Below the pieces are notes generated by a model. It was given only the letters and a program-made list of their open reading frames with translations. It ran no database searches and was not told where the DNA came from. Positions 1 to 64,000 of a DNA stretch of 64,000 nt are shown piece after piece. The position numbers and the translations under genes are program-made. Positions within the stretch are counted from its first letter, which is position 1; each line of letters opens with the position of its first letter. The DNA comes from Bacteroidales bacterium (lineage in GTDB: Bacteria > Bacteroidota > Bacteroidia > Bacteroidales > GCA-2748055): contig JAIPBT010000003.1 in NCBI GenBank assembly GCA_021738565.1, positions 1-64,000 of the forward strand. The letters run 5' to 3'.

Positions 1-131
1 GCCGGGATTTTGCCGCCAGCTTCCTTCAGATTCCACCTCACGGTGGACACCCTTGCTCTTGGCTAACGCTTCCAACTGTCAAAGTGCGTTCGGGACTTTC
101 ACCCTATAGTTATTGCCCATGCCGGGCAAAC
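1..131 (-). mobile_element. 5' end of a group IIC intron (cut by left edge)
   Basis: Read on the minus strand from position 131 leftwards, the sequence begins GTTTGCCCGGCATGGG and continues through CTATAGGGTGAAAGTCCCGAA, CAAGGGTGTCC and GGAATCTGAAGGAAGCTGGC. From memory these blocks match, in the same order, the start of domain I of bacterial group IIC introns such as the Oceanobacillus iheyensis ribozyme. The first bases are GTTTG rather than the usual GTGYG. The rest of the ribozyme and any intron-encoded reverse transcriptase would lie beyond the left edge, so I cannot tell whether the element is intact. It sits two bases past the U-tract of an intrinsic terminator and in the same orientation, which is the insertion preference described for class C introns. 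Confidence 0.85.
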
Positions 132-132
132 A

Positions 133-162
133 TAAAAAAGGCTGTCCCGCAAGAGACAGCCT
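133..162 (-). terminator. Intrinsic terminator after gldJ
   Basis: A perfect 8-bp inverted repeat (139-146 with 155-162, arms AGGCTGTC and GACAGCCT) has an 8-base loop and is followed on the minus strand by six Ts at 138-133. It lies just after the gldJ stop codon and would end the minus-strand transcript. The group II intron begins immediately after it. Confidence 0.9.
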
Positions 163-185
163 GTATATTTTTGAAAATCATATTT

Positions 186-1679
186 CTAATTTCCTGTTGG
201 AGAACCAACCCTGGTCATTGCACACCTGAAACCAAGGTCATCACGTGCTTCCGACTGCTTAAGGAACCTTCTTTCACCGGGGCTCAGCCAGTATGCACGA
301 TCACGCCATGATCCGCCTTTAATCACCCTTACTTCATCAGTGATCAAGGATGAATAATCGGTATTGTCCGGGTCATAAACATACATATCTTCCGTGCCAA
401 GCTGACTAACCTGAAAATCAAGGTCTCCAAAAGCGGAGATGGACCTGGGATCACCGTCCTTAAAGTTTCTGTAATCTGCCTTTCTGTAGTTATACCTGCC
501 CTCAGCATCCTCAGCTGTGATGGTATCCCTCATTACTCGTCCAAGACTATCAATTACAGGACTTCCATTGGCATCCAGCACGATCTTTTTAAATACATTG
601 CCACGGAATGGCCTGAATCCTGAAACATCCTGGTAGGTCATTGGCCTGTATACATCCAGAACCCATTCGTTCACATTGCCTGCCATACAATACAGACCGT
701 AATCATTCGGCCAGTATGATCTTACAGGTGTTGTGATACCACCCTTGTCATTAAGACTTCCGGCTACTCCCATCATATCTCCTTTTGCCCTTACAAAATT
801 GGCCCGCATTTCACCCATATGCTGTGGATTGCTATTTCTGAGCACATGACCGTTCCATGGATAGATCCTTCTTTCCACGACCCTTTCATCCACTGAATTA
901 CCGATAAGGCCAAGAGCAGCGAACTCCCATTCGGCTTCTGTTGGCAGCCTGTATTTGGGAAGCAGAACCCCATCCTCAATTCTTAAGCCCCTTGTATCCT
1001 GGCGTGGATGCAGACTGGGTATATTGTTGCCATCATCAGGAACATATCTTCCATACAGATAGGCTTCTGTATTGAAATTTCTCTCATCCATCTGATCGGT
1101 CTTTATGGTCTCAAAATAGCCTTTATCAACAAGAATCTTCTCATTGACCCTGTCGGTCCGCCAAATTGAATAATCATTTGCCTGTTCCCAGTTAACTCCG
1201 ACAACCGGGTATTCATTGTAGGATGGGTGCCTGAAATAATATTCCATGTATGGTTCATTGTAGGACATCACATCGCGCCATACCAAAGTATCGGGGCGTG
1301 CATTAAGAACTACCTGCTTGTTGTTAACTCCAAAGACCCTGTCGAGCCAGTACAGATATTCACGATAATTCACATTGGAAACTTCCGTTTTGTCCATGTA
1401 AAAAGAGGAAACTGTTACCCTGCGCTGAATATTATTCCAATCATAAAGCACATCGTCCTGCACCCGTCCCATGGTGAATGTACCACCTTGAATGAATGCC
1501 AGTCCGGGCCCTGTTTCCTGCCTTGGAGATGTCTCTACTTCAAATCCTCCATTTTCAGGTGTGTTATATTTCCATCCCGTTGCCGATGAATATGCACCTG
1601 ATTCTGTTAAATTCTGGCCACATCCTGAAAACAAAAAAGCAGCAATTACTGCAGGTATAATTCTCAGTGCGATTCTCAT
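186..1679 (-). CDS. gldJ: Gliding motility / T9SS lipoprotein GldJ
   Basis: This 497-residue protein has a lipoprotein signal ending in FLFSGC, with the lipidated cysteine at residue 20. A formylglycine-generating-enzyme-like (SUMF1/FGE) fold covers about residues 60-490, recognisable by IQGGTFTMG, YRLPTEAEWEFAA, GNVNEWVLDVY, VIKGGSWRD and LGFRCAM. The short segment TGWKYNTPENGGFEV before the domain is typical of GldJ rather than GldK. In the family, GldJ is an outer-membrane lipoprotein that supports the gliding and type IX secretion machinery; it is not an active sulfatase maturase. The neighbours porU and porV agree, because gldJ-porU-porV is a known arrangement in Flavobacterium. Whether this organism glides cannot be seen here. 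A minus-strand -7-like box TACTTTTG (1730-1737) lies 50 bases upstream. Confidence 0.85.
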   Translation of the reverse strand: MRIALRIIPAVIAAFLFSGCGQNLTESGAYSSATGWKYNTPENGGFEVETSPRQETGPGLAFIQGGTFTMGRVQDDVLYDWNNIQRRVTVSSFYMDKTEVSNVNYREYLYWLDRVFGVNNKQVVLNARPDTLVWRDVMSYNEPYMEYYFRHPSYNEYPVVGVNWEQANDYSIWRTDRVNEKILVDKGYFETIKTDQMDERNFNTEAYLYGRYVPDDGNNIPSLHPRQDTRGLRIEDGVLLPKYRLPTEAEWEFAALGLIGNSVDERVVERRIYPWNGHVLRNSNPQHMGEMRANFVRAKGDMMGVAGSLNDKGGITTPVRSYWPNDYGLYCMAGNVNEWVLDVYRPMTYQDVSGFRPFRGNVFKKIVLDANGSPVIDSLGRVMRDTITAEDAEGRYNYRKADYRNFKDGDPRSISAFGDLDFQVSQLGTEDMYVYDPDNTDYSSLITDEVRVIKGGSWRDRAYWLSPGERRFLKQSEARDDLGFRCAMTRVGSPTGN

Positions 1680-1738
1680 GATTTGATTAATTTAACTATT
1701 AAGTTGTCGCTAATATAAAAAACTTCTTACAAAAGTAA

Positions 1739-2740
1739 CTATAATTTGGGAGATTTTATTGCACCCGATTTAATTCTTTTTTCACGACTTTCCCTTCTGT
1801 CATTCACTATTATCAGAGAGATTTCATGTGCTCCCATGTTTGGAAGTCTGACAGTGGGACTCGATAATTTTATGTCATAACTGTACCTGAAACGCCAGTT
1901 TCCGGCATTGTATCCCAGGGAAAAAATGATGTTTCCGTAATTGAATGAAAGATCGTGCCTGGTCCATACACCCAATAATATGTTCTTGTAAATCGCATCA
2001 AGCCCATAGTTAATTTGCTGTAATCTAGCTTGTTGCACAAATACAAGATTTGGAGAGAGCAACATTAGCTGATACCCTTTGCCTCGTTGTATGACCGGGA
2101 TCAATGCACCGAGTTGAAGGATGTATTTTCGGGAGATCTTTCCGGTTGGATCATTTTCATCTGTAATGAGCGGACTGAAAATATGTTGCATTGCAATACC
2201 ACCGTAAATATCAAAATAAGTTGCAAATATCCCTGTTGAAAAGTCGGGATAAAATTTATTGTATCCATTGATATTCTCCCTGGTAGTGACCTGGTCCCCT
2301 GTTACAGGGTTGAACATATCTGCAAATTCAAGTGACCGTGGATCAAAGGAACGCTGGCCCATCCCTGCCTGCAAACCTCCTGAAACAGAGAGTTTTCGGG
2401 TGGCCTTCAGATGATAGGCATACATCACATCCAGGTTGTAGGCATTGAAAATCCCCTCCCCCTGCCTGTCATTCATAATTTTAACAGCAACCCCGCCATG
2501 CAACCTTTCAAAATACTGGTCGTATGATGCCTGGTAGGTCAGGTAGGATGAACCCGATCTCGGCCATTGGTTCCTGTATCCGATATTGATCCTGGGCGGC
2601 CCTTCAATTCCCGCCATTGCCGGGTTTATTTGCAAAGGACTGGCATAAAAATTGGAAAAAACCGGATCCTGTCCCAGGAGTATTACCGGTAACATCACAA
2701 ACAAAACCGACAGTGGTATTTTTAATCTATCCGGGACCAT
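1739..2740 (-). CDS. PorP/SprF family outer-membrane protein
   Basis: The product is a PorP/SprF-type protein of 333 residues. After the signal peptide (about residues 1-23, ending LLGQ) it reads DPVFSNFYASPLQINPAMAGIEG, which is the hallmark start of this family, followed by short beta-strand repeats ending in a typical outer-membrane barrel. Family members partner secreted adhesins or PorE-type peptidoglycan-linked proteins in the type IX secretion system. An in-frame TTG lies 18 bases upstream, but the ATG at 2740 gives a clean signal peptide and is preferred. The gene is 59 bases from gldJ, so the two may be co-transcribed, and it is divergent from porU. No SprB-like adhesin or OmpA-type partner is adjacent, so the partner is unknown. 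Confidence 0.82.
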   Translation of the reverse strand: MVPDRLKIPLSVLFVMLPVILLGQDPVFSNFYASPLQINPAMAGIEGPPRINIGYRNQWPRSGSSYLTYQASYDQYFERLHGGVAVKIMNDRQGEGIFNAYNLDVMYAYHLKATRKLSVSGGLQAGMGQRSFDPRSLEFADMFNPVTGDQVTTRENINGYNKFYPDFSTGIFATYFDIYGGIAMQHIFSPLITDENDPTGKISRKYILQLGALIPVIQRGKGYQLMLLSPNLVFVQQARLQQINYGLDAIYKNILLGVWTRHDLSFNYGNIIFSLGYNAGNWRFRYSYDIKLSSPTVRLPNMGAHEISLIIVNDRRESREKRIKSGAIKSPKL

Positions 2741-2828
2741 ACATAACAATATAACCAATTTATGACATCAACCTTTAACATATTATTTAACAATAACAAT
2801 TGAATGAGGGGCGTTATTATACCAATGC

Positions 2829-2857
2829 TTGAATATCGTACATTATATCTATTTTTG
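2829..2857 (+). promoter_or_regulatory. Bacteroidota-type promoter for porU
   Basis: TATTTTTG at 2850-2857 matches the -7 consensus TAnnTTTG. TTG at 2829-2831, 18 bases upstream, fits the -33 element. Transcription would begin near 2864, some 15 bases before the ATG at 2880. This argues that the in-frame TTG at 2829 is part of the promoter and not a start codon. Confidence 0.6.
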
Positions 2858-2879
2858 CAATTTTAAATGTGCGGACAGA

Positions 2880-5800
2880 ATGAGGAAAATATCTGCGGTT
2901 GTATGTTTATTATTGTCGTTACACGTTTATGGCCAGCAAGAAACCATAACCCTGCAATGGCAAAATAATGATACCCTGCTCTACTTTAAGGAAGCCATTT
3001 ACATTGAGCCAACTACTGAAATCCCGAAATACACCGACCTTATACAATGGCCTTATAAAAATTCCATTCCGGAAATATCGCTGAACATTACAGTAACTGA
3101 AAAGCTGGAGAATGAGCATATTCATCTGTTAAACGTTCATCAACTGGAAAGTAAGCCTGTGCTGGAATACCAACTTGTTTTTGAAAAAAAGAAACCGATG
3201 GTCCAGGTCACAGTGACCCCTTTGTACCTGAACAAGTCCACTGGAGAAATCGAAAAAGTGGTATCCTTCCAGTTATCAATAAAACAGGATAAGCCCATAT
3301 CTTCCCTTAAATCATTGAAGCAGGGCAGGTACGTTTCAAATTCCGTTCTTGCGAACAACAACTGGTATAAAATATCCGTTCAAAACTCTGGTCTGCACAA
3401 GCTTACTTATGAAACCCTTCTTGAAATAGGACTTGAGAACCCTGCACAGACAAGGATATTCGGCGCCGGGGCAATACTTCTTCCGGAAGACTTCAACAAG
3501 GGAAGTTATGATGATCTCCGGGAGGTCCCTGTTTACATGTACAAAGGAAGTGACCAGCTTTTCGGACCGGGGGACTACATTCTTTTTTATGCAAGGGGCA
3601 TCGTTACATGGAAGTATGATATGGGTGATGGTTTTTACGAACATGTTTTGCACCCCCACTCCAACCATGGATATTACTTTTTAACCGACGATCTCGGAAA
3701 TCCTTCTGTACCCGGGAAAATTGAAAATGTGAGCGAAGATCCCGATGTTGTCGTTACAAGTTATGATATCCTTCATTACCATGAAGATGAGAAATACAAT
3801 CTCCTGAAATCCGGAAAAGAATGGTACGGGGACAAGTACAGCATGACATTGTCGGAGGCTTATCCTTTCAGCCTGAAGAACCTGGTATTTTCAGAACCCC
3901 TGAAAATAAAAGTCGCAGCCGCACTGCGGTCCAACACTGAATCTTCAATCCTTGTGAAGGCGAACAATACAACCCTGGGGACATTTTCCGCCAATCCAGT
4001 CAACCTGAGTTACTATGCTTCAACCTATGCGATAGAAAACAGTGGTATTTTTGAGTACAATCCATCCCGGAACACGCAAACCATTCAGGTAGAATACCTT
4101 CAACCCAATTCTAATTCAAAAGCATGGCTGAACCATATCATCCTTAATGGAAGGGCCGCATTGGAAATGACCGGGGAAGAATTCTTATTCAGGGACAGCA
4201 GATCGGTTAAATTCGGCAATATCTCTGAATTTCAGCTTAAAAATGTGACTGAATATATGATTCTTTGGGATGTAACCGATCCCAACATGCCCTTCAGTGT
4301 CCCATACACCATCAGTGGCAGCCAGGCAATATTCAAGGTGAGAACCGACAGTCTCAGGCAATTTCTTGCATTTTATCCTGACGGAAATTTCCCCGTTCCG
4401 GAATACGATGGCCACGGACTGGGAAAAATTGAAAATCAAAACCTGCATGGTACCGATCCGCCTGAGATGCTGATCATTTATCCGTCTGAATTCAAGGAAC
4501 AGGCCCTCCGGCTTGCGGAACACAGGAAGGAGCATGATCAGTTTGATGTGTTGATGGTTACCCAGGAGATGATATTCAATGAATTTTCATCGGGAACCCC
4601 TGATGTTAGTGCGATTCGTAACTACCTTAAAATGTACTATGACCAATCAGATCCTGGTAAGATGACAAAATACCTGCTGCTTTTTGGCGATGGCTCCTAT
4701 GACAACCGTGATACGGGCAGCTACAATCCGAATCTTATAATGACTTACCAATCGGACAACTCCCTGGTACCAACCAGTTCCTTTGTGTCAGATGATTTCT
4801 TTGGACTGCTGGATGCCGGCGAAAAACTTTATGATGGCTTGCTGGACATCGGAATAGGAAGGTTGCCTGTATCAACACTGGAGGAAGCAACATTGATGGT
4901 CGATAAGATCATTGAATACGACCAGCCGGAAAGCCAGGGGGAATGGAGAAATTATATTTGTCTCATAGGAGATGATGAAGACGGAAATATTCACATGAAA
5001 CAGGCAAACAACCTTGCAAACTACATTGAATCCAATTACCCGGGATACAATGTGAACAAGATATTGCTCGATGCCTACCCGCAGCAGACAACTCCGACAG
5101 GCGACCGCTACCCTGATGTTACACGGGCAATCAATGACCAGATCAGCAGGGGGGCATTGATCATCAATTACACGGGTCATGGAGGAGTAACAGGACTCGC
5201 GCACGAAAAAATACTCGATGTTAACAACATCAAAGCCTGGAATAACCGGGGAAAGTATCCTTTGTTCATGACGGCCACCTGTGAATTCAGCAGGTATGAT
5301 GAATACAATGCAACAAAAAAAGCCGAAGTTTCTTCAGCAGGTGAAGAAGTTCTGCTGAATCCCCAGGGAGGAAGCATTGCCCTTTTTACAACCACAAGGC
5401 TCGTTTATTCAGCTCCCAACCAGGTTTTAAATGAGAAATTCTATGAGATCGTATTCAAAAAGGATGAGAACGGGGATTGTTACAGGCTGGGGGATATCAT
5501 TGTTTACAGTAAGAACAACGCCGGTCCGGGTGTCAACAAAAGAAACTTTTCCCTGCTCGGAGATCCCTCCACAACACTCGCCTTTCCGAGGAATTTCGTG
5601 GTCACAGATTCAATCAACAACCAGCCCGCCGAAGCACTGAATGATACAATATCTGCGCTGGATTTTGTTACCATAAGCGGACACATTACAGATCCCTCGG
5701 GAATTCCAATGGAAGCATTCAACGGAAATGTCATACCTGTTGTATATGACAAAAAGACGAACCTTCAAACACTTACCAATGACGGTGGTACTCCCATGGA

Positions 5801-6668
5801 ATTTTCCATAAGAAACAGCATCCTTTACAAGGGCAATGCATCGGTTCAGAACGGCAAATTCAATTTCAGTTTTTATGTTCCCAAAGACATTGGATACAAC
5901 ATAGGAAAAGGAAAGATCAGTTATTACAGCTCTGATGGCAATACCGATGCCCATGGTTCCACCTTGGATTTAATCATTGGCGGACTCGGCGACATCAATG
6001 AGCTGGACACTGTTGGTCCGTCCATTGAACTCTTTATAAACGACACGCTTTTCAGGAATGGCGGGATTGTAAATAATTCCCCCGAGTTACTTGCATATAT
6101 TGAAGATCCTTACGGAATCAATACAACCGGCAATGGCATAGGACATGACCTTACGGCAACACTTAACAACGACAGGCTCAATGCAATCAACCTGAACGCA
6201 TACTACCTGTCTGACAGGGACAGTTTCAGTTCCGGAAAGGTCAGGTATCCTTACCGTGATCTGCCGACAGGTGAACATACCATTGAAGTGAAAGTCTGGG
6301 ATATCTTCAATAATTCCTCTTCTGAGTCCATAGATTTTATCGTTGTAGAATCTGCACAGATGCTGCTGGAAGAAGTTTACAATTATCCCAATCCCTTTAT
6401 CGATCAAACATGGTTCAATATTGAACACAACCGTCCCGACAAGGAACTGGAGGTAATAATAAAGATCTATGACATCCGGGGAAACCTGGTCAGTATATTG
6501 CAAAACAACATATATTCAGGTGGTTACCGGCTTGAACCTCCGACCTGGCAGGGCAATTCCATGAGTGGTTCAAGGTTAAGCGGAGGAATATATGTATACA
6601 GCGTGCTTGTGAGAAGTGAAGATGGGGAGGAGGCTGTCGGTTCAGGCAGATTGATCATTAAAAGGTAA
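2880..6668 (+). CDS. porU: T9SS surface protein sortase PorU
   Basis: This 1262-residue protein carries a signal peptide (MRKISAVVCLLLSLHVYGQ) and a gingipain-like C25 peptidase domain in its middle. The probable catalytic pair is visible: His767 in NYTGHGG and Cys801 in TATCEFSR. A C-terminal region of about 85 residues (VYNYPNPFIDQTWFNI onwards, with IYDIRGN and GGIYVYSV) is a type A T9SS sorting-domain-like sequence, as found in PorU itself. PorU cleaves the C-terminal signal of cargo and joins the cargo to anionic lipopolysaccharide at the cell surface, working with PorV, PorQ and PorZ. Length and the adjacent porV fit the family. The start is set by the promoter at 2829-2857. Confidence 0.92.
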   Translation: MRKISAVVCLLLSLHVYGQQETITLQWQNNDTLLYFKEAIYIEPTTEIPKYTDLIQWPYKNSIPEISLNITVTEKLENEHIHLLNVHQLESKPVLEYQLVFEKKKPMVQVTVTPLYLNKSTGEIEKVVSFQLSIKQDKPISSLKSLKQGRYVSNSVLANNNWYKISVQNSGLHKLTYETLLEIGLENPAQTRIFGAGAILLPEDFNKGSYDDLREVPVYMYKGSDQLFGPGDYILFYARGIVTWKYDMGDGFYEHVLHPHSNHGYYFLTDDLGNPSVPGKIENVSEDPDVVVTSYDILHYHEDEKYNLLKSGKEWYGDKYSMTLSEAYPFSLKNLVFSEPLKIKVAAALRSNTESSILVKANNTTLGTFSANPVNLSYYASTYAIENSGIFEYNPSRNTQTIQVEYLQPNSNSKAWLNHIILNGRAALEMTGEEFLFRDSRSVKFGNISEFQLKNVTEYMILWDVTDPNMPFSVPYTISGSQAIFKVRTDSLRQFLAFYPDGNFPVPEYDGHGLGKIENQNLHGTDPPEMLIIYPSEFKEQALRLAEHRKEHDQFDVLMVTQEMIFNEFSSGTPDVSAIRNYLKMYYDQSDPGKMTKYLLLFGDGSYDNRDTGSYNPNLIMTYQSDNSLVPTSSFVSDDFFGLLDAGEKLYDGLLDIGIGRLPVSTLEEATLMVDKIIEYDQPESQGEWRNYICLIGDDEDGNIHMKQANNLANYIESNYPGYNVNKILLDAYPQQTTPTGDRYPDVTRAINDQISRGALIINYTGHGGVTGLAHEKILDVNNIKAWNNRGKYPLFMTATCEFSRYDEYNATKKAEVSSAGEEVLLNPQGGSIALFTTTRLVYSAPNQVLNEKFYEIVFKKDENGDCYRLGDIIVYSKNNAGPGVNKRNFSLLGDPSTTLAFPRNFVVTDSINNQPAEALNDTISALDFVTISGHITDPSGIPMEAFNGNVIPVVYDKKTNLQTLTNDGGTPMEFSIRNSILYKGNASVQNGKFNFSFYVPKDIGYNIGKGKISYYSSDGNTDAHGSTLDLIIGGLGDINELDTVGPSIELFINDTLFRNGGIVNNSPELLAYIEDPYGINTTGNGIGHDLTATLNNDRLNAINLNAYYLSDRDSFSSGKVRYPYRDLPTGEHTIEVKVWDIFNNSSSESIDFIVVESAQMLLEEVYNYPNPFIDQTWFNIEHNRPDKELEVIIKIYDIRGNLVSILQNNIYSGGYRLEPPTWQGNSMSGSRLSGGIYVYSVLVRSEDGEEAVGSGRLIIKR

Positions 6669-6777
6669 ACAACGCTCTATTTTATTTTGTCTGATCATAA
6701 TAACCGGCTCTGTTTTCCGTATATAGTATGTTATAAAGACCGCCACAAATATGGTTCTTAAATGAATGAAAATCTGC

Positions 6778-6785
6778 TATATTTG
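6778..6785 (+). promoter_or_regulatory. -7 box for porV
   Basis: TATATTTG matches the Bacteroidota -7 consensus and lies 20 bases before the porV ATG. I found no clear -33 element, so it may be weak, or porV may also be reached by read-through from porU 137 bases upstream, where no terminator is evident. Confidence 0.5.
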
Positions 6786-6805
6786 TGCACTAAATAAATC
6801 ATTTG

Positions 6806-8020
6806 ATGATATTCAGTAGCAAGCATAAGAACCTTTCAGTCATAGCAATCATTTTGCTATTGCTGGCAAACGGATCGCGGGGATTTGGACAGATTTCAAT
6901 CAGGGAATTAAAAGGAGGGGATCTGAATACCATAAATACCGCTGTGCCATTTATTACCATTGCTCCCGATTCAAGAGCCGGAGCACTTGGGGATGCCGGT
7001 GTTTCCACCAGACCAGATTTAAGTTCTCAACACTGGAACGTAGCAAAATATGCATTCATGGAAGAAGACGGCGGGCTTGCCATTTCCTATACACCCTGGT
7101 TGAGACATATTATCCCCGATATAAACCTGGCCTACCTCTCAACTTATTTCAAACCCACAAACGAGCAGGTGGTCAGCGGATCGCTAAGGTACTTCTCCCT
7201 GGGACAGATTACTTTCACCGATATCGAAGGGGTGATTCAGGGTCAGTTTACTCCGTTTGAAATGGCTGTTGATGCAGGTTACTCAAGGCTGTTTACAGAT
7301 CATTTTTCCGGAGGTATCATTTTCAGGTACATCCATTCCAACTTAACCAGCGGACAACTGGTAAATGGTGAAGAATCCAAACCTGGAATCGCTGTTGCAG
7401 CAGATCTTGGATTTTATTACCAGAATGATCTGAGAATGATGAGAAATGATGCTTCGTATGCATGGGGAATTACACTTTCCAACCTCGGTACGCCAATCTC
7501 TTATACCTCCGATGATGAAGCCATGCCTTTGCCTTCAAATATGAGGCTTGGAGGAAGATTTGATTATGATCTTGATGACTATAACACCATGAGTTTTATC
7601 CTTGAATTCAATAAACTCCTGGTTCCGACAAGGCCAATTATGGAAGGTGATTCCATCATCAGGGGCCGGAAAGATCCTCAGTCTATTGTTCTTGGAATGA
7701 TCCAGTCGTTCTATGATGCTCCGGGCATCAGTTATGATGACGGAACCTACAGTACAGGATTTCGTGAAGAGCTTGCCGAGGTAATGGTCAGTGCCGGTGT
7801 AGAATACTGGTATCAGAACCAATTCGCTATCAGGGCAGGCTACTTTCACGAGACCTCCGTGAAAGGAAACCGCAAGTATGCAACTTTAGGTGTGGGAATG
7901 AAACTGAATGTATTCTCCCTGGATTTTGCGTACCTGATCCCGACCAACGGTCAGGACAGTCCCCTTGCCAATACACTTCGATTTACACTTGGATTCGATT
8001 TTGAAAGCCTGAAGCTCTGA
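6806..8020 (+). CDS. porV: T9SS outer-membrane protein PorV (LptO)
   Basis: This 404-residue FadL-like barrel protein has a signal peptide ending near GSRGFGQ. Right after it come the PorV hallmarks AVPFITIAPDSRAGALGDAG and a beta-strand-rich remainder ending in LRFTLGFDFESLKL. PorV binds the C-terminal signals of cargo emerging from the SprA translocon and shuttles them to the PorU attachment complex. The ATG at 6806 directly follows an in-frame TTG; the ATG is preferred. It follows porU, as in other genomes, and ends only 8 bases before ispF, so ispF is probably on the same transcript. Confidence 0.92.
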   Translation: MIFSSKHKNLSVIAIILLLLANGSRGFGQISIRELKGGDLNTINTAVPFITIAPDSRAGALGDAGVSTRPDLSSQHWNVAKYAFMEEDGGLAISYTPWLRHIIPDINLAYLSTYFKPTNEQVVSGSLRYFSLGQITFTDIEGVIQGQFTPFEMAVDAGYSRLFTDHFSGGIIFRYIHSNLTSGQLVNGEESKPGIAVAADLGFYYQNDLRMMRNDASYAWGITLSNLGTPISYTSDDEAMPLPSNMRLGGRFDYDLDDYNTMSFILEFNKLLVPTRPIMEGDSIIRGRKDPQSIVLGMIQSFYDAPGISYDDGTYSTGFREELAEVMVSAGVEYWYQNQFAIRAGYFHETSVKGNRKYATLGVGMKLNVFSLDFAYLIPTNGQDSPLANTLRFTLGFDFESLKL

Positions 8021-8028
8021 AATAATCT

Positions 8029-8505
8029 ATGAAAAACCGTATTGGTTTCGGATATGATGTACACCAACTGGCAGAAGGTATACCCCTTCGCCTCGGAGGC
8101 ATTGAGATACCCCACAGCAGAGGTGCGTTAGGACACTCCGATGCAGATGTGCTTGTTCATGCCATCTGCGATGCACTGCTGGGTGCAGCCGCACTGGGAG
8201 ATATAGGTCAGCATTTTCCCGACAGCAATGAGGAGTTTAAAGGCATCAACAGCTTGCTTCTCCTGGAAAAAATCATTCGTATGATCAATGAAATGGGCTA
8301 TAAGATCAGCAATATTGATTCAACGGTTTGTTTACAGGAACCCAGGATCAGTCCCTATATCGACGACATGAGGTCTGCTTTGTCATTTGCCATGGGGATC
8401 GACAAAGGAAAAGTGTCGGTAAAAGCAACAACCGAAGAAAAACTGGGATTCACAGGTTCCGGTGAAGGGATTTCTGCCTATGCAGTTGCCCTGATATGGA
8501 AATGA
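8029..8505 (+). CDS. ispF: 2-C-methyl-D-erythritol 2,4-cyclodiphosphate synthase
   Basis: IspF converts CDP-methylerythritol 2-phosphate to the cyclic diphosphate in the non-mevalonate isoprenoid pathway. The 158-residue length is normal. Metal ligands are visible as Asp10 and His12 (GYDVH) and His44 (within HSDADVLVHA), together with the family motifs HFPDSNEEFKG and ATTEEKLGFTGSGEGI. The gene follows porV by 8 bases, so it is likely transcribed from the porV promoter. It has no evident functional link to secretion. Confidence 0.95.
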   Translation: MKNRIGFGYDVHQLAEGIPLRLGGIEIPHSRGALGHSDADVLVHAICDALLGAAALGDIGQHFPDSNEEFKGINSLLLLEKIIRMINEMGYKISNIDSTVCLQEPRISPYIDDMRSALSFAMGIDKGKVSVKATTEEKLGFTGSGEGISAYAVALIWK

Positions 8506-8547
8506 GTGATTAATTTTACAACCAAATATATTGTCCGGCGCACATAA

Positions 8548-8907
8548 ATGAAAAAAACTGTTGTACTGGGAGCAAGTCCGAATCCTGCAAGGTATTCTTT
8601 TAAAGCAGTAAAGTCATTGCTTCGGTACGGTCATGATACCGTTGCCGTTGGTTTTCGCCCGGGTGTTATCTATGACAAGTTTATTCAAAGGGGCACGCCA
8701 AAAATAGATGGAGTCCACACAATTACACTGTATGTCGGTGAAAAACGCCAGAATGAATTCAGGGATTACATCGTATCACTGAAGCCAAAAAGGGTCATAT
8801 TCAACCCAGGTACCGTTAATCCCCATTTTATGAAAGAACTGGAGGAAAAAGGAATAGAAGTTGTTGAAGGATGTACCCTGGTCATGCTTGATTCCGGTGA
8901 ATTCTGA
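8548..8907 (+). CDS. CoA-binding domain protein (YccU-like)
   Basis: This small 119-residue protein consists of a single Rossmann-like CoA-binding domain (the CoA_binding_2 family). It has the nucleotide loop VVLGASPNPARYS at the N-terminus, then KRVIFNPGTVNP and the closing EGCTLVML. Stand-alone members of this family bind CoA in structures, but their physiological role is not settled. The gene lies 42 bases after ispF on the same strand and may end that transcript. No partner suggests a specific pathway. Confidence 0.85.
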   Translation: MKKTVVLGASPNPARYSFKAVKSLLRYGHDTVAVGFRPGVIYDKFIQRGTPKIDGVHTITLYVGEKRQNEFRDYIVSLKPKRVIFNPGTVNPHFMKELEEKGIEVVEGCTLVMLDSGEF

Positions 8908-8996
8908 TGTAGATTCAACGTTTAAATATTTGGTCCTGGCCGGGAATGGACCCCTCTTTTACTGCCCTGCTGAAGATGAGTAACAATTAAGAGAAT

Positions 8997-9353
8997 ATGA
9001 TACATCAAATGAAACCTGTTTCTTCCCTGAAAGAGATAGCTTCTGCCATTGAACAATCTCCAATGGCAATCATATATTTTTCCAATGACACGTGCAATGT
9101 ATGCAAGGTCCTGAAGCCGAAAATAGCTCAACTGGCCGGGGAGCAATTTCCAAAGGCAGAAATGTTTTATGTGGACACCTTAAAGAATCCCGACATAGCA
9201 GGCCAGTTTCGGGTATTTACAATACCTACCATAGATATTTATGTGCAATCAAAAGAGCATGCAAGGTTCAGCAGGAATGTGACCATGCATGAATTTGAAA
9301 GGGCACTGAAAAAACCCTACATGTTCCTATTCTCCGAGAATACCTTCGATTAA
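8997..9353 (+). CDS. Thioredoxin-fold protein
   Basis: This 118-residue cytoplasmic protein has no signal peptide. It has a thioredoxin fold with active-site cysteines 33 and 36 (DTCNVCK) instead of the usual WCGPC, and the cis-proline region FTIPTI. The C-terminal half includes FYVDTLKNPDIAGQFRV, as in thioredoxins. It probably acts as a general disulfide reductase or a specialised redox carrier; the substrate is unknown. Its last 27 bases overlap the 3' end of the convergent hutU gene. Confidence 0.85.
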   Translation: MIHQMKPVSSLKEIASAIEQSPMAIIYFSNDTCNVCKVLKPKIAQLAGEQFPKAEMFYVDTLKNPDIAGQFRVFTIPTIDIYVQSKEHARFSRNVTMHEFERALKKPYMFLFSENTFD

Positions 9354-11333
9354 ACGGTCATCTGCAATATTTGGAAAAGTAATTTCCATTCCGGGCGTAC
9401 GCTTCATTTCCCTTTTTACAGCCGCCATGGCACCAGCGTTTCTTGCCCAGCTTCTCCTGGCTATGCCGTTGTTAACATCCCAATGCAGCATTTGACTGAT
9501 TCTCCGGTCAGCATCATCACTTCCATCCAGCACCATACCAAAACCACCATTGATGACTTCCCCCCATCCCACACCACCTCCATTGTGTATGGAAACCCAT
9601 GTGGCTCCTCTGAATGCATCTCCGATAACATTCTGAATGGCCATATCTGCGGTAAATTGCGAACCATCATAGATATTGGAAGTTTCCCTGTAGGGAGAGT
9701 CTGTACCTGATACATCATGATGGTCCCGGCCCAGCACCACCGGCGATCTGATCATGCCCTCCCGGATGGCCCTGTTAAAGGCAAGGGCGATCTTTATCCT
9801 GCCTTCACTGTCTGCATAGAGAATCCTCGCCTGGGAACCCACGACCAGGTTGTAATTGCCTGCCTCTTCTATCCAGTGAATATTGTCCTGTAGTTGGCCC
9901 TTGATCTCATCGGGAGCATCCTTATAAATTTCCTCAAGCACTTTCATTGCGATCCGATCGGTAACCTGCAGCTCCTCAGGGTCAGATGAAGTGCAAACCC
10001 ACCTGAAAGGGCCAAAGCCGAAATCAAAGAATTTCGGACCCATGATTGCCTGGACATATGATTGGTACCTGAAACTGCCCTTTTCATCAAATACCTCAGC
10101 GCCTGCCCTTCCAGATTCAAGTAAAAATGCGTTTCCATAATCCCAGAAGAACATTCCTTCTGCTGCCAGCCTGTTAATTGCGAAAACCTGCCTGCGCAAT
10201 GATGCCTGCACCAGGTTTTTGAATTTTTGAGGTTCTTCATGCATCATCCTGTTCGACTCCTCAAAACCAATACCTGCAGGGTAATATCCACCGGCAAACG
10301 GATTGTGCAGAGAAGTCTGGTCAGACCCCAGTTCCACTTTTACACCCTTTTCTGCAAATGCCTCCCACAAATCCACGATATTTCCTGAAAAAGCAATGGA
10401 AACAGCTTCGTGTTCATGCCTGGCCCGGTCTATTCTTCGGATGATCTTATCAATATCGTTATATATTTCATCCACCCAACCCTGGCTGTGCCGTTTTTCT
10501 ATTGCCCTTGGATTAACCTCAGCAACAACGCATATACCACCTGCAATAACGGTTGCTTTAGGCTGAGCACCCGACATGCCCCCAAGACCGGAAGTAACAA
10601 ACAATTTACCACGCATGCTACTATCGGTTTCATTTTTCAACATCCTCGCCGCATTCAAGACTGTAATGGTTGTGCCATGAACAATGCCCTGCGGTCCAAT
10701 ATACATGAATGAACCGGCTGTCATTTGCCCGTACTGCGTTACGCCCAATGCATTCATTCTTTCATAATCTTCAGTTCCAGAATAATTTGGGACAACCATT
10801 CCATTTGAAACAACCACCCTTGGTGATTCCTTTGCGGATGGGAAAAGACCAAGCGGGTGCCCTGAATAAAGAACCAGTGTCTGTTCATCGGTCATCGTTG
10901 CCAGATATTTCATTACCAGCCTGTATTGCGCCCAGTTCTGAAAAACCGCACCATTCCCCCCATAGGTGATAAGCTCCTCAGGGTGTTGTGCCACAGCATG
11001 ATCAAGGTTATTTGACAACATCAGCATGATCGAAGCTGCCTGGATTGACCGATGTGGATAGTCATCAAGGGTACGTGCGGTGATCTCGTAATCCGGTCTG
11101 TACCTGTACATGTAGATCCTGCCATAACTTTCAAGTTCTTCCAGGAATTCAGGAGCCAAATCCCTGTGAAATTTTACGGGGAAATACCGCAGCGCATTCT
11201 TCAATGCCAGTTTTTTCTCCTCCCTGCTCAAAACCTGTCTTCTTACAGGAGCATGACTTATTTCTGTATTCAGTTCCTTTTTTTCCGGCAAATATAAAGG
11301 GATGCCTTCAAGCACTGCTTCCTTAAAATCCAT
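9327..11333 (-). CDS. hutU: Urocanate hydratase, long form
   Basis: Urocanate hydratase turns urocanate into imidazolone propionate in histidine breakdown, using NAD+ as an electrophile. The 668 residues are about 110 longer than the Pseudomonas enzyme, as in the long form known from Bacteroidota. Recognisable blocks are YSGHPLGLFP, VTSGLGGMSGAQPKA, LAFNRAIREG, VLGRDHHD, GATWVSIHNGGGVGWGE and GFGMVLDGSDDADRR. The other hut genes (hutH, hutI) are not in the window, so this gene is separated from the rest of the pathway here. A -7-like box lies 28 bases upstream. Confidence 0.93.
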   Translation of the reverse strand: MDFKEAVLEGIPLYLPEKKELNTEISHAPVRRQVLSREEKKLALKNALRYFPVKFHRDLAPEFLEELESYGRIYMYRYRPDYEITARTLDDYPHRSIQAASIMLMLSNNLDHAVAQHPEELITYGGNGAVFQNWAQYRLVMKYLATMTDEQTLVLYSGHPLGLFPSAKESPRVVVSNGMVVPNYSGTEDYERMNALGVTQYGQMTAGSFMYIGPQGIVHGTTITVLNAARMLKNETDSSMRGKLFVTSGLGGMSGAQPKATVIAGGICVVAEVNPRAIEKRHSQGWVDEIYNDIDKIIRRIDRARHEHEAVSIAFSGNIVDLWEAFAEKGVKVELGSDQTSLHNPFAGGYYPAGIGFEESNRMMHEEPQKFKNLVQASLRRQVFAINRLAAEGMFFWDYGNAFLLESGRAGAEVFDEKGSFRYQSYVQAIMGPKFFDFGFGPFRWVCTSSDPEELQVTDRIAMKVLEEIYKDAPDEIKGQLQDNIHWIEEAGNYNLVVGSQARILYADSEGRIKIALAFNRAIREGMIRSPVVLGRDHHDVSGTDSPYRETSNIYDGSQFTADMAIQNVIGDAFRGATWVSIHNGGGVGWGEVINGGFGMVLDGSDDADRRISQMLHWDVNNGIARRSWARNAGAMAAVKREMKRTPGMEITFPNIADDRLIEGILGE

Positions 11334-11360
11334 TGGTTGCTTGTTTTAAAATTAATAAGG

Positions 11361-11377
11361 CAAAATTAGCAAATATA
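11361..11377 (-). promoter_or_regulatory. Two overlapping -7-like boxes for hutU
   Basis: On the minus strand TATATTTG (11377-11370) and TAATTTTG (11368-11361) both fit TAnnTTTG and lie 28-44 bases before the hutU ATG. No matching -33 element is evident for either, so which one is used is unclear. Confidence 0.4.
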
Positions 11378-11415
11378 GCGGGGGCGCTGAGTATTCTTCA
11401 GCATAGAAAAAGAGG

Positions 11416-11814
11416 CTACCCAAGGAACTGCTGTTTCATCCCCGGATCGGGTATGTAACAAGAATCCATCCTGCCAAACCAACGGAATCTTTTACGCGAA
11501 ATCAGATCATATATGGCGTCCCTTATAAAAGGTGGTATGACATAACCAACCTGAAGCAACGGCAATGGAAACCTGAGCATTGCTGAAATTTTAAGGGCTG
11601 CAGCTGATCTGACTGATACTTTCCCATTTTTATACAGAACGACAGTACTTATGCCGGCCTTTTCTCCATCCAAAAGATGCGATATCTGATGAAATACTTC
11701 TGAATTGAACGAAGCAAAATATATGCGGTGATGCGGGTCATTGTTATAGATAAACCTTACTGTACGACTGCACAGAACACATATATCGTCAAAAAAAACA
11801 ATTGTATCCTTCAT
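11416..11814 (-). CDS. DCC-family thiol-disulfide oxidoreductase-like protein
   Basis: The 132-residue protein begins with the D-x-x-C-x-x-C motif that names the DCC (DUF393, YuxK) family: FFDDICVLCSRTVRF, with cysteines 12 and 15. Members have a thioredoxin-like fold and are thought to handle thiol-disulfide exchange, but few have been studied. There is no signal peptide. It stands alone between two minus-strand genes, 106 bases downstream of nhaC and 82 bases upstream of the hutU start, so it may be a single-gene unit or be reached from nhaC. Confidence 0.85.
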   Translation of the reverse strand: MKDTIVFFDDICVLCSRTVRFIYNNDPHHRIYFASFNSEVFHQISHLLDGEKAGISTVVLYKNGKVSVRSAAALKISAMLRFPLPLLQVGYVIPPFIRDAIYDLISRKRFRWFGRMDSCYIPDPGMKQQFLG

Positions 11815-11919
11815 ATTAAACTAACAAACGAACGAAGAACTGGTTGAAATTGAATATTGTTGTATAACCAAATAAGAAAAATCATTGTATCCTTCCAGGA
11901 AATATTTTCCGGAGAACCA

Positions 11920-13428
11920 TCATTCAGAACTATTGCCGGAAGATTTTCCGGTGTTGTTTTCATCTCTTACTTCATCCTTGCCATACCGCCTGATCCTGAA
12001 ATTTATCGCTGCAAACAGGATGCTGAAAAACGGACTCAGGAAATTAAAGAAAGCAAAAGGCACATATTCAATCGTCGGAACACCAAGCACCCTCGACTGC
12101 GTGGCTCCGCATGTATTCCATGGGATCAGTACCGATGTGATTGTACCTCCGTCCTCAAGTGTCCGGCTGAGTACTTCTGGCTTCAGTCCGCGCTCCCTGT
12201 AAATGCTTGCAAACATCCGGCCCGGGACCACAATTGAAATGTATTGATCGGAGGCCGTAATATTGAAAAAAATGCTGGTGCCGATGGTCGTGGCAACAAG
12301 CGAACCTGTTGAATTGGCCCATTTGATAACGGACCTTGTAATCTTTTTAAGCATGCCTGCAGACTCCATGGTCCCACCGAATATCATGGCCGATAAAATC
12401 AACCAGATCGTATTGAGCATGCCCTTCATACCTGAAGTTGCAAGAAGTTCGTTAACCATCTTATGATCGGTGGTTATGGTGAGATCTCCATAAATAGATT
12501 GCATTATACTGAGGTAAGAAACCTTGAAAAAAGTTTTTGATTCAGGATCAATCATTCTTCCGGTTTCCCAGATAAGGTGCGGTTGAAAAATCAATGCAAA
12601 AACTGCACCGGACAAAGAACCAAAAAGCAAGGCAGGAAGGGGTGGCACCTTTTTAATGATGACAAAAATCAGAAATCCGGGAACCAGCATCAACCAGGGT
12701 GTGACGGTAAACCTGCTCTCTATGGACTGAAGTACCAGTTCAATATCACGGAGGTCTGACTTAAAATCATAAGTGAAACCGATGATAAGAAATATTACAA
12801 GTGTAATTACCATTGCAGGTGTGGTTGTGATCATCATGTACCTTATGTGGGTAAACAGATCTGTGCCGGCCATGGCAGGAGCAAGGTTTGTTGTGTCGCT
12901 CAGCGGAGACATCTTATCCCCGAAATATGCGCCGGAAATTACAGCTCCGGCAACCATTCCCTCACTCATTCCTAACGTTTTCCCAATGCCTACCAGCGCT
13001 ATTCCAATGGTGGCAACAGTTGACCATGAACTTCCCGTGGCCAGGGAGACGACCCCGGCAATTATCACTGTCGCAAACAGGAAAATGCTTGGATGAAAGA
13101 TCTTCAATCCATAATAGATCAATGTGGGAACAACACCGCTGAGCATCCACGTGCCGGCAAGTGCACCGATCATCAACAAGATTAGAATGGAAGGCATTGC
13201 GGATCCAATACTGCTCACAATACTATCCCTGACCGCAACCCATTTGATCCCTAAAAAAACTGCAATTAATCCCGCTACAGCTGCCGAAAGGATCAGGGCA
13301 AACTGATTGGCCCCATCAAGGGTATGATCACCGAAGTAGATCACATTCAGCGAAAGCAAGGTTATTAAAATGATAATAGGAATCAGAGACTGTATTAAAC
13401 TTGGTTGTTTTTCCTTCTTACCCTCCAT
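11920..13428 (-). CDS. nhaC: Na+/H+ antiporter, NhaC family
   Basis: This inner-membrane antiporter has 502 residues and about a dozen hydrophobic segments. Family motifs visible are ATGSSWSTVATIGIALVGIG, GAVISGAYFGDKMSPLSDTTNLAP and the late NTCGATQSRVLGV. The NhaC family exchanges cytoplasmic Na+ (in some members with malate/lactate) for protons. A sodium-exporting NQR and a sodium/solute symporter occur elsewhere in the window, so the cell appears to use a sodium cycle. The specific substrate cannot be read from sequence. Confidence 0.9.
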   Translation of the reverse strand: MEGKKEKQPSLIQSLIPIIILITLLSLNVIYFGDHTLDGANQFALILSAAVAGLIAVFLGIKWVAVRDSIVSSIGSAMPSILILLMIGALAGTWMLSGVVPTLIYYGLKIFHPSIFLFATVIIAGVVSLATGSSWSTVATIGIALVGIGKTLGMSEGMVAGAVISGAYFGDKMSPLSDTTNLAPAMAGTDLFTHIRYMMITTTPAMVITLVIFLIIGFTYDFKSDLRDIELVLQSIESRFTVTPWLMLVPGFLIFVIIKKVPPLPALLFGSLSGAVFALIFQPHLIWETGRMIDPESKTFFKVSYLSIMQSIYGDLTITTDHKMVNELLATSGMKGMLNTIWLILSAMIFGGTMESAGMLKKITRSVIKWANSTGSLVATTIGTSIFFNITASDQYISIVVPGRMFASIYRERGLKPEVLSRTLEDGGTITSVLIPWNTCGATQSRVLGVPTIEYVPFAFFNFLSPFFSILFAAINFRIRRYGKDEVRDENNTGKSSGNSSE

Positions 13429-13571
13429 GAATCGATGAATAAGCGACCAAGATAATTAAAATATGTCGAAAATATTAGCGTTACAATTACAGAGCCGGTT
13501 TTTATGATATGAATGAACAAAGTCTTTATAAAAGTTTTATTTAATTTAAAATTCAACTAAATTGCGTATAC

Positions 13572-13581
13572 AAGGGGGTGA
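13572..13581 (+). promoter_or_regulatory. Near-consensus Shine-Dalgarno site of yqgE
   Basis: AAGGGGGTGA ends 6 bases before the yqgE ATG and differs from the ideal AGGAGGTGA anti-SD complement at one base. Such a strong site is unusual next to the other genes in this window, most of which have no recognisable Shine-Dalgarno sequence. Confidence 0.6.
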
Positions 13582-13587
13582 TAAAAT

Positions 13588-14175
13588 ATGAACCTGGACT
13601 TTGATTTTTTTAACATAGCGAACAACAAGGTAGTAGAAAATGGGCGGGTTTTGATCTCAGAACCATTTCTCAGTGACAATTATTTCAGAAGGTCGGTGGT
13701 ATACCTGACTGAACACAGTGATACGGCTACCGTGGGTTTCGTATTGAACAAAGCTCTAAACATGAAAATTTCCGAGGTACTGGATGATTTCCCCAGGATT
13801 GATTTTCAGGTTTCATTGGGCGGGCCGGTCAGCACAAATACAATCCATTATTTGCATACGTTAGGAGATTCCATACCTGAAAGCGTTCATGTAAAAGACG
13901 GAATTTTCTGGGGTGGTGATTTTGAAGTAATGAAAAGCCTGGTCCGCTCCGGAGAAGTAAAAAACGATCAACTGCGGTTTTTTCTGGGATATTCAGGTTG
14001 GGGAGAAAAACAACTTGAGGGAGAACTGGAATTAAATGCATGGCTGGTTGGAGACATCCCATCCGGGCTTGTGATGAAAGGAGGATCAGCTGAATTCTGG
14101 ACAGATATCCTTTCCAACCTTGATGCAAAATACAAGGCCTGGGCAAATTTTCCTGATGACCCCGGGCTTAACTGA
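13588..14175 (+). CDS. YqgE/AlgH family protein (DUF179)
   Basis: The 195-residue protein belongs to the YqgE/AlgH family, shown by the opening GRVLISEPFLSDNYFRRSVVYLTEH, the following VGFVLNKAL, SLGGPVS, and GYSGWGEKQLEGEL. The fold is known but the biochemical role is not; AlgH was named from alginate regulation in Pseudomonas, a role that cannot be transferred here. It has an unusually strong ribosome binding site. Its last 8 bases overlap the convergent gmhB gene. Confidence 0.9.
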   Translation: MNLDFDFFNIANNKVVENGRVLISEPFLSDNYFRRSVVYLTEHSDTATVGFVLNKALNMKISEVLDDFPRIDFQVSLGGPVSTNTIHYLHTLGDSIPESVHVKDGIFWGGDFEVMKSLVRSGEVKNDQLRFFLGYSGWGEKQLEGELELNAWLVGDIPSGLVMKGGSAEFWTDILSNLDAKYKAWANFPDDPGLN

Positions 14176-14653
14176 TCCTATTGATTACTTTTCGCAAATC
14201 CTGGTTTTTCCGTATCCTTATGGTTTTGACACCTGCCTGCCTGCCTGCTTCAACATCAGTTTTTTTGTCACCTATGAACCAGGATTGATCAGGATCGATA
14301 TCAAAACGTGCAATGGCCTTTTCAAGCATCAATGGCTTTGGTTTTCTACACAGGCAATTTTCCCTCTTGTTGTGATGGGGACAAAAATATACCGCCGTGA
14401 GGTCAATACCGGAAGCAGCAAGCTCCTGGACCATATGCGCATGCAAACCTTCCACATCTTCGACAGTATATTTTCCCTTGCTTATTCCTCCCTGGTTGGT
14501 GATCACAATTAACATATAGTCCCTTTCCTGAAAACATTTCAATGCTTCAGTCACACCCCTGTTCAATACAAAATCACCTACTTTGTAGACATAATAATTC
14601 TTTCTTGGATTGTTGATCACCCCGTCCCTGTCAAGAAAAATGGCTTTGTTCAT
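14168..14653 (-). CDS. gmhB: D-glycero-heptose-1,7-bisphosphate phosphatase (GmhB-like HAD)
   Basis: The 161-residue HAD phosphatase has the catalytic loop FLDRDGVIN, the second motif VITNQGG, a zinc loop (CPHHNKRENCLCRKPKP) and the late acidic motif FIGDKKTDVEAG. This layout is shared by GmhB and the phosphatase half of HisB. GmhB dephosphorylates heptose bisphosphate on the way to ADP-heptose for lipopolysaccharide core. The epimerase HldD at 53.2-54.2 kb supports the heptose reading over histidinol phosphate. It is the last gene of a packed unit, 7 bases after the rhomboid gene. Confidence 0.8.
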   Translation of the reverse strand: MNKAIFLDRDGVINNPRKNYYVYKVGDFVLNRGVTEALKCFQERDYMLIVITNQGGISKGKYTVEDVEGLHAHMVQELAASGIDLTAVYFCPHHNKRENCLCRKPKPLMLEKAIARFDIDPDQSWFIGDKKTDVEAGRQAGVKTIRIRKNQDLRKVINRIS

Positions 14654-14660
14654 TGAATGA

Positions 14661-15272
14661 TCATTTAAAATTATCGATGAAGAATTTTATCAGCTCAGGT
14701 GAAATGATCACCGGATAGAAAAAACCCAGGATCGCTCCCCAGATGTGTGCATCATGGTTAATGTTGTCCCTTTTCCTCCTGCTCATGTAACTTGAATAAA
14801 GAAGGTACAGTATACCAAATGCTATTCCCGGTATCGGAATTGCAAAATAGAAATATATCTTCTGCATTGGTTGAAAAAATATATGGGTAAATACAATGGC
14901 AGATACAAGTCCTGATGCCCCGACTGAAGAATACGAGGGATCATCCTTGTGCTTGATCAATGTTACAACGGTTGAAATTGCAATACCCAGAAATATAAGA
15001 ATACCGTAATACAGCTTAGCTGAAGAAATATGATCATAGGATTGAAGATTCCTGAATATGGATTCTACACTTAGTCCAAAAGATAAAAGAACGATCATGT
15101 TCACGATAAGATGAATGTAATCAACATGAAGAAAAGCATGGGTCAGGATCCTGTAGTATTCCCTGTTCCGGAATACCCTGTATGGCGTCAGATCAAACAT
15201 GTAAGACAACTTTTTGATCCTGAATGCAATGACAGATATTACACTTATTATTATGACCAGAATAACCGTCAT
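14661..15272 (-). CDS. Rhomboid-family intramembrane serine protease
   Basis: This inner-membrane protein of 203 residues has about six hydrophobic segments. The rhomboid features are present: HAFLHVDYIHLIVNM (with the H-x-x-x-N motif, His54 and Asn58), the nucleophile Ser120 in GASG and the partner His176 in NHDAHIWGA, so it is predicted to be active. Substrates are unknown. It lies 3 bases after holA and 7 before gmhB, which suggests co-translation within an amn-holA-rhomboid-gmhB unit rather than a shared function. Confidence 0.87.
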   Translation of the reverse strand: MTVILVIIISVISVIAFRIKKLSYMFDLTPYRVFRNREYYRILTHAFLHVDYIHLIVNMIVLLSFGLSVESIFRNLQSYDHISSAKLYYGILIFLGIAISTVVTLIKHKDDPSYSSVGASGLVSAIVFTHIFFQPMQKIYFYFAIPIPGIAFGILYLLYSSYMSRRKRDNINHDAHIWGAILGFFYPVIISPELIKFFIDNFK

Positions 15273-15275
15273 TAT

Positions 15276-16286
15276 CTAATGTAATATTTTAAAAATTAGC
15301 TCCTTAAGAAGTTCACCCGGGGGAACCATGGTTCCCTGGTAACCTTTTGACTTCAGGTCATATTCCCTGAGTAATTCTATGACCCTGATAACCTGGTTGG
15401 GATTGTAATATTTTGCAGCAGTCTGGTAATCCTTTACAAAATATATATTAACGCCCAATTCCCGGGATAAATTTTCACGTGATTTGTCTCTGATCCAAAA
15501 ATACACCAGCAATTTTGAAAAAAAAGTGTATAGCACACCGATTGTTTGCTGTATGGAGATATTCTTCTGATTGTCTCCGAAATAATTAATGATCCTGTTT
15601 GCCTTCAACACATCCCTGCATCCCAGTGCATTATGCAGTTCAAAATTATTGTAATCCTTGCTGATACCTATATTTCTCTCAATGAATGACGCGTTGATGT
15701 TAGCAGTACCCTCATCAACAGAAATAATTAGTTTGTCAATCTCATTTGCTATTTTACTGAGGTCATTACCAAGGAATTCAACCAGCAGTGCAGCAGCTTT
15801 TGGTTCAATTGTAAAATCTTTTGATGAAACATATGCACTTATCCAACCCGGAACCTGGTCGTCATAAAGCTTTTTCGATTCCAGAAATACACTGTTCTTC
15901 ATCAGTGATTTGAATATCTTTCTGCGCTTGTCTGGTTTTTTATGCTTGTAATGGAGAACAAGCAATGTCGATCCAAGCGGTTTTTCTATGTAATGCTCAA
16001 GCTGATCAAGGTCATTTATTTCCTGTGCTTCTTTTACAATTACCACCTGGTGACTGGCCATCATGGGAAAGCGTTTCGCAGTATTTACTATGGTCGCAGC
16101 ATCGGCATCCTTTCCGTACAATATGGTCTGGTTGAATGTCTTTTCACTGTCGTTTAAAACATGGGTCTGTATAAATGATGTTACCAGGTCAATATAATAA
16201 GGTTCATCACCCGAAAGAAAATATACAGGATGGTATTGCTTCTGCTTGAGATCTGCAATTATTTTTTCGTACATAAATGTTCCCAT
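15276..16286 (-). CDS. holA: DNA polymerase III delta subunit
   Basis: HolA is the clamp-loader subunit that opens the sliding clamp during replication. The protein has 336 residues, normal for the family, with the N-terminal pattern PVYFLSGDEPYYIDLV, the strand RFPMMASHQVVIVKEAQEI and the helical domain III region LGNDLSKIANEIDKLI. The start codon overlaps the stop of amn (TAATG), a sign of translational coupling. A second ATG four codons in is possible but the coupled start is preferred. Confidence 0.92.
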   Translation of the reverse strand: MGTFMYEKIIADLKQKQYHPVYFLSGDEPYYIDLVTSFIQTHVLNDSEKTFNQTILYGKDADAATIVNTAKRFPMMASHQVVIVKEAQEINDLDQLEHYIEKPLGSTLLVLHYKHKKPDKRRKIFKSLMKNSVFLESKKLYDDQVPGWISAYVSSKDFTIEPKAAALLVEFLGNDLSKIANEIDKLIISVDEGTANINASFIERNIGISKDYNNFELHNALGCRDVLKANRIINYFGDNQKNISIQQTIGVLYTFFSKLLVYFWIRDKSRENLSRELGVNIYFVKDYQTAAKYYNPNQVIRVIELLREYDLKSKGYQGTMVPPGELLKELIFKILH

Positions 16287-17059
16287 TATTCAAATCTCAG
16301 GTGTTTGACTGACTCTCCCTGGTCGCGCAATTCTATCAGCGAATCAATGCCAATACTAACATGCATCTCAGCAAATTTTGCATTGACCATCTTATCACTT
16401 ATTTTCGTTTTGATGCCTGCAGATATCATTGGTTGATCTGAAACAAGTAAAAGCGAACCTGTGGGTATACCATTTGCAAATCCAACAATAAACAGCGTAG
16501 CAGTTTCCATGTCAATGGCCATGCTCCGGGTTATGCGTAGTTGATCCTTGAATACTTCATCATGTTCCCATACCCGTCTGTTTGTTGTAAATACCGTTCC
16601 TGTCCAGTAGTCACTCCCGTAATTCCTAATGGTTGATGAGACCGCCCTCTGCAGGTTGAATGCCGGTAAAGCAGGAACCAGTGGAGGGAGATAATCATTT
16701 GAGGTCCCCTCTCCCCTTATCGCAGCAATGGGTAATATCAGGTCTCCAAGCTGATTCTTCTTTTTTAATCCGCCACATTTCCCCAGAAACAGAACCGCTT
16801 TCGGGTGTATGGCAGCTAACAAATCAATAATTGTGGCAGCATTGGCACTTCCCATTCCAAAATTTATCATGGTAATGGACCCACTCGTGGCACATGGCAT
16901 GACAGCATGTTTGTCAACAATCTCTGTATCCATCTTATCGCAAAAGATGTCCATGTAATTATGAAAATTTGTCAACAATACATATTCTCCGAAATTTTCA
17001 ATACTGTTGCCCGTGTACCTGGGCAGCCAATTGCTGATAATTTCATTTTTTGTTTTCAT
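16286..17059 (-). CDS. amn: AMP nucleosidase
   Basis: The 257-residue protein is a nucleoside-phosphorylase-fold enzyme of the short AMP nucleosidase type found in Bacteroidota. It lacks the long N-terminal domain of the E. coli enzyme. Visible family motifs are INFGMGSANAATIIDLL, VLFLGKCGGLK, SMAIDMETATLF and LLVSDQP. It would cleave AMP to adenine and ribose 5-phosphate. An in-frame TTG 33 bases upstream is disregarded because the ATG at 17059 matches the family start. It heads the unit amn-holA-rhomboid-gmhB, and 58 bases separate it from the divergent nuclease-like gene. Confidence 0.87.
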   Translation of the reverse strand: MKTKNEIISNWLPRYTGNSIENFGEYVLLTNFHNYMDIFCDKMDTEIVDKHAVMPCATSGSITMINFGMGSANAATIIDLLAAIHPKAVLFLGKCGGLKKKNQLGDLILPIAAIRGEGTSNDYLPPLVPALPAFNLQRAVSSTIRNYGSDYWTGTVFTTNRRVWEHDEVFKDQLRITRSMAIDMETATLFIVGFANGIPTGSLLLVSDQPMISAGIKTKISDKMVNAKFAEMHVSIGIDSLIELRDQGESVKHLRFE

Positions 17060-17117
17060 GACGGAAACAATTAATTTCGGATCAAACTGCAATGGGTCTG
17101 TAAAGATAACAGCATTT

Positions 17118-17570
17118 ATGCAAAAACTGAATTTGCCAGACTATGATTTCAGAATCAAGGAGGAATCAGGTAAACAAATGATCTTTGATCCTTTCAGGAA
17201 AAAATATTTGCTGCTTACACCAGAAGAAAATGTAAGACAGCATTTTGCCCGATATTTGATAGAAGAAAAGGATTTTCCGTCGACCCTGATGACAACGGAA
17301 TATGGGCTGGAGTTAAACAGGATGCACAAGCGATGCGATATCATTGTTTTCAACAGATCACTGAAACCTGCAGCGCTGGTTGAATGTAAAGCTCCGGGAA
17401 TTAAGATCACCAATGATGTATTTGACCAGGTCGCAAGATACAATTTGGTCTTCCATGTAAAATACCTGTTTGTTACCAATGGAATGCAGCACTATAGCTG
17501 TAAGGTGAATTTTGCAACCGGAAAAGTCGACTTCCTCTCTTCAATTCCTCTCTTCAAAGATCTTGATTGA
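17118..17570 (+). CDS. Stand-alone HsdR N-terminal-like nuclease domain protein
   Basis: This 150-residue protein matches the N-terminal nuclease domain of type I restriction enzyme R subunits. It has the PD-(D/E)xK elements Asp in HKRCDIIVFN and Glu-x-Lys in ALVECKAPG, with the upstream glutamate region TEYGLEL. No helicase part and no HsdM or HsdS are nearby, so it is not a restriction system. Short proteins of this kind next to holA occur in Bacteroidota, as I recall; their role is unknown. The ATG at 17118 is chosen because the upstream in-frame stretch runs into amn. Its 3' end overlaps the convergent acetyltransferase by 17 bases. Confidence 0.75.
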   Translation: MQKLNLPDYDFRIKEESGKQMIFDPFRKKYLLLTPEENVRQHFARYLIEEKDFPSTLMTTEYGLELNRMHKRCDIIVFNRSLKPAALVECKAPGIKITNDVFDQVARYNLVFHVKYLFVTNGMQHYSCKVNFATGKVDFLSSIPLFKDLD

Positions 17571-18093
17571 AGCATTGCATAAAATGCTCGTCGCTGAAAC
17601 TCCGCCCATTCCAGATCCATTCTTTACGGGTCCCGGTTATGTTAAAACCCGATTGTAAAAACAGATCTATACTTGACTTGTTCTCTTTCGATATCACGCA
17701 ATAGATCTGCTTGAGTTTCAACACTCCAAAACAATAATCTTTAAGCAAACCAAGTGATTCTGAAGCATAGCCATTTTTTCTCTGACCTTTCTCAGCAATA
17801 AGAATACCCACTGCTGCACGCTTATGAAAAGGATCGAAGTCATACAGATCTATTGTGCCAATGGATTTATTTTCGGTATTCAGGACGATCATAAAACGAA
17901 ACTGACGTGTCTCAAAAATATCTTTGTGCGCATTTTCAAGGTAACGTTTCAGGACATATTTTGAAATTGGTGAGAGCGTTTCGGAGATGTTCCAGATATC
18001 CGTATCATTTTCCCACCTGTACAACAGCTCCAGGTCTTCAGGCTCGAGTGCCCTCAACATTAAACGACTTCCTTTAAGTACATTATTATTCAC
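17554..18093 (-). CDS. GNAT-family N-acetyltransferase (RimJ/RimL-like)
   Basis: The protein has 179 residues and follows the RimJ/RimL-type GNAT pattern: RLMLRALEPEDLELLYRWEN at the start, a central IGTIDLYDFD, then the acetyl-CoA-binding stretch AVGILIAEKGQRKNGYASESL and the late SIDLFLQSGFNITG. It would acetylate an amine, possibly a protein N-terminus or a small molecule; the substrate is not evident. It lies 66 bases downstream of the PD40 protein gene on the same strand. Confidence 0.85.
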   Translation of the reverse strand: MNNNVLKGSRLMLRALEPEDLELLYRWENDTDIWNISETLSPISKYVLKRYLENAHKDIFETRQFRFMIVLNTENKSIGTIDLYDFDPFHKRAAVGILIAEKGQRKNGYASESLGLLKDYCFGVLKLKQIYCVISKENKSSIDLFLQSGFNITGTRKEWIWNGRSFSDEHFMQCFNQDL

Positions 18094-18159
18094 TGACTTT
18101 CACGATTTATGAAAATATGTACAACTTCTGTATTACCCCGGGAATTGCATTCCTGCATA

Positions 18160-20331
18160 CTAACTCAATTCATCTTTCTTCCCGTTTTTTCTGTTTCTGA
18201 GATAAAATACAAACAGGAACAACACCAGGGCAGAAACAACTGCAAAAAAGATCCTGACTGCAGGTGAAAAGCTGGTTTCGGGCCTTTCAGGATCTATATC
18301 TGTAAGGGTAGTATCCGGCTCATCCCCTGAATGGTCAATGAATTCCTTTTTCAGGCTCCTGATCGTATCATGTTGTTCTAATTCTTCCTGTATTTCAGCT
18401 TCTTCTCTCTCTTTTTCAATTTTATCCTCCGGAGATTCATCCGCCTCTGAAACAATTGTTTTCCTTTCTTTTGCAAACACAACAATCTCCGTCAGGTTCA
18501 TGTCTCCATTCTCCTCTACCATGGTAAGATCAATGTTGGTCATATTATCTCCCGGGGTGAATTTGTAATCAAATTTCTTTTTATTGAGTTCAAAAGTATC
18601 TGTAGTGACAAGCACACTGTCATGATAAAGTTCCGCAAGAAGTTTAGCCCCCTTGATTACATCCATGCTTACCTCCATTTCAACCCCTGGTAAAACATTC
18701 CGGATTGTATCCTCCTTAACAGTCAGATGTGAATCCTCTCCCTTGAAAATCCTGGGTTCGTAAGGAATTGGCCTGAATATTAATTGATCCGAAATATCAA
18801 TACCGCTTTTGTCAGAAGAATCATCAATATCAATTTTGAATACCAATTCAAGGTATGTTTTGCTTTTGAAAACCAATTCATAGTGACCTCTGGTAAGACG
18901 GGTCTCAAATCGCTGGTTTTCCAGATCCGGACCGGTTGTCGCCAATGTGTCTCCTGAGTAGCGTTCAATGATGTAGGTAATCACATCATCTTTTCTTGAA
19001 ATGGAGTCCAATTCCGACTGTAAATTACCTGATACCTTGTAATACCTCGGATTATTATCCGAGTAGATATTCAGGTAATAGATATCGTGTCTTCCATAAC
19101 CTTCTTCCATGTATTTTGAAAAATATGCACTTGTTCCATTATTGACCGGATGAAAAAAAAGATCATCATCTGTTGTATTCACGGGATATCCGAGGTTCAC
19201 CGGTGTTCCCCATACCCCATTATCATTCAATTCAGAATAAAAAACATCATATCCGCCCATACCGTTGTGACCATAACTGCTGAAATAAAGACGCTTTCCA
19301 TTTTCAGTGATAAACGGGGTATCTTCATTGAACCTGGTATTAATCGCCTTTCCAAGATTAGCAGGTTCTCCCCAGGTACCGTCTGCAAGTCTCTCTGATT
19401 TATAAATATCCAGTCCACCGTTGGTGCCTTTCCTGTTGCTGGTAAAGTAGAGGGTCTGGCCGTCTCTGGAAAACGAACCATGGGATTCCCAGTATTTGGT
19501 GTTGATATTATCACCAAGTTTCTTCATTGGAGTCCAGAAACCATCTTTAAGTTCTGAAACGTACAGGTTACCAATAAAATCATCATCCCTGTAAATGATC
19601 ATAGTTGTTCCGTTATATGACAGGGATGCAGGGTAGACATCATCATCTACTTCCAGTTCCGGGATTAAATCCCTTGGCCGCTGCCATTCCCGGTCCCTGA
19701 ACGATGAATAAAAGGGAACATCATAGAATGGCCTTTCAGAAATATAGGCCATGCTGCTGTCATTGCCGGAGATAACCGGATTAATATCTGAATATCTGTC
19801 GTTAATTTTCTCCCCAAGATTGATAAGGTCGATATCTACCGGGGCATTCATATATTCCCTTGCACGCTCGCAGGTTTCAATCTGTGCTTCAACAAGTTCA
19901 ACATCATAAATATCCTCATCCAGTATCTCAAGGAAATACTTGTAATTCTCAAGTGCCTTATCAATTTTGTTGTTAACGAGGTAAGCGTTCCCAAGGTAAA
20001 AAAAGGTCTCAGGAGGCGCCGACTTTTCACGCCAATTGTTCTCCTTGTATTTAAAATTTATGTTTTCGGACGCTTTTTCAAGGTACCTGATGGACTTTTC
20101 CTTTTGGTAGGGGTCGTTCAGAAAGCAGATCCCGATCTTATAATTGACATCATCGTTATCAGGGTCTGCACGATTTATTTTAAGATATTCAACCAGCGCA
20201 TCCGCGTATTCTTCAAACAAAAAATAGGAGTCGGCTATTAAATATGCGTTCTTAAGATCATCTGACTGGGCATTTATCAGAATAGCGGAAAAAATAACAA
20301 ACAGGACAGAACTTAATATCCTTCTTCTCAT
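18160..20331 (-). CDS. TPR and PD40-repeat protein with C-terminal membrane anchor
   Basis: The 723-residue protein has a signal peptide (ending ILINAQS), TPR-like helices over about residues 25-160 and a beta-propeller of PD40/WD40-like repeats over about 175-430, with DGQTLYFTSNRKGTNGG and GKRLYFSSYGHNGMGG being typical. A domain of unknown fold follows (about 440-610), then an acidic, probably coiled segment. It ends in one hydrophobic helix (about 690-712) and a basic tail. The first half resembles PorE, the T9SS protein that links to peptidoglycan, but there is no OmpA domain; the helix would instead anchor the protein in the inner membrane with the propeller in the periplasm. A role in secretion or envelope assembly is an inference only. 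Confidence 0.72.
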   Translation of the reverse strand: MRRRILSSVLFVIFSAILINAQSDDLKNAYLIADSYFLFEEYADALVEYLKINRADPDNDDVNYKIGICFLNDPYQKEKSIRYLEKASENINFKYKENNWREKSAPPETFFYLGNAYLVNNKIDKALENYKYFLEILDEDIYDVELVEAQIETCERAREYMNAPVDIDLINLGEKINDRYSDINPVISGNDSSMAYISERPFYDVPFYSSFRDREWQRPRDLIPELEVDDDVYPASLSYNGTTMIIYRDDDFIGNLYVSELKDGFWTPMKKLGDNINTKYWESHGSFSRDGQTLYFTSNRKGTNGGLDIYKSERLADGTWGEPANLGKAINTRFNEDTPFITENGKRLYFSSYGHNGMGGYDVFYSELNDNGVWGTPVNLGYPVNTTDDDLFFHPVNNGTSAYFSKYMEEGYGRHDIYYLNIYSDNNPRYYKVSGNLQSELDSISRKDDVITYIIERYSGDTLATTGPDLENQRFETRLTRGHYELVFKSKTYLELVFKIDIDDSSDKSGIDISDQLIFRPIPYEPRIFKGEDSHLTVKEDTIRNVLPGVEMEVSMDVIKGAKLLAELYHDSVLVTTDTFELNKKKFDYKFTPGDNMTNIDLTMVEENGDMNLTEIVVFAKERKTIVSEADESPEDKIEKEREEAEIQEELEQHDTIRSLKKEFIDHSGDEPDTTLTDIDPERPETSFSPAVRIFFAVVSALVLFLFVFYLRNRKNGKKDELS

Positions 20332-20569
20332 TTTGGCTGATTTATATACATCCTGGTGCTTTATTAAAACTTATCAAGCACTGCTAAATAATATGAGCTC
20401 TCTTTCTGACACTACTTAATGATTAATTGAAAACTATCCCAGCGCACGCTACAACAAAAGTAAAAAATATCTATCAAGTATTTTATTAAACTTGCAACAT
20501 GATTTTACGGATGATAGAACAGCTGGGATCAAAGCCCTATAAACAGATATGAGTTGGTCAACAGATGAG

Positions 20570-22525
20570 TCAGATCCCGATCAACCTGAAACCTTTTAAC
20601 AGGATCTGAAGATCATTTATTACCTTGTAATCTTTCGCGTATAAAACATTAATATTGTTGATTGCACGCGGGTTTTTCTGCTTTCCTGCAAGTGTTATTG
20701 CAGGCGTTAAAATTCCTTTTCTCAATTTTGGAAGCGAGGTTACATCCGTTTCTTCAGAAAGCTGGTAGCCAACAAGGGTATAACAACCCACAAAAACCTT
20801 AAATAATCGCGCAACGGCCCATATTGGTTTTTTGATAAAGAATATCCAGAGGGGAAATGCAGCAAGTAAAAGAAATGAGGCAATAAGATCAAACAACCGT
20901 TTGGTCCTCAGGTTTGCTTTGTTCCCTATTGAGTTAAAATGTATCGTGTACAGTTCACCGGAAGTATTAATTGAATTGCTTCCTATGATTGAAAGGCTTT
21001 CCGGCGGGGCAATTTTATAATTTACTGGCAAGGTCGTCAACATGGTCATTATCCTGATGATCTTTTGTGAAGAGATATTGGCAGAGCAGAATAATATCTC
21101 ATCAAGCTTATGAATCCGGGCAATTTCTGCGATCTGGTCCACTGATCCAATAAAAGGCCTTTTTACATCACTGTCAGGGCTGACATAACCGATGATCTCC
21201 GGTTTTATACGGGTCTTTCCCAGCACATTGCAGACCCGCTCAGCCTCATTTTCATCACCAACAATCACAATTCGCTTCTTTCTCCGGGTAGCCAATTGAT
21301 AACCAGGTAATTTCATTGAATGCATTATCAATCTGAAAAGTGAAGTCCCCAACACCGACCAGGCGGTCCCTAACAGAATTACAGCACGGGAAAATCGCCA
21401 TGTTTCCGGCAGCAAAGCATACACAACAAGGATGGCAAAAGTGCCGATAAAGATTCCCCTTACCAGTTTCCAAATTTTAATGGGATGGTCATATCCTCCC
21501 GAATAATACATCGAGGTGATCCACACAAGAATGTATCCCGGAACAACGTAATACCTGAACTCATCAGGATAATAATCAGGATTTCCGAATTTAATATTGC
21601 CCCACAGGGGCAGGCCAGCAAAAAAGCCTGCAAAAATGATGACTGCATCAAAAACCTGCTGGTAGATCCTCTTTATGAACCGCCGTAAAAGTGCCAGTGA
21701 AGCCCTCAGGTAAATGGCAAGGTTAATAATCAGTGAAAAGATCCTGATGTTCCGCCGGGAAAAATGCTTTTTTGCAAAAATGATCATTGCCTGATAAAAA
21801 ACCATCACATAATTAAGGCTACCCTTTTTGGTGCTCTCACCTTTGTAATGAATGATGGTGGTTTCAGGATAGTAATAATTCTTATATCCGGCCAGGTTGA
21901 TCCTGTGGGAAAGATCGATATCCTCGCCATACATAAAATAGTCTTCATCAAGGTATCCTGTTTTACTGAGTGTTATCATGCGCAGGAACATGAATGCTCC
22001 GGCAAGCACTTCAACTTCATGGATTTCCTCCTTGTCGAGGTATCCCAGGTGGTATTTGCCAAATTTTCTTGAACCGGGAAACAACCCTGACAATCCGAAG
22101 ATCTTATAAAACGCAACCCACGGGGTTGGAAGCGCCCTTTTGGATTCGGGCAGAAAATGACCGCTTCCGTCAATCATTTTCACTCCCAGTGCACCGGCAT
22201 CGGGATGATCCTCCATAAAGTGAAAACATTTGCTTAATGTATTCTCCTCGATCACTGTATCAGGATTCAGCAGCAATATGTATTTTCCTTTTGATTGTTT
22301 GATTGCCAGGTTATTGGCCTTGCTGAAGCCGATATTTTCCCTGTTTTCAATAAGCCTTACCCATGGAAATTTGTCCCTGATGTGATTACAGGATCCGTCA
22401 ACAGAATTATTATCCACTACAAAGACCTCTGTATCCAGTCCCTCTGCAGCCTTTTTAACTGAATGAAGGCATTGTTCGAGAAAGTATTTTACATTGTAAT
22501 TGACAATTATTACTGACAGGTCCAT
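20570..22525 (-). CDS. Family 2 glycosyltransferase fused to a degenerate sugar-phosphate transferase
   Basis: The first 250 of 651 residues form a GT2 domain: VIIVNYNVKYFLEQCL, VDNNSVDGS, ENIGFSKANNLAI, LLNPDTVIEE and YGEDIDLSHRI. Several membrane segments follow (about 285-400), then a Rossmann-like part (RIVIVGDENEAERV onwards). The end (KRLFDLIASFLLLAAFPLW to LLKGFRLIG) looks like the frame of a polyprenyl-phosphate hexose-1-phosphate transferase, but the conserved catalytic stretch of that family is not recognisable. The GT2 half probably adds a sugar to a lipid-linked glycan, with the rest as membrane scaffold. It lies 59 bases after lysA on the same strand. Confidence 0.78.
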   Translation of the reverse strand: MDLSVIIVNYNVKYFLEQCLHSVKKAAEGLDTEVFVVDNNSVDGSCNHIRDKFPWVRLIENRENIGFSKANNLAIKQSKGKYILLLNPDTVIEENTLSKCFHFMEDHPDAGALGVKMIDGSGHFLPESKRALPTPWVAFYKIFGLSGLFPGSRKFGKYHLGYLDKEEIHEVEVLAGAFMFLRMITLSKTGYLDEDYFMYGEDIDLSHRINLAGYKNYYYPETTIIHYKGESTKKGSLNYVMVFYQAMIIFAKKHFSRRNIRIFSLIINLAIYLRASLALLRRFIKRIYQQVFDAVIIFAGFFAGLPLWGNIKFGNPDYYPDEFRYYVVPGYILVWITSMYYSGGYDHPIKIWKLVRGIFIGTFAILVVYALLPETWRFSRAVILLGTAWSVLGTSLFRLIMHSMKLPGYQLATRRKKRIVIVGDENEAERVCNVLGKTRIKPEIIGYVSPDSDVKRPFIGSVDQIAEIARIHKLDEILFCSANISSQKIIRIMTMLTTLPVNYKIAPPESLSIIGSNSINTSGELYTIHFNSIGNKANLRTKRLFDLIASFLLLAAFPLWIFFIKKPIWAVARLFKVFVGCYTLVGYQLSEETDVTSLPKLRKGILTPAITLAGKQKNPRAINNINVLYAKDYKVINDLQILLKGFRLIGI

Positions 22526-22584
22526 AAGCTGGTCATTGTCTCATAAAATTAACGAAAAAGATGAGATCATAATGCTTTAAACAC

Positions 22585-23817
22585 TCAGAGGTCAACATGA
22601 ACCACATTTCTGCTGATATCTTCAAAATCCTCTCTTTTCCTGATCAGGTAATCCTTCCCCTGATGGACAAGAACCTCTGCAGGTCGCAACCGTGAATTGT
22701 AATTCGACGCCATTGCATAACAGTATGCGCCGGCATTCTTAAAAAGGAGGTAATCACCTTCTGAGATCTCGGTTATCTTCCTGTTGTAACCAAAGGTATC
22801 GGTCTCACAAATATAACCTACCACCGTATAAATCCTGGTTTTGCCGGCAGGTTTGCTGATATTGACAACCTCATGGTAAGCATCATAAAACATGGGGCGG
22901 ATAAAATGATTCATCCCTGTATCCAGTCCGGCAAAGACCGTGGAAGTTGTCTGCTTGATCACATTGGTCCTTGCCACAAAATACCCGGCTTCACTTACCA
23001 GGTACTTGCCCGGTTCAAATATGATGGTCAGTTCCTTCCCGTAATCCCTGCAGAATTCGTTGAACCTTTTCGAAAGATTGGTCCCAAGTGCTTCAATATC
23101 GGTTTCAATATCGTCTGCTTTATAGGCCACTTTAAATCCGCTTCCAAAATCAATGTAATCGAGGTCTTTGAATTCCTTTGCGATTTCGAGAATAATTTCA
23201 GCGCCCCGCAAAAAAACCTCGACATCCAGTATATCGGAGCCTGTATGCATATGCAATCCCTCAACATGCATGTTATTCGTCTCTACTACCCTTTTCACAA
23301 GAGGAATCTGGTGGATGGATATTCCAAACTTGGAATCAATATGCCCGGTAGAGATCTTCTGGTTGCCACCGGCAAGTATGTGCGGATTGATCCGAATACA
23401 AACCGGAATATCATTACCGTATTTGTGTCCGAATTGCTCAAGAATTGATATGTTATCAATATTGATCTTTACATTAAGCTGCGCAACATCTTCAATTTCT
23501 TCAATTGATACACAATTGGGCGTATACAATATATCACCGGGATCAAAACCAGCTTGCAGTCCCAGCTTAACTTCCTGAATGGACACAGCATCGAGCCCTG
23601 CACCTAATTTGCGGAAAAGCTTCAAAATATTAACATTGGTAAGAGCCTTGGCTGCATAATTGATCTTAACCCTTGTATTTTTGAAAGCATCCATCATCCT
23701 GTTGTACTGGGCAACCATTTTTTTGGATTCATAGATATACAACGGCGATCCGTATTTCTCCATCAATCCGGTAACAGGAATGCGGTCTATCAAGTACTGG
23801 TTCCTTTTTATTTCCAT
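22585..23817 (-). CDS. lysA: Diaminopimelate decarboxylase
   Basis: LysA makes lysine from meso-diaminopimelate. The 410-residue enzyme is of normal length and has the PLP lysine, Lys57, in YAAKAL. Further motifs are the glycine-rich DFGSGFKV, the substrate-site FEPGKYLVSEAG and the C-terminal GYICETDTFG, which holds the cysteine contributed to the neighbouring subunit, followed by GAYCYAMASNYNSR. It lies 68 bases downstream of recR and upstream of the glycosyltransferase gene, all on the minus strand. Ornithine/arginine decarboxylase relatives share the fold, but the motif set fits LysA. Confidence 0.93.
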   Translation of the reverse strand: MEIKRNQYLIDRIPVTGLMEKYGSPLYIYESKKMVAQYNRMMDAFKNTRVKINYAAKALTNVNILKLFRKLGAGLDAVSIQEVKLGLQAGFDPGDILYTPNCVSIEEIEDVAQLNVKINIDNISILEQFGHKYGNDIPVCIRINPHILAGGNQKISTGHIDSKFGISIHQIPLVKRVVETNNMHVEGLHMHTGSDILDVEVFLRGAEIILEIAKEFKDLDYIDFGSGFKVAYKADDIETDIEALGTNLSKRFNEFCRDYGKELTIIFEPGKYLVSEAGYFVARTNVIKQTTSTVFAGLDTGMNHFIRPMFYDAYHEVVNISKPAGKTRIYTVVGYICETDTFGYNRKITEISEGDYLLFKNAGAYCYAMASNYNSRLRPAEVLVHQGKDYLIRKREDFEDISRNVVHVDL

Positions 23818-23885
23818 GCGTCCCGGGATATTTATCCAAACAAACGGTAAAAGTAAAAAAAAGCACTGAATTACTTACTAAAACT

Positions 23886-24515
23886 TCAATGCCGGACACC
23901 GAAAGTATCTTCAAATTTTGTCCGGTTCAGGATAGAACGGCCCAGTGTAATTTCATCTGCAAATTCCAGGTCATCACCTATCGCCACTCCCCGGGCAAGC
24001 GTAGTAACAACAACCGGAGTATCCTGAAGTTTCTTGTAGATGTAGAAATTGGTTGTGTCACCTTCCATTGTAGTACTTAAAGCAAGGATAACCTCATTTA
24101 TGGTATTGTTATTGGACTTCTCGATCAATGAGTCTATCTTCAGATCAGCCGGCCCAATGCCATCAATAGGCGATATGATTCCCCCGAGAACATGATAGAT
24201 GCCTTTGTATTGTTGCGTGTTTTCAATAGAAATTATATCCCTGATATTTTCCACAACACATACAATTTTGTGATCCCTGTATGGATCACTGCAGATAGAG
24301 CACACATCATTGTCAGAAATGTTGTGACAGATCCGGCAATGCCTAATCTCCCTTTTCATCTTCAGCAATGTGCTGCTGAAATGCTCAACCACAGACTCTT
24401 CCTGTCGCAGCAGGTACAGTACCAATCGAAGTGCTGTTTTTTTCCCAATCCCTGGCAGTGAAGCAAATTCTTCAACAGCCTCTTCCAATAATTTTGAAGA
24501 ATAGTTGTGTTGCAT
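23886..24515 (-). CDS. recR: Recombination protein RecR
   Basis: RecR acts with RecO and RecF to load RecA on gapped DNA. The 209-residue product has the helix-hairpin-helix region [14 protein letters not shown], a four-cysteine zinc finger ([16 protein letters not shown]), a Toprim domain starting at [11 protein letters not shown] and the closing [21 protein letters not shown]. An ATG ten codons upstream (24545) is possible, but [12 protein letters not shown] gives the usual family start and length. CAAATTTA at 24592-24599 reads as a -7 box on the minus strand. Confidence 0.94.
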
Positions 24516-24626
24516 TGCGATCTGAATGTGGAACAAATTTAGCATTAGAAGGTCATTGCGGCAAAATTTTTGACCTTTTATTGAATTTTACCAAATTTAA
24601 CCCGGCATTGCCATAAATTTGATCAA

Positions 24627-26090
24627 ATGAAGCCCGAACTGATATTGATAATTATATTCCTCTACTTTGGAGCGTTGCTGATCATTTCACAGGTGACAGG
24701 GAAAGGTGCGGATAACGAAGCTTTCTATCTTGGAAACCGCAGATCACCATGGTATATAGTGGCGTTTGGAATGATTGGTGCGTCTTTGTCAGGTGTGACT
24801 TTCATTTCTGTCCCAGGCTGGGTAATTACGAGCCAGATGACCTATATGCAAATGGTACTCGGATACCTTGCCGGTTATATTGTGATCGCTAATGTACTGA
24901 TGCCATTGTTCTACAAGATGGAACTGACAAGTATTTACACATACCTCAATGAACGGTTCGGAAAAATCACCTATAAAACCGGAGCCTCATTGTTTATGGT
25001 TTCCAGGATCATTGGGGCTTCTTTCAGACTTTTTCTGGTAGCACGGGTACTCCATATTTCCGTTTTTAATCACTGGAACGTACCTTTCTGGGCAACAGTA
25101 GTGATTACCATCCTGCTGATCTGGTTCTATACCAATAAAGGAGGCATTAAGACAATTATCTGGACAGACACTTTGCAGACTTTTTCAATGCTTACTGCCG
25201 TAATAATTACTTTTATTTTCATAGGGAAAAAAATGGGACTGGACCTATCGGGCACAATTGAGACAATTTCCCGGAGTGATTTCAGTAAGATATGGGAGTT
25301 CGGAACCTGGAAGAATGGAAATCACTTTTTACAACACTTCTTTTCAGGAATGTTCATAACCATTGTAATGACCGGACTTGACCAGGATATGATGCAAAAA
25401 AACCTGAGCTGCAGGAATATAAAAGAAGCGAAGAAAAACATGTACTGGATGAGTATTTCCCTCATACCGGTGAACCTGCTTTTCCTTTCCCTGGGAGTAT
25501 TGCTGGCCACATTTGCAATTCAGAGCGGAATAGGACTGCCTGAAAAAACCGATGATCTGTTCCCTATGCTTGTTACCGGTGGCATGCTTCCCCAGGTAGT
25601 TGGGATCACCTTTGTTATTGGTCTTCTTGCAGCTGCATATTCAAGTGCGGATTCAGCACTCACGGCATTGACAACCTCTTTTACTGTTGATATTCTTGAC
25701 AATACCGGGCTCGATGAAGCTGCCAGGATAAAGAGAAGGAAAAGGGTGCACATCGCTATCTCAATAATTCTTGCCATCGTTATTTTTATTTTCGAAGCGA
25801 TCAATAACGAAAGTGTTATCTCTGCAATATTCAAAGTTGCCGGGTTCACTTACGGACCATTACTCGGACTTTATGCATTCGGACTCTTTACAAAAAGACA
25901 ACTCACAGAACGCTGGGTACCTTTTGTTGCAGTCCTTGCCCCCATTGCGGCATACATAGACAGGCTGATACTCGAATGGTTGATCAGCAATTACGAGATG
26001 GGATTTGAATTTTTGATAATGAACGGCTTATATACATTCATGGGACTCTGGATCATTTCTCAGAATCAACAGCAAAGATCTCCGAGATAA
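24627..26090 (+). CDS. Sodium:solute symporter (SSS family)
   Basis: This 487-residue inner-membrane carrier has about 13 hydrophobic segments. SSS family marks are GNRRSPWYIVAFGMIGASLSG, the immediately following VTFISVPGWV (the first sodium-site helix), DTLQTFSMLT and AAYSSADSALTALTTSFTVDI. It would import a small solute with sodium; the solute is not readable from sequence. Its 3' end overlaps the convergent acyl-CoA ligase by 38 bases. TAAATTTG at 24614-24621 looks like a -7 box but would place transcription start at the ATG itself, so it is doubtful. Confidence 0.9.
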   Translation: MKPELILIIIFLYFGALLIISQVTGKGADNEAFYLGNRRSPWYIVAFGMIGASLSGVTFISVPGWVITSQMTYMQMVLGYLAGYIVIANVLMPLFYKMELTSIYTYLNERFGKITYKTGASLFMVSRIIGASFRLFLVARVLHISVFNHWNVPFWATVVITILLIWFYTNKGGIKTIIWTDTLQTFSMLTAVIITFIFIGKKMGLDLSGTIETISRSDFSKIWEFGTWKNGNHFLQHFFSGMFITIVMTGLDQDMMQKNLSCRNIKEAKKNMYWMSISLIPVNLLFLSLGVLLATFAIQSGIGLPEKTDDLFPMLVTGGMLPQVVGITFVIGLLAAAYSSADSALTALTTSFTVDILDNTGLDEAARIKRRKRVHIAISIILAIVIFIFEAINNESVISAIFKVAGFTYGPLLGLYAFGLFTKRQLTERWVPFVAVLAPIAAYIDRLILEWLISNYEMGFEFLIMNGLYTFMGLWIISQNQQQRSPR

Positions 26091-27837
26091 TATCAGCATA
26101 TTTTTCACTGATAACCTTGCGCTTTAATTTAAGTGTCGGAGACATTTCACCACTCAGTGGTGTCCATTCATCCGCAACAAGTTTGAATCGTTTTATCCTC
26201 TCAACCTGTCCGAGTTGCTCATTCAACCTGTTCACTTCCTCCTGGAAAGCATTCAATACCCTTTTGTCCCTGATTGATTCCCCTTTACCATTCAAAGAAA
26301 ATCCATGTTCATCTGCCCAGGTTTGCAATGCACTGAAATTAGGAGATATAATTGCACTTGCAAACTTCTGGTTCTCACCGATAACCATGAGTTGATCAAT
26401 CAGCAGGGATTCCTTGAATTTATTTTCAATGGCCTGCGGTGCAATGTACTTGCCACTGGATAATTTAAAAATTTCCTTTTTCCTGTCGGTGATCTTAAGC
26501 CAAATACCATCGACCACCGTTCCTATGTCACCTGTATGGAAATATCCATCTTCGTTGATCACTTCCCTTGTCATGTCAGGCTCTTTGTAATAACCCAGCA
26601 TAATATTCGGCCCCCTGGCAAGTATTTCTCCATCCTCCGCAATCTTTACCTCAACATCCTTAATAATCATTCCTGCACATCCGATCTTAAATTCCTTAGT
26701 AACCTGGTTAGCTACAGAAATCACCGGCGATGTCTCTGTAAGCCCGTAACCTTCATAAACCTCAATACCTGCTGCCCAGAACACTTTCACTAGTCTTGGC
26801 TGGATAGCAGCTCCGCCGGTAATGATCGTATTGCAGCCTCCCAGACTTTTCCTCCATTTGGAAAAGATGAGTTTGTCGGCAATTTTAAGTTTTAAACTGA
26901 AAAGCAAACCGTTTCCTGATTCCGGATCATATTTGTTTCCAAGCTTTACAGCCCAGAAAAACAATGCCCGTTTGATCCCTGAAAGTTCCTTTCCCCTGGC
27001 AATGATTTTATCGTAGACACTTTCCAGTAACCTTGGAACTGCTCCGAAAATTTGTGGATGAATCTCCTGTGAATCCCGGGCAATGGTCCCGATGTTCTCC
27101 GCATAATATACGCTTATACCTTTGTATTGAAAGTTATAGTTGACCATTCTTTCATATACATGGCTGATGGGCAGGAAAGAAAGCGACCGGTGCCTGGAAT
27201 CATATGCAATATGATGGCTGGTTGTGATTGCATTTGACACCAGGTTGTTATGCGAAAGCATGACTCCCTTTGGCATTCCGGTTGTACCGGAAGTGTAAAG
27301 GATGGTGGACATTTCACCAGGATCAATTAAAGATTTGATTTGCTCCAATTCTTCCCTGTATTGCTCCTCGTTTTCTTTGCCTTTTTCCAGAATAATTTGC
27401 CAAAAAGGAGCTCCCTCCACTTTATTAAAAGTATATACCTTCTGGATGCTATTTATTTCCTTAGCTATGGATTCCAGTCTTTTATAAAGGATACTGTCTG
27501 AAACAATTACAAGTTTGGGAGCAGAATGGTTTAAAATGTAGGTATACTCCTCATCACTGATGGTTGGATAAATTGGTACATTGACAATGCCTGCCATCGA
27601 CATCCCCATGTCAAGAAAATTCCATTCAGGCCTGTTATTGCTTATCATGGCTATCTTATCCCCCTTCTTAAGTCCAATCGCCAACAGTCCATAAGCAACA
27701 TAATAGGCTGCTTTTACATATTCCTTTGAAGAATATTTCTTCCAGGAGCCATTGATCCTGGCAGCAAGCATGTCCTCTTTATTTCCAAACTGCTTTCCGA
27801 TGCGGTCAAGAATATCAAACGTTCTGGTTACTTCCAT
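26053..27837 (-). CDS. Long-chain fatty-acid--CoA ligase (AMP-forming)
   Basis: The 594-residue protein belongs to the ANL adenylate-forming superfamily. The phosphate loop TILYTSGTTGMPKGV, the gate motif YEGYGLTETSP, the hinge region YFHTGDIGTV and LKITDRKKEIFKLSSGKYIAP are all present. In this family the fatty acid is activated as acyl-AMP and passed to CoA, usually at the inner face of the membrane. The pattern fits the FAA1/FAD15-type long-chain ligases common in Bacteroidota. No beta-oxidation genes are adjacent. Confidence 0.9.
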   Translation of the reverse strand: MEVTRTFDILDRIGKQFGNKEDMLAARINGSWKKYSSKEYVKAAYYVAYGLLAIGLKKGDKIAMISNNRPEWNFLDMGMSMAGIVNVPIYPTISDEEYTYILNHSAPKLVIVSDSILYKRLESIAKEINSIQKVYTFNKVEGAPFWQIILEKGKENEEQYREELEQIKSLIDPGEMSTILYTSGTTGMPKGVMLSHNNLVSNAITTSHHIAYDSRHRSLSFLPISHVYERMVNYNFQYKGISVYYAENIGTIARDSQEIHPQIFGAVPRLLESVYDKIIARGKELSGIKRALFFWAVKLGNKYDPESGNGLLFSLKLKIADKLIFSKWRKSLGGCNTIITGGAAIQPRLVKVFWAAGIEVYEGYGLTETSPVISVANQVTKEFKIGCAGMIIKDVEVKIAEDGEILARGPNIMLGYYKEPDMTREVINEDGYFHTGDIGTVVDGIWLKITDRKKEIFKLSSGKYIAPQAIENKFKESLLIDQLMVIGENQKFASAIISPNFSALQTWADEHGFSLNGKGESIRDKRVLNAFQEEVNRLNEQLGQVERIKRFKLVADEWTPLSGEMSPTLKLKRKVISEKYADIISEIFAVDSEK

Positions 27838-28142
27838 CTGATTTTTTTTAAATTATATTATTTTGTGGTATTTTTCGAATAATCACTAAAAACAATTATC
27901 ACACTTTAAATAATAAAATGATTATAAATCTGTTTTTCTGTTATTTACAGATATTTAAAATTCAAATTTATTTTCGAATACCTCTTCAAAAATACAAACA
28001 ATATTAACATAACAGTGCTGCATTACCAAAGGTTCAGAAAACAATCTTACAAGTTTCTTAGAATATAAGGAGAAATTAAAATGGTATGGAGCCCGGAAAA
28101 CAGAACTATGCCTTCCCGGATCAGCTGAATAAAAATGCAATG
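27838..28142. other. AT-rich intergenic region between fadD-type gene and alaS
   Basis: About 300 bases with no convincing gene. CAAATTTA at 27963-27970 reads as a -7 box (TAAATTTG) on the minus strand and could serve the acyl-CoA ligase with a leader of about 120 bases. A 15-codon open frame at 28081-28128 follows an AGGAG, but I do not regard it as a gene. No intrinsic terminator for alaS is evident. Confidence 0.5.
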
Positions 28143-30767
28143 TCAGGATTTTCCGGCCAGATTTCTGGCTTTTTTCATAGCACTTTGCAGGCCCTCCGGA
28201 TTTTTTCCACCCGCTGTTGCAAAGAATGGCTGACCACCTCCCCCTCCCTTTATTTCGCCAGAGATCTCACGGATAATAACTGAAGCGTTCAATCCTTTAT
28301 CACTGATCAGTTTATCGGATATCATCACAACAAGCAGTGCTTTGTTATTGACTTTGCTTCCAAGGACAAGGAAAAGGTTTTCCACCTGGTCCCGTAATTT
28401 ATATGCTGCATCCCTTAGCAGATCTGCATCCGCCGAATCCAGCACCGCTGAAATAAAATTGATTTCACCTATCTTTTCTGCTTTATTTTTCAAGGTGTTT
28501 ATCGAGGTTTTCAATACTTCTTTTTTATATCCTTCAACTTCCTTACTTAAAGCTACATTGTCCTTTACCAATTTCATAACTGCATCTGCAAGATTGGTCT
28601 TTTTTTCCAACAGTCTTGATATATCTGATAACTGGTCAAGTTCACTGTTGATGTATTTTTCTGCTTCAACTCCTGTAACAGCCTCTATTCGCCGAATTCC
28701 TGCAGCAATTGAAGATTCTTTGACGACCTTGAAAATCCCAAGTTGTCCGGTAGCCCTGGCATGTGTTCCCCCGCACAGCTCAACGGAATCCCCAAAACGA
28801 ATAACGCGGACATTATCGCCATATTTTTCTCCGAAAAGTGAGATCGCTCCCATATTTTTTGCTTTGGTCATAGGGATCGACCTCATTTCTTCAACAGGAA
28901 TGTTCTGTCTGATAAGTAGGTTTACCAGCTTTTCAACTTTTCTCAATTCCTGGTGCGATACCTTTTGAAAATGACTGAAATCAAATCTTAACATTCGGGA
29001 ATTTACCAGTGAACCTTTCTGTTCAACGTGTTCACCAAGTAGCTTTCTCAAGGCATAATGGAGCAAATGGGTTGCTGTATGATTGCCTGCGGTCTCTGTC
29101 CGCTCCGATTCATTTACACTGGCCCTGAATGTACTTTGAAGGTTCCTGGGTAATTCCTTTACATAATGAATGATCAGGTCATTTTCCTTTTGAGTATCCA
29201 ACACCTTTACCTTCTCCCTGTCATTCTCAAGTGTACCTGTATCACCAACCTGTCCTCCACTTTCAGCATAAAAAGGAGTGACATTGAACACGAGCTGGTA
29301 CATTACACCCTCCCTTGTCTTGATTTTCCTGTAGCGGATAATTCTAATGTCATCCGAATGCTTGTCATATCCGACGAACCTCTCTTCATTTGAATCTTCC
29401 AGTATGACCCAGTCATCTTTTTCTATTTTAGCGGCTGCCTTTGAACGTTGCTGCTGGAGTTTCATTTCCTGATCGAATCCTTCTGAATCCACAGTCATGT
29501 TTTTCTCTCTAAGGATCAGTTCTGTAAGGTCCAGAGGAAACCCATAGGTATCATACAATTCAAAAGCTTCCTTGCCTCCCAGTTCTTTGTTCTGTTGATT
29601 CCGGAGAGCCCCGGTCATCTGGTTCAATCTTCGGATCCCATTTTCAAGGGTATTTAGGAATGACTGCTCCTCTTCAAAAATAACCTTTTCGATCAGGTCC
29701 TTTTGACCAGAAAGTTCAGGATAGCTTTCACCCATCACTTCAATAAGGGAAGGCACCAGTTTGTATATAAAGGGTTCTGATTTGCCCAGGTAGGTGTAAG
29801 CATACCTGATCGCCCGCCTGAGGATTCTTCTGACAACATAACCTGCCTTGTTATTAGATGGAAGCTGACCATCCGCAACTGAAAATGAAATGGCGCGCAG
29901 GTGATCTGCAATAACCCGCATTGCTACATCTGTGGCTTCTTCTTCCCCGTAAACAAATCCTGAGAGCTCTGAAATATTTTCTATGATCGGTCTGAACAGA
30001 TCAGTATCGTAATTTGATTTTTTGGATTGAATTGCCATACATAGCCGTTCAAAGCCCATCCCTGTATCAACATGCTTTTCAGGCAGCAGTTCCAGTGTTG
30101 AATCTGCTTTCCGGTTGTACTGTATGAAAACCAGGTTCCAAACCTCAATCACCAGCGGGTGATTCTTGTTGATCAATTCAGAACCCGGTTGCTTATTCCG
30201 GGATTCATTGTCCCTCAGGTCAATGTGTATCTCTGAGCAGGGACCGCAGGGACCTGTGTTGCCCATTTCCCAGAAATTGTCCTTTTTGTTTCCATTTAAT
30301 ATACGTTCTTCCGGAAGGTATTCTCTCCAGTGGTTAAAAGATTCATTGTCCCTTTGCAGCTTATCATCTTTATCCCCCTCAAAAATCGTTACATAAAAAC
30401 GCCCGCTTTCCAGTTTCATTATCTCCGTAAGGAATTCCCAGGCCCAGCTTATGGCTTCCTTTTTGAAATAGTCACCAAAAGACCAGTTTCCCAGCATTTC
30501 AAACATGGTGTGGTGGTAGGTGTCATGTCCCACCTCTTCAAGATCGTTATGTTTACCTGTTACCCGGAGACATTTTTGAGAATCTGCCACACGGCTTGAA
30601 TCCGGAACCCTGTTTCCAAGAAAATAATCCTTGAATTGATTCATCCCAGCATTGGTGAACATCAATGTAGGATCGTTCTTAATTACCATGGGGGCAGAGG
30701 GTACAATCTCATGTCCCTTGCTTTCAAAAAAATCTAAAAATGCTGATCGAATTTCTTTTGAATTCAC
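28143..30767 (-). CDS. alaS: Alanyl-tRNA synthetase
   Basis: AlaRS charges tRNA-Ala and edits mischarged serine and glycine. With a GTG start at 30767 (VNSKEIRSAFLDFF) the protein has 874 residues, close to the E. coli length. The open frame reaches 29 codons further upstream, but those residues do not look like AlaRS and overlap a -7-like box (TATTTTTG, 30859-30852). Catalytic-domain motifs include MFTNAGMNQFKD and GCGPCSEIH-type TGPCGPCSEIHID; the editing site shows HTATHLLH and CGGTHA; the C-terminal part ends in GGGGGQPFFATAGGK. All parts appear intact. Confidence 0.94.
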   Translation of the reverse strand: MNSKEIRSAFLDFFESKGHEIVPSAPMVIKNDPTLMFTNAGMNQFKDYFLGNRVPDSSRVADSQKCLRVTGKHNDLEEVGHDTYHHTMFEMLGNWSFGDYFKKEAISWAWEFLTEIMKLESGRFYVTIFEGDKDDKLQRDNESFNHWREYLPEERILNGNKKDNFWEMGNTGPCGPCSEIHIDLRDNESRNKQPGSELINKNHPLVIEVWNLVFIQYNRKADSTLELLPEKHVDTGMGFERLCMAIQSKKSNYDTDLFRPIIENISELSGFVYGEEEATDVAMRVIADHLRAISFSVADGQLPSNNKAGYVVRRILRRAIRYAYTYLGKSEPFIYKLVPSLIEVMGESYPELSGQKDLIEKVIFEEEQSFLNTLENGIRRLNQMTGALRNQQNKELGGKEAFELYDTYGFPLDLTELILREKNMTVDSEGFDQEMKLQQQRSKAAAKIEKDDWVILEDSNEERFVGYDKHSDDIRIIRYRKIKTREGVMYQLVFNVTPFYAESGGQVGDTGTLENDREKVKVLDTQKENDLIIHYVKELPRNLQSTFRASVNESERTETAGNHTATHLLHYALRKLLGEHVEQKGSLVNSRMLRFDFSHFQKVSHQELRKVEKLVNLLIRQNIPVEEMRSIPMTKAKNMGAISLFGEKYGDNVRVIRFGDSVELCGGTHARATGQLGIFKVVKESSIAAGIRRIEAVTGVEAEKYINSELDQLSDISRLLEKKTNLADAVMKLVKDNVALSKEVEGYKKEVLKTSINTLKNKAEKIGEINFISAVLDSADADLLRDAAYKLRDQVENLFLVLGSKVNNKALLVVMISDKLISDKGLNASVIIREISGEIKGGGGGQPFFATAGGKNPEGLQSAMKKARNLAGKS

Positions 30768-30915
30768 TTCTCTTGATTGGTTAAATGGTAACTTATTTTG
30801 CAAAGGTGCGTATAATAATTGACATGGATTGAAGCCCGTTGCCAGCGTTAGCAAAAATAATTTTTTTCACTAATTATTGTGAAATTAATGGCGGTTTTTT
30901 ACTTTTATGCTTAGA

Positions 30916-31881
30916 ATGGAAAATTTATTTGGACGAAAATACAGCCTGAATCCAGAAACCCTTCGTTTTGAAGAGGATACACTTTCCAGAAATAAAAAAC
31001 TTACCCTTCTCATTATATTGGGTGTTGCAATATTACTTACTTCCGTTGGAATGAGAGTGGTGTATGACCAGCACGCAAAAACTCCACGACTTATAAAATA
31101 TGAAAAGCAGAATGAGGAGTTGCGCCGCAATTACAAAAAGTTGCATTCAGAACTTAAACAGGATGAATTAATACTGACTGAATTACGCAGGAAGGATGAC
31201 CGGCTTTACCGTTCAATTTTCGGGATGGAGCCACTTCCATCATCTATTCGTGAAGCAGGTACTGGTGGTTCCGAGACTTACACTTCGCTGCAGTCGATCT
31301 CCAATCCAAATATGATCATTGATGTTTTTGACAAGATCGACAAGATCCTCATGAAGGCAAAAATACAGCATGAATCTTTTGATGATTTAGAAAATGCTGC
31401 CCTGGAGCAGATTGAAATATTGGCCTCAAAACCGCTGATACACCCCCTGTCTCCGGCAGACAGGTTCTGGTTTACATCTGCCTTTGGATACAGGAATGAT
31501 CCCTTCACAAGGAACACCCGTTACCATCACGGGATTGATATCAGTGGACGCAAAGGATTGAAAATACATGCCACAGGTGATGGGACCGTTGAATTAGCCA
31601 AATTCAACCGTTTTGGCTATGGCAAGGAAGTTATCATAAACCATGGTTTTGGCTATAAGAGCAGGTATGCACACATGGATAATATCTTGGTTGATCGGGG
31701 CCAAAAAGTTAAACGTGGTCAGGTGATAGGTACCCTGGGTAACAGCGGAAGATCAACCGGTCCGCACCTGCATTATGAAATCCGCCTGAACAACAAAGCC
31801 ATCAATCCGGTATATTATTACTTCGAGAACCTTTCTCCGGAAGAATATGAAATGATCACCCTGCGAGCCAAACTGGACTGA
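30916..31881 (+). CDS. Membrane-anchored M23 peptidase, first of three paralogues
   Basis: This 321-residue protein has a short cytoplasmic tail (YSLNPETLRF), one membrane helix (about residues 29-48), a coiled coil to about 95, and a C-terminal M23 peptidase domain. The zinc ligands and catalytic histidine are present (His204 and Asp208 in YHHGID, His284 and His286 in GPHLHYE), so it should cut peptidoglycan cross-links. An ATG three codons earlier is possible; 30916 aligns with the third paralogue. It heads a same-strand run of three M23 genes and a CapA-like lipoprotein and is divergent from alaS. Confidence 0.87.
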   Translation: MENLFGRKYSLNPETLRFEEDTLSRNKKLTLLIILGVAILLTSVGMRVVYDQHAKTPRLIKYEKQNEELRRNYKKLHSELKQDELILTELRRKDDRLYRSIFGMEPLPSSIREAGTGGSETYTSLQSISNPNMIIDVFDKIDKILMKAKIQHESFDDLENAALEQIEILASKPLIHPLSPADRFWFTSAFGYRNDPFTRNTRYHHGIDISGRKGLKIHATGDGTVELAKFNRFGYGKEVIINHGFGYKSRYAHMDNILVDRGQKVKRGQVIGTLGNSGRSTGPHLHYEIRLNNKAINPVYYYFENLSPEEYEMITLRAKLD

Positions 31882-31934
31882 TCCATTTCCCGTTTTTCAT
31901 TTTTTTACTAATTTCACCACAAATATTTTATTTG

Positions 31935-32894
31935 GTGAAAACACAATACAAATACAACCCGGATAACGTTCACTTTGATAAGATGAACAATGGTTTTAAA
32001 AAGTTGTTCTGGAGGGTTGTTACAATTGCTTTTGCTGCACTGTTCATTGCCATTGTATTGAATATTCTTTTTGTTCTGCTTTTTGACAGCCCCGGAGAAA
32101 GAATGATGCGAAGCGAGAATGAAGAGCTGAAGCGTCAATACCAGGTCCTGCAGGAAAGAAAAAAAACGGTTGATACTGTTTTCGGGGAAATTCAGCGTGC
32201 AGATGAAAATATTTTCAGGTTGATATTTGAGACCGAACCTGCCGTTTCCAATATTCCTGAATTTACCACGATCCCCTACTCCAAATTAAAGGAATACAGC
32301 GACAGGGAAATCGTTATGAAAACAGCCGAAAAGCTTGATTCGATGCTTGTAAAGGTAAAAAATGAGCGGCTGGATTACGATATATTAAGGATCAAGAGTG
32401 AAGATAAAACAGTAATTCTACCCTATATACCTGCAATTCAGCCAATTGAAAATAGGGATCTTACTCGGACAGCATCAGGTTATGGATACAGGCTTCATCC
32501 AATTTACAAGATCCATAAGTTCCATAAGGGAATTGATTTTACAGCCCCGGTGGGAACCCCTGTATTTGCCACTGGAAATGGCATTGTTGAAATGACAACG
32601 CGTTCCCGTAGGGGATCAGGCAATCAGATCATCATCGACCATGGGTATGGATTTAAATCGGTATATTCCCATTTGAATGAGATCAATACAAGGCAAAGGC
32701 GTACTGTGGAACGTGGTGAGGTAATTGGTACAGTAGGAAACACTGGATTATCCTCCGGGCCACATTTACATTATGAAGTCCTGTTTAAGGGCAAATCGGT
32801 TAACCCGGTCAATTTCTTTTTTCTGGAACTTTCTCCCCGGGAATATGACAAGATGATAATATTATCTAAAAATTCAGGTCAATCTTTTGATTAA
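31935..32894 (+). CDS. Membrane-anchored M23 peptidase, second paralogue
   Basis: The layout matches its neighbours: a tail with YKYNPDNVHF, a membrane helix (about residues 23-45), a coiled coil and an M23 domain with FHKGIDF and GPHLHYEV intact. The protein has 319 residues. It begins with GTG at 31935 (VKTQYKYN), one codon after a TTG, and there is no ATG until residue 17, within or after the shared tail motif. The gap to the first paralogue is 53 bases. Sequence divergence in the coiled coil suggests an old duplication with different partners or regulation. Confidence 0.83.
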   Translation: MKTQYKYNPDNVHFDKMNNGFKKLFWRVVTIAFAALFIAIVLNILFVLLFDSPGERMMRSENEELKRQYQVLQERKKTVDTVFGEIQRADENIFRLIFETEPAVSNIPEFTTIPYSKLKEYSDREIVMKTAEKLDSMLVKVKNERLDYDILRIKSEDKTVILPYIPAIQPIENRDLTRTASGYGYRLHPIYKIHKFHKGIDFTAPVGTPVFATGNGIVEMTTRSRRGSGNQIIIDHGYGFKSVYSHLNEINTRQRRTVERGEVIGTVGNTGLSSGPHLHYEVLFKGKSVNPVNFFFLELSPREYDKMIILSKNSGQSFD

Positions 32895-32920
32895 TAAGGC
32901 TTTTTAGTATATTGCAGTTG

Positions 32921-33892
32921 ATGGAAAACTACTATTTTAATCCTGAGAAACTCCAGTTTGAGCTCGTTGAACCTCCTCGACACCGAAGAACAGTCAACGT
33001 GCTGAAATTCATAGTTCTGGTCACAGTTTTTTCCATATTTATATTTAAGCTTTCCGAGGATATTATTCAGAGTCCCAATTTTAAAAAACTGCAAGCTCAG
33101 CAGGAATCACTCGTATATGAGATTGAACTGCTTAACAGGGATGTTACAAAATATGCTGAACAGCTCAGCAGGGTGGAACACAATGATGATCATCTTTACA
33201 GGGTCTTCTTTGAAGTGGACCCTATCCCTGTTACCAAGCGAAAAGCAGGTACAGGTGGCGTGATGAGATACAGGAGCCTCCAAAACCTGCCTTTTTCAGA
33301 GATGCTTACACATGCATTTATGAACCTTGACCAGGTTTCAAGACAACTTGTTGTTCAGTCAAAATCTTTTGATGAAGTAATACACCTGGCCGAAACGAAG
33401 GAACAAAGAATGGCCGCAAAGCCATCCATTCAGCCAATCAGTATAAATGAACTTGAACACTTTGGCTCAGCATTTGGAATGCGGCTTCACCCGATTTTAA
33501 AGAAATACCGGCCACATAATGGTATAGACCTTACCACTCCATGGGGTACAAACATTTACGCCACAGCGGATGGTACGGTTATATATGCAAGTTATTCCCC
33601 GGGCGGCTACGGGAACAGGATCATTATCGATCACGGGTTTGGATACAAGACACTCTACGGACACTGCAGCAGGTTCCTTGTAAAAAGAGGTCAAAAGGTC
33701 AAGCGCGGTGAAGTGATCGGGAAAGTTGGAAATACCGGATTATCGACCAGGTCACATCTGCATTATGAAGTCTGGGTAAATAATAAGCCGGTAAATCCAA
33801 TCAACTATTATGCGAACGACCTTTCACCACAGGAATATGACAGGATGATCCAATTACTGGCCAATGCCGATCCTTCTTTCGATATCAATTAA
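32921..33892 (+). CDS. Membrane-anchored M23 peptidase, third paralogue
   Basis: A 323-residue copy of the same design: MENYYFNPEKLQF tail, membrane helix (about residues 25-45), coiled coil, and an M23 domain with PHNGIDL and SHLHYEVW. It shares with the first copy the short AGTGG segment before the long linker. The ATG at 32921 is chosen over a TTG three codons upstream. It lies 26 bases after the second copy and 2 bases before the CapA-like gene, so the four genes probably form one operon. Confidence 0.86.
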   Translation: MENYYFNPEKLQFELVEPPRHRRTVNVLKFIVLVTVFSIFIFKLSEDIIQSPNFKKLQAQQESLVYEIELLNRDVTKYAEQLSRVEHNDDHLYRVFFEVDPIPVTKRKAGTGGVMRYRSLQNLPFSEMLTHAFMNLDQVSRQLVVQSKSFDEVIHLAETKEQRMAAKPSIQPISINELEHFGSAFGMRLHPILKKYRPHNGIDLTTPWGTNIYATADGTVIYASYSPGGYGNRIIIDHGFGYKTLYGHCSRFLVKRGQKVKRGEVIGKVGNTGLSTRSHLHYEVWVNNKPVNPINYYANDLSPQEYDRMIQLLANADPSFDIN

Positions 33893-33894
33893 TT

Positions 33895-35184
33895 ATGTGG
33901 ATAAACAGCAAATTACTTATTCCCCTGTTATTACTGTTTTTATCTTCATGTTTCAGTTCCCGGAATACTACTGGCCCTGATCCGGAAACAGTGATTATTG
34001 ATCCCGTGAAAACCAGACTGGATACCACCACACTCAGAGAGAGCAATATTCCTGCGGAAGGAATGAAAGATTCATTAAAGAATGAATTTTCCGCAACGGA
34101 TTCATCTGCAACAAAAATCCAGGAACCCTTACCTGATAATGCCTTTCCACTTGCAAAAGATTCCCTTCTTAATGAAACCGAAATTCCCTGTCCGGATGAA
34201 GTTCCGGCAGCAACTGACACGATCACAATTATCGGGACAGGGGATGTTATGCCGGGTACGAATTACCCGGATGAAAGTTACCTTCCGCCTGATTGCGGGC
34301 AGCTGTTCAAACCTGTTGAGGATATTCTTAAAAATGCCCATGTAACTTTTGGAAATCTCGAAGGCGTATTCAATTCCGGAAAAGGAACACCCAAAAAATG
34401 TAAAAATCCAGAATTTTGCTATGTCTTCAGCATGCCTGATTCGTACCTTGATTGCATACTGAATGCCGAATATAACTTACTAAGTGTAGCAAACAATCAT
34501 GTCAATGATTTCGGACTGACCGGAAGAGAGAATACAGCCATGTTGCTTAGTCAGTCCGGTGTTCAATTTGCAGGATTCGTTAACAAACCCTCGGTAAATT
34601 TTCAAATCGATGGGATCAGCTATGGTTTTGCCGCCTTTGCTCCCAACACGGGAACTGCAAATTTCAAGAATTATGCAGGTGCAGTGGAGATCGTAAAAGA
34701 ATTGGAAAAAACATGTGATATTGTGATCGTCTCCTTCCATAGCGGTGCCGAAGGAAAGGATTTCCAGCATGTACCCTGCACAGATGAAACATACCTTGGC
34801 TACAATAGGGGAAATGTCTGCAAATTCGCTCATATGGTAATTGATGCCGGAGCGGATATTGTCTTTGGACACGGACCTCATGTAACAAGGGCTCTGGAAC
34901 TATACAACAACCGGCTTATATGCTATAGTCTTGGTAATTTCTGCACCTATGCCCGTTTTAACCTGAGAGGGCCGAACGGTATAGCACCCATTGTAAAAGT
35001 AAGTGTAGACAAAAAGGGTGAGTTCCTGGAAGGAAAAATCTATTCAATACAGCAGTCCGGGGAAGGAGGTCCGGTCATTGATCCATCTGAGAGGGCTTTA
35101 ATGAAGATCCGTGAATTGTCAGAAGCTGATTTTCCGGAAAGTCCGCTAATATTTAACAAAAACGGAAAGTTTTACAGGAAGTAA
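33895..35184 (+). CDS. CapA-like metallophosphatase-fold lipoprotein
   Basis: The 429-residue protein has a lipoprotein signal (LLLLFLSSC, lipidated Cys19), a low-complexity Ser/Thr/Pro-rich linker to about residue 105, and a PGA_cap (CapA) domain with IIGTGDVMPG, TFGNLEGV, VANNHVNDFG, HSGAEGK and FGHGPHV. CapA proteins take part in poly-gamma-glutamate production in Bacillus; most homologues elsewhere have unproven roles. Here it follows three M23 peptidases with a 2-base gap, which points to work at the cell wall. A second CapA-like gene lies at 37.5-38.7 kb on the other strand. Confidence 0.83.
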   Translation: MWINSKLLIPLLLLFLSSCFSSRNTTGPDPETVIIDPVKTRLDTTTLRESNIPAEGMKDSLKNEFSATDSSATKIQEPLPDNAFPLAKDSLLNETEIPCPDEVPAATDTITIIGTGDVMPGTNYPDESYLPPDCGQLFKPVEDILKNAHVTFGNLEGVFNSGKGTPKKCKNPEFCYVFSMPDSYLDCILNAEYNLLSVANNHVNDFGLTGRENTAMLLSQSGVQFAGFVNKPSVNFQIDGISYGFAAFAPNTGTANFKNYAGAVEIVKELEKTCDIVIVSFHSGAEGKDFQHVPCTDETYLGYNRGNVCKFAHMVIDAGADIVFGHGPHVTRALELYNNRLICYSLGNFCTYARFNLRGPNGIAPIVKVSVDKKGEFLEGKIYSIQQSGEGGPVIDPSERALMKIRELSEADFPESPLIFNKNGKFYRK

Positions 35185-35294
35185 TTAATCAAAAGTATTT
35201 TTTTTTATAATTTGTAGTAATTTTCTTTTATCTGAATTATTCATGAGTTTTTCGTGATGAGAATTCAGGTTAAAATATTTACACCCATAAAATT

Positions 35295-35630
35295 ATGCCC
35301 TATAAAGAAAAAAAGGTAGAGAAATTGTATTACAGCATAGGAGAAGTTGCCGTAATGTTCGACGTAAATACTTCCTTGATCCGCTATTGGGAAAAAGAGT
35401 TCGATATAATCAAACCTAAAAAGAATAAAAAAGGCAACAGGCTGTTCACACAAAATGATATTGATAATTTCCATATCATCTATCACCTCGTTAAAGAAAG
35501 GGGCATGACGCTCAAAGGGGCCAGAAAAAAAATGAAGGAGAATAAGAATGAGGAGGACCATACATTCAAAATTGTAAAGTCGCTGGAAAATATAAAGCAG
35601 CTTTTACTTGAAGTAAGGGAGACAATTTAG
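35295..35630 (+). CDS. MerR-family transcriptional regulator
   Basis: This 111-residue regulator has a winged helix-turn-helix of the MerR type at its N-terminus (YSIGEVAVMFDVNTSLIRYW, then FDIIKPKKNKKGNRLFTQND) and a short helical C-terminal end. There is no effector-binding domain, so it may respond to nothing beyond its own partner or sit on DNA as a spacing sensor. It precedes nif3 by 23 bases and probably shares its transcript. Targets are unknown. Confidence 0.85.
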   Translation: MPYKEKKVEKLYYSIGEVAVMFDVNTSLIRYWEKEFDIIKPKKNKKGNRLFTQNDIDNFHIIYHLVKERGMTLKGARKKMKENKNEEDHTFKIVKSLENIKQLLLEVRETI

Positions 35631-35653
35631 ACCATTTTAAATCATTTTTCTTT

Positions 35654-36748
35654 ATGAAACTTAGAGAAATTACAGCTTTCTTTGAAAAGCTGGCACCTCT
35701 TGTTTACCAGGAATCCTATGACAATTCAGGATTGCAGGTTGGAGATTATTCAATGGAACTGACCGGTGCACTTATCACTTTGGATATAACCGGGGATGTT
35801 CTGGACGAAGCAATTGAAAATGGAATTAACCTGATCCTAGGCCATCATCCCCTGATATTTGGAGGAATACAATCGATTACAGGTAAAAACATGGTTGAGC
35901 GTATCCTTTATAAAGCCATCCGAAACGACATCGCCATATATTCTGCTCATACAAATTTTGACGCGATCAAAAATGGAGTCAATGGCAAGATCTGCGAAGT
36001 GATCGGATTAAAAAACAGCAGGATCCTTGAACCGGCAAAGGACCAATTAAAGAAACTGGTTGTTTTTGTGCCGGAGAATTATTCGGAAAAGGTCCGGAAT
36101 GCACTTTTCGAAGCCGGAGCAGGGGTTGTTGGAAATTACGACAACTGTAGCTACAATACAAAAGGAACCGGGACATTCAAAGGCAACGAGGATGCAAATC
36201 CCTTCATCGGGGAAAAAGGGGAAATTCAGCAGGAACCGGAAGTAAGGATTGAAACCATATTCCCGGTACATGCTAAAGGCAGGATCATCACAGCCATGAT
36301 GCAATCACACCCATATGAGGAAGTGGCTTATGATGTATACTCGCTGGAAAACAAATACCATGAAATCGGGATGGGGATGATTGGTGAATTGTCGCAGCCA
36401 GTTGAAGAAACGCAGTTCCTTGAACTATTAAAATCTAAATTCAGCGCCGGTGTTGTCAGACATTCCGAATTGCTCGGGAAAAAAATAAAAAAAGTGGCAG
36501 TCTGCGGAGGAGCAGGAAGCGTTTTGCTGAAAAAGGCCATTGCTGAAAAAGCAGATGTATTTATTAGCGGAGATTTTAAATACCACCAATTTTTTGATGC
36601 AGATTCAAAGATTTTAATAGCAGACATCGGACATTTTGAAAGTGAACAATATACAAGAGAAGTATTTTATGATTTACTTATTAAAAATTTCCCTAAATTT
36701 GCAGTCCGTTTATCCAAAATTAATACGAATCCTATTAAATATTTTTAG
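35654..36748 (+). CDS. Nif3-like dinuclear metal centre protein
   Basis: The 364-residue protein belongs to the Nif3/DUF34 family in its long YqfO form. The N-terminal part has YDNSGLQVGD and ILGHHPLIFGG with metal-binding histidines, the middle (about residues 130-230) is a PII/CutA-like insertion (LVVFVPENYSEKVRNALFEAG), and the C-terminal part carries CGGAGSVLL, ISGDFKYHQFFDA and DIGHFESEQ. It is often labelled a GTP cyclohydrolase I type 2 homologue, a label that lacks support; the function is unproven. It is followed 3 bases later by the zinc-ribbon gene, a pairing common in Bacteroidota. Confidence 0.9.
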   Translation: MKLREITAFFEKLAPLVYQESYDNSGLQVGDYSMELTGALITLDITGDVLDEAIENGINLILGHHPLIFGGIQSITGKNMVERILYKAIRNDIAIYSAHTNFDAIKNGVNGKICEVIGLKNSRILEPAKDQLKKLVVFVPENYSEKVRNALFEAGAGVVGNYDNCSYNTKGTGTFKGNEDANPFIGEKGEIQQEPEVRIETIFPVHAKGRIITAMMQSHPYEEVAYDVYSLENKYHEIGMGMIGELSQPVEETQFLELLKSKFSAGVVRHSELLGKKIKKVAVCGGAGSVLLKKAIAEKADVFISGDFKYHQFFDADSKILIADIGHFESEQYTREVFYDLLIKNFPKFAVRLSKINTNPIKYF

Positions 36749-36751
36749 TTA

Positions 36752-37513
36752 ATGGCTAATAAAAAATCAGAGACCGGGACAAAGGAAATGACAGTTGCCG
36801 AAAGACTTCGCGCACTTTATGAACTTCAGCAGGTAGCTACTGCTATTGATAAAATAACGATTCTCAGGGGAGAATTACCCCTTGAAGTACAGGACCTGGA
36901 AGATGAGATTGAAGGTCTTCAAACGAGGATTTCAAAATATGAAGATGACATTTCAGAATTAGAGAAAAATATCAGTGGTAAAAAGTTGAATATTCAAACT
37001 GCAGAAGGCCTCATCAAAAAGTATGAAGAACAGCAGAAAAATGTGCGCAACAACCGGGAATACGAATCACTTTCAAAGGAGATTGAATTCCAGTCACTCG
37101 AGATAGAACTGTGTGATAAAAGAATCAATGAGTACAACGCCCAGATCAAGGAGAAAACCGGGGTGATTGAAGAATCGAAAGCATTGCTGAATGAACGGTC
37201 CGGAGATCTTGAAAACAAAAAGAAAGAACTGCAAGGTATTGTATCTGAGACACAGAAAGAGGAAGAACAACTGGAAAAGAAAGCCGAAGACATCAAGTCG
37301 GTTCTTGAAGAAAGATTACAGGTCGCATATAAAAAGATCAGGGCAAATGCCCGCAATGGTCTTGCTGTAGTTACAGTAGAAAGAGATGCATGTGGAGGAT
37401 GTTACAACAAAATACCACCACAAAGACAGCTTGATATTGCTTCCCGCAAAAAGATCATTGTCTGTGAATATTGCGGCAGGATCCTGGTTGATGATAAGAT
37501 ACTTGAAGACTAA
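36752..37513 (+). CDS. C4-type zinc ribbon coiled-coil protein (CT398/CdsZ-like)
   Basis: Of 253 residues, about 30-190 form a long helical hairpin coiled coil rich in Glu and Lys. The C-terminus has a four-cysteine zinc ribbon: CGGCYNKIPPQ and later CEYCGRIL. This is the DUF164/CT398 family; in Chlamydia the protein is called CdsZ and binds secretion components, but in other bacteria its partners are unknown. It lies 3 bases after nif3, so the two are likely co-translated. Confidence 0.88.
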   Translation: MANKKSETGTKEMTVAERLRALYELQQVATAIDKITILRGELPLEVQDLEDEIEGLQTRISKYEDDISELEKNISGKKLNIQTAEGLIKKYEEQQKNVRNNREYESLSKEIEFQSLEIELCDKRINEYNAQIKEKTGVIEESKALLNERSGDLENKKKELQGIVSETQKEEEQLEKKAEDIKSVLEERLQVAYKKIRANARNGLAVVTVERDACGGCYNKIPPQRQLDIASRKKIIVCEYCGRILVDDKILED

Positions 37514-37540
37514 AATCGCATTACAGGAGTATGCAGATTA

Positions 37541-38725
37541 TTATCGCCTGCCTGCTTCATATGGGAACTTATCTTCTGTGACACCTTCGAGTTGTCGCCG
37601 CGTATCTTCAAGAAAAATTTGCATTGAGCCCGCGTCCTCTTTTGTAATATCCATTTCTTTATAAAAGGAGGAATCCACCGACGCCGGAACGAGGGTGTAA
37701 TCCCTTCCCCTTTTATTTTCGGCGATATGCACCCACACCGGAAGGTATGAATATTCAGCAATCACTGTTGAGTCATATGATTTTTTAAGGGAAAGGTTCA
37801 CAAGGATTCCTCCATCTGTATATCGCTTGCGCTGGTTGCTGATCATATTTCCAAGAGAAAATACAACCAACTTCTTGTTTCCAAATTCGCGGACAGGCTG
37901 CACAACATGCGGATGGGATCCAATGATCGCATCTGTTCCGTTCCTGAAAAGAAATCGGGCCAGTTGATTTTGCTCAACATTTTCTTCCAATTCATATTCC
38001 GATCCCCAATGCATCATTGCAATAACAAAATCAGGTTTCGCTGTGTGGGCTTTTTGCAGGTCAGTTTTAATTAATACAGTATCAATATAGTTAACGATAT
38101 TTGGAGGAGATACCCGGATTCCGTTCGTGCCATATGTATAATTTAAAATTGCAAGCCTGATGTTGTTCTTTTCAACTATAAGCGGGTATTCCCTTGCTCT
38201 CTCCATACTGTTTCTGAAAACACCGGTTTGAATAATACCCGTGGAATCAAGTAAAGTCAATGTTCTTTCAAGTCCGGCTTTTTTTCTGTCAAGTGCATGG
38301 TTATTGGCATTAACCAATATGTCAAAACCAGCTCTTTTAAGCGTAAATGCAAGTTCGTCAGGACTTGAGAATGCCGGGTAGCCCTTGTAGGGTTCACCGG
38401 CAAAGGTAACTTCAAGATTGCCTGCAGCGATGTCCGCTTTTGAAATGTATGGTCCGATATATTTAAAGCATGATAAATAATCATATTCCCCGTTGCCCAT
38501 CTGTTTCGCTGACTCAATTTGGGCATCATGCCCCATAATATCACCTGCAAATAAAAGGGTAAGCCGGTGCTCTGACTGGGAAAAAAGAAAATTATTCGGA
38601 AAAATCAAAAGAAACGACCATGCAAAAAATAATCTTGCTCCACACAAACGACCATGAATATTTATAATTTGAGAGTGCAATCCGGAAAATGAAAACGTGA
38701 TAGGAACAGATGAAAAACAAGGCAT
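37541..38725 (-). CDS. CapA-like metallophosphatase-fold exported protein
   Basis: A second PGA_cap domain protein, 394 residues. Motifs are LFAGDIMGHD, AAGNLEVTFAG, NANNHALDRKKAG, MMHWGSEYE and IGSHPHVVQP, so all elements of the calcineurin-like site seen in the family are present. The N-terminus has an odd 30-residue stretch before a hydrophobic signal (LFFAWSFLLIFPNNFLFSQ); a shorter start is possible but no ATG lies between. Unlike the CapA-like lipoprotein upstream it has no lipobox. It converges on the zinc-ribbon gene, 27 bases apart. Confidence 0.82.
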   Translation of the reverse strand: MPCFSSVPITFSFSGLHSQIINIHGRLCGARLFFAWSFLLIFPNNFLFSQSEHRLTLLFAGDIMGHDAQIESAKQMGNGEYDYLSCFKYIGPYISKADIAAGNLEVTFAGEPYKGYPAFSSPDELAFTLKRAGFDILVNANNHALDRKKAGLERTLTLLDSTGIIQTGVFRNSMERAREYPLIVEKNNIRLAILNYTYGTNGIRVSPPNIVNYIDTVLIKTDLQKAHTAKPDFVIAMMHWGSEYELEENVEQNQLARFLFRNGTDAIIGSHPHVVQPVREFGNKKLVVFSLGNMISNQRKRYTDGGILVNLSLKKSYDSTVIAEYSYLPVWVHIAENKRGRDYTLVPASVDSSFYKEMDITKEDAGSMQIFLEDTRRQLEGVTEDKFPYEAGRR

Positions 38726-38819
38726 ATAGAAAGGTTTAAAATTAATTAACTTTTAATCGACATGGATCATTTATGTAACAAGACGCTGTATTTTCGGAAA
38801 AAGGCAATGGATCATGCTC

Positions 38820-41207
38820 TCAATACAAAGATGGGTATTTTTCCGGTGCGTATTCGTGCATGATACCGTAGACCATATCAAAAACATCTTCTGCATTTGG
38901 ATTTGAATAATAATCCCCGTCAGAACTATAGGCTGGCCTGTGCTCATGCGCTGTCAGTGTGCGGGGTTCTGCATCAAGATGAAAATATGCTTTTTGATCC
39001 TCCATGACTTTCTTAAGCATAAATGCCGTAGCTCCTCCTGGTACATCTTCATCAAAGAAAACCACTTTGTTTGTCCTGGCGATTGATCTTCCAATAGTTC
39101 CATCAAGATCAAAAGGCAACAATGTCTGCACATCAATGAGCTCCACGCTAATTCCAAACTCTTTTAATTGATCAACAGCAGTTTCGGCGATCCTTACACA
39201 TGAACCATAGGTTACCAGTGTTACATCCATTCCCTCGTTCAATATCTCCGGCTTACCGAGAGGGACTTTGTATTCGCCCATATTCCCTGGTTTTGGCTCT
39301 TTCAATCCATAACCCTTCAATGGTTCGATAACAAGAGCTGGATCTTCCGATTCAAGCAAAGTATTGTACATTCCTGCAGCCTGAGTCATGTTTCGGGGAA
39401 CACAAACATATATGCCCCTGATCGAATTGATCACCATACTTAACGGAGAGCCCGAATGCCATATTCCTTCAAGTCGGTGCCCCCTTGTACGAATGATCAA
39501 AGGCGCAACCTGCGCTCCCTTGGTTCTCCAGTGCAATGTAGCCAGATCATCACTGAGTGTGGGCAGTGCATAAAGCAGGTAATCAAAATACTGTATCTCT
39601 GCAATTGGTCGCAATCCCCTCAACGCCATCCCAATTCCCTGTCCAATTATGGTTGCTTCCCTGATCCCGGTATCTGTAACCCTGAGCGGACCAAACTTTT
39701 CCTGGAGGCCTTCCAGTCCTTTGTTCACATCTCCGATTTTCCCTGTATCCTCTCCAAAGGTAACCAGCAAAGGGTATTTATTGAAAAGCGCCTCAAAATT
39801 ATCCCGGATGATCTCGCGCCCGTTGATCATTGACTGTTCGCCATCCAGTTTGACAGGGACGGGCTCCACCTTCAGGGCAGAACGCTTCGATTCATTGTAA
39901 AGCAGGGTACTGTAACGTTTGTAGTTATCACTCCTGTAATCACTGATCCATTGATTCATTGCTTCCTGCAATTCATCACGTATGGGACAAGTATTGCATA
40001 AATTACGCATGATGCGTTTTGCAGTTGACTGTACATCCTTTCTGATGGGATGCATTATCCTTTTCAGGTCCCGGCTGAGTATTCCCAGTTTATCAACATC
40101 TTCATTCTGACATTTACAGGAACGGTTATCAATGATCTCCAGCAACCCGTCACGCTCCTGCTTTATGGGATCAATATAATCCTTCCATGCTTTGTCCTTT
40201 GCCTTCTTTGCATCAGATATCGCTTTTTCCCTGATCCGGTCAATTTCATCTTTGCCTGCAACACCCGATTCAATGATCCATTCTTCCATCTTTAAAAGGG
40301 GATCATGTTCTGCTTCCCATGCAAGCCTCTCCTTCGACTTATAGCGTTCATGGCTTCCGGAGGTGCTGTGTCCAAGTGGCTGGACCATCTCATCGATATG
40401 AAAGATAACCGGCACGTGTTCATCTCTGCAGAGTGCAATGCCCTTTTCAAAAACTTCAACCATTTCGGGATAATTCCATCCCCTTGCCTTATAAATCTCT
40501 ATTCCATTGCTTTTCTCGCTTCGCCGAAAACCCTCAAGTGCTTCTGATATGCTCTCTTTTACGATCTGGAGGTCTTTGGTGACCGATATACCGTATCCAT
40601 CATCCCATACTGCTACAGCAACAGGTATTTGCAATACAGCCGCCGCATTAACGGCCTCAAAGAACATCCCTTCTGCTGTGCTGGCATCACCAATCGTCCC
40701 AAAAGCCACTTCGTTGCCCTTGTTCGATAAATGCGTAAATTCTTGCAAATCAGGATTTTCACGGAACAACCTTGAAGCATATCCCAACCCAACCAGACGT
40801 GGCATCTGTCCGGCTGTAGGTGACAGATCAGCACTGGAATTCTTCATCTTCATAAGGTTATTCCATGTACCGTCAGGTTTTAAACTCAATGTTGCATAAT
40901 GGTTGTTGAAATTCCGGCCGGCACTGCCAGGATTTAATTTTTCATCAGTCACACCGTATAGTTGGTAGAAAAACTGTTCGGGAGTAAGCAATCCTGAAGC
41001 CATCATAAAGGTATGATCCCTGTAATATCCTGATCTCCAGTCTCCATTCCTGAAGTTCTTTGCATAGGCAATTTGTGCAATCTCCTTCCCATCTCCGAAT
41101 ATTCCGAATTTGGCTTTGCCGGATACAACTTCTTTTCTTCCTAACAGGGCGATCTGCCGACTCAGATGTGCCAGTTGAAAATCATGGAGAATTTCTTTTT
41201 TAGTCAA
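38820..41207 (-). CDS. Fused 2-oxoacid dehydrogenase E1 (alpha plus beta)
   Basis: The 795-residue protein joins both E1 chains. The alpha part (about 1-330) has the thiamine diphosphate motif GDASTAEGMFFEAVNAA ending in WDDGYGIS. The beta part (about 465-795) has FGEDTGKIGDVNKG, QYFDYL and RGHRLEGIWHSGSPL. The family decarboxylates branched-chain or related 2-oxoacids and passes the acyl group to a lipoyl E2. No E2 or E3 gene is nearby. The linker holds Cys364, Cys366, Cys404 and Cys407, which could bind a metal. The exact substrate is not readable. Confidence 0.87.
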   Translation of the reverse strand: MTKKEILHDFQLAHLSRQIALLGRKEVVSGKAKFGIFGDGKEIAQIAYAKNFRNGDWRSGYYRDHTFMMASGLLTPEQFFYQLYGVTDEKLNPGSAGRNFNNHYATLSLKPDGTWNNLMKMKNSSADLSPTAGQMPRLVGLGYASRLFRENPDLQEFTHLSNKGNEVAFGTIGDASTAEGMFFEAVNAAAVLQIPVAVAVWDDGYGISVTKDLQIVKESISEALEGFRRSEKSNGIEIYKARGWNYPEMVEVFEKGIALCRDEHVPVIFHIDEMVQPLGHSTSGSHERYKSKERLAWEAEHDPLLKMEEWIIESGVAGKDEIDRIREKAISDAKKAKDKAWKDYIDPIKQERDGLLEIIDNRSCKCQNEDVDKLGILSRDLKRIMHPIRKDVQSTAKRIMRNLCNTCPIRDELQEAMNQWISDYRSDNYKRYSTLLYNESKRSALKVEPVPVKLDGEQSMINGREIIRDNFEALFNKYPLLVTFGEDTGKIGDVNKGLEGLQEKFGPLRVTDTGIREATIIGQGIGMALRGLRPIAEIQYFDYLLYALPTLSDDLATLHWRTKGAQVAPLIIRTRGHRLEGIWHSGSPLSMVINSIRGIYVCVPRNMTQAAGMYNTLLESEDPALVIEPLKGYGLKEPKPGNMGEYKVPLGKPEILNEGMDVTLVTYGSCVRIAETAVDQLKEFGISVELIDVQTLLPFDLDGTIGRSIARTNKVVFFDEDVPGGATAFMLKKVMEDQKAYFHLDAEPRTLTAHEHRPAYSSDGDYYSNPNAEDVFDMVYGIMHEYAPEKYPSLY

Positions 41208-41331
41208 ACCGGTCCGTTTTATATATTAAAAACAAAAACTTGAACAGCAGTGTATAAAGCAAATCAGATTCCTATCTTTACATCAAAGAAATTTACAAAG
41301 AATTTGACAACAAAAGGTAACTATTGTTCAG

Positions 41332-41565
41332 ATGTTTTTTAATATACTTCTACTTTCAATAACGCTTATCGGACTGTCACTATTGGGGTTGGCTCTTAAT
41401 ATACTCATCAAAAAGGACGGTAAGTTTCCCACTTACAGGGTGGGGCACAATTCGGAAATGGCCAAAAGAGGAATCAAGTGTGTAAAACAGGAAGAGATTC
41501 GTTGCCATAAAGCAAGTCTTAAGGAACTTGAAAAAGAGTGCCACGGATGTCAACAACTTACCTGA
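41332..41565 (+). CDS. Small membrane protein, divergent NqrM-like paralogue
   Basis: A 77-residue protein with one N-terminal membrane helix (about residues 4-26), a basic stretch (IKKDGKF) and four cysteines at 50, 58, 70 and 73. Its layout and the RGI-x-C segment match the next gene, which carries the NqrM signature, so I read it as a diverged copy. The cysteine spacing differs from NqrM, so it may bind iron differently or have another target. It is 34 bases upstream of the next gene on the same strand. Confidence 0.6.
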   Translation: MFFNILLLSITLIGLSLLGLALNILIKKDGKFPTYRVGHNSEMAKRGIKCVKQEEIRCHKASLKELEKECHGCQQLT

Positions 41566-41599
41566 TTTTTTGTTATATACTTTAAAAGGGAGGAAAGCT

Positions 41600-41794
41600 A
41601 TGTTGAAGGTACTGATTGCATCTGTGATTCTTATCATGTTAGCAGTGGCAGGATTGGCCATTAAATTGTTGTTTGATAAAAAGGCCGAATTTTCCGGGGG
41701 GAGCTGCCAGTCGACGAACAGCTTAGAGGAATTGAATGCCAGGGGCATCTCCTGTGGTTGTGATGGACATTGCGGTGGATCTGAGCAACAATAG
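41600..41794 (+). CDS. nqrM: NqrM-like Na+-NQR maturation protein
   Basis: This 64-residue protein has one membrane helix (about residues 3-25) and four cysteines: Cys36 in GGSC and Cys52, Cys54 and Cys58 in GISCGCDGHC. From memory, Vibrio NqrM has the same order: helix, then GSC, then GI, then C-x-C-x3-C. NqrM is needed to assemble the iron centre held between NqrD and NqrE. Its position beside apbE and the nqr operon supports the reading. The ATG at 41600 follows GGGAGG by six bases; a longer open frame upstream runs into the previous gene. It converges on apbE, 12 bases apart. Confidence 0.75.
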   Translation: MLKVLIASVILIMLAVAGLAIKLLFDKKAEFSGGSCQSTNSLEELNARGISCGCDGHCGGSEQQ

Positions 41795-41806
41795 TCCGCT
41801 TGACTA

Positions 41807-42820
41807 CTATTTTAAAAGCATACCTTTCATACCGGATGTCATCCACTCAAGGTAGTTTCCGTCCTGGTCGCTGTAAATGAACAGGGCCTCTACATCTTCC
41901 TGCCCTTCAATAAATGACCGGGCATCTTCCAGTCCAAGAGACATGCAGGCAGTAGCCAGTCCGTCAGCAGTGATGCATTTGTCGGTTATAATGGTTACAC
42001 TCAACAGGTTGCTCATCTTTGTATACCCGGACCTGGGATCCACCGTGTGTACAATCTTTTTGCCATCCTGTTCATAGTATTTTCGATAATTACCAGACGA
42101 CGCGAGTGACTTACCTGACAACCTTACTATTTCCTGCAGGTTCTGACCTGGCATCTGGTTACCAAAATAGGGCTTGTCAATGCCTATCTTCCAGTCATCA
42201 TTTCTTGGACTGACACCCTTCGTTGTAATTTCGCCTCCGATCTCAACCATGTAATTTGAAACTTCTTTTTCATCCAGGTAATCAGCGACCACATCAACTG
42301 CATAACCCTGTGCAATTGCATTCAGGTCAAGTCTAATACCGGGAAGTTCCTTCATCAATCTTCCGCCACTTATCCCAATCTTTGCCATCCCAACGAACTG
42401 CAAAATACTGTCAATTACCTCTTCGGATACATTCAATTTCCTCCCGGGGCCAAAACCCCATGCATCAATAAGGGGACCAACTGTTATATCAAAGGCCCCC
42501 CCGCTGATATCATATATCCGCTTAGCCTCATTGTATACTTCAATGAAATAATGATCAACCTCACTTGTCTCATTGTTGTTTAACCTAGAAATATTACTTG
42601 TATCGATGTATGTTGAAAGTGATTGATCGAAATCTGCGAGCAACGCATTGATCTCATCCTGAACATACAAAGTATCATTGCCCGGGCTCTGGTAAGTAAT
42701 ATGATATGAAGTGCCCTGTGTAAATCCTGAAATGGATACATAGGGTCCCGATTCGCCGTTGCGATTGCAGGACAGTATGCCGATCAATGACACAAATAAT
42801 AATATCCTGATGCTGTTCAT
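41807..42820 (-). CDS. apbE: FAD:protein FMN transferase
   Basis: ApbE attaches FMN to threonines of NqrB and NqrC outside the cytoplasm. The 337-residue protein is a lipoprotein (FVSLIGILSC, lipidated Cys18) with the family pattern: GTSYHITY near the start, AFDITVGPLIDAWGFG, LDLNAIAQGYAVD, VEIGGEITTKG and HTVDPRSG, plus DGLATACMSLG with the magnesium-binding aspartate. Both target genes are upstream in the nqr operon on the same strand. A terminator lies between nqrF and apbE, so apbE may have its own promoter, although I could not identify one. Confidence 0.94.
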   Translation of the reverse strand: MNSIRILLFVSLIGILSCNRNGESGPYVSISGFTQGTSYHITYQSPGNDTLYVQDEINALLADFDQSLSTYIDTSNISRLNNNETSEVDHYFIEVYNEAKRIYDISGGAFDITVGPLIDAWGFGPGRKLNVSEEVIDSILQFVGMAKIGISGGRLMKELPGIRLDLNAIAQGYAVDVVADYLDEKEVSNYMVEIGGEITTKGVSPRNDDWKIGIDKPYFGNQMPGQNLQEIVRLSGKSLASSGNYRKYYEQDGKKIVHTVDPRSGYTKMSNLLSVTIITDKCITADGLATACMSLGLEDARSFIEGQEDVEALFIYSDQDGNYLEWMTSGMKGMLLK

Positions 42821-42880
42821 TTTGATTTGAATTTAATATTGGATCTGAAGCTCTCTTTGATAAAGATACTGCAAACATGC

Positions 42881-42919
42881 AAAAAAAACCGCAATGTCCC
42901 ATAAACAGAGCACTGCGGT
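42881..42919 (-). terminator. Intrinsic terminator of the nqr operon
   Basis: On the minus strand ACCGCAGTG (42919-42911) pairs with CATTGCGGT (42896-42888) with one G-T wobble, making a 9-bp stem, and a run of eight Ts follows (42888-42881). It lies 29 bases after the nqrF stop and 61 bases before the apbE start. Confidence 0.85.
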
Positions 42920-42948
42920 CATATTATATATTGATTTTCTATTTCAAA

Positions 42949-44202
42949 TCAGCCAAAATCATCAAAAGCGATCATTTCTTCAGGTACTCCAAGGTTATAG
43001 AGTAGATTCTGAACTGCATCATTCATCATTGGCGGACCGCACATATAGTATTCGACCTCTTCCGGCTCTTCATGATACCTCAGGTAATTGTCATAAAGAA
43101 CCTGGTGAATGAAACCGGTCAATCCGTCCCAGTTGTCCTCTTCCAGTGGTTCTGAAAGTGCCAGGTGAAACTTGAAGTTGGGAAATTCCTTCTCTATCGC
43201 CCTGAATTCCTCTTCATAAAATACCTCTCTTTTTGAACGGGCACCGTACCAGTAGGATACCTCTCTTTTTGTTTTAAGCGTATGGAAAAGGTGGAACAAA
43301 TGAGACCTTAGGGGAGCCATTCCTGCACCTCCTCCAATATAGATCATTTCCCGTTTTGTATCCTTTATGAAAAATTCTCCATAAGGTCCGGATATTGTAA
43401 CCTTATCACCAGGCTTTCTGCTGAAGATAAATGATGAACATACACCCGGATTTACATTTTTAAACCTGCCGTGACTCACATCCCAGGGAGGTGTGGCAAT
43501 CCTGATATTCAGTTTGATAATATTGCCTTCAGCCGGATGGTTGGCCATGGAATATGCCCTGTAGGTCTCTTCATGGTTCCTCATTTTCAGGTCCCACATA
43601 TTGAAATTATCCCACTCATCACGGTATTCCTCTTCAACGTCAATATCCTTTCCGAAATCCACTTCAATCTTTGGAACATCGATCTGGATGTATCCGCCCG
43701 ATTGAAAATCAAGGTTCTCACCTTCCGGCAACCTAACAACAAACTCCTTAATAAAAGTGGCGACGTTGTGATTGGAAACCACCTTGCACTCCCACTTCTT
43801 AATTTCAAGTACCTCTTCAGGCACCCGGATCTTCATATCCTCCCGTATCTTCACCTGGCATCCCAGCCTCCAATTGTTCTTCTGTTCCTTCCGTGTAAAG
43901 AAACCTGTTTCAGTGGGAAGAATGGAACCGCCACCACCGAGTACCTGGCATTTGCACATACCGCATGTACCTCCTCCTCCGCATGCCGAAGGCAGGAAAA
44001 CTCCATTCGAAGAGAGTGTGCTCAAAATTGTATTGCCGGGACTCACAGTAAGGTCCTTATCATTCACTGTAAGGGTTACGTCTCCCTGGGGAGTAAGTTT
44101 TTGCCTTGCATAGAGCAACATTGCAACGAGCAAAATGATCACCAGCAGGAAAACTGCGATACTTATAAGAATAACCAATCCGTTAGATGAGAGCAATATC
44201 AT
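42949..44202 (-). CDS. nqrF: Na+-NQR subunit F (NADH-oxidising)
   Basis: NqrF takes electrons from NADH through FAD and a 2Fe-2S centre. The 417-residue protein has an N-terminal membrane helix, a ferredoxin domain with CGGGGTCGMC and the fourth cysteine in RLGCQV, the FAD-binding RAYSMANHP, and the NADH-binding YIGGGAGMAPLRSH followed by YYMCGPPMM. It is the last gene of nqrABCDEF, 20 bases after nqrE, and is followed by a terminator. Confidence 0.96.
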   Translation of the reverse strand: MILLSSNGLVILISIAVFLLVIILLVAMLLYARQKLTPQGDVTLTVNDKDLTVSPGNTILSTLSSNGVFLPSACGGGGTCGMCKCQVLGGGGSILPTETGFFTRKEQKNNWRLGCQVKIREDMKIRVPEEVLEIKKWECKVVSNHNVATFIKEFVVRLPEGENLDFQSGGYIQIDVPKIEVDFGKDIDVEEEYRDEWDNFNMWDLKMRNHEETYRAYSMANHPAEGNIIKLNIRIATPPWDVSHGRFKNVNPGVCSSFIFSRKPGDKVTISGPYGEFFIKDTKREMIYIGGGAGMAPLRSHLFHLFHTLKTKREVSYWYGARSKREVFYEEEFRAIEKEFPNFKFHLALSEPLEEDNWDGLTGFIHQVLYDNYLRYHEEPEEVEYYMCGPPMMNDAVQNLLYNLGVPEEMIAFDDFG

Positions 44203-44222
44203 ATGACCGAAACTTTACTTAT

Positions 44223-44840
44223 TTATAATTTAATTCCCATAAAACTCATAAAGGCAATACCCATCAGACCGGTTATTATGAAAGTGATACCCAGTCCGCG
44301 AAGTGGTGCCGGAACATTAGAATAGCGTATTTTTTCCCTTATGGCTGCTATTCCGACAATGGCAAGGAACCAGCCAACACCAGATCCCAAACCAAAGGAT
44401 ACTGCCTCTGCAATATTGGTGTATTCACGTTCCTGCATAAAAAGTGAACCGCCCAGAATTGCACAGTTAACTGCAATCAATGGCAGAAAGATACCAAGGG
44501 AACCATACAGTGCAGGGGTGAACTTCTCAATAACCATTTCCACCAGCTGCACCATGGATGCAATTACCGCAATAAACATGATGAAGCTCAGGAAACCGAG
44601 ATCCACATCTGCAAGTGTCGGACTGATCCATGTAAGCGCACCCGGCTGGAGGATATAATTCTCTATCAGGTAATTGATGGGTATAGTAAACCCAAGTACG
44701 AATATTACCGCTATTCCCAGTCCTGTTGATGTTTTAACTGTCTTAGAAACAGCAAGATAAGAGCACATCCCCAGGAAATAGGCGAATATCATGTTGTCGA
44801 TAAAGATGGACTTGACAAATATGTTGACTAAATTTTCCAT
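44223..44840 (-). CDS. nqrE: Na+-NQR subunit E
   Basis: An integral membrane subunit of 205 residues with six predicted helices. It is a paralogue of NqrD, and the two hold an iron-sulfur centre inside the membrane. The ligand cysteines are visible as Cys26 ([10 protein letters not shown]) and the later VNCAILGG. Other typical stretches are [23 protein letters not shown] and FMSFMGIKL at the end. It lies 12 bases after nqrD. Confidence 0.95.
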
Positions 44841-44852
44841 TTGATCTTGATG

Positions 44853-45497
44853 TTAGTTCTGTTCTACCAAATCTTTGTTCCTTGATCGCTGTACCCAGAT
44901 GATGATCCCAACAACAACAAGTGCCATGGGCGGGAGGACCATCATCCCGTTGTTCTCATATCCAAAGTCATAAAAACTTTGAGGGATCACCTGGTATCCA
45001 AGTAAAGTTCCTGCTCCGAACAGCTCACGGAAAAATGAAACGATAATGAGAATAAGTCCGTAACCAAATGCATTTCCCAGTCCGTCGAGGAAGGAGGCCC
45101 ACGGTTTGTTTGCCATTGCAAATGCCTCCAGTCGTCCCATGATAATGCAATTGGTAATAATCAATCCCACAAACACCGAAAGCTGCTTGCTGACCTCATA
45201 GGCAAATGCCTGAAGAATTTCGTCAACAAGGATTACCAGGGTGGCAATAACTACAAGCTCTACAATGATCCTGATACGTGGCGGGATAAGCTTTCTCAAT
45301 AAGGATATCACCACGTTGGAAATGGCCATCACTGCAATCACCGAGATCGTCATAACAATCGCCGGTTTCAGCTGAACAGTAATTGCAAGAGCCGAACAAA
45401 TTCCAAGCACCTGAACAGTTATCGGGTTGCTCTGACCCAGTGGTTCCCTGATCAACTTCAGATTCTTTGCGGACAATAAAGGTTCCTTTTCAGTCAT
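44853..45497 (-). CDS. nqrD: Na+-NQR subunit D
   Basis: The 214-residue membrane subunit pairs with NqrE. Its iron-ligand cysteines are seen in LGICSALAIT and TNCIIMGRLEAFAM. Family marks include PIKE-type LIREPLGQSNPITVQVLG at the start and FLDGLGNAFGYGLILI. The N-terminal part is cytoplasmic. It lies 32 bases after nqrC and 12 before nqrE. NqrM-type proteins, one of which is encoded 3 kb away, are thought to deliver iron to this pair. Confidence 0.95.
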   Translation of the reverse strand: MTEKEPLLSAKNLKLIREPLGQSNPITVQVLGICSALAITVQLKPAIVMTISVIAVMAISNVVISLLRKLIPPRIRIIVELVVIATLVILVDEILQAFAYEVSKQLSVFVGLIITNCIIMGRLEAFAMANKPWASFLDGLGNAFGYGLILIIVSFFRELFGAGTLLGYQVIPQSFYDFGYENNGMMVLPPMALVVVGIIIWVQRSRNKDLVEQN

Positions 45498-45529
45498 AAC
45501 TCCTGTAATATAATATTCTAATTTGTTTT

Positions 45530-46255
45530 TTACTTGTTCTTGAAATGGTTCACGTAACCGCTTAAATTTTCTTCCAGCATATCATTTAAGCCATTGGAAG
45601 TAATTGTACCGCCTGATATGGCATCAACAGCATGGGGGTTGGACTGTGTGTCGGTACTCTTCAGGACTGCAATACTTACGAAATTCCCTTTTTCATTGAA
45701 GATTTTTTTTCCCTCAAATTCAGATTCGAACCATGTTGTATTGATCTCAGCTCCAAGTCCGGGGGTCTCTCCTACATGATCAAATATGGCACCATATATC
45801 GTATTGAAGTCACTTTCAAAGGATATGTATCCCCAAATGGGACCCCACAGGCCTTTTCCCCTGACAGGTACAATATAACAGTGACCACCACCTTCATCCG
45901 TGTAAACAAAGACCGGAAACAACCTGTTTTCAAATTCCTTGTCAGCTTGTTCTTCTATCTTCAGGGTAATTTCAAAGGCATCTTCACCCTCAACTACTTC
46001 CCCATTGTAGTCCACCACGTATGAATCTGTGATGTACTTCGAGAATTCCTGTTCGATATATGTATTCTTTTCCTTCACATCAGAAGCTTCACCGGCTTCC
46101 TTAACAGAAGCAAGTATGTCTTCTTTCCTCTCAATTTCCTTGTTCAGTTCCTGCAATGGTTTCAGCTGCATGGCAACAAAAGAGAGCAAAACAGCTACGA
46201 TAATAACCATGATAACAGAAAAAATGAAAATGTAGGTATTACTAAAATGTTTCAT
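45530..46255 (-). CDS. nqrC: Na+-NQR subunit C (FMN carrier)
   Basis: NqrC has one N-terminal membrane helix and a periplasmic FMN domain, 241 residues in all. The ApbE target motif is DAISGGTITS (211-220), with Thr217 as the residue that would carry FMN by a phosphoester bond. GETPGLGAEI is another family mark. The motif has GGT where many homologues have GAT; this is within the known variation. It lies 12 bases after nqrB. Confidence 0.95.
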   Translation of the reverse strand: MKHFSNTYIFIFSVIMVIIVAVLLSFVAMQLKPLQELNKEIERKEDILASVKEAGEASDVKEKNTYIEQEFSKYITDSYVVDYNGEVVEGEDAFEITLKIEEQADKEFENRLFPVFVYTDEGGGHCYIVPVRGKGLWGPIWGYISFESDFNTIYGAIFDHVGETPGLGAEINTTWFESEFEGKKIFNEKGNFVSIAVLKSTDTQSNPHAVDAISGGTITSNGLNDMLEENLSGYVNHFKNK

Positions 46256-46267
46256 TTCTAAAATGTA

Positions 46268-47446
46268 TTAAGCTTGAACCTTAGCTCTTTTTAAACGCTT
46301 GCTAATATTTGCCTCTATAATATAATGATCAATCAACGGAGAAAAAACATTCATGAACAGGATCGCGAGCATCATACCTTCCGGATATCCGGGATTGAAC
46401 ACCCTGATCAGGATGGCCAGCACACCGATAAGGAAACCATAGATCCATTTTCCTTTTTCTGTCTGAGTTGCCGTAACCGGGTCGGTGGCCATAAACACTG
46501 CTCCAAAAGCAAAACCTCCGATTATGAGATGTTCCCAGAAAGGCATTTCCATCAGCACATTGCCTCCAAATGCGTTCAGGATCAATCCCATAACAGCGCC
46601 ACCTGCAAAAGTGGAAAAGATGATCTTCCAGCTCCCCACTCCAACAAATACCAGGAAAAGTGCCCCGATCAAAATTGCCAGCGTGGATGTCTCACCGATC
46701 GATCCAGGGATGATGCCCAGGAATTTGTCCCAGACAGAAAATTCCTGCCCGATGCCGTTCACAAATACGTTGTTGCCCTGGGCAGCCTGCCCAAGTATGG
46801 TGGCGCCCGAATAACCATCAACAGTCTCCATTCCTTTTCCAAGCCCGGCAACCCAAACCTGGTCACCAGACATTTTTGTCGGATAGGCAAAGAACAGGAA
46901 AGCCCTGGCTGTCAAGGCGGGATTCAGGATATTCATACCGGTTCCTCCAAAAACCTCTTTTCCAATGATCACTGCAAAAGCTGTTGCAACGGCAACCATC
47001 CATAGTGGCACATCAACGGGCATAACCAGCGGAATCAACATACCTGAAACCAGGAATCCCTCATTGATCTCGTGACCACGTATCTGTGCAAATACAAATT
47101 CAATACCCAGTCCGGTAACATAAGAGACAACAATGATCGGGAAAACCCTTAAGAAGCCAAACCAGACCATTTCCCAGAATGAGGCCTCAACACCCATTGC
47201 CAGAAAATGCTGGTAGCCGGTGTTCCAAATACCAAACAGCAGGGCAGGAACCATCGCAATAACGACCATGATCATTCCGCGTTTCATATCAAATGCATCC
47301 CTGATGTGTGTGCCGCCTGAGGTTACAGTGTTGGGAACAAAAAGGAAAGTCTCAAAGCCTTCAAAAGTGGATTTCAGAAAATGAAACTTGCCTCCCTTTT
47401 CAACATTCGGTTTGATCTTATCTATGTATCGTCTTAAAGCATTCAT
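46268..47446 (-). CDS. nqrB: Na+-NQR subunit B (main membrane subunit)
   Basis: NqrB forms most of the sodium channel and carries riboflavin and FMN. The protein has 392 residues and about ten membrane helices. The flavin-attachment motif DGYSGATILG is intact, with Thr216 as the expected FMN site. GKEVFGGTGMNILNPALTARAF and FMATDPVTATQTEKGKWIYG are strongly conserved in the NqrB/RnfD family; the longer N-terminus marks it as NqrB. It lies 18 bases after nqrA. Confidence 0.96.
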   Translation of the reverse strand: MNALRRYIDKIKPNVEKGGKFHFLKSTFEGFETFLFVPNTVTSGGTHIRDAFDMKRGMIMVVIAMVPALLFGIWNTGYQHFLAMGVEASFWEMVWFGFLRVFPIIVVSYVTGLGIEFVFAQIRGHEINEGFLVSGMLIPLVMPVDVPLWMVAVATAFAVIIGKEVFGGTGMNILNPALTARAFLFFAYPTKMSGDQVWVAGLGKGMETVDGYSGATILGQAAQGNNVFVNGIGQEFSVWDKFLGIIPGSIGETSTLAILIGALFLVFVGVGSWKIIFSTFAGGAVMGLILNAFGGNVLMEMPFWEHLIIGGFAFGAVFMATDPVTATQTEKGKWIYGFLIGVLAILIRVFNPGYPEGMMLAILFMNVFSPLIDHYIIEANISKRLKRAKVQA

Positions 47447-47464
47447 ATGATAGTGACAAATTAT

Positions 47465-48820
47465 TTATTCTAATTCCTTCATCATTATTTTGAAACCATT
47501 CCTTAAAATGGATTGTACAGGAGTCTTGGAGGTACAGACAAATTCACACAGTGCCATGTCCTCCTCCACCACTTCGTATATTCCCAGCTGTTCCATTTTA
47601 TCGATATCCTCTATCAATATAGCCTTTAATAACTGTACAGGATAGATGTCCATGGGAAATACCTTTTCATATTCACCGGTCATTACAAAAGCCCTTTCAC
47701 CTCCGTGAATATTGGTGTCAAGACGGTACTCCTTCCCTGGCATAATCCATGAGAAGAAACTTCTGGAAACAGAAAATTTATTGAATCCCGGCGTGATCCA
47801 TCCAAACATCTCGTAGTAATCTCCCTCAGGGATCACAGTGACCTGTGAATCGCTGAATCCAATGTGCCCCTCCTCACCGTCAATCTTCCGGCCGGTAAGC
47901 ACATTTCCACTTATATACCGCACGTTATCCTGAACAATATTATCCTTAACAATGGATGCGACCCGGGCTCCGCGTATGAGCTTGTAATAAACCGGTTTTT
48001 TCACTTCAGAACCGCACAACGCCACTATGACTCTGGGATCGTATTTCCCGGTGCGGAACAGGTTTCCTATGGTAACCACATCCTGTGGCTTGACCGTCCA
48101 AACTTTCTCTCCTCTATTGATAGGTGCAATTTTGTGGATCTGGATCCCTACATTGCCCGAGGGATGAGATCCCCTGAAATAATGTTTTTCCACGTTTTTG
48201 GCCCCGGTATATGCTTTCGCGGCGGGATAATCCGCATCCAGACCCAAATGCACTTTTCCATCCGTCAATTTTCGAAGGACATTTATTCCAACCTGGAAAT
48301 CCTCATCCTTTTCCTTCATGATAAAATCATAATCAGGTGCTAGGGGACCTGAATCAAATCCGGATATAAAGATATCCCTGGGAACATCAGACGGTAACGC
48401 TACGATATCGTAAGGACGCTGGTGGATGACAGGCCAAATCCCGCTCTCAAGAAGATTTTCAATGATCTCTTCGCGCTTCATGGAATCAGGGTCCCCTTTT
48501 TTAAAGGTTTCAAAGGCATCCTTGCCATCATCTTCGATGACAATCTCTATGATCCTCCTTCGTTCCCCCCTGACAATCTTGGTTACAATACCGCTAACCG
48601 GTGAAGCATATTTGATCTCCGGATGGTATTTGTCACAAAACAGCGTGGAACCTACCTTTACCTCAACACACGGCTTGGCAACAATCTTTGGTGTAAGAGA
48701 ATGAAAGTCAACCGGTTTGACAGCATAGGTTTTTGATCTGGGTGCTTTAATGAAAATTTTGTCCGCTTCGCCCTTTAACTTGATATCAAGGCCTTTTCGT
48801 ATCTTGATAACTTCTGACAT
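47465..48820 (-). CDS. nqrA: Na+-NQR subunit A
   Basis: NqrA is the cytoplasmic subunit that helps form the ubiquinone or menaquinone site. The protein has 451 residues, a usual length. Typical parts are the start IRKGLDIKLKGEA, PVDFHSLTPKIVAKPCVEVKVG, ASPVSGIVTKIVRGERR and the end CTSKTPVQSILRNGFKIMMKELE. It opens the operon, 32 bases from the predicted transcription start. Confidence 0.95.
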   Translation of the reverse strand: MSEVIKIRKGLDIKLKGEADKIFIKAPRSKTYAVKPVDFHSLTPKIVAKPCVEVKVGSTLFCDKYHPEIKYASPVSGIVTKIVRGERRRIIEIVIEDDGKDAFETFKKGDPDSMKREEIIENLLESGIWPVIHQRPYDIVALPSDVPRDIFISGFDSGPLAPDYDFIMKEKDEDFQVGINVLRKLTDGKVHLGLDADYPAAKAYTGAKNVEKHYFRGSHPSGNVGIQIHKIAPINRGEKVWTVKPQDVVTIGNLFRTGKYDPRVIVALCGSEVKKPVYYKLIRGARVASIVKDNIVQDNVRYISGNVLTGRKIDGEEGHIGFSDSQVTVIPEGDYYEMFGWITPGFNKFSVSRSFFSWIMPGKEYRLDTNIHGGERAFVMTGEYEKVFPMDIYPVQLLKAILIEDIDKMEQLGIYEVVEEDMALCEFVCTSKTPVQSILRNGFKIMMKELE

Positions 48821-48858
48821 TATGTTAATAGGTTCAAAAGGTGATTAATAAACGAAGG

Positions 48859-48888
48859 CAAAATTAGCTATTTTTGTGAATCAACAAA
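48859..48888 (-). promoter_or_regulatory. Promoter of the nqr operon
   Basis: On the minus strand TTTG (48888-48885) is followed, 18 bases later, by TAATTTTG (48866-48859). Both match the Bacteroidota -33 and -7 consensus at normal spacing. Transcription would start near 48852, giving a short leader of about 32 bases before the nqrA ATG. Confidence 0.7.
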
Positions 48889-49162
48889 CAGAAATATTTA
48901 GATATTTAGATAATTTCAAAGTCAGTTTATCTCGGCTTTATTGATGGATATGGATTGTTTTATGTTGCAAAACATAACTTATTGCTCACTCTTTCCAGCA
49001 GCATGAAGAACAAGTAGCCGGGTTTGACAGATGATTTCAATTGAATTACATTAAAATAGGAGCATGAAACAAAAATATCCAAACCCTTCCAATTATTTTT
49101 TTTATTGCCCGTTACACTTTTAGATACTTTCTTTGAAGAGGGTAATTTATATCAGATATAAA
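48889..49162. other. Intergenic region between nqrA and the Plug gene
   Basis: Together with the nqr promoter this gene-free stretch is about 340 bases. It must hold the promoter for the plus-strand Plug gene, but I see no clear TTTG/TAnnTTTG pair. The GAGG-like stretch near 49137 is not close to the ATG. No small gene, repeat or strong hairpin stands out. Confidence 0.45.
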
Positions 49163-50455
49163 ATGCAAAAATCCGCAAATATTATTGCAGCAATAATAAT
49201 GATCGCAACATTGCATGCTGTGAGCTATTCTCAGGAAATGGTATTTGACAATGCAGGTAAGGCAAGGGAAGCCGTATTTTATGAACAGATCAGAACAATT
49301 CAATTCTACAGGAAGGGGTGGATCAACAGTTATCCTGTCCTTACAATTCATGAGGACATACCCCTTATACTTGAATTTGATGATCTGTCAGACAGGATAG
49401 AGAATTATTCATACCTGGTGATCCATTGTGATGCTGACTGGAATCAGTCGGATCTTATGGAGCAGGAATATATGGATGGGTATTTTGAAAATCCTGTCCA
49501 GGATATTGAATCGTCATTTAATACATATTTTAATTACTATCATTACAGACTTTCACTACCCAATGATGACATACGGCTGAAAGTTTCGGGGAATTACCTG
49601 CTTGTAGTATTCAGGAGTTACAACGTTGAAGAGGTTGTTTTTACAAGAAGGTTCATGATCTCAGAAGCTTCTGCTACAATTAATGCCGTTGCAAAAAGAC
49701 CTGTCCTGACCAAATACAGGGATCATGGTCATGAAATTGATATCACCATTGAGCACCAACATTACCGCATCGATGACCCCTTTAGTGAAACCACACTTTC
49801 CATCTACCAGAATGGAGTCTGGGATCATGAGATACACGGACTAAAACCACTATTTGTCAACCCGGGTGAACTGGTTTATGACTACCAGGGTGAAAATATC
49901 TTTATGGCAGGAAATGAATTCAGGACTTTCAACATTACGAACACACGGGTGAGGGAATACCATGTCCGGCAAATTGAATTCCTGGATCAGTTCCATTTTG
50001 AATTGATGCCGGACGAGGCCAATCCTGCACACCTGTATTTCGACAGGGACGACATGAATGGCAAATATTTTATTGAAGCAGAGTCCGTATCTGATCCCTC
50101 TCTTGAAGCGGATTATGCATATGTGCATTTCACCCTGCAAATGCCCCTTAGAATTAACGGGGGATCGGTATATATTGCAGGTGCACTTACCAACTGGCAG
50201 TTCACCAACCTTAATAAAATGCAATACGATCTGGCAACCAGGACATACAGAGGATCCTTATTGCTGAAACAGGGCATTTATAATTACCGCTATATTTTCC
50301 TGCCGGACAACGCAGGAGCCTTTGATATTTCTGAAATAGAAGGGAGCCATTACCAGACCAGGAATGAATACCTTATACTTTTCTATCACAGGGGTCAGGG
50401 TGACAGGTATGACAGGCTCATTGGCCACCAGGTCATACACTCGACTGCAGGATAA
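49163..50455 (+). CDS. Type IX secretion system Plug protein (DUF5103)
   Basis: The 430-residue protein has a signal peptide (ending AVSYSQ) and the DUF5103 fold, in which an N-terminal domain (IRTIQFYRKGWINSYPVL, then VIHCDADWNQSDLMEQEYMDGY) is followed by a C-terminal carbohydrate-binding-like domain (VYIAGALTNWQFTNLNKM). In Flavobacterium a protein of this family closes the periplasmic end of the SprA translocon. This links the region to porU and porV 41 kb away, although SprA itself is not in the window. The ATG at 49163 is preferred over an in-frame TTG ten codons upstream. Confidence 0.85.
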   Translation: MQKSANIIAAIIMIATLHAVSYSQEMVFDNAGKAREAVFYEQIRTIQFYRKGWINSYPVLTIHEDIPLILEFDDLSDRIENYSYLVIHCDADWNQSDLMEQEYMDGYFENPVQDIESSFNTYFNYYHYRLSLPNDDIRLKVSGNYLLVVFRSYNVEEVVFTRRFMISEASATINAVAKRPVLTKYRDHGHEIDITIEHQHYRIDDPFSETTLSIYQNGVWDHEIHGLKPLFVNPGELVYDYQGENIFMAGNEFRTFNITNTRVREYHVRQIEFLDQFHFELMPDEANPAHLYFDRDDMNGKYFIEAESVSDPSLEADYAYVHFTLQMPLRINGGSVYIAGALTNWQFTNLNKMQYDLATRTYRGSLLLKQGIYNYRYIFLPDNAGAFDISEIEGSHYQTRNEYLILFYHRGQGDRYDRLIGHQVIHSTAG

Positions 50456-50473
50456 AAAGCAATTCTCCGGAAA

Positions 50474-51031
50474 TTACAGTCCGATCTGAGTATCGATTTC
50501 ACACATAGCATCTACGGAGATCTGCACAAACTCTTCCATGGGTATTCCTATCGCCTCGCATTCCAGAATGTGATCCCTTTTTACACTTGCAGCAAACGCG
50601 GGTTGCTTCATTCTTTTCAAAACCGATTTGTATTTTATGCTGTTGATTTTTTTATCAGGATAAACCAGGGTTGTCGCGTATATCAATCCGGTAATGGTTT
50701 CCCCCGCTGCGAGGGCGTGCTGGAATTCCGTGTTGCGCTCCTGCCCTGTTGCTTCTTCATTGTGCATCCGGATCGCATCCAGGATGTCCTCATCCAGATC
50801 AAGTTCCTTCAGTAGTCCTTCAGCCTGCAATGCATGCCGGGCAGGATCAGCTTCAGTAATTTCCACGTCAATATCGTGAAGCAACCCGGCAAGTCCCCAT
50901 TTATGCTCGTCACGACCAAGTCTTCGGGCCAATCCTTTCATCACTGCCTCAGCACTGAGACTGTGAATGATCATTTTCTCATTCTTTACATGTTTTTTCA
51001 ACAATTGAAGTGCTTTTTCACGATCAGTCAT
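50474..51031 (-). CDS. HD-domain (HDIG-type) hydrolase-like protein
   Basis: The 185-residue protein has an HD fold with the metal-binding His-Asp pair in GLLHDIDVE, an earlier histidine in MIIHSLSAEAV and a later one in IRMHNEEATG. Proteins like this are usually phosphohydrolases acting on nucleotides or related compounds, but the substrate here is unknown. It converges on the Plug gene (18 bases between stop codons) and is divergent from the DUF1858 gene. Confidence 0.85.
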   Translation of the reverse strand: MTDREKALQLLKKHVKNEKMIIHSLSAEAVMKGLARRLGRDEHKWGLAGLLHDIDVEITEADPARHALQAEGLLKELDLDEDILDAIRMHNEEATGQERNTEFQHALAAGETITGLIYATTLVYPDKKINSIKYKSVLKRMKQPAFAASVKRDHILECEAIGIPMEEFVQISVDAMCEIDTQIGL

Positions 51032-51125
51032 CTTACCTTTGAAATAAAAATATGTTTTATGCGTCTAATCAACCGGATATAAATTGGTATCCGCAAATGC
51101 AATTTATCAAAAATATAGTACCAGC

Positions 51126-51323
51126 ATGAAAATATCAAAAGAAACCACTATTGAAGACCTTGTGCATTATTCTTCATCAGCCGTTGGTTACCTTCGCGAA
51201 AAAGGTATTAAATGCATAGCCTGTGGTGAACCCATTTGGGGTACCATTGAAGATGCTGCAAAAGAAAAAGGATTTAACGATGGTGATATTGACCAGTTCG
51301 TTAAAGACCTTAATATGCTTTAA
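51126..51323 (+). CDS. DUF1858 domain protein
   Basis: A 65-residue cytoplasmic protein with a single DUF1858 domain: ITKETT-type ISKETTIEDLVHYSSSAVGYL followed by KCIACGEPIWGTIEDAAKEKG. The C-x2-C pair (Cys29 and Cys32) may bind metal or form a disulfide. This domain is often found fused to hybrid-cluster or redox proteins; alone, its role is unknown. The ATG at 51126 fits the domain start. Its stop codon overlaps that of the convergent membrane protein gene inside a TTTAAA. Confidence 0.8.
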   Translation: MKISKETTIEDLVHYSSSAVGYLREKGIKCIACGEPIWGTIEDAAKEKGFNDGDIDQFVKDLNML

Positions 51324-53143
51324 AGCGGGACATTTACTATCCCGAGGGCATTCAATATTGCCATCAGACCTATTGCTACAAAAACCAGGAATGTAAAACC
51401 AAGCAGAGGCTGGTTGGGATCCTTCTTTCTGATGTTATTCAGTGTCTGTATCCAGTATGACGGTTTGCCGTCTTCCCTCAGGCTGTACAATTCAAAATAG
51501 ATGTTGCCCATATAGCTGATGTAAACGGCCAAAACGATCCCCCCGAACACGGAGATCAGTATGCCAATAAAAAAGTAAAGAATGGGCATTTGCGCACGCA
51601 GGCGTTTTAGCTCCCTCAGGTCCTCTTCAAGAAATGCAATGCCCTCTTTCTGATCACTCTCCCAGTCAAGGTATTCCTCCTCTGCATCAAGCCTGTTTGA
51701 AGATAACATGGTGATTTCTTCAGCGCTACCTCCCGATGCCCTTGCTCTGTCGATTTCAGCTGAAAGGTCAGCAATTTCGACATCAAAATCGACTTTCCTG
51801 CTGAGAAGCTGATCTTTTGAGCGAACCAGTTCATCTTCCATACCCTCAATCTCATTTCCGGAATTGGCCAGTTCAATAAAATTTGAAGAAGCTATCAAAG
51901 GCATATCCTTGTAGAGTTCCATTCTCTGGATCCTGTTTTCTGCACGATATGCATCAAGGGCTTCCATACCATTAGTTTTTTCTGAAAGTTGTTCTATCCT
52001 GATATTGAGAACCTTGTCCTTGATGCTGTCGGTTAAAGTGAAAGCAATTAGCATGACTGTTACAGGTATGACAAGCAATATACTGCCAAAGAATCCAGCC
52101 GGTAATTCAACAAAGGTATATCTCAGGAACTTTTTGCCAATTACATTCAAGAAACCCAGCGTGCTGTTCAGGTTATTGTCGTACCCGGGATGATGCAAAA
52201 TATGCGTGGGAAGTATTTGCGAGGCAAAAATCAGGATCACTGCCAGGAATACAAGTAAAAATGAAAATGCCATATTCAGATTCAACGTGATTCCCAGGAT
52301 GCTCATGCTCAGATTTGGGATCCATCCAAGCAGGTTAAGTATGATCTCCGTCGCTATGAGAAAAATGGTAATTATTATATAGAATATCACCGACTTCACT
52401 GCTTCAAAGCCGTTTCTGAATGAAGACTGCACTGCGCTGTAACTTTCTTTCTCCCGCTTCTCAAATCGCAGTGCCGCAATCTCACCATATGCCCAGACCA
52501 GCGGAACCAGTGCAAAAACAGCACTGATGGCTATCAATTCCGGCACACCAACAATCTGGCTGATCGCATAAAACAGGAACACAACAAATACAGCCGGAAC
52601 TGTTCCCCACAAGGCAATGAAATAAAAATTCCTGTTAATGCTGGTTTTCAGGTTGCGTACTGACAACTGGTAAATCCACCATACCCAGTTGACAAGGTAA
52701 TGAATGAACATCCTGAACATAAAAACAAATGGAGGAAAAAGCTGCCTGATGAACCATATAACCGCATGTATGATCCAGTAAACAATGGTCTTGATAAGTA
52801 ACAAAAGGTCTGAAAACAATACAAAGAGCAGAAAAACGCCCCACAATGACCAAACAACAAGATCATACAGCAGCCCGAAAAGGGTCACGATCCATTTAAA
52901 AAGGTTCCAGAATCCGCCTTTCTGATTAAGAAAGGTGTCTGACTGGTTAAGTCCGAACAAAAATCGGGGCTTATCGCCTGTAGTTCTGAAATCGAGGTAC
53001 GCGAACAAAAGGAACGCTCCCGCAGCCAACAGGATGAGACTTAACAGGCTGTTAAATAATCCGGTTTCGTATGCCAGCACAAAGACAAAAAAGGAAAGTA
53101 ATAGTGCAAGGATCTTCTTTACATAGAGTGTTACTTGTTCCAT
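51320..53143 (-). CDS. Large membrane protein of unknown function
   Basis: I do not recognise a family for this 607-residue protein. It has about eleven hydrophobic segments: two near the N-terminus, three or four around residues 83-160, several at 170-390 and two at the end (about 517-545 and 585-605). Between about 400 and 510 lies a soluble, acidic, probably coiled-coil region (KVDFDVEIADLSAEIDRA and neighbours). Tryptophan and phenylalanine are frequent in the first third. It stands alone, with hldD upstream on the same strand but 79 bases away. It may be a channel or scaffold, which is a guess. Confidence 0.75.
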   Translation of the reverse strand: MEQVTLYVKKILALLLSFFVFVLAYETGLFNSLLSLILLAAGAFLLFAYLDFRTTGDKPRFLFGLNQSDTFLNQKGGFWNLFKWIVTLFGLLYDLVVWSLWGVFLLFVLFSDLLLLIKTIVYWIIHAVIWFIRQLFPPFVFMFRMFIHYLVNWVWWIYQLSVRNLKTSINRNFYFIALWGTVPAVFVVFLFYAISQIVGVPELIAISAVFALVPLVWAYGEIAALRFEKREKESYSAVQSSFRNGFEAVKSVIFYIIITIFLIATEIILNLLGWIPNLSMSILGITLNLNMAFSFLLVFLAVILIFASQILPTHILHHPGYDNNLNSTLGFLNVIGKKFLRYTFVELPAGFFGSILLVIPVTVMLIAFTLTDSIKDKVLNIRIEQLSEKTNGMEALDAYRAENRIQRMELYKDMPLIASSNFIELANSGNEIEGMEDELVRSKDQLLSRKVDFDVEIADLSAEIDRARASGGSAEEITMLSSNRLDAEEEYLDWESDQKEGIAFLEEDLRELKRLRAQMPILYFFIGILISVFGGIVLAVYISYMGNIYFELYSLREDGKPSYWIQTLNNIRKKDPNQPLLGFTFLVFVAIGLMAILNALGIVNVPL

Positions 53144-53222
53144 GATTAAGTTTTAGGGTTAATAAATCCATACCAATTTTACTAAAAATGTTTGAAAATT
53201 CCTACCTGAAGCCTGAAGCATT

Positions 53223-54188
53223 TCAATTGAAAGCATCTTTATTCAGGTAATTTACCACATAGTCAAAAATCCCCTCCTTTAAACCTGCAAAGGAAAGATC
53301 AAGTCCTGTTTCAGCAAGTTTATTCATTTCTGCCCTGGTAAAATACTGGTATTTGTCACGAATGTCTTCAGGAGTATCAATGAATTCAATAACAGGATCC
53401 ATTTTAAGTGCTTCAAAAGTATGGGATACAAGCTCAAGGAATGTAGAGGCATTACCGGTCCCGATATTATATATACCCTTAGCTTTGCGACTTTCCATCA
53501 GGCGAATGACAACTTCCGCTACGTCCTTCACATATATGAAATCCCTGGATTGTTCCCCGTCACGGAATTCAGGATGGTGGGACCTGAAGAGTTTCATCTT
53601 ACCGGTTTTTTGGATTTGGCTGTATGCCTGCAGAACCACTGATGCCATGCGGCCTTTGTGGTATTCATTTGGTCCGTAAACATTAAAAAATTTTAACCCT
53701 GCCCAGTAATAAGGTCCTCTTGCCTGGTTCAGGACCCACCTGTCGAATTCATTCTTTGACCTGCCATATGGATTCAACGGTTTAAGTGACGGAACCAGGT
53801 CATGGGAATCATTGTATCCAAGTTCCCCCAATCCATATGTTGCTGCAGAGCTTGCATACACAAGAGGGAGGCCGTACTCAAGGCAGGCGGACCATATATT
53901 TTTCGAATATTCCAGGTTAAGTTCATTCAATACCTCCCAGTTGAATTCTGCTGTATCAGTTCGTGCGCCCATATGTATGATGAACTGCACAAGGTGATGT
54001 TTCTGCTGTAACCATTTAAAGAATTCCGTCCTATGTATTATGTCTGTGTAATCCTTTCCCGCGTAATTTTTTTGTTTTAATTCGCTGCTGAAATCATCTA
54101 CAAGGATAAGATCCCTGTAATTCCTTTGATTCAGTGCGGTTATGATATTGCTGCCAATGAATCCTGCTGCTCCGGTAATTACGATCAT
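53223..54188 (-). CDS. hldD: ADP-L-glycero-D-manno-heptose 6-epimerase
   Basis: HldD epimerises ADP-heptose, the last step before heptose is added to lipopolysaccharide core. The 321-residue short-chain dehydrogenase has the nucleotide loop VITGAAGFIGSN, the catalytic Ser and Tyr-x3-Lys (YASSAATYG and YGRSK) and family-specific stretches KFFNVYGPNEYHKGRMASV and LFRSHHPEFRDGEQSRDF. The gmhB-type phosphatase at 14.2 kb is in the same pathway. No hldE or heptosyltransferase is in the window. Confidence 0.92.
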   Translation of the reverse strand: MIVITGAAGFIGSNIITALNQRNYRDLILVDDFSSELKQKNYAGKDYTDIIHRTEFFKWLQQKHHLVQFIIHMGARTDTAEFNWEVLNELNLEYSKNIWSACLEYGLPLVYASSAATYGLGELGYNDSHDLVPSLKPLNPYGRSKNEFDRWVLNQARGPYYWAGLKFFNVYGPNEYHKGRMASVVLQAYSQIQKTGKMKLFRSHHPEFRDGEQSRDFIYVKDVAEVVIRLMESRKAKGIYNIGTGNASTFLELVSHTFEALKMDPVIEFIDTPEDIRDKYQYFTRAEMNKLAETGLDLSFAGLKEGIFDYVVNYLNKDAFN

Positions 54189-54289
54189 ATTCCAGTATTT
54201 TTTTCAAATATACTGGTTTTCAATTTCAGACTCCTATCCTTCATTGAATTGCAGGATATTTTCTTACTTTTATCCCGTTATATAAAATT

Positions 54290-54703
54290 ATGATCTATCT
54301 GACAAGAAGAGAAAGGTTCAGCGCAGCCCACAGACTGTTTCAGCCGGGTTTATCCGATATAGAGAACCTGGAATTTTACGGTTCCTGTGCCAATCCCAAC
54401 TGGCACGGCCACAATTATGTCCTCTGGGTTACAGTTAAAGGTGAAATTAACCGGGAAAACGGCTACCTGGTTGACTTGAAAAAAGTCAGTAAGATACTCA
54501 AAGATAGGGTGGTTGACAAACTAGACCATAAAAACATCAACCTCGAAGTGGATTTTATGAAAGACATGATCGTTTCAACAGAGAACCTGGCAGTAGGTAT
54601 CTGGAATCAGATCGAACCCGGGTTAAGGAAGCTAGGCATTGAACTTCATTCTGTTAAGCTGCAGGAAACAGAAAACAATATTGTAGAATATTTTGGAAAA
54701 TAA
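54290..54703 (+). CDS. 6-pyruvoyl-tetrahydropterin synthase / QueD family
   Basis: The 137-residue enzyme has the zinc site HRLF and HGHNY and the catalytic cysteine in [12 protein letters not shown]. The closing part has [13 protein letters not shown] and [13 protein letters not shown] with the conserved glutamate. The Cys-x5-His spacing is that of animal-type pyruvoyl-tetrahydropterin synthases; QueD for queuosine uses a different spacing in some bacteria, so either activity is possible. It is followed by folE 10 bases later, and the FolE product dihydroneopterin triphosphate is its expected substrate. Confidence 0.88.
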
Positions 54704-54713
54704 AGAATCTGGT

Positions 54714-55352
54714 ATGAAAATTATAAACTACGGTAGCGGTCAGAATGAGAATGATGGCTATACACGTATTGATGAATTTGATAACAAGGCAACCCAGGAA
54801 TTAAGCGAACATTACCGTGAAATATTGAAACTTATAGGTGAAGATCCCTCCAGGGATGGATTAAAAAGCACACCTTTAAGGGTTGCAAAAGCCATACAGT
54901 TTTTAACACAGGGCTATGGGCTCGATGCGAGAAAGATCCTGGAAAGTGCCAAATTCAAAGAAGAATACAGGCAGATGGTCATTGTAAAAGACATTGAACT
55001 CTATTCCATGTGCGAACACCATATGATCCCATTTGTCGGCAAAGCGCATATCGCATATATTCCAAATGCCTATATTACCGGGTTAAGCAAGATCGCCAGG
55101 GTAGCAGAGGCCTATGCAAGAAGACTTCAGGTGCAGGAGCGACTGACCGTTCAGATCCGTGATTGCATCCAGGAAACACTCGATCCCCTGGGGGTAGCTG
55201 TGGTTATTGAGGCGCAACACCTTTGTATGGTCATGCGCGGGGTCCAGAAACAACACTCTGTCACTACAACATCTGCTTTCACGGGTGAATTCCTGAAAAA
55301 CCTTACAACAAGAGAAGAATTTATCCATCTGATCGGAAAACAACTTCACTGA
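54714..55352 (+). CDS. folE: GTP cyclohydrolase I
   Basis: FolE turns GTP into dihydroneopterin triphosphate, the entry to folate and pterins. The 212-residue protein shows the zinc ligands in [10 protein letters not shown] and [10 protein letters not shown], and [22 protein letters not shown] as the family core. The ATG at 54714 is preferred to an upstream TTG that overlaps the preceding gene. The pair with the pyruvoyl-tetrahydropterin synthase gene (10 bases) gives a two-step pterin unit. Confidence 0.94.
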
Positions 55353-55387
55353 TATCAATTTGAAATTCATATCACCGTTTTCCTTAT

Positions 55388-55444
55388 TATTTTTGTAAAA
55401 ACCAAACAAAAATCAGGCAATATTTAGAATACTGCTTATTTTTG
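55388..55444 (+). promoter_or_regulatory. Two -7-like boxes before fabD
   Basis: TATTTTTG occurs at 55388-55395 and again at 55437-55444; both fit TAnnTTTG. The second lies 22 bases before the fabD ATG and is the better candidate. No convincing -33 element accompanies either one. Confidence 0.45.
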
Positions 55445-55466
55445 CTAAAATTTAAAATTTCTTCTT

Positions 55467-56339
55467 ATGCATGCATATATTTTCCCCGGCCAGGGAGCCC
55501 AGTTCAGTGGAATGGGAAAAGAGCTTTATGAATCGGTTCCATCTGCCAGGGAATTATTTGAAGAGGCCAATGAAATACTTGGATTCAGGATTACAGAGAT
55601 CATGTTCGGTGGGACCGATGACGACCTTAAACAGACAAAGGTCACGCAGCCTGCAATTTTCCTTCATTCCACCATACTGGCCTCTACCATAGAGAATTTC
55701 ACTCCTGATATGGTCGCAGGGCATTCGCTTGGGGAATTTTCCGCCCTGGTGGCCTCCGGCGCACTCTCATTCAAGGACGGTTTGCAGCTTGTCTATAAGC
55801 GGGCAATGGCAATGCAAAAAGCCTGTGAGATCAGACCCTCAACGATGGCAGCAATACTGGGAATGGAAAATGAAACTGTTGAAAAGGCCTGCAGTGAGAT
55901 CGACGGTATCGTTGTACCTGCAAATTACAACTGTCCCGGTCAAATCGTAATTTCCGGTTCAATGGAAGGCGTCGATAAAGCCATACAGGTGCTTACGGAA
56001 AAGGGAGCAAAAAGAGCTGTTAAATTACCCGTGGGCGGAGCATTTCATTCCCCGCTCATGGAACCTGCCAGGGAAGAACTCAGGACCGCGATCAATACCA
56101 CGTACTTCAGCACCCCGGTCTGCCCGGTATATCAAAATGTAAATGCGGCTCCATCCTCTGATCCCGGAGAAATCAGGGAAAACCTTATAGAACAACTTGC
56201 TGCACCCGTGAGGTGGACACAGACGATCATCAATATGATTCATCATGGCGCAACTTTGTTCACGGAGGTGGGCCCAGGAAATGTATTGCAGGGATTGATC
56301 AGGAAAACGGACCGGTCGGTTACAACTGAAAGTGCCTGA
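55467..56339 (+). CDS. fabD: Malonyl-CoA:ACP transacylase
   Basis: FabD loads malonyl groups on acyl carrier protein for fatty acid synthesis. The 290-residue protein begins with IFPGQGAQFSGMGKEL and has the nucleophile Ser87 in AGHSLGEFSA, the arginine in KRAMAMQKA and the second catalytic histidine in GGAFHSPLM. No other fab genes are adjacent. It is 122 bases upstream of thrA, with no T-run terminator between. Confidence 0.95.
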   Translation: MHAYIFPGQGAQFSGMGKELYESVPSARELFEEANEILGFRITEIMFGGTDDDLKQTKVTQPAIFLHSTILASTIENFTPDMVAGHSLGEFSALVASGALSFKDGLQLVYKRAMAMQKACEIRPSTMAAILGMENETVEKACSEIDGIVVPANYNCPGQIVISGSMEGVDKAIQVLTEKGAKRAVKLPVGGAFHSPLMEPAREELRTAINTTYFSTPVCPVYQNVNAAPSSDPGEIRENLIEQLAAPVRWTQTIINMIHHGATLFTEVGPGNVLQGLIRKTDRSVTTESA

Positions 56340-56383
56340 AAAAGAAGATCTGCTGAAAAATTGAATAATAAATCGTTACCGAT

Positions 56384-56427
56384 CCCGGTTCCGTGCCCAC
56401 TGGACCCAACAGGCAGGAACTCCCGGG
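56384..56427 (+). other. GC-rich hairpin in the thrA leader
   Basis: Arms at 56384-56397 and 56412-56427 can pair in three blocks: CCCGG with CCGGG, TTCC with GGAA and TGCC with GGCA, 13 base pairs in total, with a one-base bulge on one side and three on the other and a 14-base loop. No run of Ts follows, so it is not a standard terminator. It stands out from the AT-rich surroundings and lies 34 bases before the thrA ATG. It may be a leader RNA structure or a processing site. Confidence 0.45.
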
Positions 56428-56461
56428 GCTAATATGAAAACAAAGGGAAGAAATTTAGAAT

Positions 56462-58903
56462 ATGAAGCCACAACAGTTAAAAGTACTTAAGTTCGGGGGT
56501 ACATCGATAGGAACTCCTGAAAACCTGAAGGTCGTAAGGAACATTATCGAATCCCGGCAAATGCCCTGTGTTGTCGTTGTATCAGCATTCAGCGGCATCA
56601 CCGACCTTATCATAAATACAGCTGCGGAAGCTAAAAAACATTCACCGGCTTATCGCGATCATTTATTTGAATTCAGGAAAAGACACTTTGATACGATCCA
56701 TGCAACCCTTGACAACCATAACCTGGAACATACGCTGAAAGAGACGGATGCGATCATCAATGAACTTGAGGACATACTGCAGGGGGTGTACCTTGTTGAG
56801 GACCTCAGTACAAAGACCATGGATTACCTGCTCAGTTTCGGAGAAAGGTTATCCGCACTGATCATAAGCAGGTTCATTCAAAATGCCATCTACTTTGATT
56901 CAAGGAAACTAATCAGGACCGACAGCAATTATTCAGGTGCCAATGTAAATTACAACTTTTCTGCAAAGCAAATTCAAAACCAGCTTGAAAACCTGGAAGG
57001 GACGGTCATACTGCCCGGATTTATTGCTTTCGACAACCAGGAAAACACCACCACACTGGGAAGAGGCGGTTCCGACTACACAGCAGCCATTATCGCAGCT
57101 GCATTAAAAGCAAGTGTCCTTGAAATATGGACGGATGTCGACGGATTCATGTCGGCAGATCCAAAAATTGTAAAGAAGGCCCATCCCATAGAATGTATGA
57201 GTTATGAGGAAGCTATGGAGCTTTCTCATTTCGGTGCCAAAGTGGTGTATACACCAACATTGACACCGGCTTTCCAGGAAAGTATACCCATTAGGATTCG
57301 CAATACATTTAATCCCGGCGCCCCGGGAACTCTGATCTCTCACCAGGGAATCTGCAAGTCCAATCACCTGATCAAGGGCATATCTTCCATTAACGATACA
57401 GACCTCATAACTGTAAAAGGAGCAGGAATGGTGGGAAAAGCAGGAACCTCTGCAAGGGTTTTCAGTGCACTTGCAAGAAACCATGTGAACGTCATCCTCA
57501 TCACCCAGGCATCTTCTGAGATGACCATTTCTTTTGCAGTGGATCCATCTGCAACAAATGAAGCCGTTAAAGGACTCAATGAAGAATTCGCCAATGAGAT
57601 CATGGTGAAAAAGGAAATGGAGATCGAAGTCCTCAGGGAACTCTCGATCATTGCTATTGTAGGTGAGGAAATGCGACATACTCCCGGAATTTCAGCCATT
57701 CTTTATCAATCACTGGGAAGGAACGGGATCAGTGCCATCGCAACAGCGCAGGGATCAAGCGAACTGAATATTTCTGTTGTGATAAGAAGAGAAAGCCTTA
57801 AAAAAGCTTTGAATGCCATCAATGAGGGGTTCTTTCTTTCCGATAAAAAGGAAATTCATTTGTATCTTGCCGGAACGGGAAATGTTGGAAAAAAATTGCT
57901 TAACCAGATCCGGCAACAGCAAGAAACACTGATCAGTTCCCACAGACTTAAAATAAATGTTGTTGGAATCACCAACTCAAGAAATATGATCATTGATACC
58001 GAGGGAATTGACCTCTCAGATCCTCTGTCATTGCTTGAAAAAGGTAAAAAAGCCAGCATCCCTGAGTTCGTCGAGGAGATAAGAAAAAACAATCTTCGCA
58101 ATTCCGTTTTAGTTGATTGCACGGCAAGCGAGATTCTCGCTGATACTTACATAGAATTGTTCAACAATTATGTTTCCGTGATCACTGCAAACAAAATAGC
58201 CTGTTCATCAGAATACAGAAAATACAGTGAATTAAAGAAAACGGCCATCCTGAAGGACATTAAATTCAGCTTTGAAACAAATGTTGGCGCCGGGCTTCCG
58301 GTAATCAGTACAATCGAAGATCTGATTAACAGTGGAGATAAAATACTTGAACTTGAGGCAGTCGTTTCCGGCACACTCAATTACATATTCAACATCCTTG
58401 ATGAGGATATGCCCCTGAGCAAAGCTGTAAGAATGGCCATGCAAAACGGGTATTCAGAACCGGATCCCCGGCTGGACCTTAGCGGAGAGGATGTCAAGAG
58501 AAAATTACTTATTCTCTCCAGGGAATCCGGGTATGCACTGGAAGAAAAAGATATTGAAATCAGGTCATTCCTGCCTGAGGATCTATTCAACGGGGATGTT
58601 GATGAATTTCTCAGGAAACTGAAATCCCTCGATGCTGAATGGGAATCAAAAAGGAAAAAGCTCGTTTCCCGTGGTACACGATGGAGATATGTAGCCTCCC
58701 TCAAAGACGGAAAAGGATCTGTAAGTCTTCAGGAAGTGGACGACAAACATCCAGCTTATGAACTGGCTGCCAGCAATAACATTATACTCCTTACCACCAC
58801 GAGATACAACGAGCTTCCCCTTGTTATCAAAGGATATGGAGCAGGGGCCGAAGTTACTGCAGCAGGCGTTTTTGCTGATGTTATCAGGGCAGGTAATGAG
58901 TGA
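56462..58903 (+). CDS. thrA: Bifunctional aspartokinase / homoserine dehydrogenase
   Basis: The 813-residue enzyme carries out the first and third steps from aspartate to threonine. The kinase half (about 1-290) starts [15 protein letters not shown] and has [15 protein letters not shown]; two ACT regulatory domains follow (about 310-460, [19 protein letters not shown]). The dehydrogenase half (about 465-813) has the NAD(P) loop [12 protein letters not shown], the catalytic region ANKIACS and SGTLNYIFN, and [22 protein letters not shown] domains suggest threonine feedback. It opens the threonine cluster; the stop codon lies within a short GTGA repeat. Confidence 0.95.
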
Positions 58904-58932
58904 CGAGGTGACTGGGTGAGGGGGTGATGTTT
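58900..58932 (+). repeat. Short degenerate GTGA tandem repeat
   Basis: Four imperfect units of 8-9 bases run GTGACGAG, GTGACTGG, GTGAGGGGG and GTGATGTT, starting at the last codon of thrA. Similar GTGA-rich runs between genes are, as I recall, frequent in some Bacteroidota genomes. It fills half of the gap to the next gene. Confidence 0.6.
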
Positions 58933-58972
58933 TGAAATTTGCTTTATACAATAAAAAAAATAAAGAATACAG

Positions 58973-59632
58973 ATGATCAACGCTGCAATATTTGACATGG
59001 ATGGATTGCTGATAGATACCGAACCTTACTGGCAGGCAACTGAGCGGAAAGTATTCCATGAACTGGGCATCCGGATCACAAAGGAGATGCAGGTGGATAC
59101 ATTCGGTTTGCGGTCCGATGAGCAGATCAGGCACTGGTACAACAAAAATCCCTGGAAAGGACCTGGTGTTAAGGAAGTTGAAGAAATGTACAATGAAATC
59201 ATGCTAAAATATTTCAGGGAAGAGGCGGAATTAATGGAGGGGGCCCTGCAGGCACTTGATTTTTTCAGCAATAAGGACCTGCCCATGGCCCTGGCATCAT
59301 CATCGAATATGGAACTGATCAACGCGTTTCTTGACAGGTTCGGTATGCACCATTATTTCCTGGTAGCGTATTCTGCCGAGTTTGAGAAATACGGCAAACC
59401 CCACCCCGGCGTTTACCTGGAAACAGCAAGAAGAATGAATGCCAATCCTGTTTATTGTGTGGCCCTTGAAGACTCATTCCACGGGGTGATCGCTGCAAAG
59501 GCTGCACGGATGAAGACCATTGCTGTTCCGGAACATGCAGACGAACGTTTTGGCGCATCAGATATAATTTTAAATTCACTCTCTGATCTGAACGAGGATG
59601 TATTTGAACAACTTATGATATTGCCCGGATGA
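58973..59632 (+). CDS. HAD-family phosphatase (HxpB-like) in the threonine operon
   Basis: The 219-residue protein is a beta-phosphoglucomutase-type HAD hydrolase: catalytic DMDGLLIDTEP, then ALASSSNMELI, the lysine in KYGKPHPGVYLETA and ALEDSFHGVIAAKAA. It resembles hexitol phosphatase HxpB (YniC), which acts on sugar phosphates. Its stop overlaps the thrB start by 4 bases (ATGA), so the two are translationally coupled. A role in threonine synthesis, for example with phosphohomoserine, is possible but not shown by sequence. Confidence 0.85.
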   Translation: MINAAIFDMDGLLIDTEPYWQATERKVFHELGIRITKEMQVDTFGLRSDEQIRHWYNKNPWKGPGVKEVEEMYNEIMLKYFREEAELMEGALQALDFFSNKDLPMALASSSNMELINAFLDRFGMHHYFLVAYSAEFEKYGKPHPGVYLETARRMNANPVYCVALEDSFHGVIAAKAARMKTIAVPEHADERFGASDIILNSLSDLNEDVFEQLMILPG

Positions 59633-60555
59633 AAAATGAAGTAACAGTATATTGTCCGGCCACGATCTCAAATGTAGGTCCGGGTTTTGATCTCCTGGGA
59701 TTTGCCCTTGAAGAACCCGGGGATGAAATTACACTCAGGAGGAATGACACATGCACCCTCAGGTTGTATGATGAATCAGGTGCCGGACTTCCACTTGATC
59801 CAAAGAAAAACGTCGCTGCCATTGCAGCTGCTGCACTGCTGGAAGATTCAGGAATCACTGATGGATTTGACATCATATTCAAAAAGAAGATCAGACCAGG
59901 AAGCGGACTGGGATCCTCAGCCGCGAGTGCTGTGGCAGCAGTAGTTGGTATCAATGAACTGTTACCTGAGAACCATGAAACGGCTGCGCTTTTCCCATAT
60001 GCAATGGAAGGAGAGGTTGCTGCAAGCGGCTCATTTCATGCTGACAATGTTGCCCCTGCACTGCTGGGAGGCTTTATCCTGATCAGGAGTTACAACCCAG
60101 TGGATATCAAGCACATCCCTTATCCTGACGACCTGTATTGCGCAGTTGTACATCCTGACCTGGATTTCAAGACCTATGAAGGAAGAAAGATTCTGCCGAA
60201 AAATGTTCCCCTTACTGATGCAATCGCACAGGCTGGTAATCTGGCCGGACTCATTGCCGGGCTTACAACCTCGGATCATGGTCTCATCGGCCGGTCAGTC
60301 ATCGACCATTTCGCAGAACCTCTGAGAACAAAAAAATTACCACATTTCAATGAACTAAAGGAAAATACGCTGAAAAATGGTGCACTGGGAACCGGTTTAT
60401 CAGGTTCCGGTCCGAGTATCTTCTCGCTTTGCCGAAGCAGTGAAATAGCTGCTTCGGTTGCCCACATCATGATGGAACATTTTACGTTAAACAGCATCAC
60501 ATCAAGGACCTATGTTTCCAGGGTTAGTGAAGCGGGTTGCAGAATTACAGGGTGA
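59629..60555 (+). CDS. thrB: Homoserine kinase
   Basis: ThrB phosphorylates homoserine. The 308-residue GHMP kinase has the N-terminal PATISNVGPGFDLLGFAL, the phosphate loop RPGSGLGSSAASAVAAV and the C-terminal GTGLSGSGPSIFSL. It starts inside the stop of the HAD gene and ends 1 base before thrC, so all three are tightly linked. Confidence 0.95.
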   Translation: MKNEVTVYCPATISNVGPGFDLLGFALEEPGDEITLRRNDTCTLRLYDESGAGLPLDPKKNVAAIAAAALLEDSGITDGFDIIFKKKIRPGSGLGSSAASAVAAVVGINELLPENHETAALFPYAMEGEVAASGSFHADNVAPALLGGFILIRSYNPVDIKHIPYPDDLYCAVVHPDLDFKTYEGRKILPKNVPLTDAIAQAGNLAGLIAGLTTSDHGLIGRSVIDHFAEPLRTKKLPHFNELKENTLKNGALGTGLSGSGPSIFSLCRSSEIAASVAHIMMEHFTLNSITSRTYVSRVSEAGCRITG

Positions 60556-60556
60556 T

Positions 60557-61861
60557 ATGAAATACTATTCAACAAAGAACAGGAATATCAGGGCAGGACT
60601 CGAAGATGCAGTTAAAAACGGAATGGCTCCCGACAAAGGCCTCTACATGCCTGAAAAATTCCCGGTTCTTTCACGCTATGAACTCGAAAGAATAAAGAAG
60701 AGCGAGTCCCTTACTGAAACCGGAATGATACTGGCCAGAAAGTTGTTCATGGATGACCTGGATAACGAAAGCATAGAAAAGATCATTACATGTGCCCTGG
60801 TTTTTGATACGCCTGTTGTGAAAATCACTGACAGGATACTCGCCCTGGAACTCTTTCACGGACCAACCCTTGCCTTTAAAGATGTTGGGGCAAGGTTCAT
60901 GGCGCAGATACTGAAACATTTCAATCGGCAAATTGAACAGCCCATCCATGTACTTGTAGCTACATCAGGAGATACGGGCAGCGCCGTCGCAAACGGGTTC
61001 CTGGATATGGAAGGGATCAAAGTGCATGTGCTGTATCCGTCCGGTCAGGTAAGTGAACTGCAGGAAAAGCAGTTTACCACCTTGGGGAAAAACATCACTG
61101 CACTTGAAGTAGATGGCACTTTCGACGATTGCCAAACCCTTGTAAAACAGGCTTTTGCTGACGATGAAATTCGCAGTAAAATGATGTTAACATCAGCAAA
61201 CTCCATTAATCTCGCCAGGCTTCTGCCACAATCATTTTATTATTTCAGGGCCTGGAGCCAGACCGACGCAGAACAATTGGTGGTCTCAGTGCCCAGTGGA
61301 AATTACGGAAACCTTACTGCAGGACTGTTGGCCAGGGAAATGGGGTTGCCTGTTAACATGTTTCTTGCTGCTTCCAATGCGAATGATGTGGTGCCGGAAT
61401 ACCTTGCCACATCCGTATACACTCCCAGGAGTTCTGTTAAAACTATTGCGAATGCAATGGATGTTGGCGCTCCCAGTAATTTTGAAAGGATCCTAAATAT
61501 TTTTGATCAAAAGCATGAGAGGGTGTCCAGACATATTAAGGGATACAGTTTCAGTGACCGGGAGATTCGTGAGATCATCTCAACCGCTTACAGAACTCAC
61601 GGCTATATCCTTGATCCCCATGGCGCAACAGGTTATGAGGCAGCACGTCAATTCCTTGAAAGCAACCCGCAAAGCACTGTTGTTTTTCTTGAAACGGCGC
61701 ATCCCTCAAAATTCCCGGAAACAGTGAATGGTCTTACAGATGGAACCCCGGAAGTTCCCGACAGGTTGAAAGATTTTATCACGGGTAAGAAAGAGAGTAT
61801 TCCAATCTCCAGAAAATACCGGGCATTCAGGGAGTACTTGAAATCCTCCCGCCATGTTTAA
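60557..61861 (+). CDS. thrC: Threonine synthase
   Basis: ThrC converts phosphohomoserine to threonine with PLP. The 434-residue protein has the PLP lysine Lys108 in HGPTLAFKDVGARF, the ATSGDTGSAVANGF loop and VPSGNYGNLTAGLLA. ATG at 60557, one base after the thrB stop, gives the normal start MKYYSTKN; an earlier ATG within thrB is not used. Its stop codon shares TTTAAA with that of the convergent gdhA. Confidence 0.95.
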   Translation: MKYYSTKNRNIRAGLEDAVKNGMAPDKGLYMPEKFPVLSRYELERIKKSESLTETGMILARKLFMDDLDNESIEKIITCALVFDTPVVKITDRILALELFHGPTLAFKDVGARFMAQILKHFNRQIEQPIHVLVATSGDTGSAVANGFLDMEGIKVHVLYPSGQVSELQEKQFTTLGKNITALEVDGTFDDCQTLVKQAFADDEIRSKMMLTSANSINLARLLPQSFYYFRAWSQTDAEQLVVSVPSGNYGNLTAGLLAREMGLPVNMFLAASNANDVVPEYLATSVYTPRSSVKTIANAMDVGAPSNFERILNIFDQKHERVSRHIKGYSFSDREIREIISTAYRTHGYILDPHGATGYEAARQFLESNPQSTVVFLETAHPSKFPETVNGLTDGTPEVPDRLKDFITGKKESIPISRKYRAFREYLKSSRHV

Positions 61862-63195
61862 AACAATCCCTGGTCAACCATTGAATTGGCAACTTTCAGG
61901 AAACCTGCAATATTTGCACCTTTTACATAATCAATGTATCCATCTTCATCGGTGCCATGTTCAACGCAATTTTGATGAATATTGGTCATAATATGATGCA
62001 GCCTGTCGTCCACCTCTGCCCGGCTCCAATTGATCTTCATTGAGTTTTGAGCCATCTCCAGTCCTGAAGTTGCTACTCCGCCGGCATTTGCAGCTTTTCC
62101 TGGTGCATACAGCAACCCGCTTCCCTGAAATACTTCTATGGCTTCAGGTGTGCATGGCATATTTGCACCCTCACAAACGCACATGCATCCATTTTTGACC
62201 AGTGCTTCAGCATCCTCTTTTTCCAGTTCATTCTGAGTGGCGCACGGAAGGGCAATGTCGACATCAACTTCCCAAGGGCGCTTGCCCTGGAAAAATTCCC
62301 CGCTTTCAAATTCAAGTGCATAGGGAGCTACTATATCTTCATTGGTGGCCCTTAATTCAAGCATATAATCAATCTTTTCCCCTGAAATTCCTTCAGAATC
62401 ATATACATATCCGTCAGGTCCTGAGAGTGTGACTACTTTCCCCCCCAGCTCCGTAACTTTTAATGCTGCTCCCCAGGCTACATTACCAAAGCCTGAAATG
62501 GCCACTTTTTTACCTTTGAGGTCCTCTCCCTTGGTGGCAAGCATTTCCTTGGCAAAATATACACATCCGAATCCGGTTGCCTCAGGCCTGATCAATGATC
62601 CTCCCCAGTTCAGTCCCTTCCCGGTAAGCACACCCGTATTTTCGCGGGCAAGCTTTCTGTAGGCACCGTACAAATATCCTATTTCCCTTCCCCCTACTCC
62701 AATATCACCTGCAGGCACATCTGTATTTGGGCCGATGATGTTCCACAATTCCAGCATGAACGACTGGCAGAATCGCATGATTTCGGCATTGGATTTCCCC
62801 TTGGGATCAAAATCCGATCCACCCTTCGCTCCGCCCATTGGCAGGGAAGTCAGGCTGTTCTTAAAGATCTGCTCAAATCCAAGGAATTTCAGGATGCTGA
62901 GATTAACACTCGGGTGAAACCTCAAACCACCTTTATATGGTCCGATGGCATTGTTGAATTGTATTCGGAATCCCCTGTTCACATGGATCCTTCCCTGGTC
63001 ATCTGCCCACGGTACTTTAAATGTCAGTACCCGGTCCGGCTCTATCAGTCGCTCAATGATCTTCGATGATTCGAACTGAGGGTTTTCATTGTAAATCTCT
63101 TCAATGGATTCCAGGACTTCATGAACTGCCTGGTGAAACTCAATTTCACCCGGATTTTTTTTCACCAGTTCATTCATAATCAGATCAACATTCAT
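61858..63195 (-). CDS. gdhA: Glutamate dehydrogenase (NADP-type, hexameric)
   Basis: The 445-residue enzyme makes glutamate from ammonia and 2-oxoglutarate. It has the substrate-site GPYKGGLRFHPSVN, PMGGAKGGSDFDPKGKS with the catalytic lysine, DVPAGDIGVGGREIGYLYGAY and the nucleotide loop AISGFGNVAWGA. Length and motifs match the E. coli GdhA group, which favours NADP. I saw no clear -7 box in the region upstream. Confidence 0.95.
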   Translation of the reverse strand: MNVDLIMNELVKKNPGEIEFHQAVHEVLESIEEIYNENPQFESSKIIERLIEPDRVLTFKVPWADDQGRIHVNRGFRIQFNNAIGPYKGGLRFHPSVNLSILKFLGFEQIFKNSLTSLPMGGAKGGSDFDPKGKSNAEIMRFCQSFMLELWNIIGPNTDVPAGDIGVGGREIGYLYGAYRKLARENTGVLTGKGLNWGGSLIRPEATGFGCVYFAKEMLATKGEDLKGKKVAISGFGNVAWGAALKVTELGGKVVTLSGPDGYVYDSEGISGEKIDYMLELRATNEDIVAPYALEFESGEFFQGKRPWEVDVDIALPCATQNELEKEDAEALVKNGCMCVCEGANMPCTPEAIEVFQGSGLLYAPGKAANAGGVATSGLEMAQNSMKINWSRAEVDDRLHHIMTNIHQNCVEHGTDEDGYIDYVKGANIAGFLKVANSMVDQGLF

Positions 63196-63563
63196 ACGTT
63201 AGAAATTTTTGTTGAAAATTAAAAACTAACTCCGGGGTCGACTGCAAGCATGCCGAGCCTTTTGATGACGTAAAGTTGATTCTTTAGCGCAAGATTAACA
63301 AGGATTTTTGATATGATAAAAAACATGGAATGTACGATTCATCCAAATTAGCCGGGCAAAAGGACCGAGGCAAACAGAAAGGATTACATTTATTCAGATC
63401 CTTGTTTTACCGGCATATAAAAAATAAAGCCAGGATCCAACTGTTCTTCAGTTTGGATCCAGGCCTTGATATAAAAACATCCAAATATGAAAGTCAAAAG
63501 AAATTTTAGCTTCTCAGGGAAGCCCCTTTTGCTCCAGATACACCAAATTTCTCCGTAAAAGAT
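63196..63563. other. Intergenic region between gdhA and sodA
   Basis: These 368 bases hold the leader of gdhA and the terminator of the upstream superoxide dismutase gene (63421-63467). I see no credible gene; a 23-codon plus-strand frame at 63487-63558 has no supporting signals. No clear -7/-33 pair for gdhA was found. Confidence 0.5.
63421..63467 (-). terminator. Intrinsic terminator after sodA
   Basis: Arms at 63428-63443 and 63449-63467 share GGATCCAA and CTG and form a long, nearly perfect hairpin with a 5-base loop (TTCTT) and a one-base bulge. On the minus strand it is followed by a T-rich stretch (TTTATTTTTTAT). It lies about 100 bases past the sodA stop. Confidence 0.7.
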
Positions 63564-64000
63564 CTACACAAAATCTTTGTACATCCTGCTCACTGTATCC
63601 CAGTTCACAAGATTCCAGAAATTGCTGATGTATTCAGTACGCTTGTTCTGGTATTTTAGGTAATAGGCATGTTCCCAGACATCAATGTTGAGAATTGGGG
63701 AACCTTTAACAGTGGCAATGTCCATGAGCGGGTTGTCCTGGTTCGATGTAGCAACAACTTGCAGTGCCCCCTCTTCATCAACGATGAGCCATGCCCATCC
63801 GGACCCGAACTGGGTTGCAGCTGCATTTGAAAACAACTCTTTGAAGGCATCGAATGATCCAAATGAATCCTCAATGGCCTCTAACAATTCACCCTCAGGT
63901 TGGCCTCCCCCGTCCGGACTCATGAAATTCCAGAATAGTGAGTGGTTGAAATAGCCACCTCCGTTATTCCTCACCCCTGGCCCATACTGGGAAATATTGG
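63564..64000 (-). CDS. sodA: Superoxide dismutase, Mn/Fe family (5' end cut off)
   Basis: The last 145 residues of a superoxide dismutase are present; the frame stays open to the right edge (reading [15 protein letters not shown] at the cut). Metal ligands visible are His in FNHSLFW and the Asp and His of [11 protein letters not shown]; the first histidine is beyond the edge. Gly in [10 protein letters not shown] and Gln in NQDNPL are the manganese-type choices at the two positions that usually separate Mn from Fe enzymes, so Mn or cambialistic use is likely. Confidence 0.93.

Follow-up and report, generated by a model that had tools for sequence, protein, structure and literature searches.

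The window analysed here, the whole stretch of 64,000 nucleotides, carries two small genes in tandem on the forward strand, P1 (41332..41565, 77 aa) and P2 (41600..41794, 64 aa), which are separated by 34 bp. P2 displays the four-cysteine pattern of NqrM, C-x15-C-x-C-x3-C, and P1 is a diverged NqrM-like paralogue; hereinafter, we denote the respective groups of homologues B-type and A-type. Convergent with P2, and ending 12 bp from its end, is apbE (41807..42820, reverse strand), which encodes an FMN transferase (PF02424, E=3.8e-83). The nqr cluster follows on the same reverse strand (42949-48820) in the order nqrF-E-D-C-B-A. Within this cluster, nqrF (42949..44202) was identified by the Fer2, FAD_binding_6 and NAD_binding_1 domains of its product and by gene order, nqrE (44223..44840) and nqrD (44853..45497) by operon order and matches to the respective annotated genes, and nqrC, nqrB and nqrA (45530..48820) by gene order, with the nqrA product scoring over the TIGR01936 cut-off. 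On the other side, divergent from P1, lies a gene of the 2-oxo acid dehydrogenase E1 type (38820..41207, reverse strand), which was named by sequence reading. Both tandem ORFs that the preliminary description had placed beside apbE and nqr are present. The sequences of NqrE and NqrD contain two cysteines each, C25 (GMC) and C125 (VNC) in the former and C33 and C116 in the latter, which we take to be the ligands of the intramembrane [2Fe-2S] site, the presumed client of the proteins considered here. Further along the forward strand (51084-51323), there is a 79-aa ORF with the motif G-I-K-C-I-A-C-G-E-P, which, in our assumption, is reminiscent of DUF1858-type small redox proteins.

P1 and P2 have homologues in many genomes and show pN far below pS, indicating that they are genes rather than chance ORFs. 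In the comparison of the window genome with another genome of the same genus (G003), in which synonymous sites are saturated, pN was 0.18 and pS 0.91 for P1, and pN was 0.26 and pS 0.80 for P2; both genes are under purifying selection. Each of the two proteins consists of one N-terminal helix, followed by basic residues and then by a cysteine tail. The cysteine order of NqrM that had been read in P2 is borne out (G-S-C36 ... G-I-S-C52-G-C54-D-G-H-C58), as is the same design with a different cysteine spacing in P1, where the cysteines are at positions 50, 58, 70 and 73. The P1 motif is F-P-x4-G-x-N-x2-M-x3-G-I-x-C, with the first cysteine of NqrM lost and a C-x2-C at the C-terminus. One helix combined with a conserved four-cysteine tail, a trait of NqrM, is accordingly found in P2 and is lacking in P1. 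This difference extends to the homologues. Exactly four cysteines are present behind residue 28 in 69 of the 74 B-class proteins, a class that includes one Providencia NqrM and a chance-like ORF of genome G083, whereas the number of cysteines behind the helix of the 60 A-class proteins varies (one in 10 proteins, two in 4, three in 12, four in 29 and five in 5), and only three of the 60 have C-x8-18-C-x1-3-C close behind the helix. The sole invariant cysteine in the A-type alignment is C50. In six NqrA-positive genomes that have the A-type only (G041, G044, G047, G238, G264 and G271), the A protein contains a single cysteine.

Neither P1 nor P2 matched any Pfam or NCBIfam family. In particular, the curated NqrM family, PF04400 (formerly DUF539), gave no match at E<=1 to the two window proteins, to the 16 members of the B-type alignment (A1) or to the 17 members of the A-type alignment (A2), the window proteins being included in these alignments. 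In the genome search, PF04400 remained below the cut-off in all 148 Bacteroidota genomes, 33 of which are NqrA-positive, with sub-cut-off matches at E<=0.1 in 10 of them; none of the 14 control genomes yielded a match over the cut-off either, and hmmscan of annotated NqrM served as the positive control, in which PF04400 recognised the proteins of Enterobacter (78.7 bits) and Ruegeria (26.1 bits) against a cut-off of 22. Given that membership in PF04400 fails, we class P1 and P2 as an NqrM-like variant outside the curated family. Weak matches of individual alignment members to other families (DUF2909, 0.00032; TIGR04117, 0.0011; zinc ribbons, SLATT and others) differ between members and are therefore considered chance or helix-driven. 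P2 also resembles the FeoB-associated Cys-rich membrane protein (PF12669) in that both are short and have a single helix and cysteines, but the match is below the cut-off (E=0.15, 12.8 bits against a cut-off of 27), and no feoB was found among the neighbours that were read. At the level of titles and listings, no description of a Bacteroidota NqrM was found in the literature; a remark on Bacteroidetes might be contained within the original NqrM papers.

Comparison of profiles does suggest a connection of P2 to NqrM. The alignment of B-type with proteobacterial NqrM has an HH probability of 95.8% (E 6.7e-9 for a single comparison) over 63-64 columns, i.e., the full length, with the four cysteines in register. 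The score of 46.6 was not reached by any of 100 full-column shuffles (10.5 +- 2.4), nor by any of 100 shuffles of the tail only (39.5 +- 1.5). Furthermore, the B profile, which was derived exclusively from P2-type proteins of Bacteroidota, finds 14 of the 17 proteobacterial NqrM at E<=0.01 (4e-6 to 0.0077, with E-values of both the B and the A profile calculated for 5000 sequences), and the remaining three at 0.02, 0.021 and 0.12. The B tail alone yields no significant HH score against the NqrM tail alone (probability 0.6%), so that the similarity between B-type and NqrM is mostly helix-borne. The A profile finds none of the 17 NqrM at E<=0.01, and by HH it aligns with NqrM over the helix only, with 70 of 100 tail shuffles scoring as well. 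The A and B profiles match each other with an HH probability of 98.6% (E 5e-16). Judging by these comparisons, P2 is remotely similar to NqrM, A and B are homologous to each other, and the link of P1 to NqrM runs through P2. The relationship to DUF539 that had been suggested for both proteins is thus divided: the curated profile gives no match, the P2-type profile does find NqrM, and for P1 the direct connection fails.

We take occurrence with NQR, often beside apbE, to be a defining feature of NqrM. P2 resembles the NqrM of Pseudomonadota in its length, the single N-terminal helix with G-S-C shortly behind it and the subsequent C-x-C-x3-C, as well as in its place beside apbE, the co-occurrence with NQR and the remote profile similarity. 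It differs from the enterobacterial protein in having 15 rather than 11 residues between the first and second cysteines, and, apart from the failure to match PF04400, both P1 and P2 differ from NqrM by the lack of a long basic C-terminal tail and by being duplicated; for P1, the missing first cysteine is an additional difference.

In the phylogenetic tree, which was built from 132 rows and only 80 columns and hence is rough, with the midpoint root used for drawing only, all 56 A rows fall on one side of a branch with support 100/98 and adjoin 20 B rows that make up a P2-like group (98/86). Two more groups of 25 rows each account for the remainder of the B-type: the first derives mostly from order genomes that have the B-type only, with the six NqrM rows beside it (97/88), and the second comprises the rest of the phylum sample. 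Because the B rows are split into several groups, the B-type is not a single clade. We infer from this topology that a single tandem duplication within the order would have given rise to the A-type and the P2-like B-type, after which many lineages would have lost one of the copies. Two further B-like paralogues belong to the P2-like group, on long branches. The first, with GSSC ... C-x2-C, is encoded in the same genome as the window (contig C71, 98371-98529; loci L157 and L131), in a heavy-metal efflux-like island together with a CusB/HlyD-type protein, an HMA protein, a P-II-like protein and a P-type ATPase with heavy-metal binding domains. The second is on contig C60 of G003 (7446-7661; locus L159) and, by reading, has similar neighbours. 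These paralogues possibly represent an NqrM relative that was recruited to metal handling.

The distribution of the two types closely follows that of NQR. In the phylum sample of 148 Bacteroidota genomes, NqrA scored over the TIGR01936 cut-off in 33, and the P2-type profile A1 (E<=0.01) matched 27, namely, 26 of the 33 NqrA-positive genomes and one of the 115 others (Fisher p 1.7e-21, a value that overstates independence because the genomes are related). When the six training genomes (G000, G105, G168, G187, G199 and G203) are left out, the counts are 20 of 27 and 1 of 115. The A profile A2 matched 25 of the 148 genomes, and all of these except G179 are also B-profile genomes, via the cross-similarity of A and B. 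The B match in G083 (E=0.00175) and the A match in G179, both in genomes without NqrA over the cut-off, look like chance ORFs.

The seven NqrA-positive genomes of the phylum sample that lack a B match all belong to one family, f48. In each of the seven (L064-L070), there is a single-helix ORF of 67-75 aa with [SGA]-C-C-G-G-G-[NH]-C ... C, located directly behind apbE in six of them and, in the seventh (L067), in which apbE was not detected, 1.1 kb behind nqrF. This third variant resembles P1 and P2 in the combination of a single helix with a cysteine tail but has another cysteine arrangement. Its HH probability against NqrM is 90-92%; 7 of 100 tail shuffles equal the score, so the tail by itself does not demonstrate homology. 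In Parabacteroides distasonis (L062), nqrF is followed by small ORFs, which belong to neither the A-type nor the B-type.

The order sample consists of 149 genomes that are at least 95% complete, 120 of them with NqrA over the cut-off, and here the A-or-B call was made by the better profile E-value. A or B is present in 114 of the 120 NqrA-positive genomes and in 4 of the 29 others (p 9e-19, with the same overstatement for related genomes); with the 14 training genomes removed, A or B is present in 100 of 106 NqrA-positive genomes. Among the 120, 68 have A only, 31 B only, 15 both and 6 neither. Within the group with both, the B call is weak in G050 (E 0.007, interrupted) and in G216 and G287 (about 1e-5), and the B match of G290 contains a stop codon. 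In the six with neither (G030, G232, G275, G277, G323 and G324), the nqr regions, of 3.1 kb in the case of G232, contain no convincing small ORF with a helix and cysteines. Searches with the single sequences in 61 relatives found P1 in 39, P2 in 18 and NqrA in 49. Among the relatives without NqrA, P1 was matched in G016, G021, G024 and G036, and P2 was matched in G024 and G026; NqrF is partial in G021, G024 and G036, none was found in G016, and G026, which is 69% complete, has only a weak NqrF-like match. Co-occurrence with nqr is hence nearly complete, the exceptions being G016, G026 and, in the order sample, G242, which has A but neither NqrA nor NqrF, along with the weak B-only matches of G212 and G274. 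With regard to the check proposed in the preliminary description, the genes accompany nqr across the sampled Bacteroidota, but most genomes carry one type only. It had been missed earlier that the diverged A-type is often the sole type and that, most likely, this family takes the place of PF04400 NqrM among the Bacteroidota sampled.

The tandem arrangement itself, with A upstream of B and match starts ~250-380 bp apart, occurs in 10 of the 120 NqrA-positive order genomes (G000, G057, G211, G215, G216, G244, G246, G287, G291 and G320), which span eight families (f1, f24, f31, f70, f74, f75, f103 and f105); in G295, A and B are 1.5 kb apart. The layout of the window, E1 - A - B - apbE - nqrF to nqrA, is reproduced in G211 (L332). 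On one contig with nqrA and within 25 kb of it, A or B was found in 27 of the 120 genomes, a count that is lowered by broken assemblies. Four genomes of family f38 (G163, G178, G190 and G194) have the gene at a distance of 39-58 kb from nqrA, so the association with NQR does not depend on close linkage. The adjacent apbE is seen in the window and in several relatives, although not in all lineages. Several families keep the divergent pair of E1 dehydrogenase gene and A-type gene, even at loci without an adjacent nqr gene.

This last type of neighbourhood raises the question whether P2 alone is the maturation factor, with P1 a paralogue that has acquired a new job, for example, together with the product of the divergent E1 gene. 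The P1-type gene is located beside E1 in many relatives of the family, including loci without apbE or nqr within 1.5 kb (L025, L026 and L028), and in other families (L040, L043, L046, L332, L333, L335, L336 and L337); the loss of the first cysteine and the failure of the A profile to find NqrM point in the same direction. However, 68 of the 120 NqrA-positive order genomes have A without B, so that A would be the sole candidate seen for NQR maturation there, whereas among the 29 order genomes without NqrA over the cut-off, A occurs only in G242 and in G208, and the latter encodes a full-length NqrF at 69% identity. Moreover, G029, G031, G044 and G047 have NqrA, yet the 14-15 kb surrounding A in these genomes revealed no E1. 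We therefore regard a separate job of P1 as rather unlikely, and the A-only genomes favour a role of P1 in NQR maturation.

Co-occurrence with NQR could also reflect a different kind of association, with P1 and P2 being small structural accessory subunits of the Bacteroidota NQR rather than assembly factors. Small single-helix subunits are common in respiratory complexes, and near-complete co-occurrence would look identical in this case. Nevertheless, the cysteine pattern fits metal handling, and B resembles, over its length, NqrM, to which a function in maturation is ascribed (PMC12174285; PMC6209661), so we consider structural subunits improbable. Another potential client is RNF, which is encoded in the window's genome as well and which P1 and P2 might serve instead of, or besides, NQR. 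The intramembrane [2Fe-2S] centre has a homologous counterpart in RNF (PMC12174285), and a second NqrA-like match below the cut-off is seen in many order genomes, including G242, where such a match coexists with A in the absence of NqrA and NqrF. In all five cases that were checked (G065, G120, G150, G195 and the window's own genome), these sub-cut-off matches are RnfC (RnfC_N). However, the four of these genomes that have RnfC without NqrA over the cut-off, G065, G120, G150 and G195, have no A or B match, nor did the rnf locus of the window's genome (L158, 18 kb) yield one. A function with RNF thus appears highly improbable and, given the lack of co-occurrence in these four genomes, RNF as the sole client is disfavoured.

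Taken as a whole, P1 and P2 probably represent NqrM, the maturation factor of NQR, in its Bacteroidota form, which is present here as a tandem duplicate. The earlier view of a duplicated NqrM with one diverged copy turns out to be largely right, with P2 keeping the pattern and P1 having lost the first cysteine; the role of P1 is less certain than that of P2. NqrM is described as a small membrane protein that maturation of NQR seems to need and that has been proposed to deliver iron to NqrD/NqrE (PMC12174285; PMC6209661). In the mechanism that we propose, one N-terminal helix would anchor each of P1 and P2 in the membrane, and, given the basic residues behind the helix, the positive-inside rule predicts a cytoplasmic location of the cysteine tail. 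The four-cysteine site of P2 would most likely bind iron or a nascent Fe-S unit, and P2 could then pass iron to the two NqrD and two NqrE membrane cysteines, where the [2Fe-2S] centre of Na+-NQR would be built; ApbE would add the covalent FMNs. P1 probably has the same client, acting alone in A-only genomes or, as may be the case here, in cooperation with P2. Alternatively, it might employ another chemistry for delivery, assist P2 or have a different job.

More than half of the sampled NQR-bearing order genomes (68 of 120) might mature NQR with an NqrM relative that lacks the four-cysteine pattern. Under this hypothesis, which we put forward tentatively and consider somewhat less probable than its converse, NqrM would serve the NqrD/NqrE pocket chiefly as a scaffold or gatekeeper in the membrane and not as a simple iron carrier, and the tandem would combine a scaffold with a metal donor.

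NQR is an important respiratory pump in Bacteroidota, and a 2025 review places the origin of NQR in this phylum (PMC12174285). If the proposed role is correct, two unnamed small families would fill the NqrM gap in Bacteroidota, P1 and P2 would provide a testable partner for producing an active NQR of Bacteroidota in other hosts, and the A-type, having lost cysteines naturally, would amount to a built-in mutagenesis experiment on the action of NqrM.
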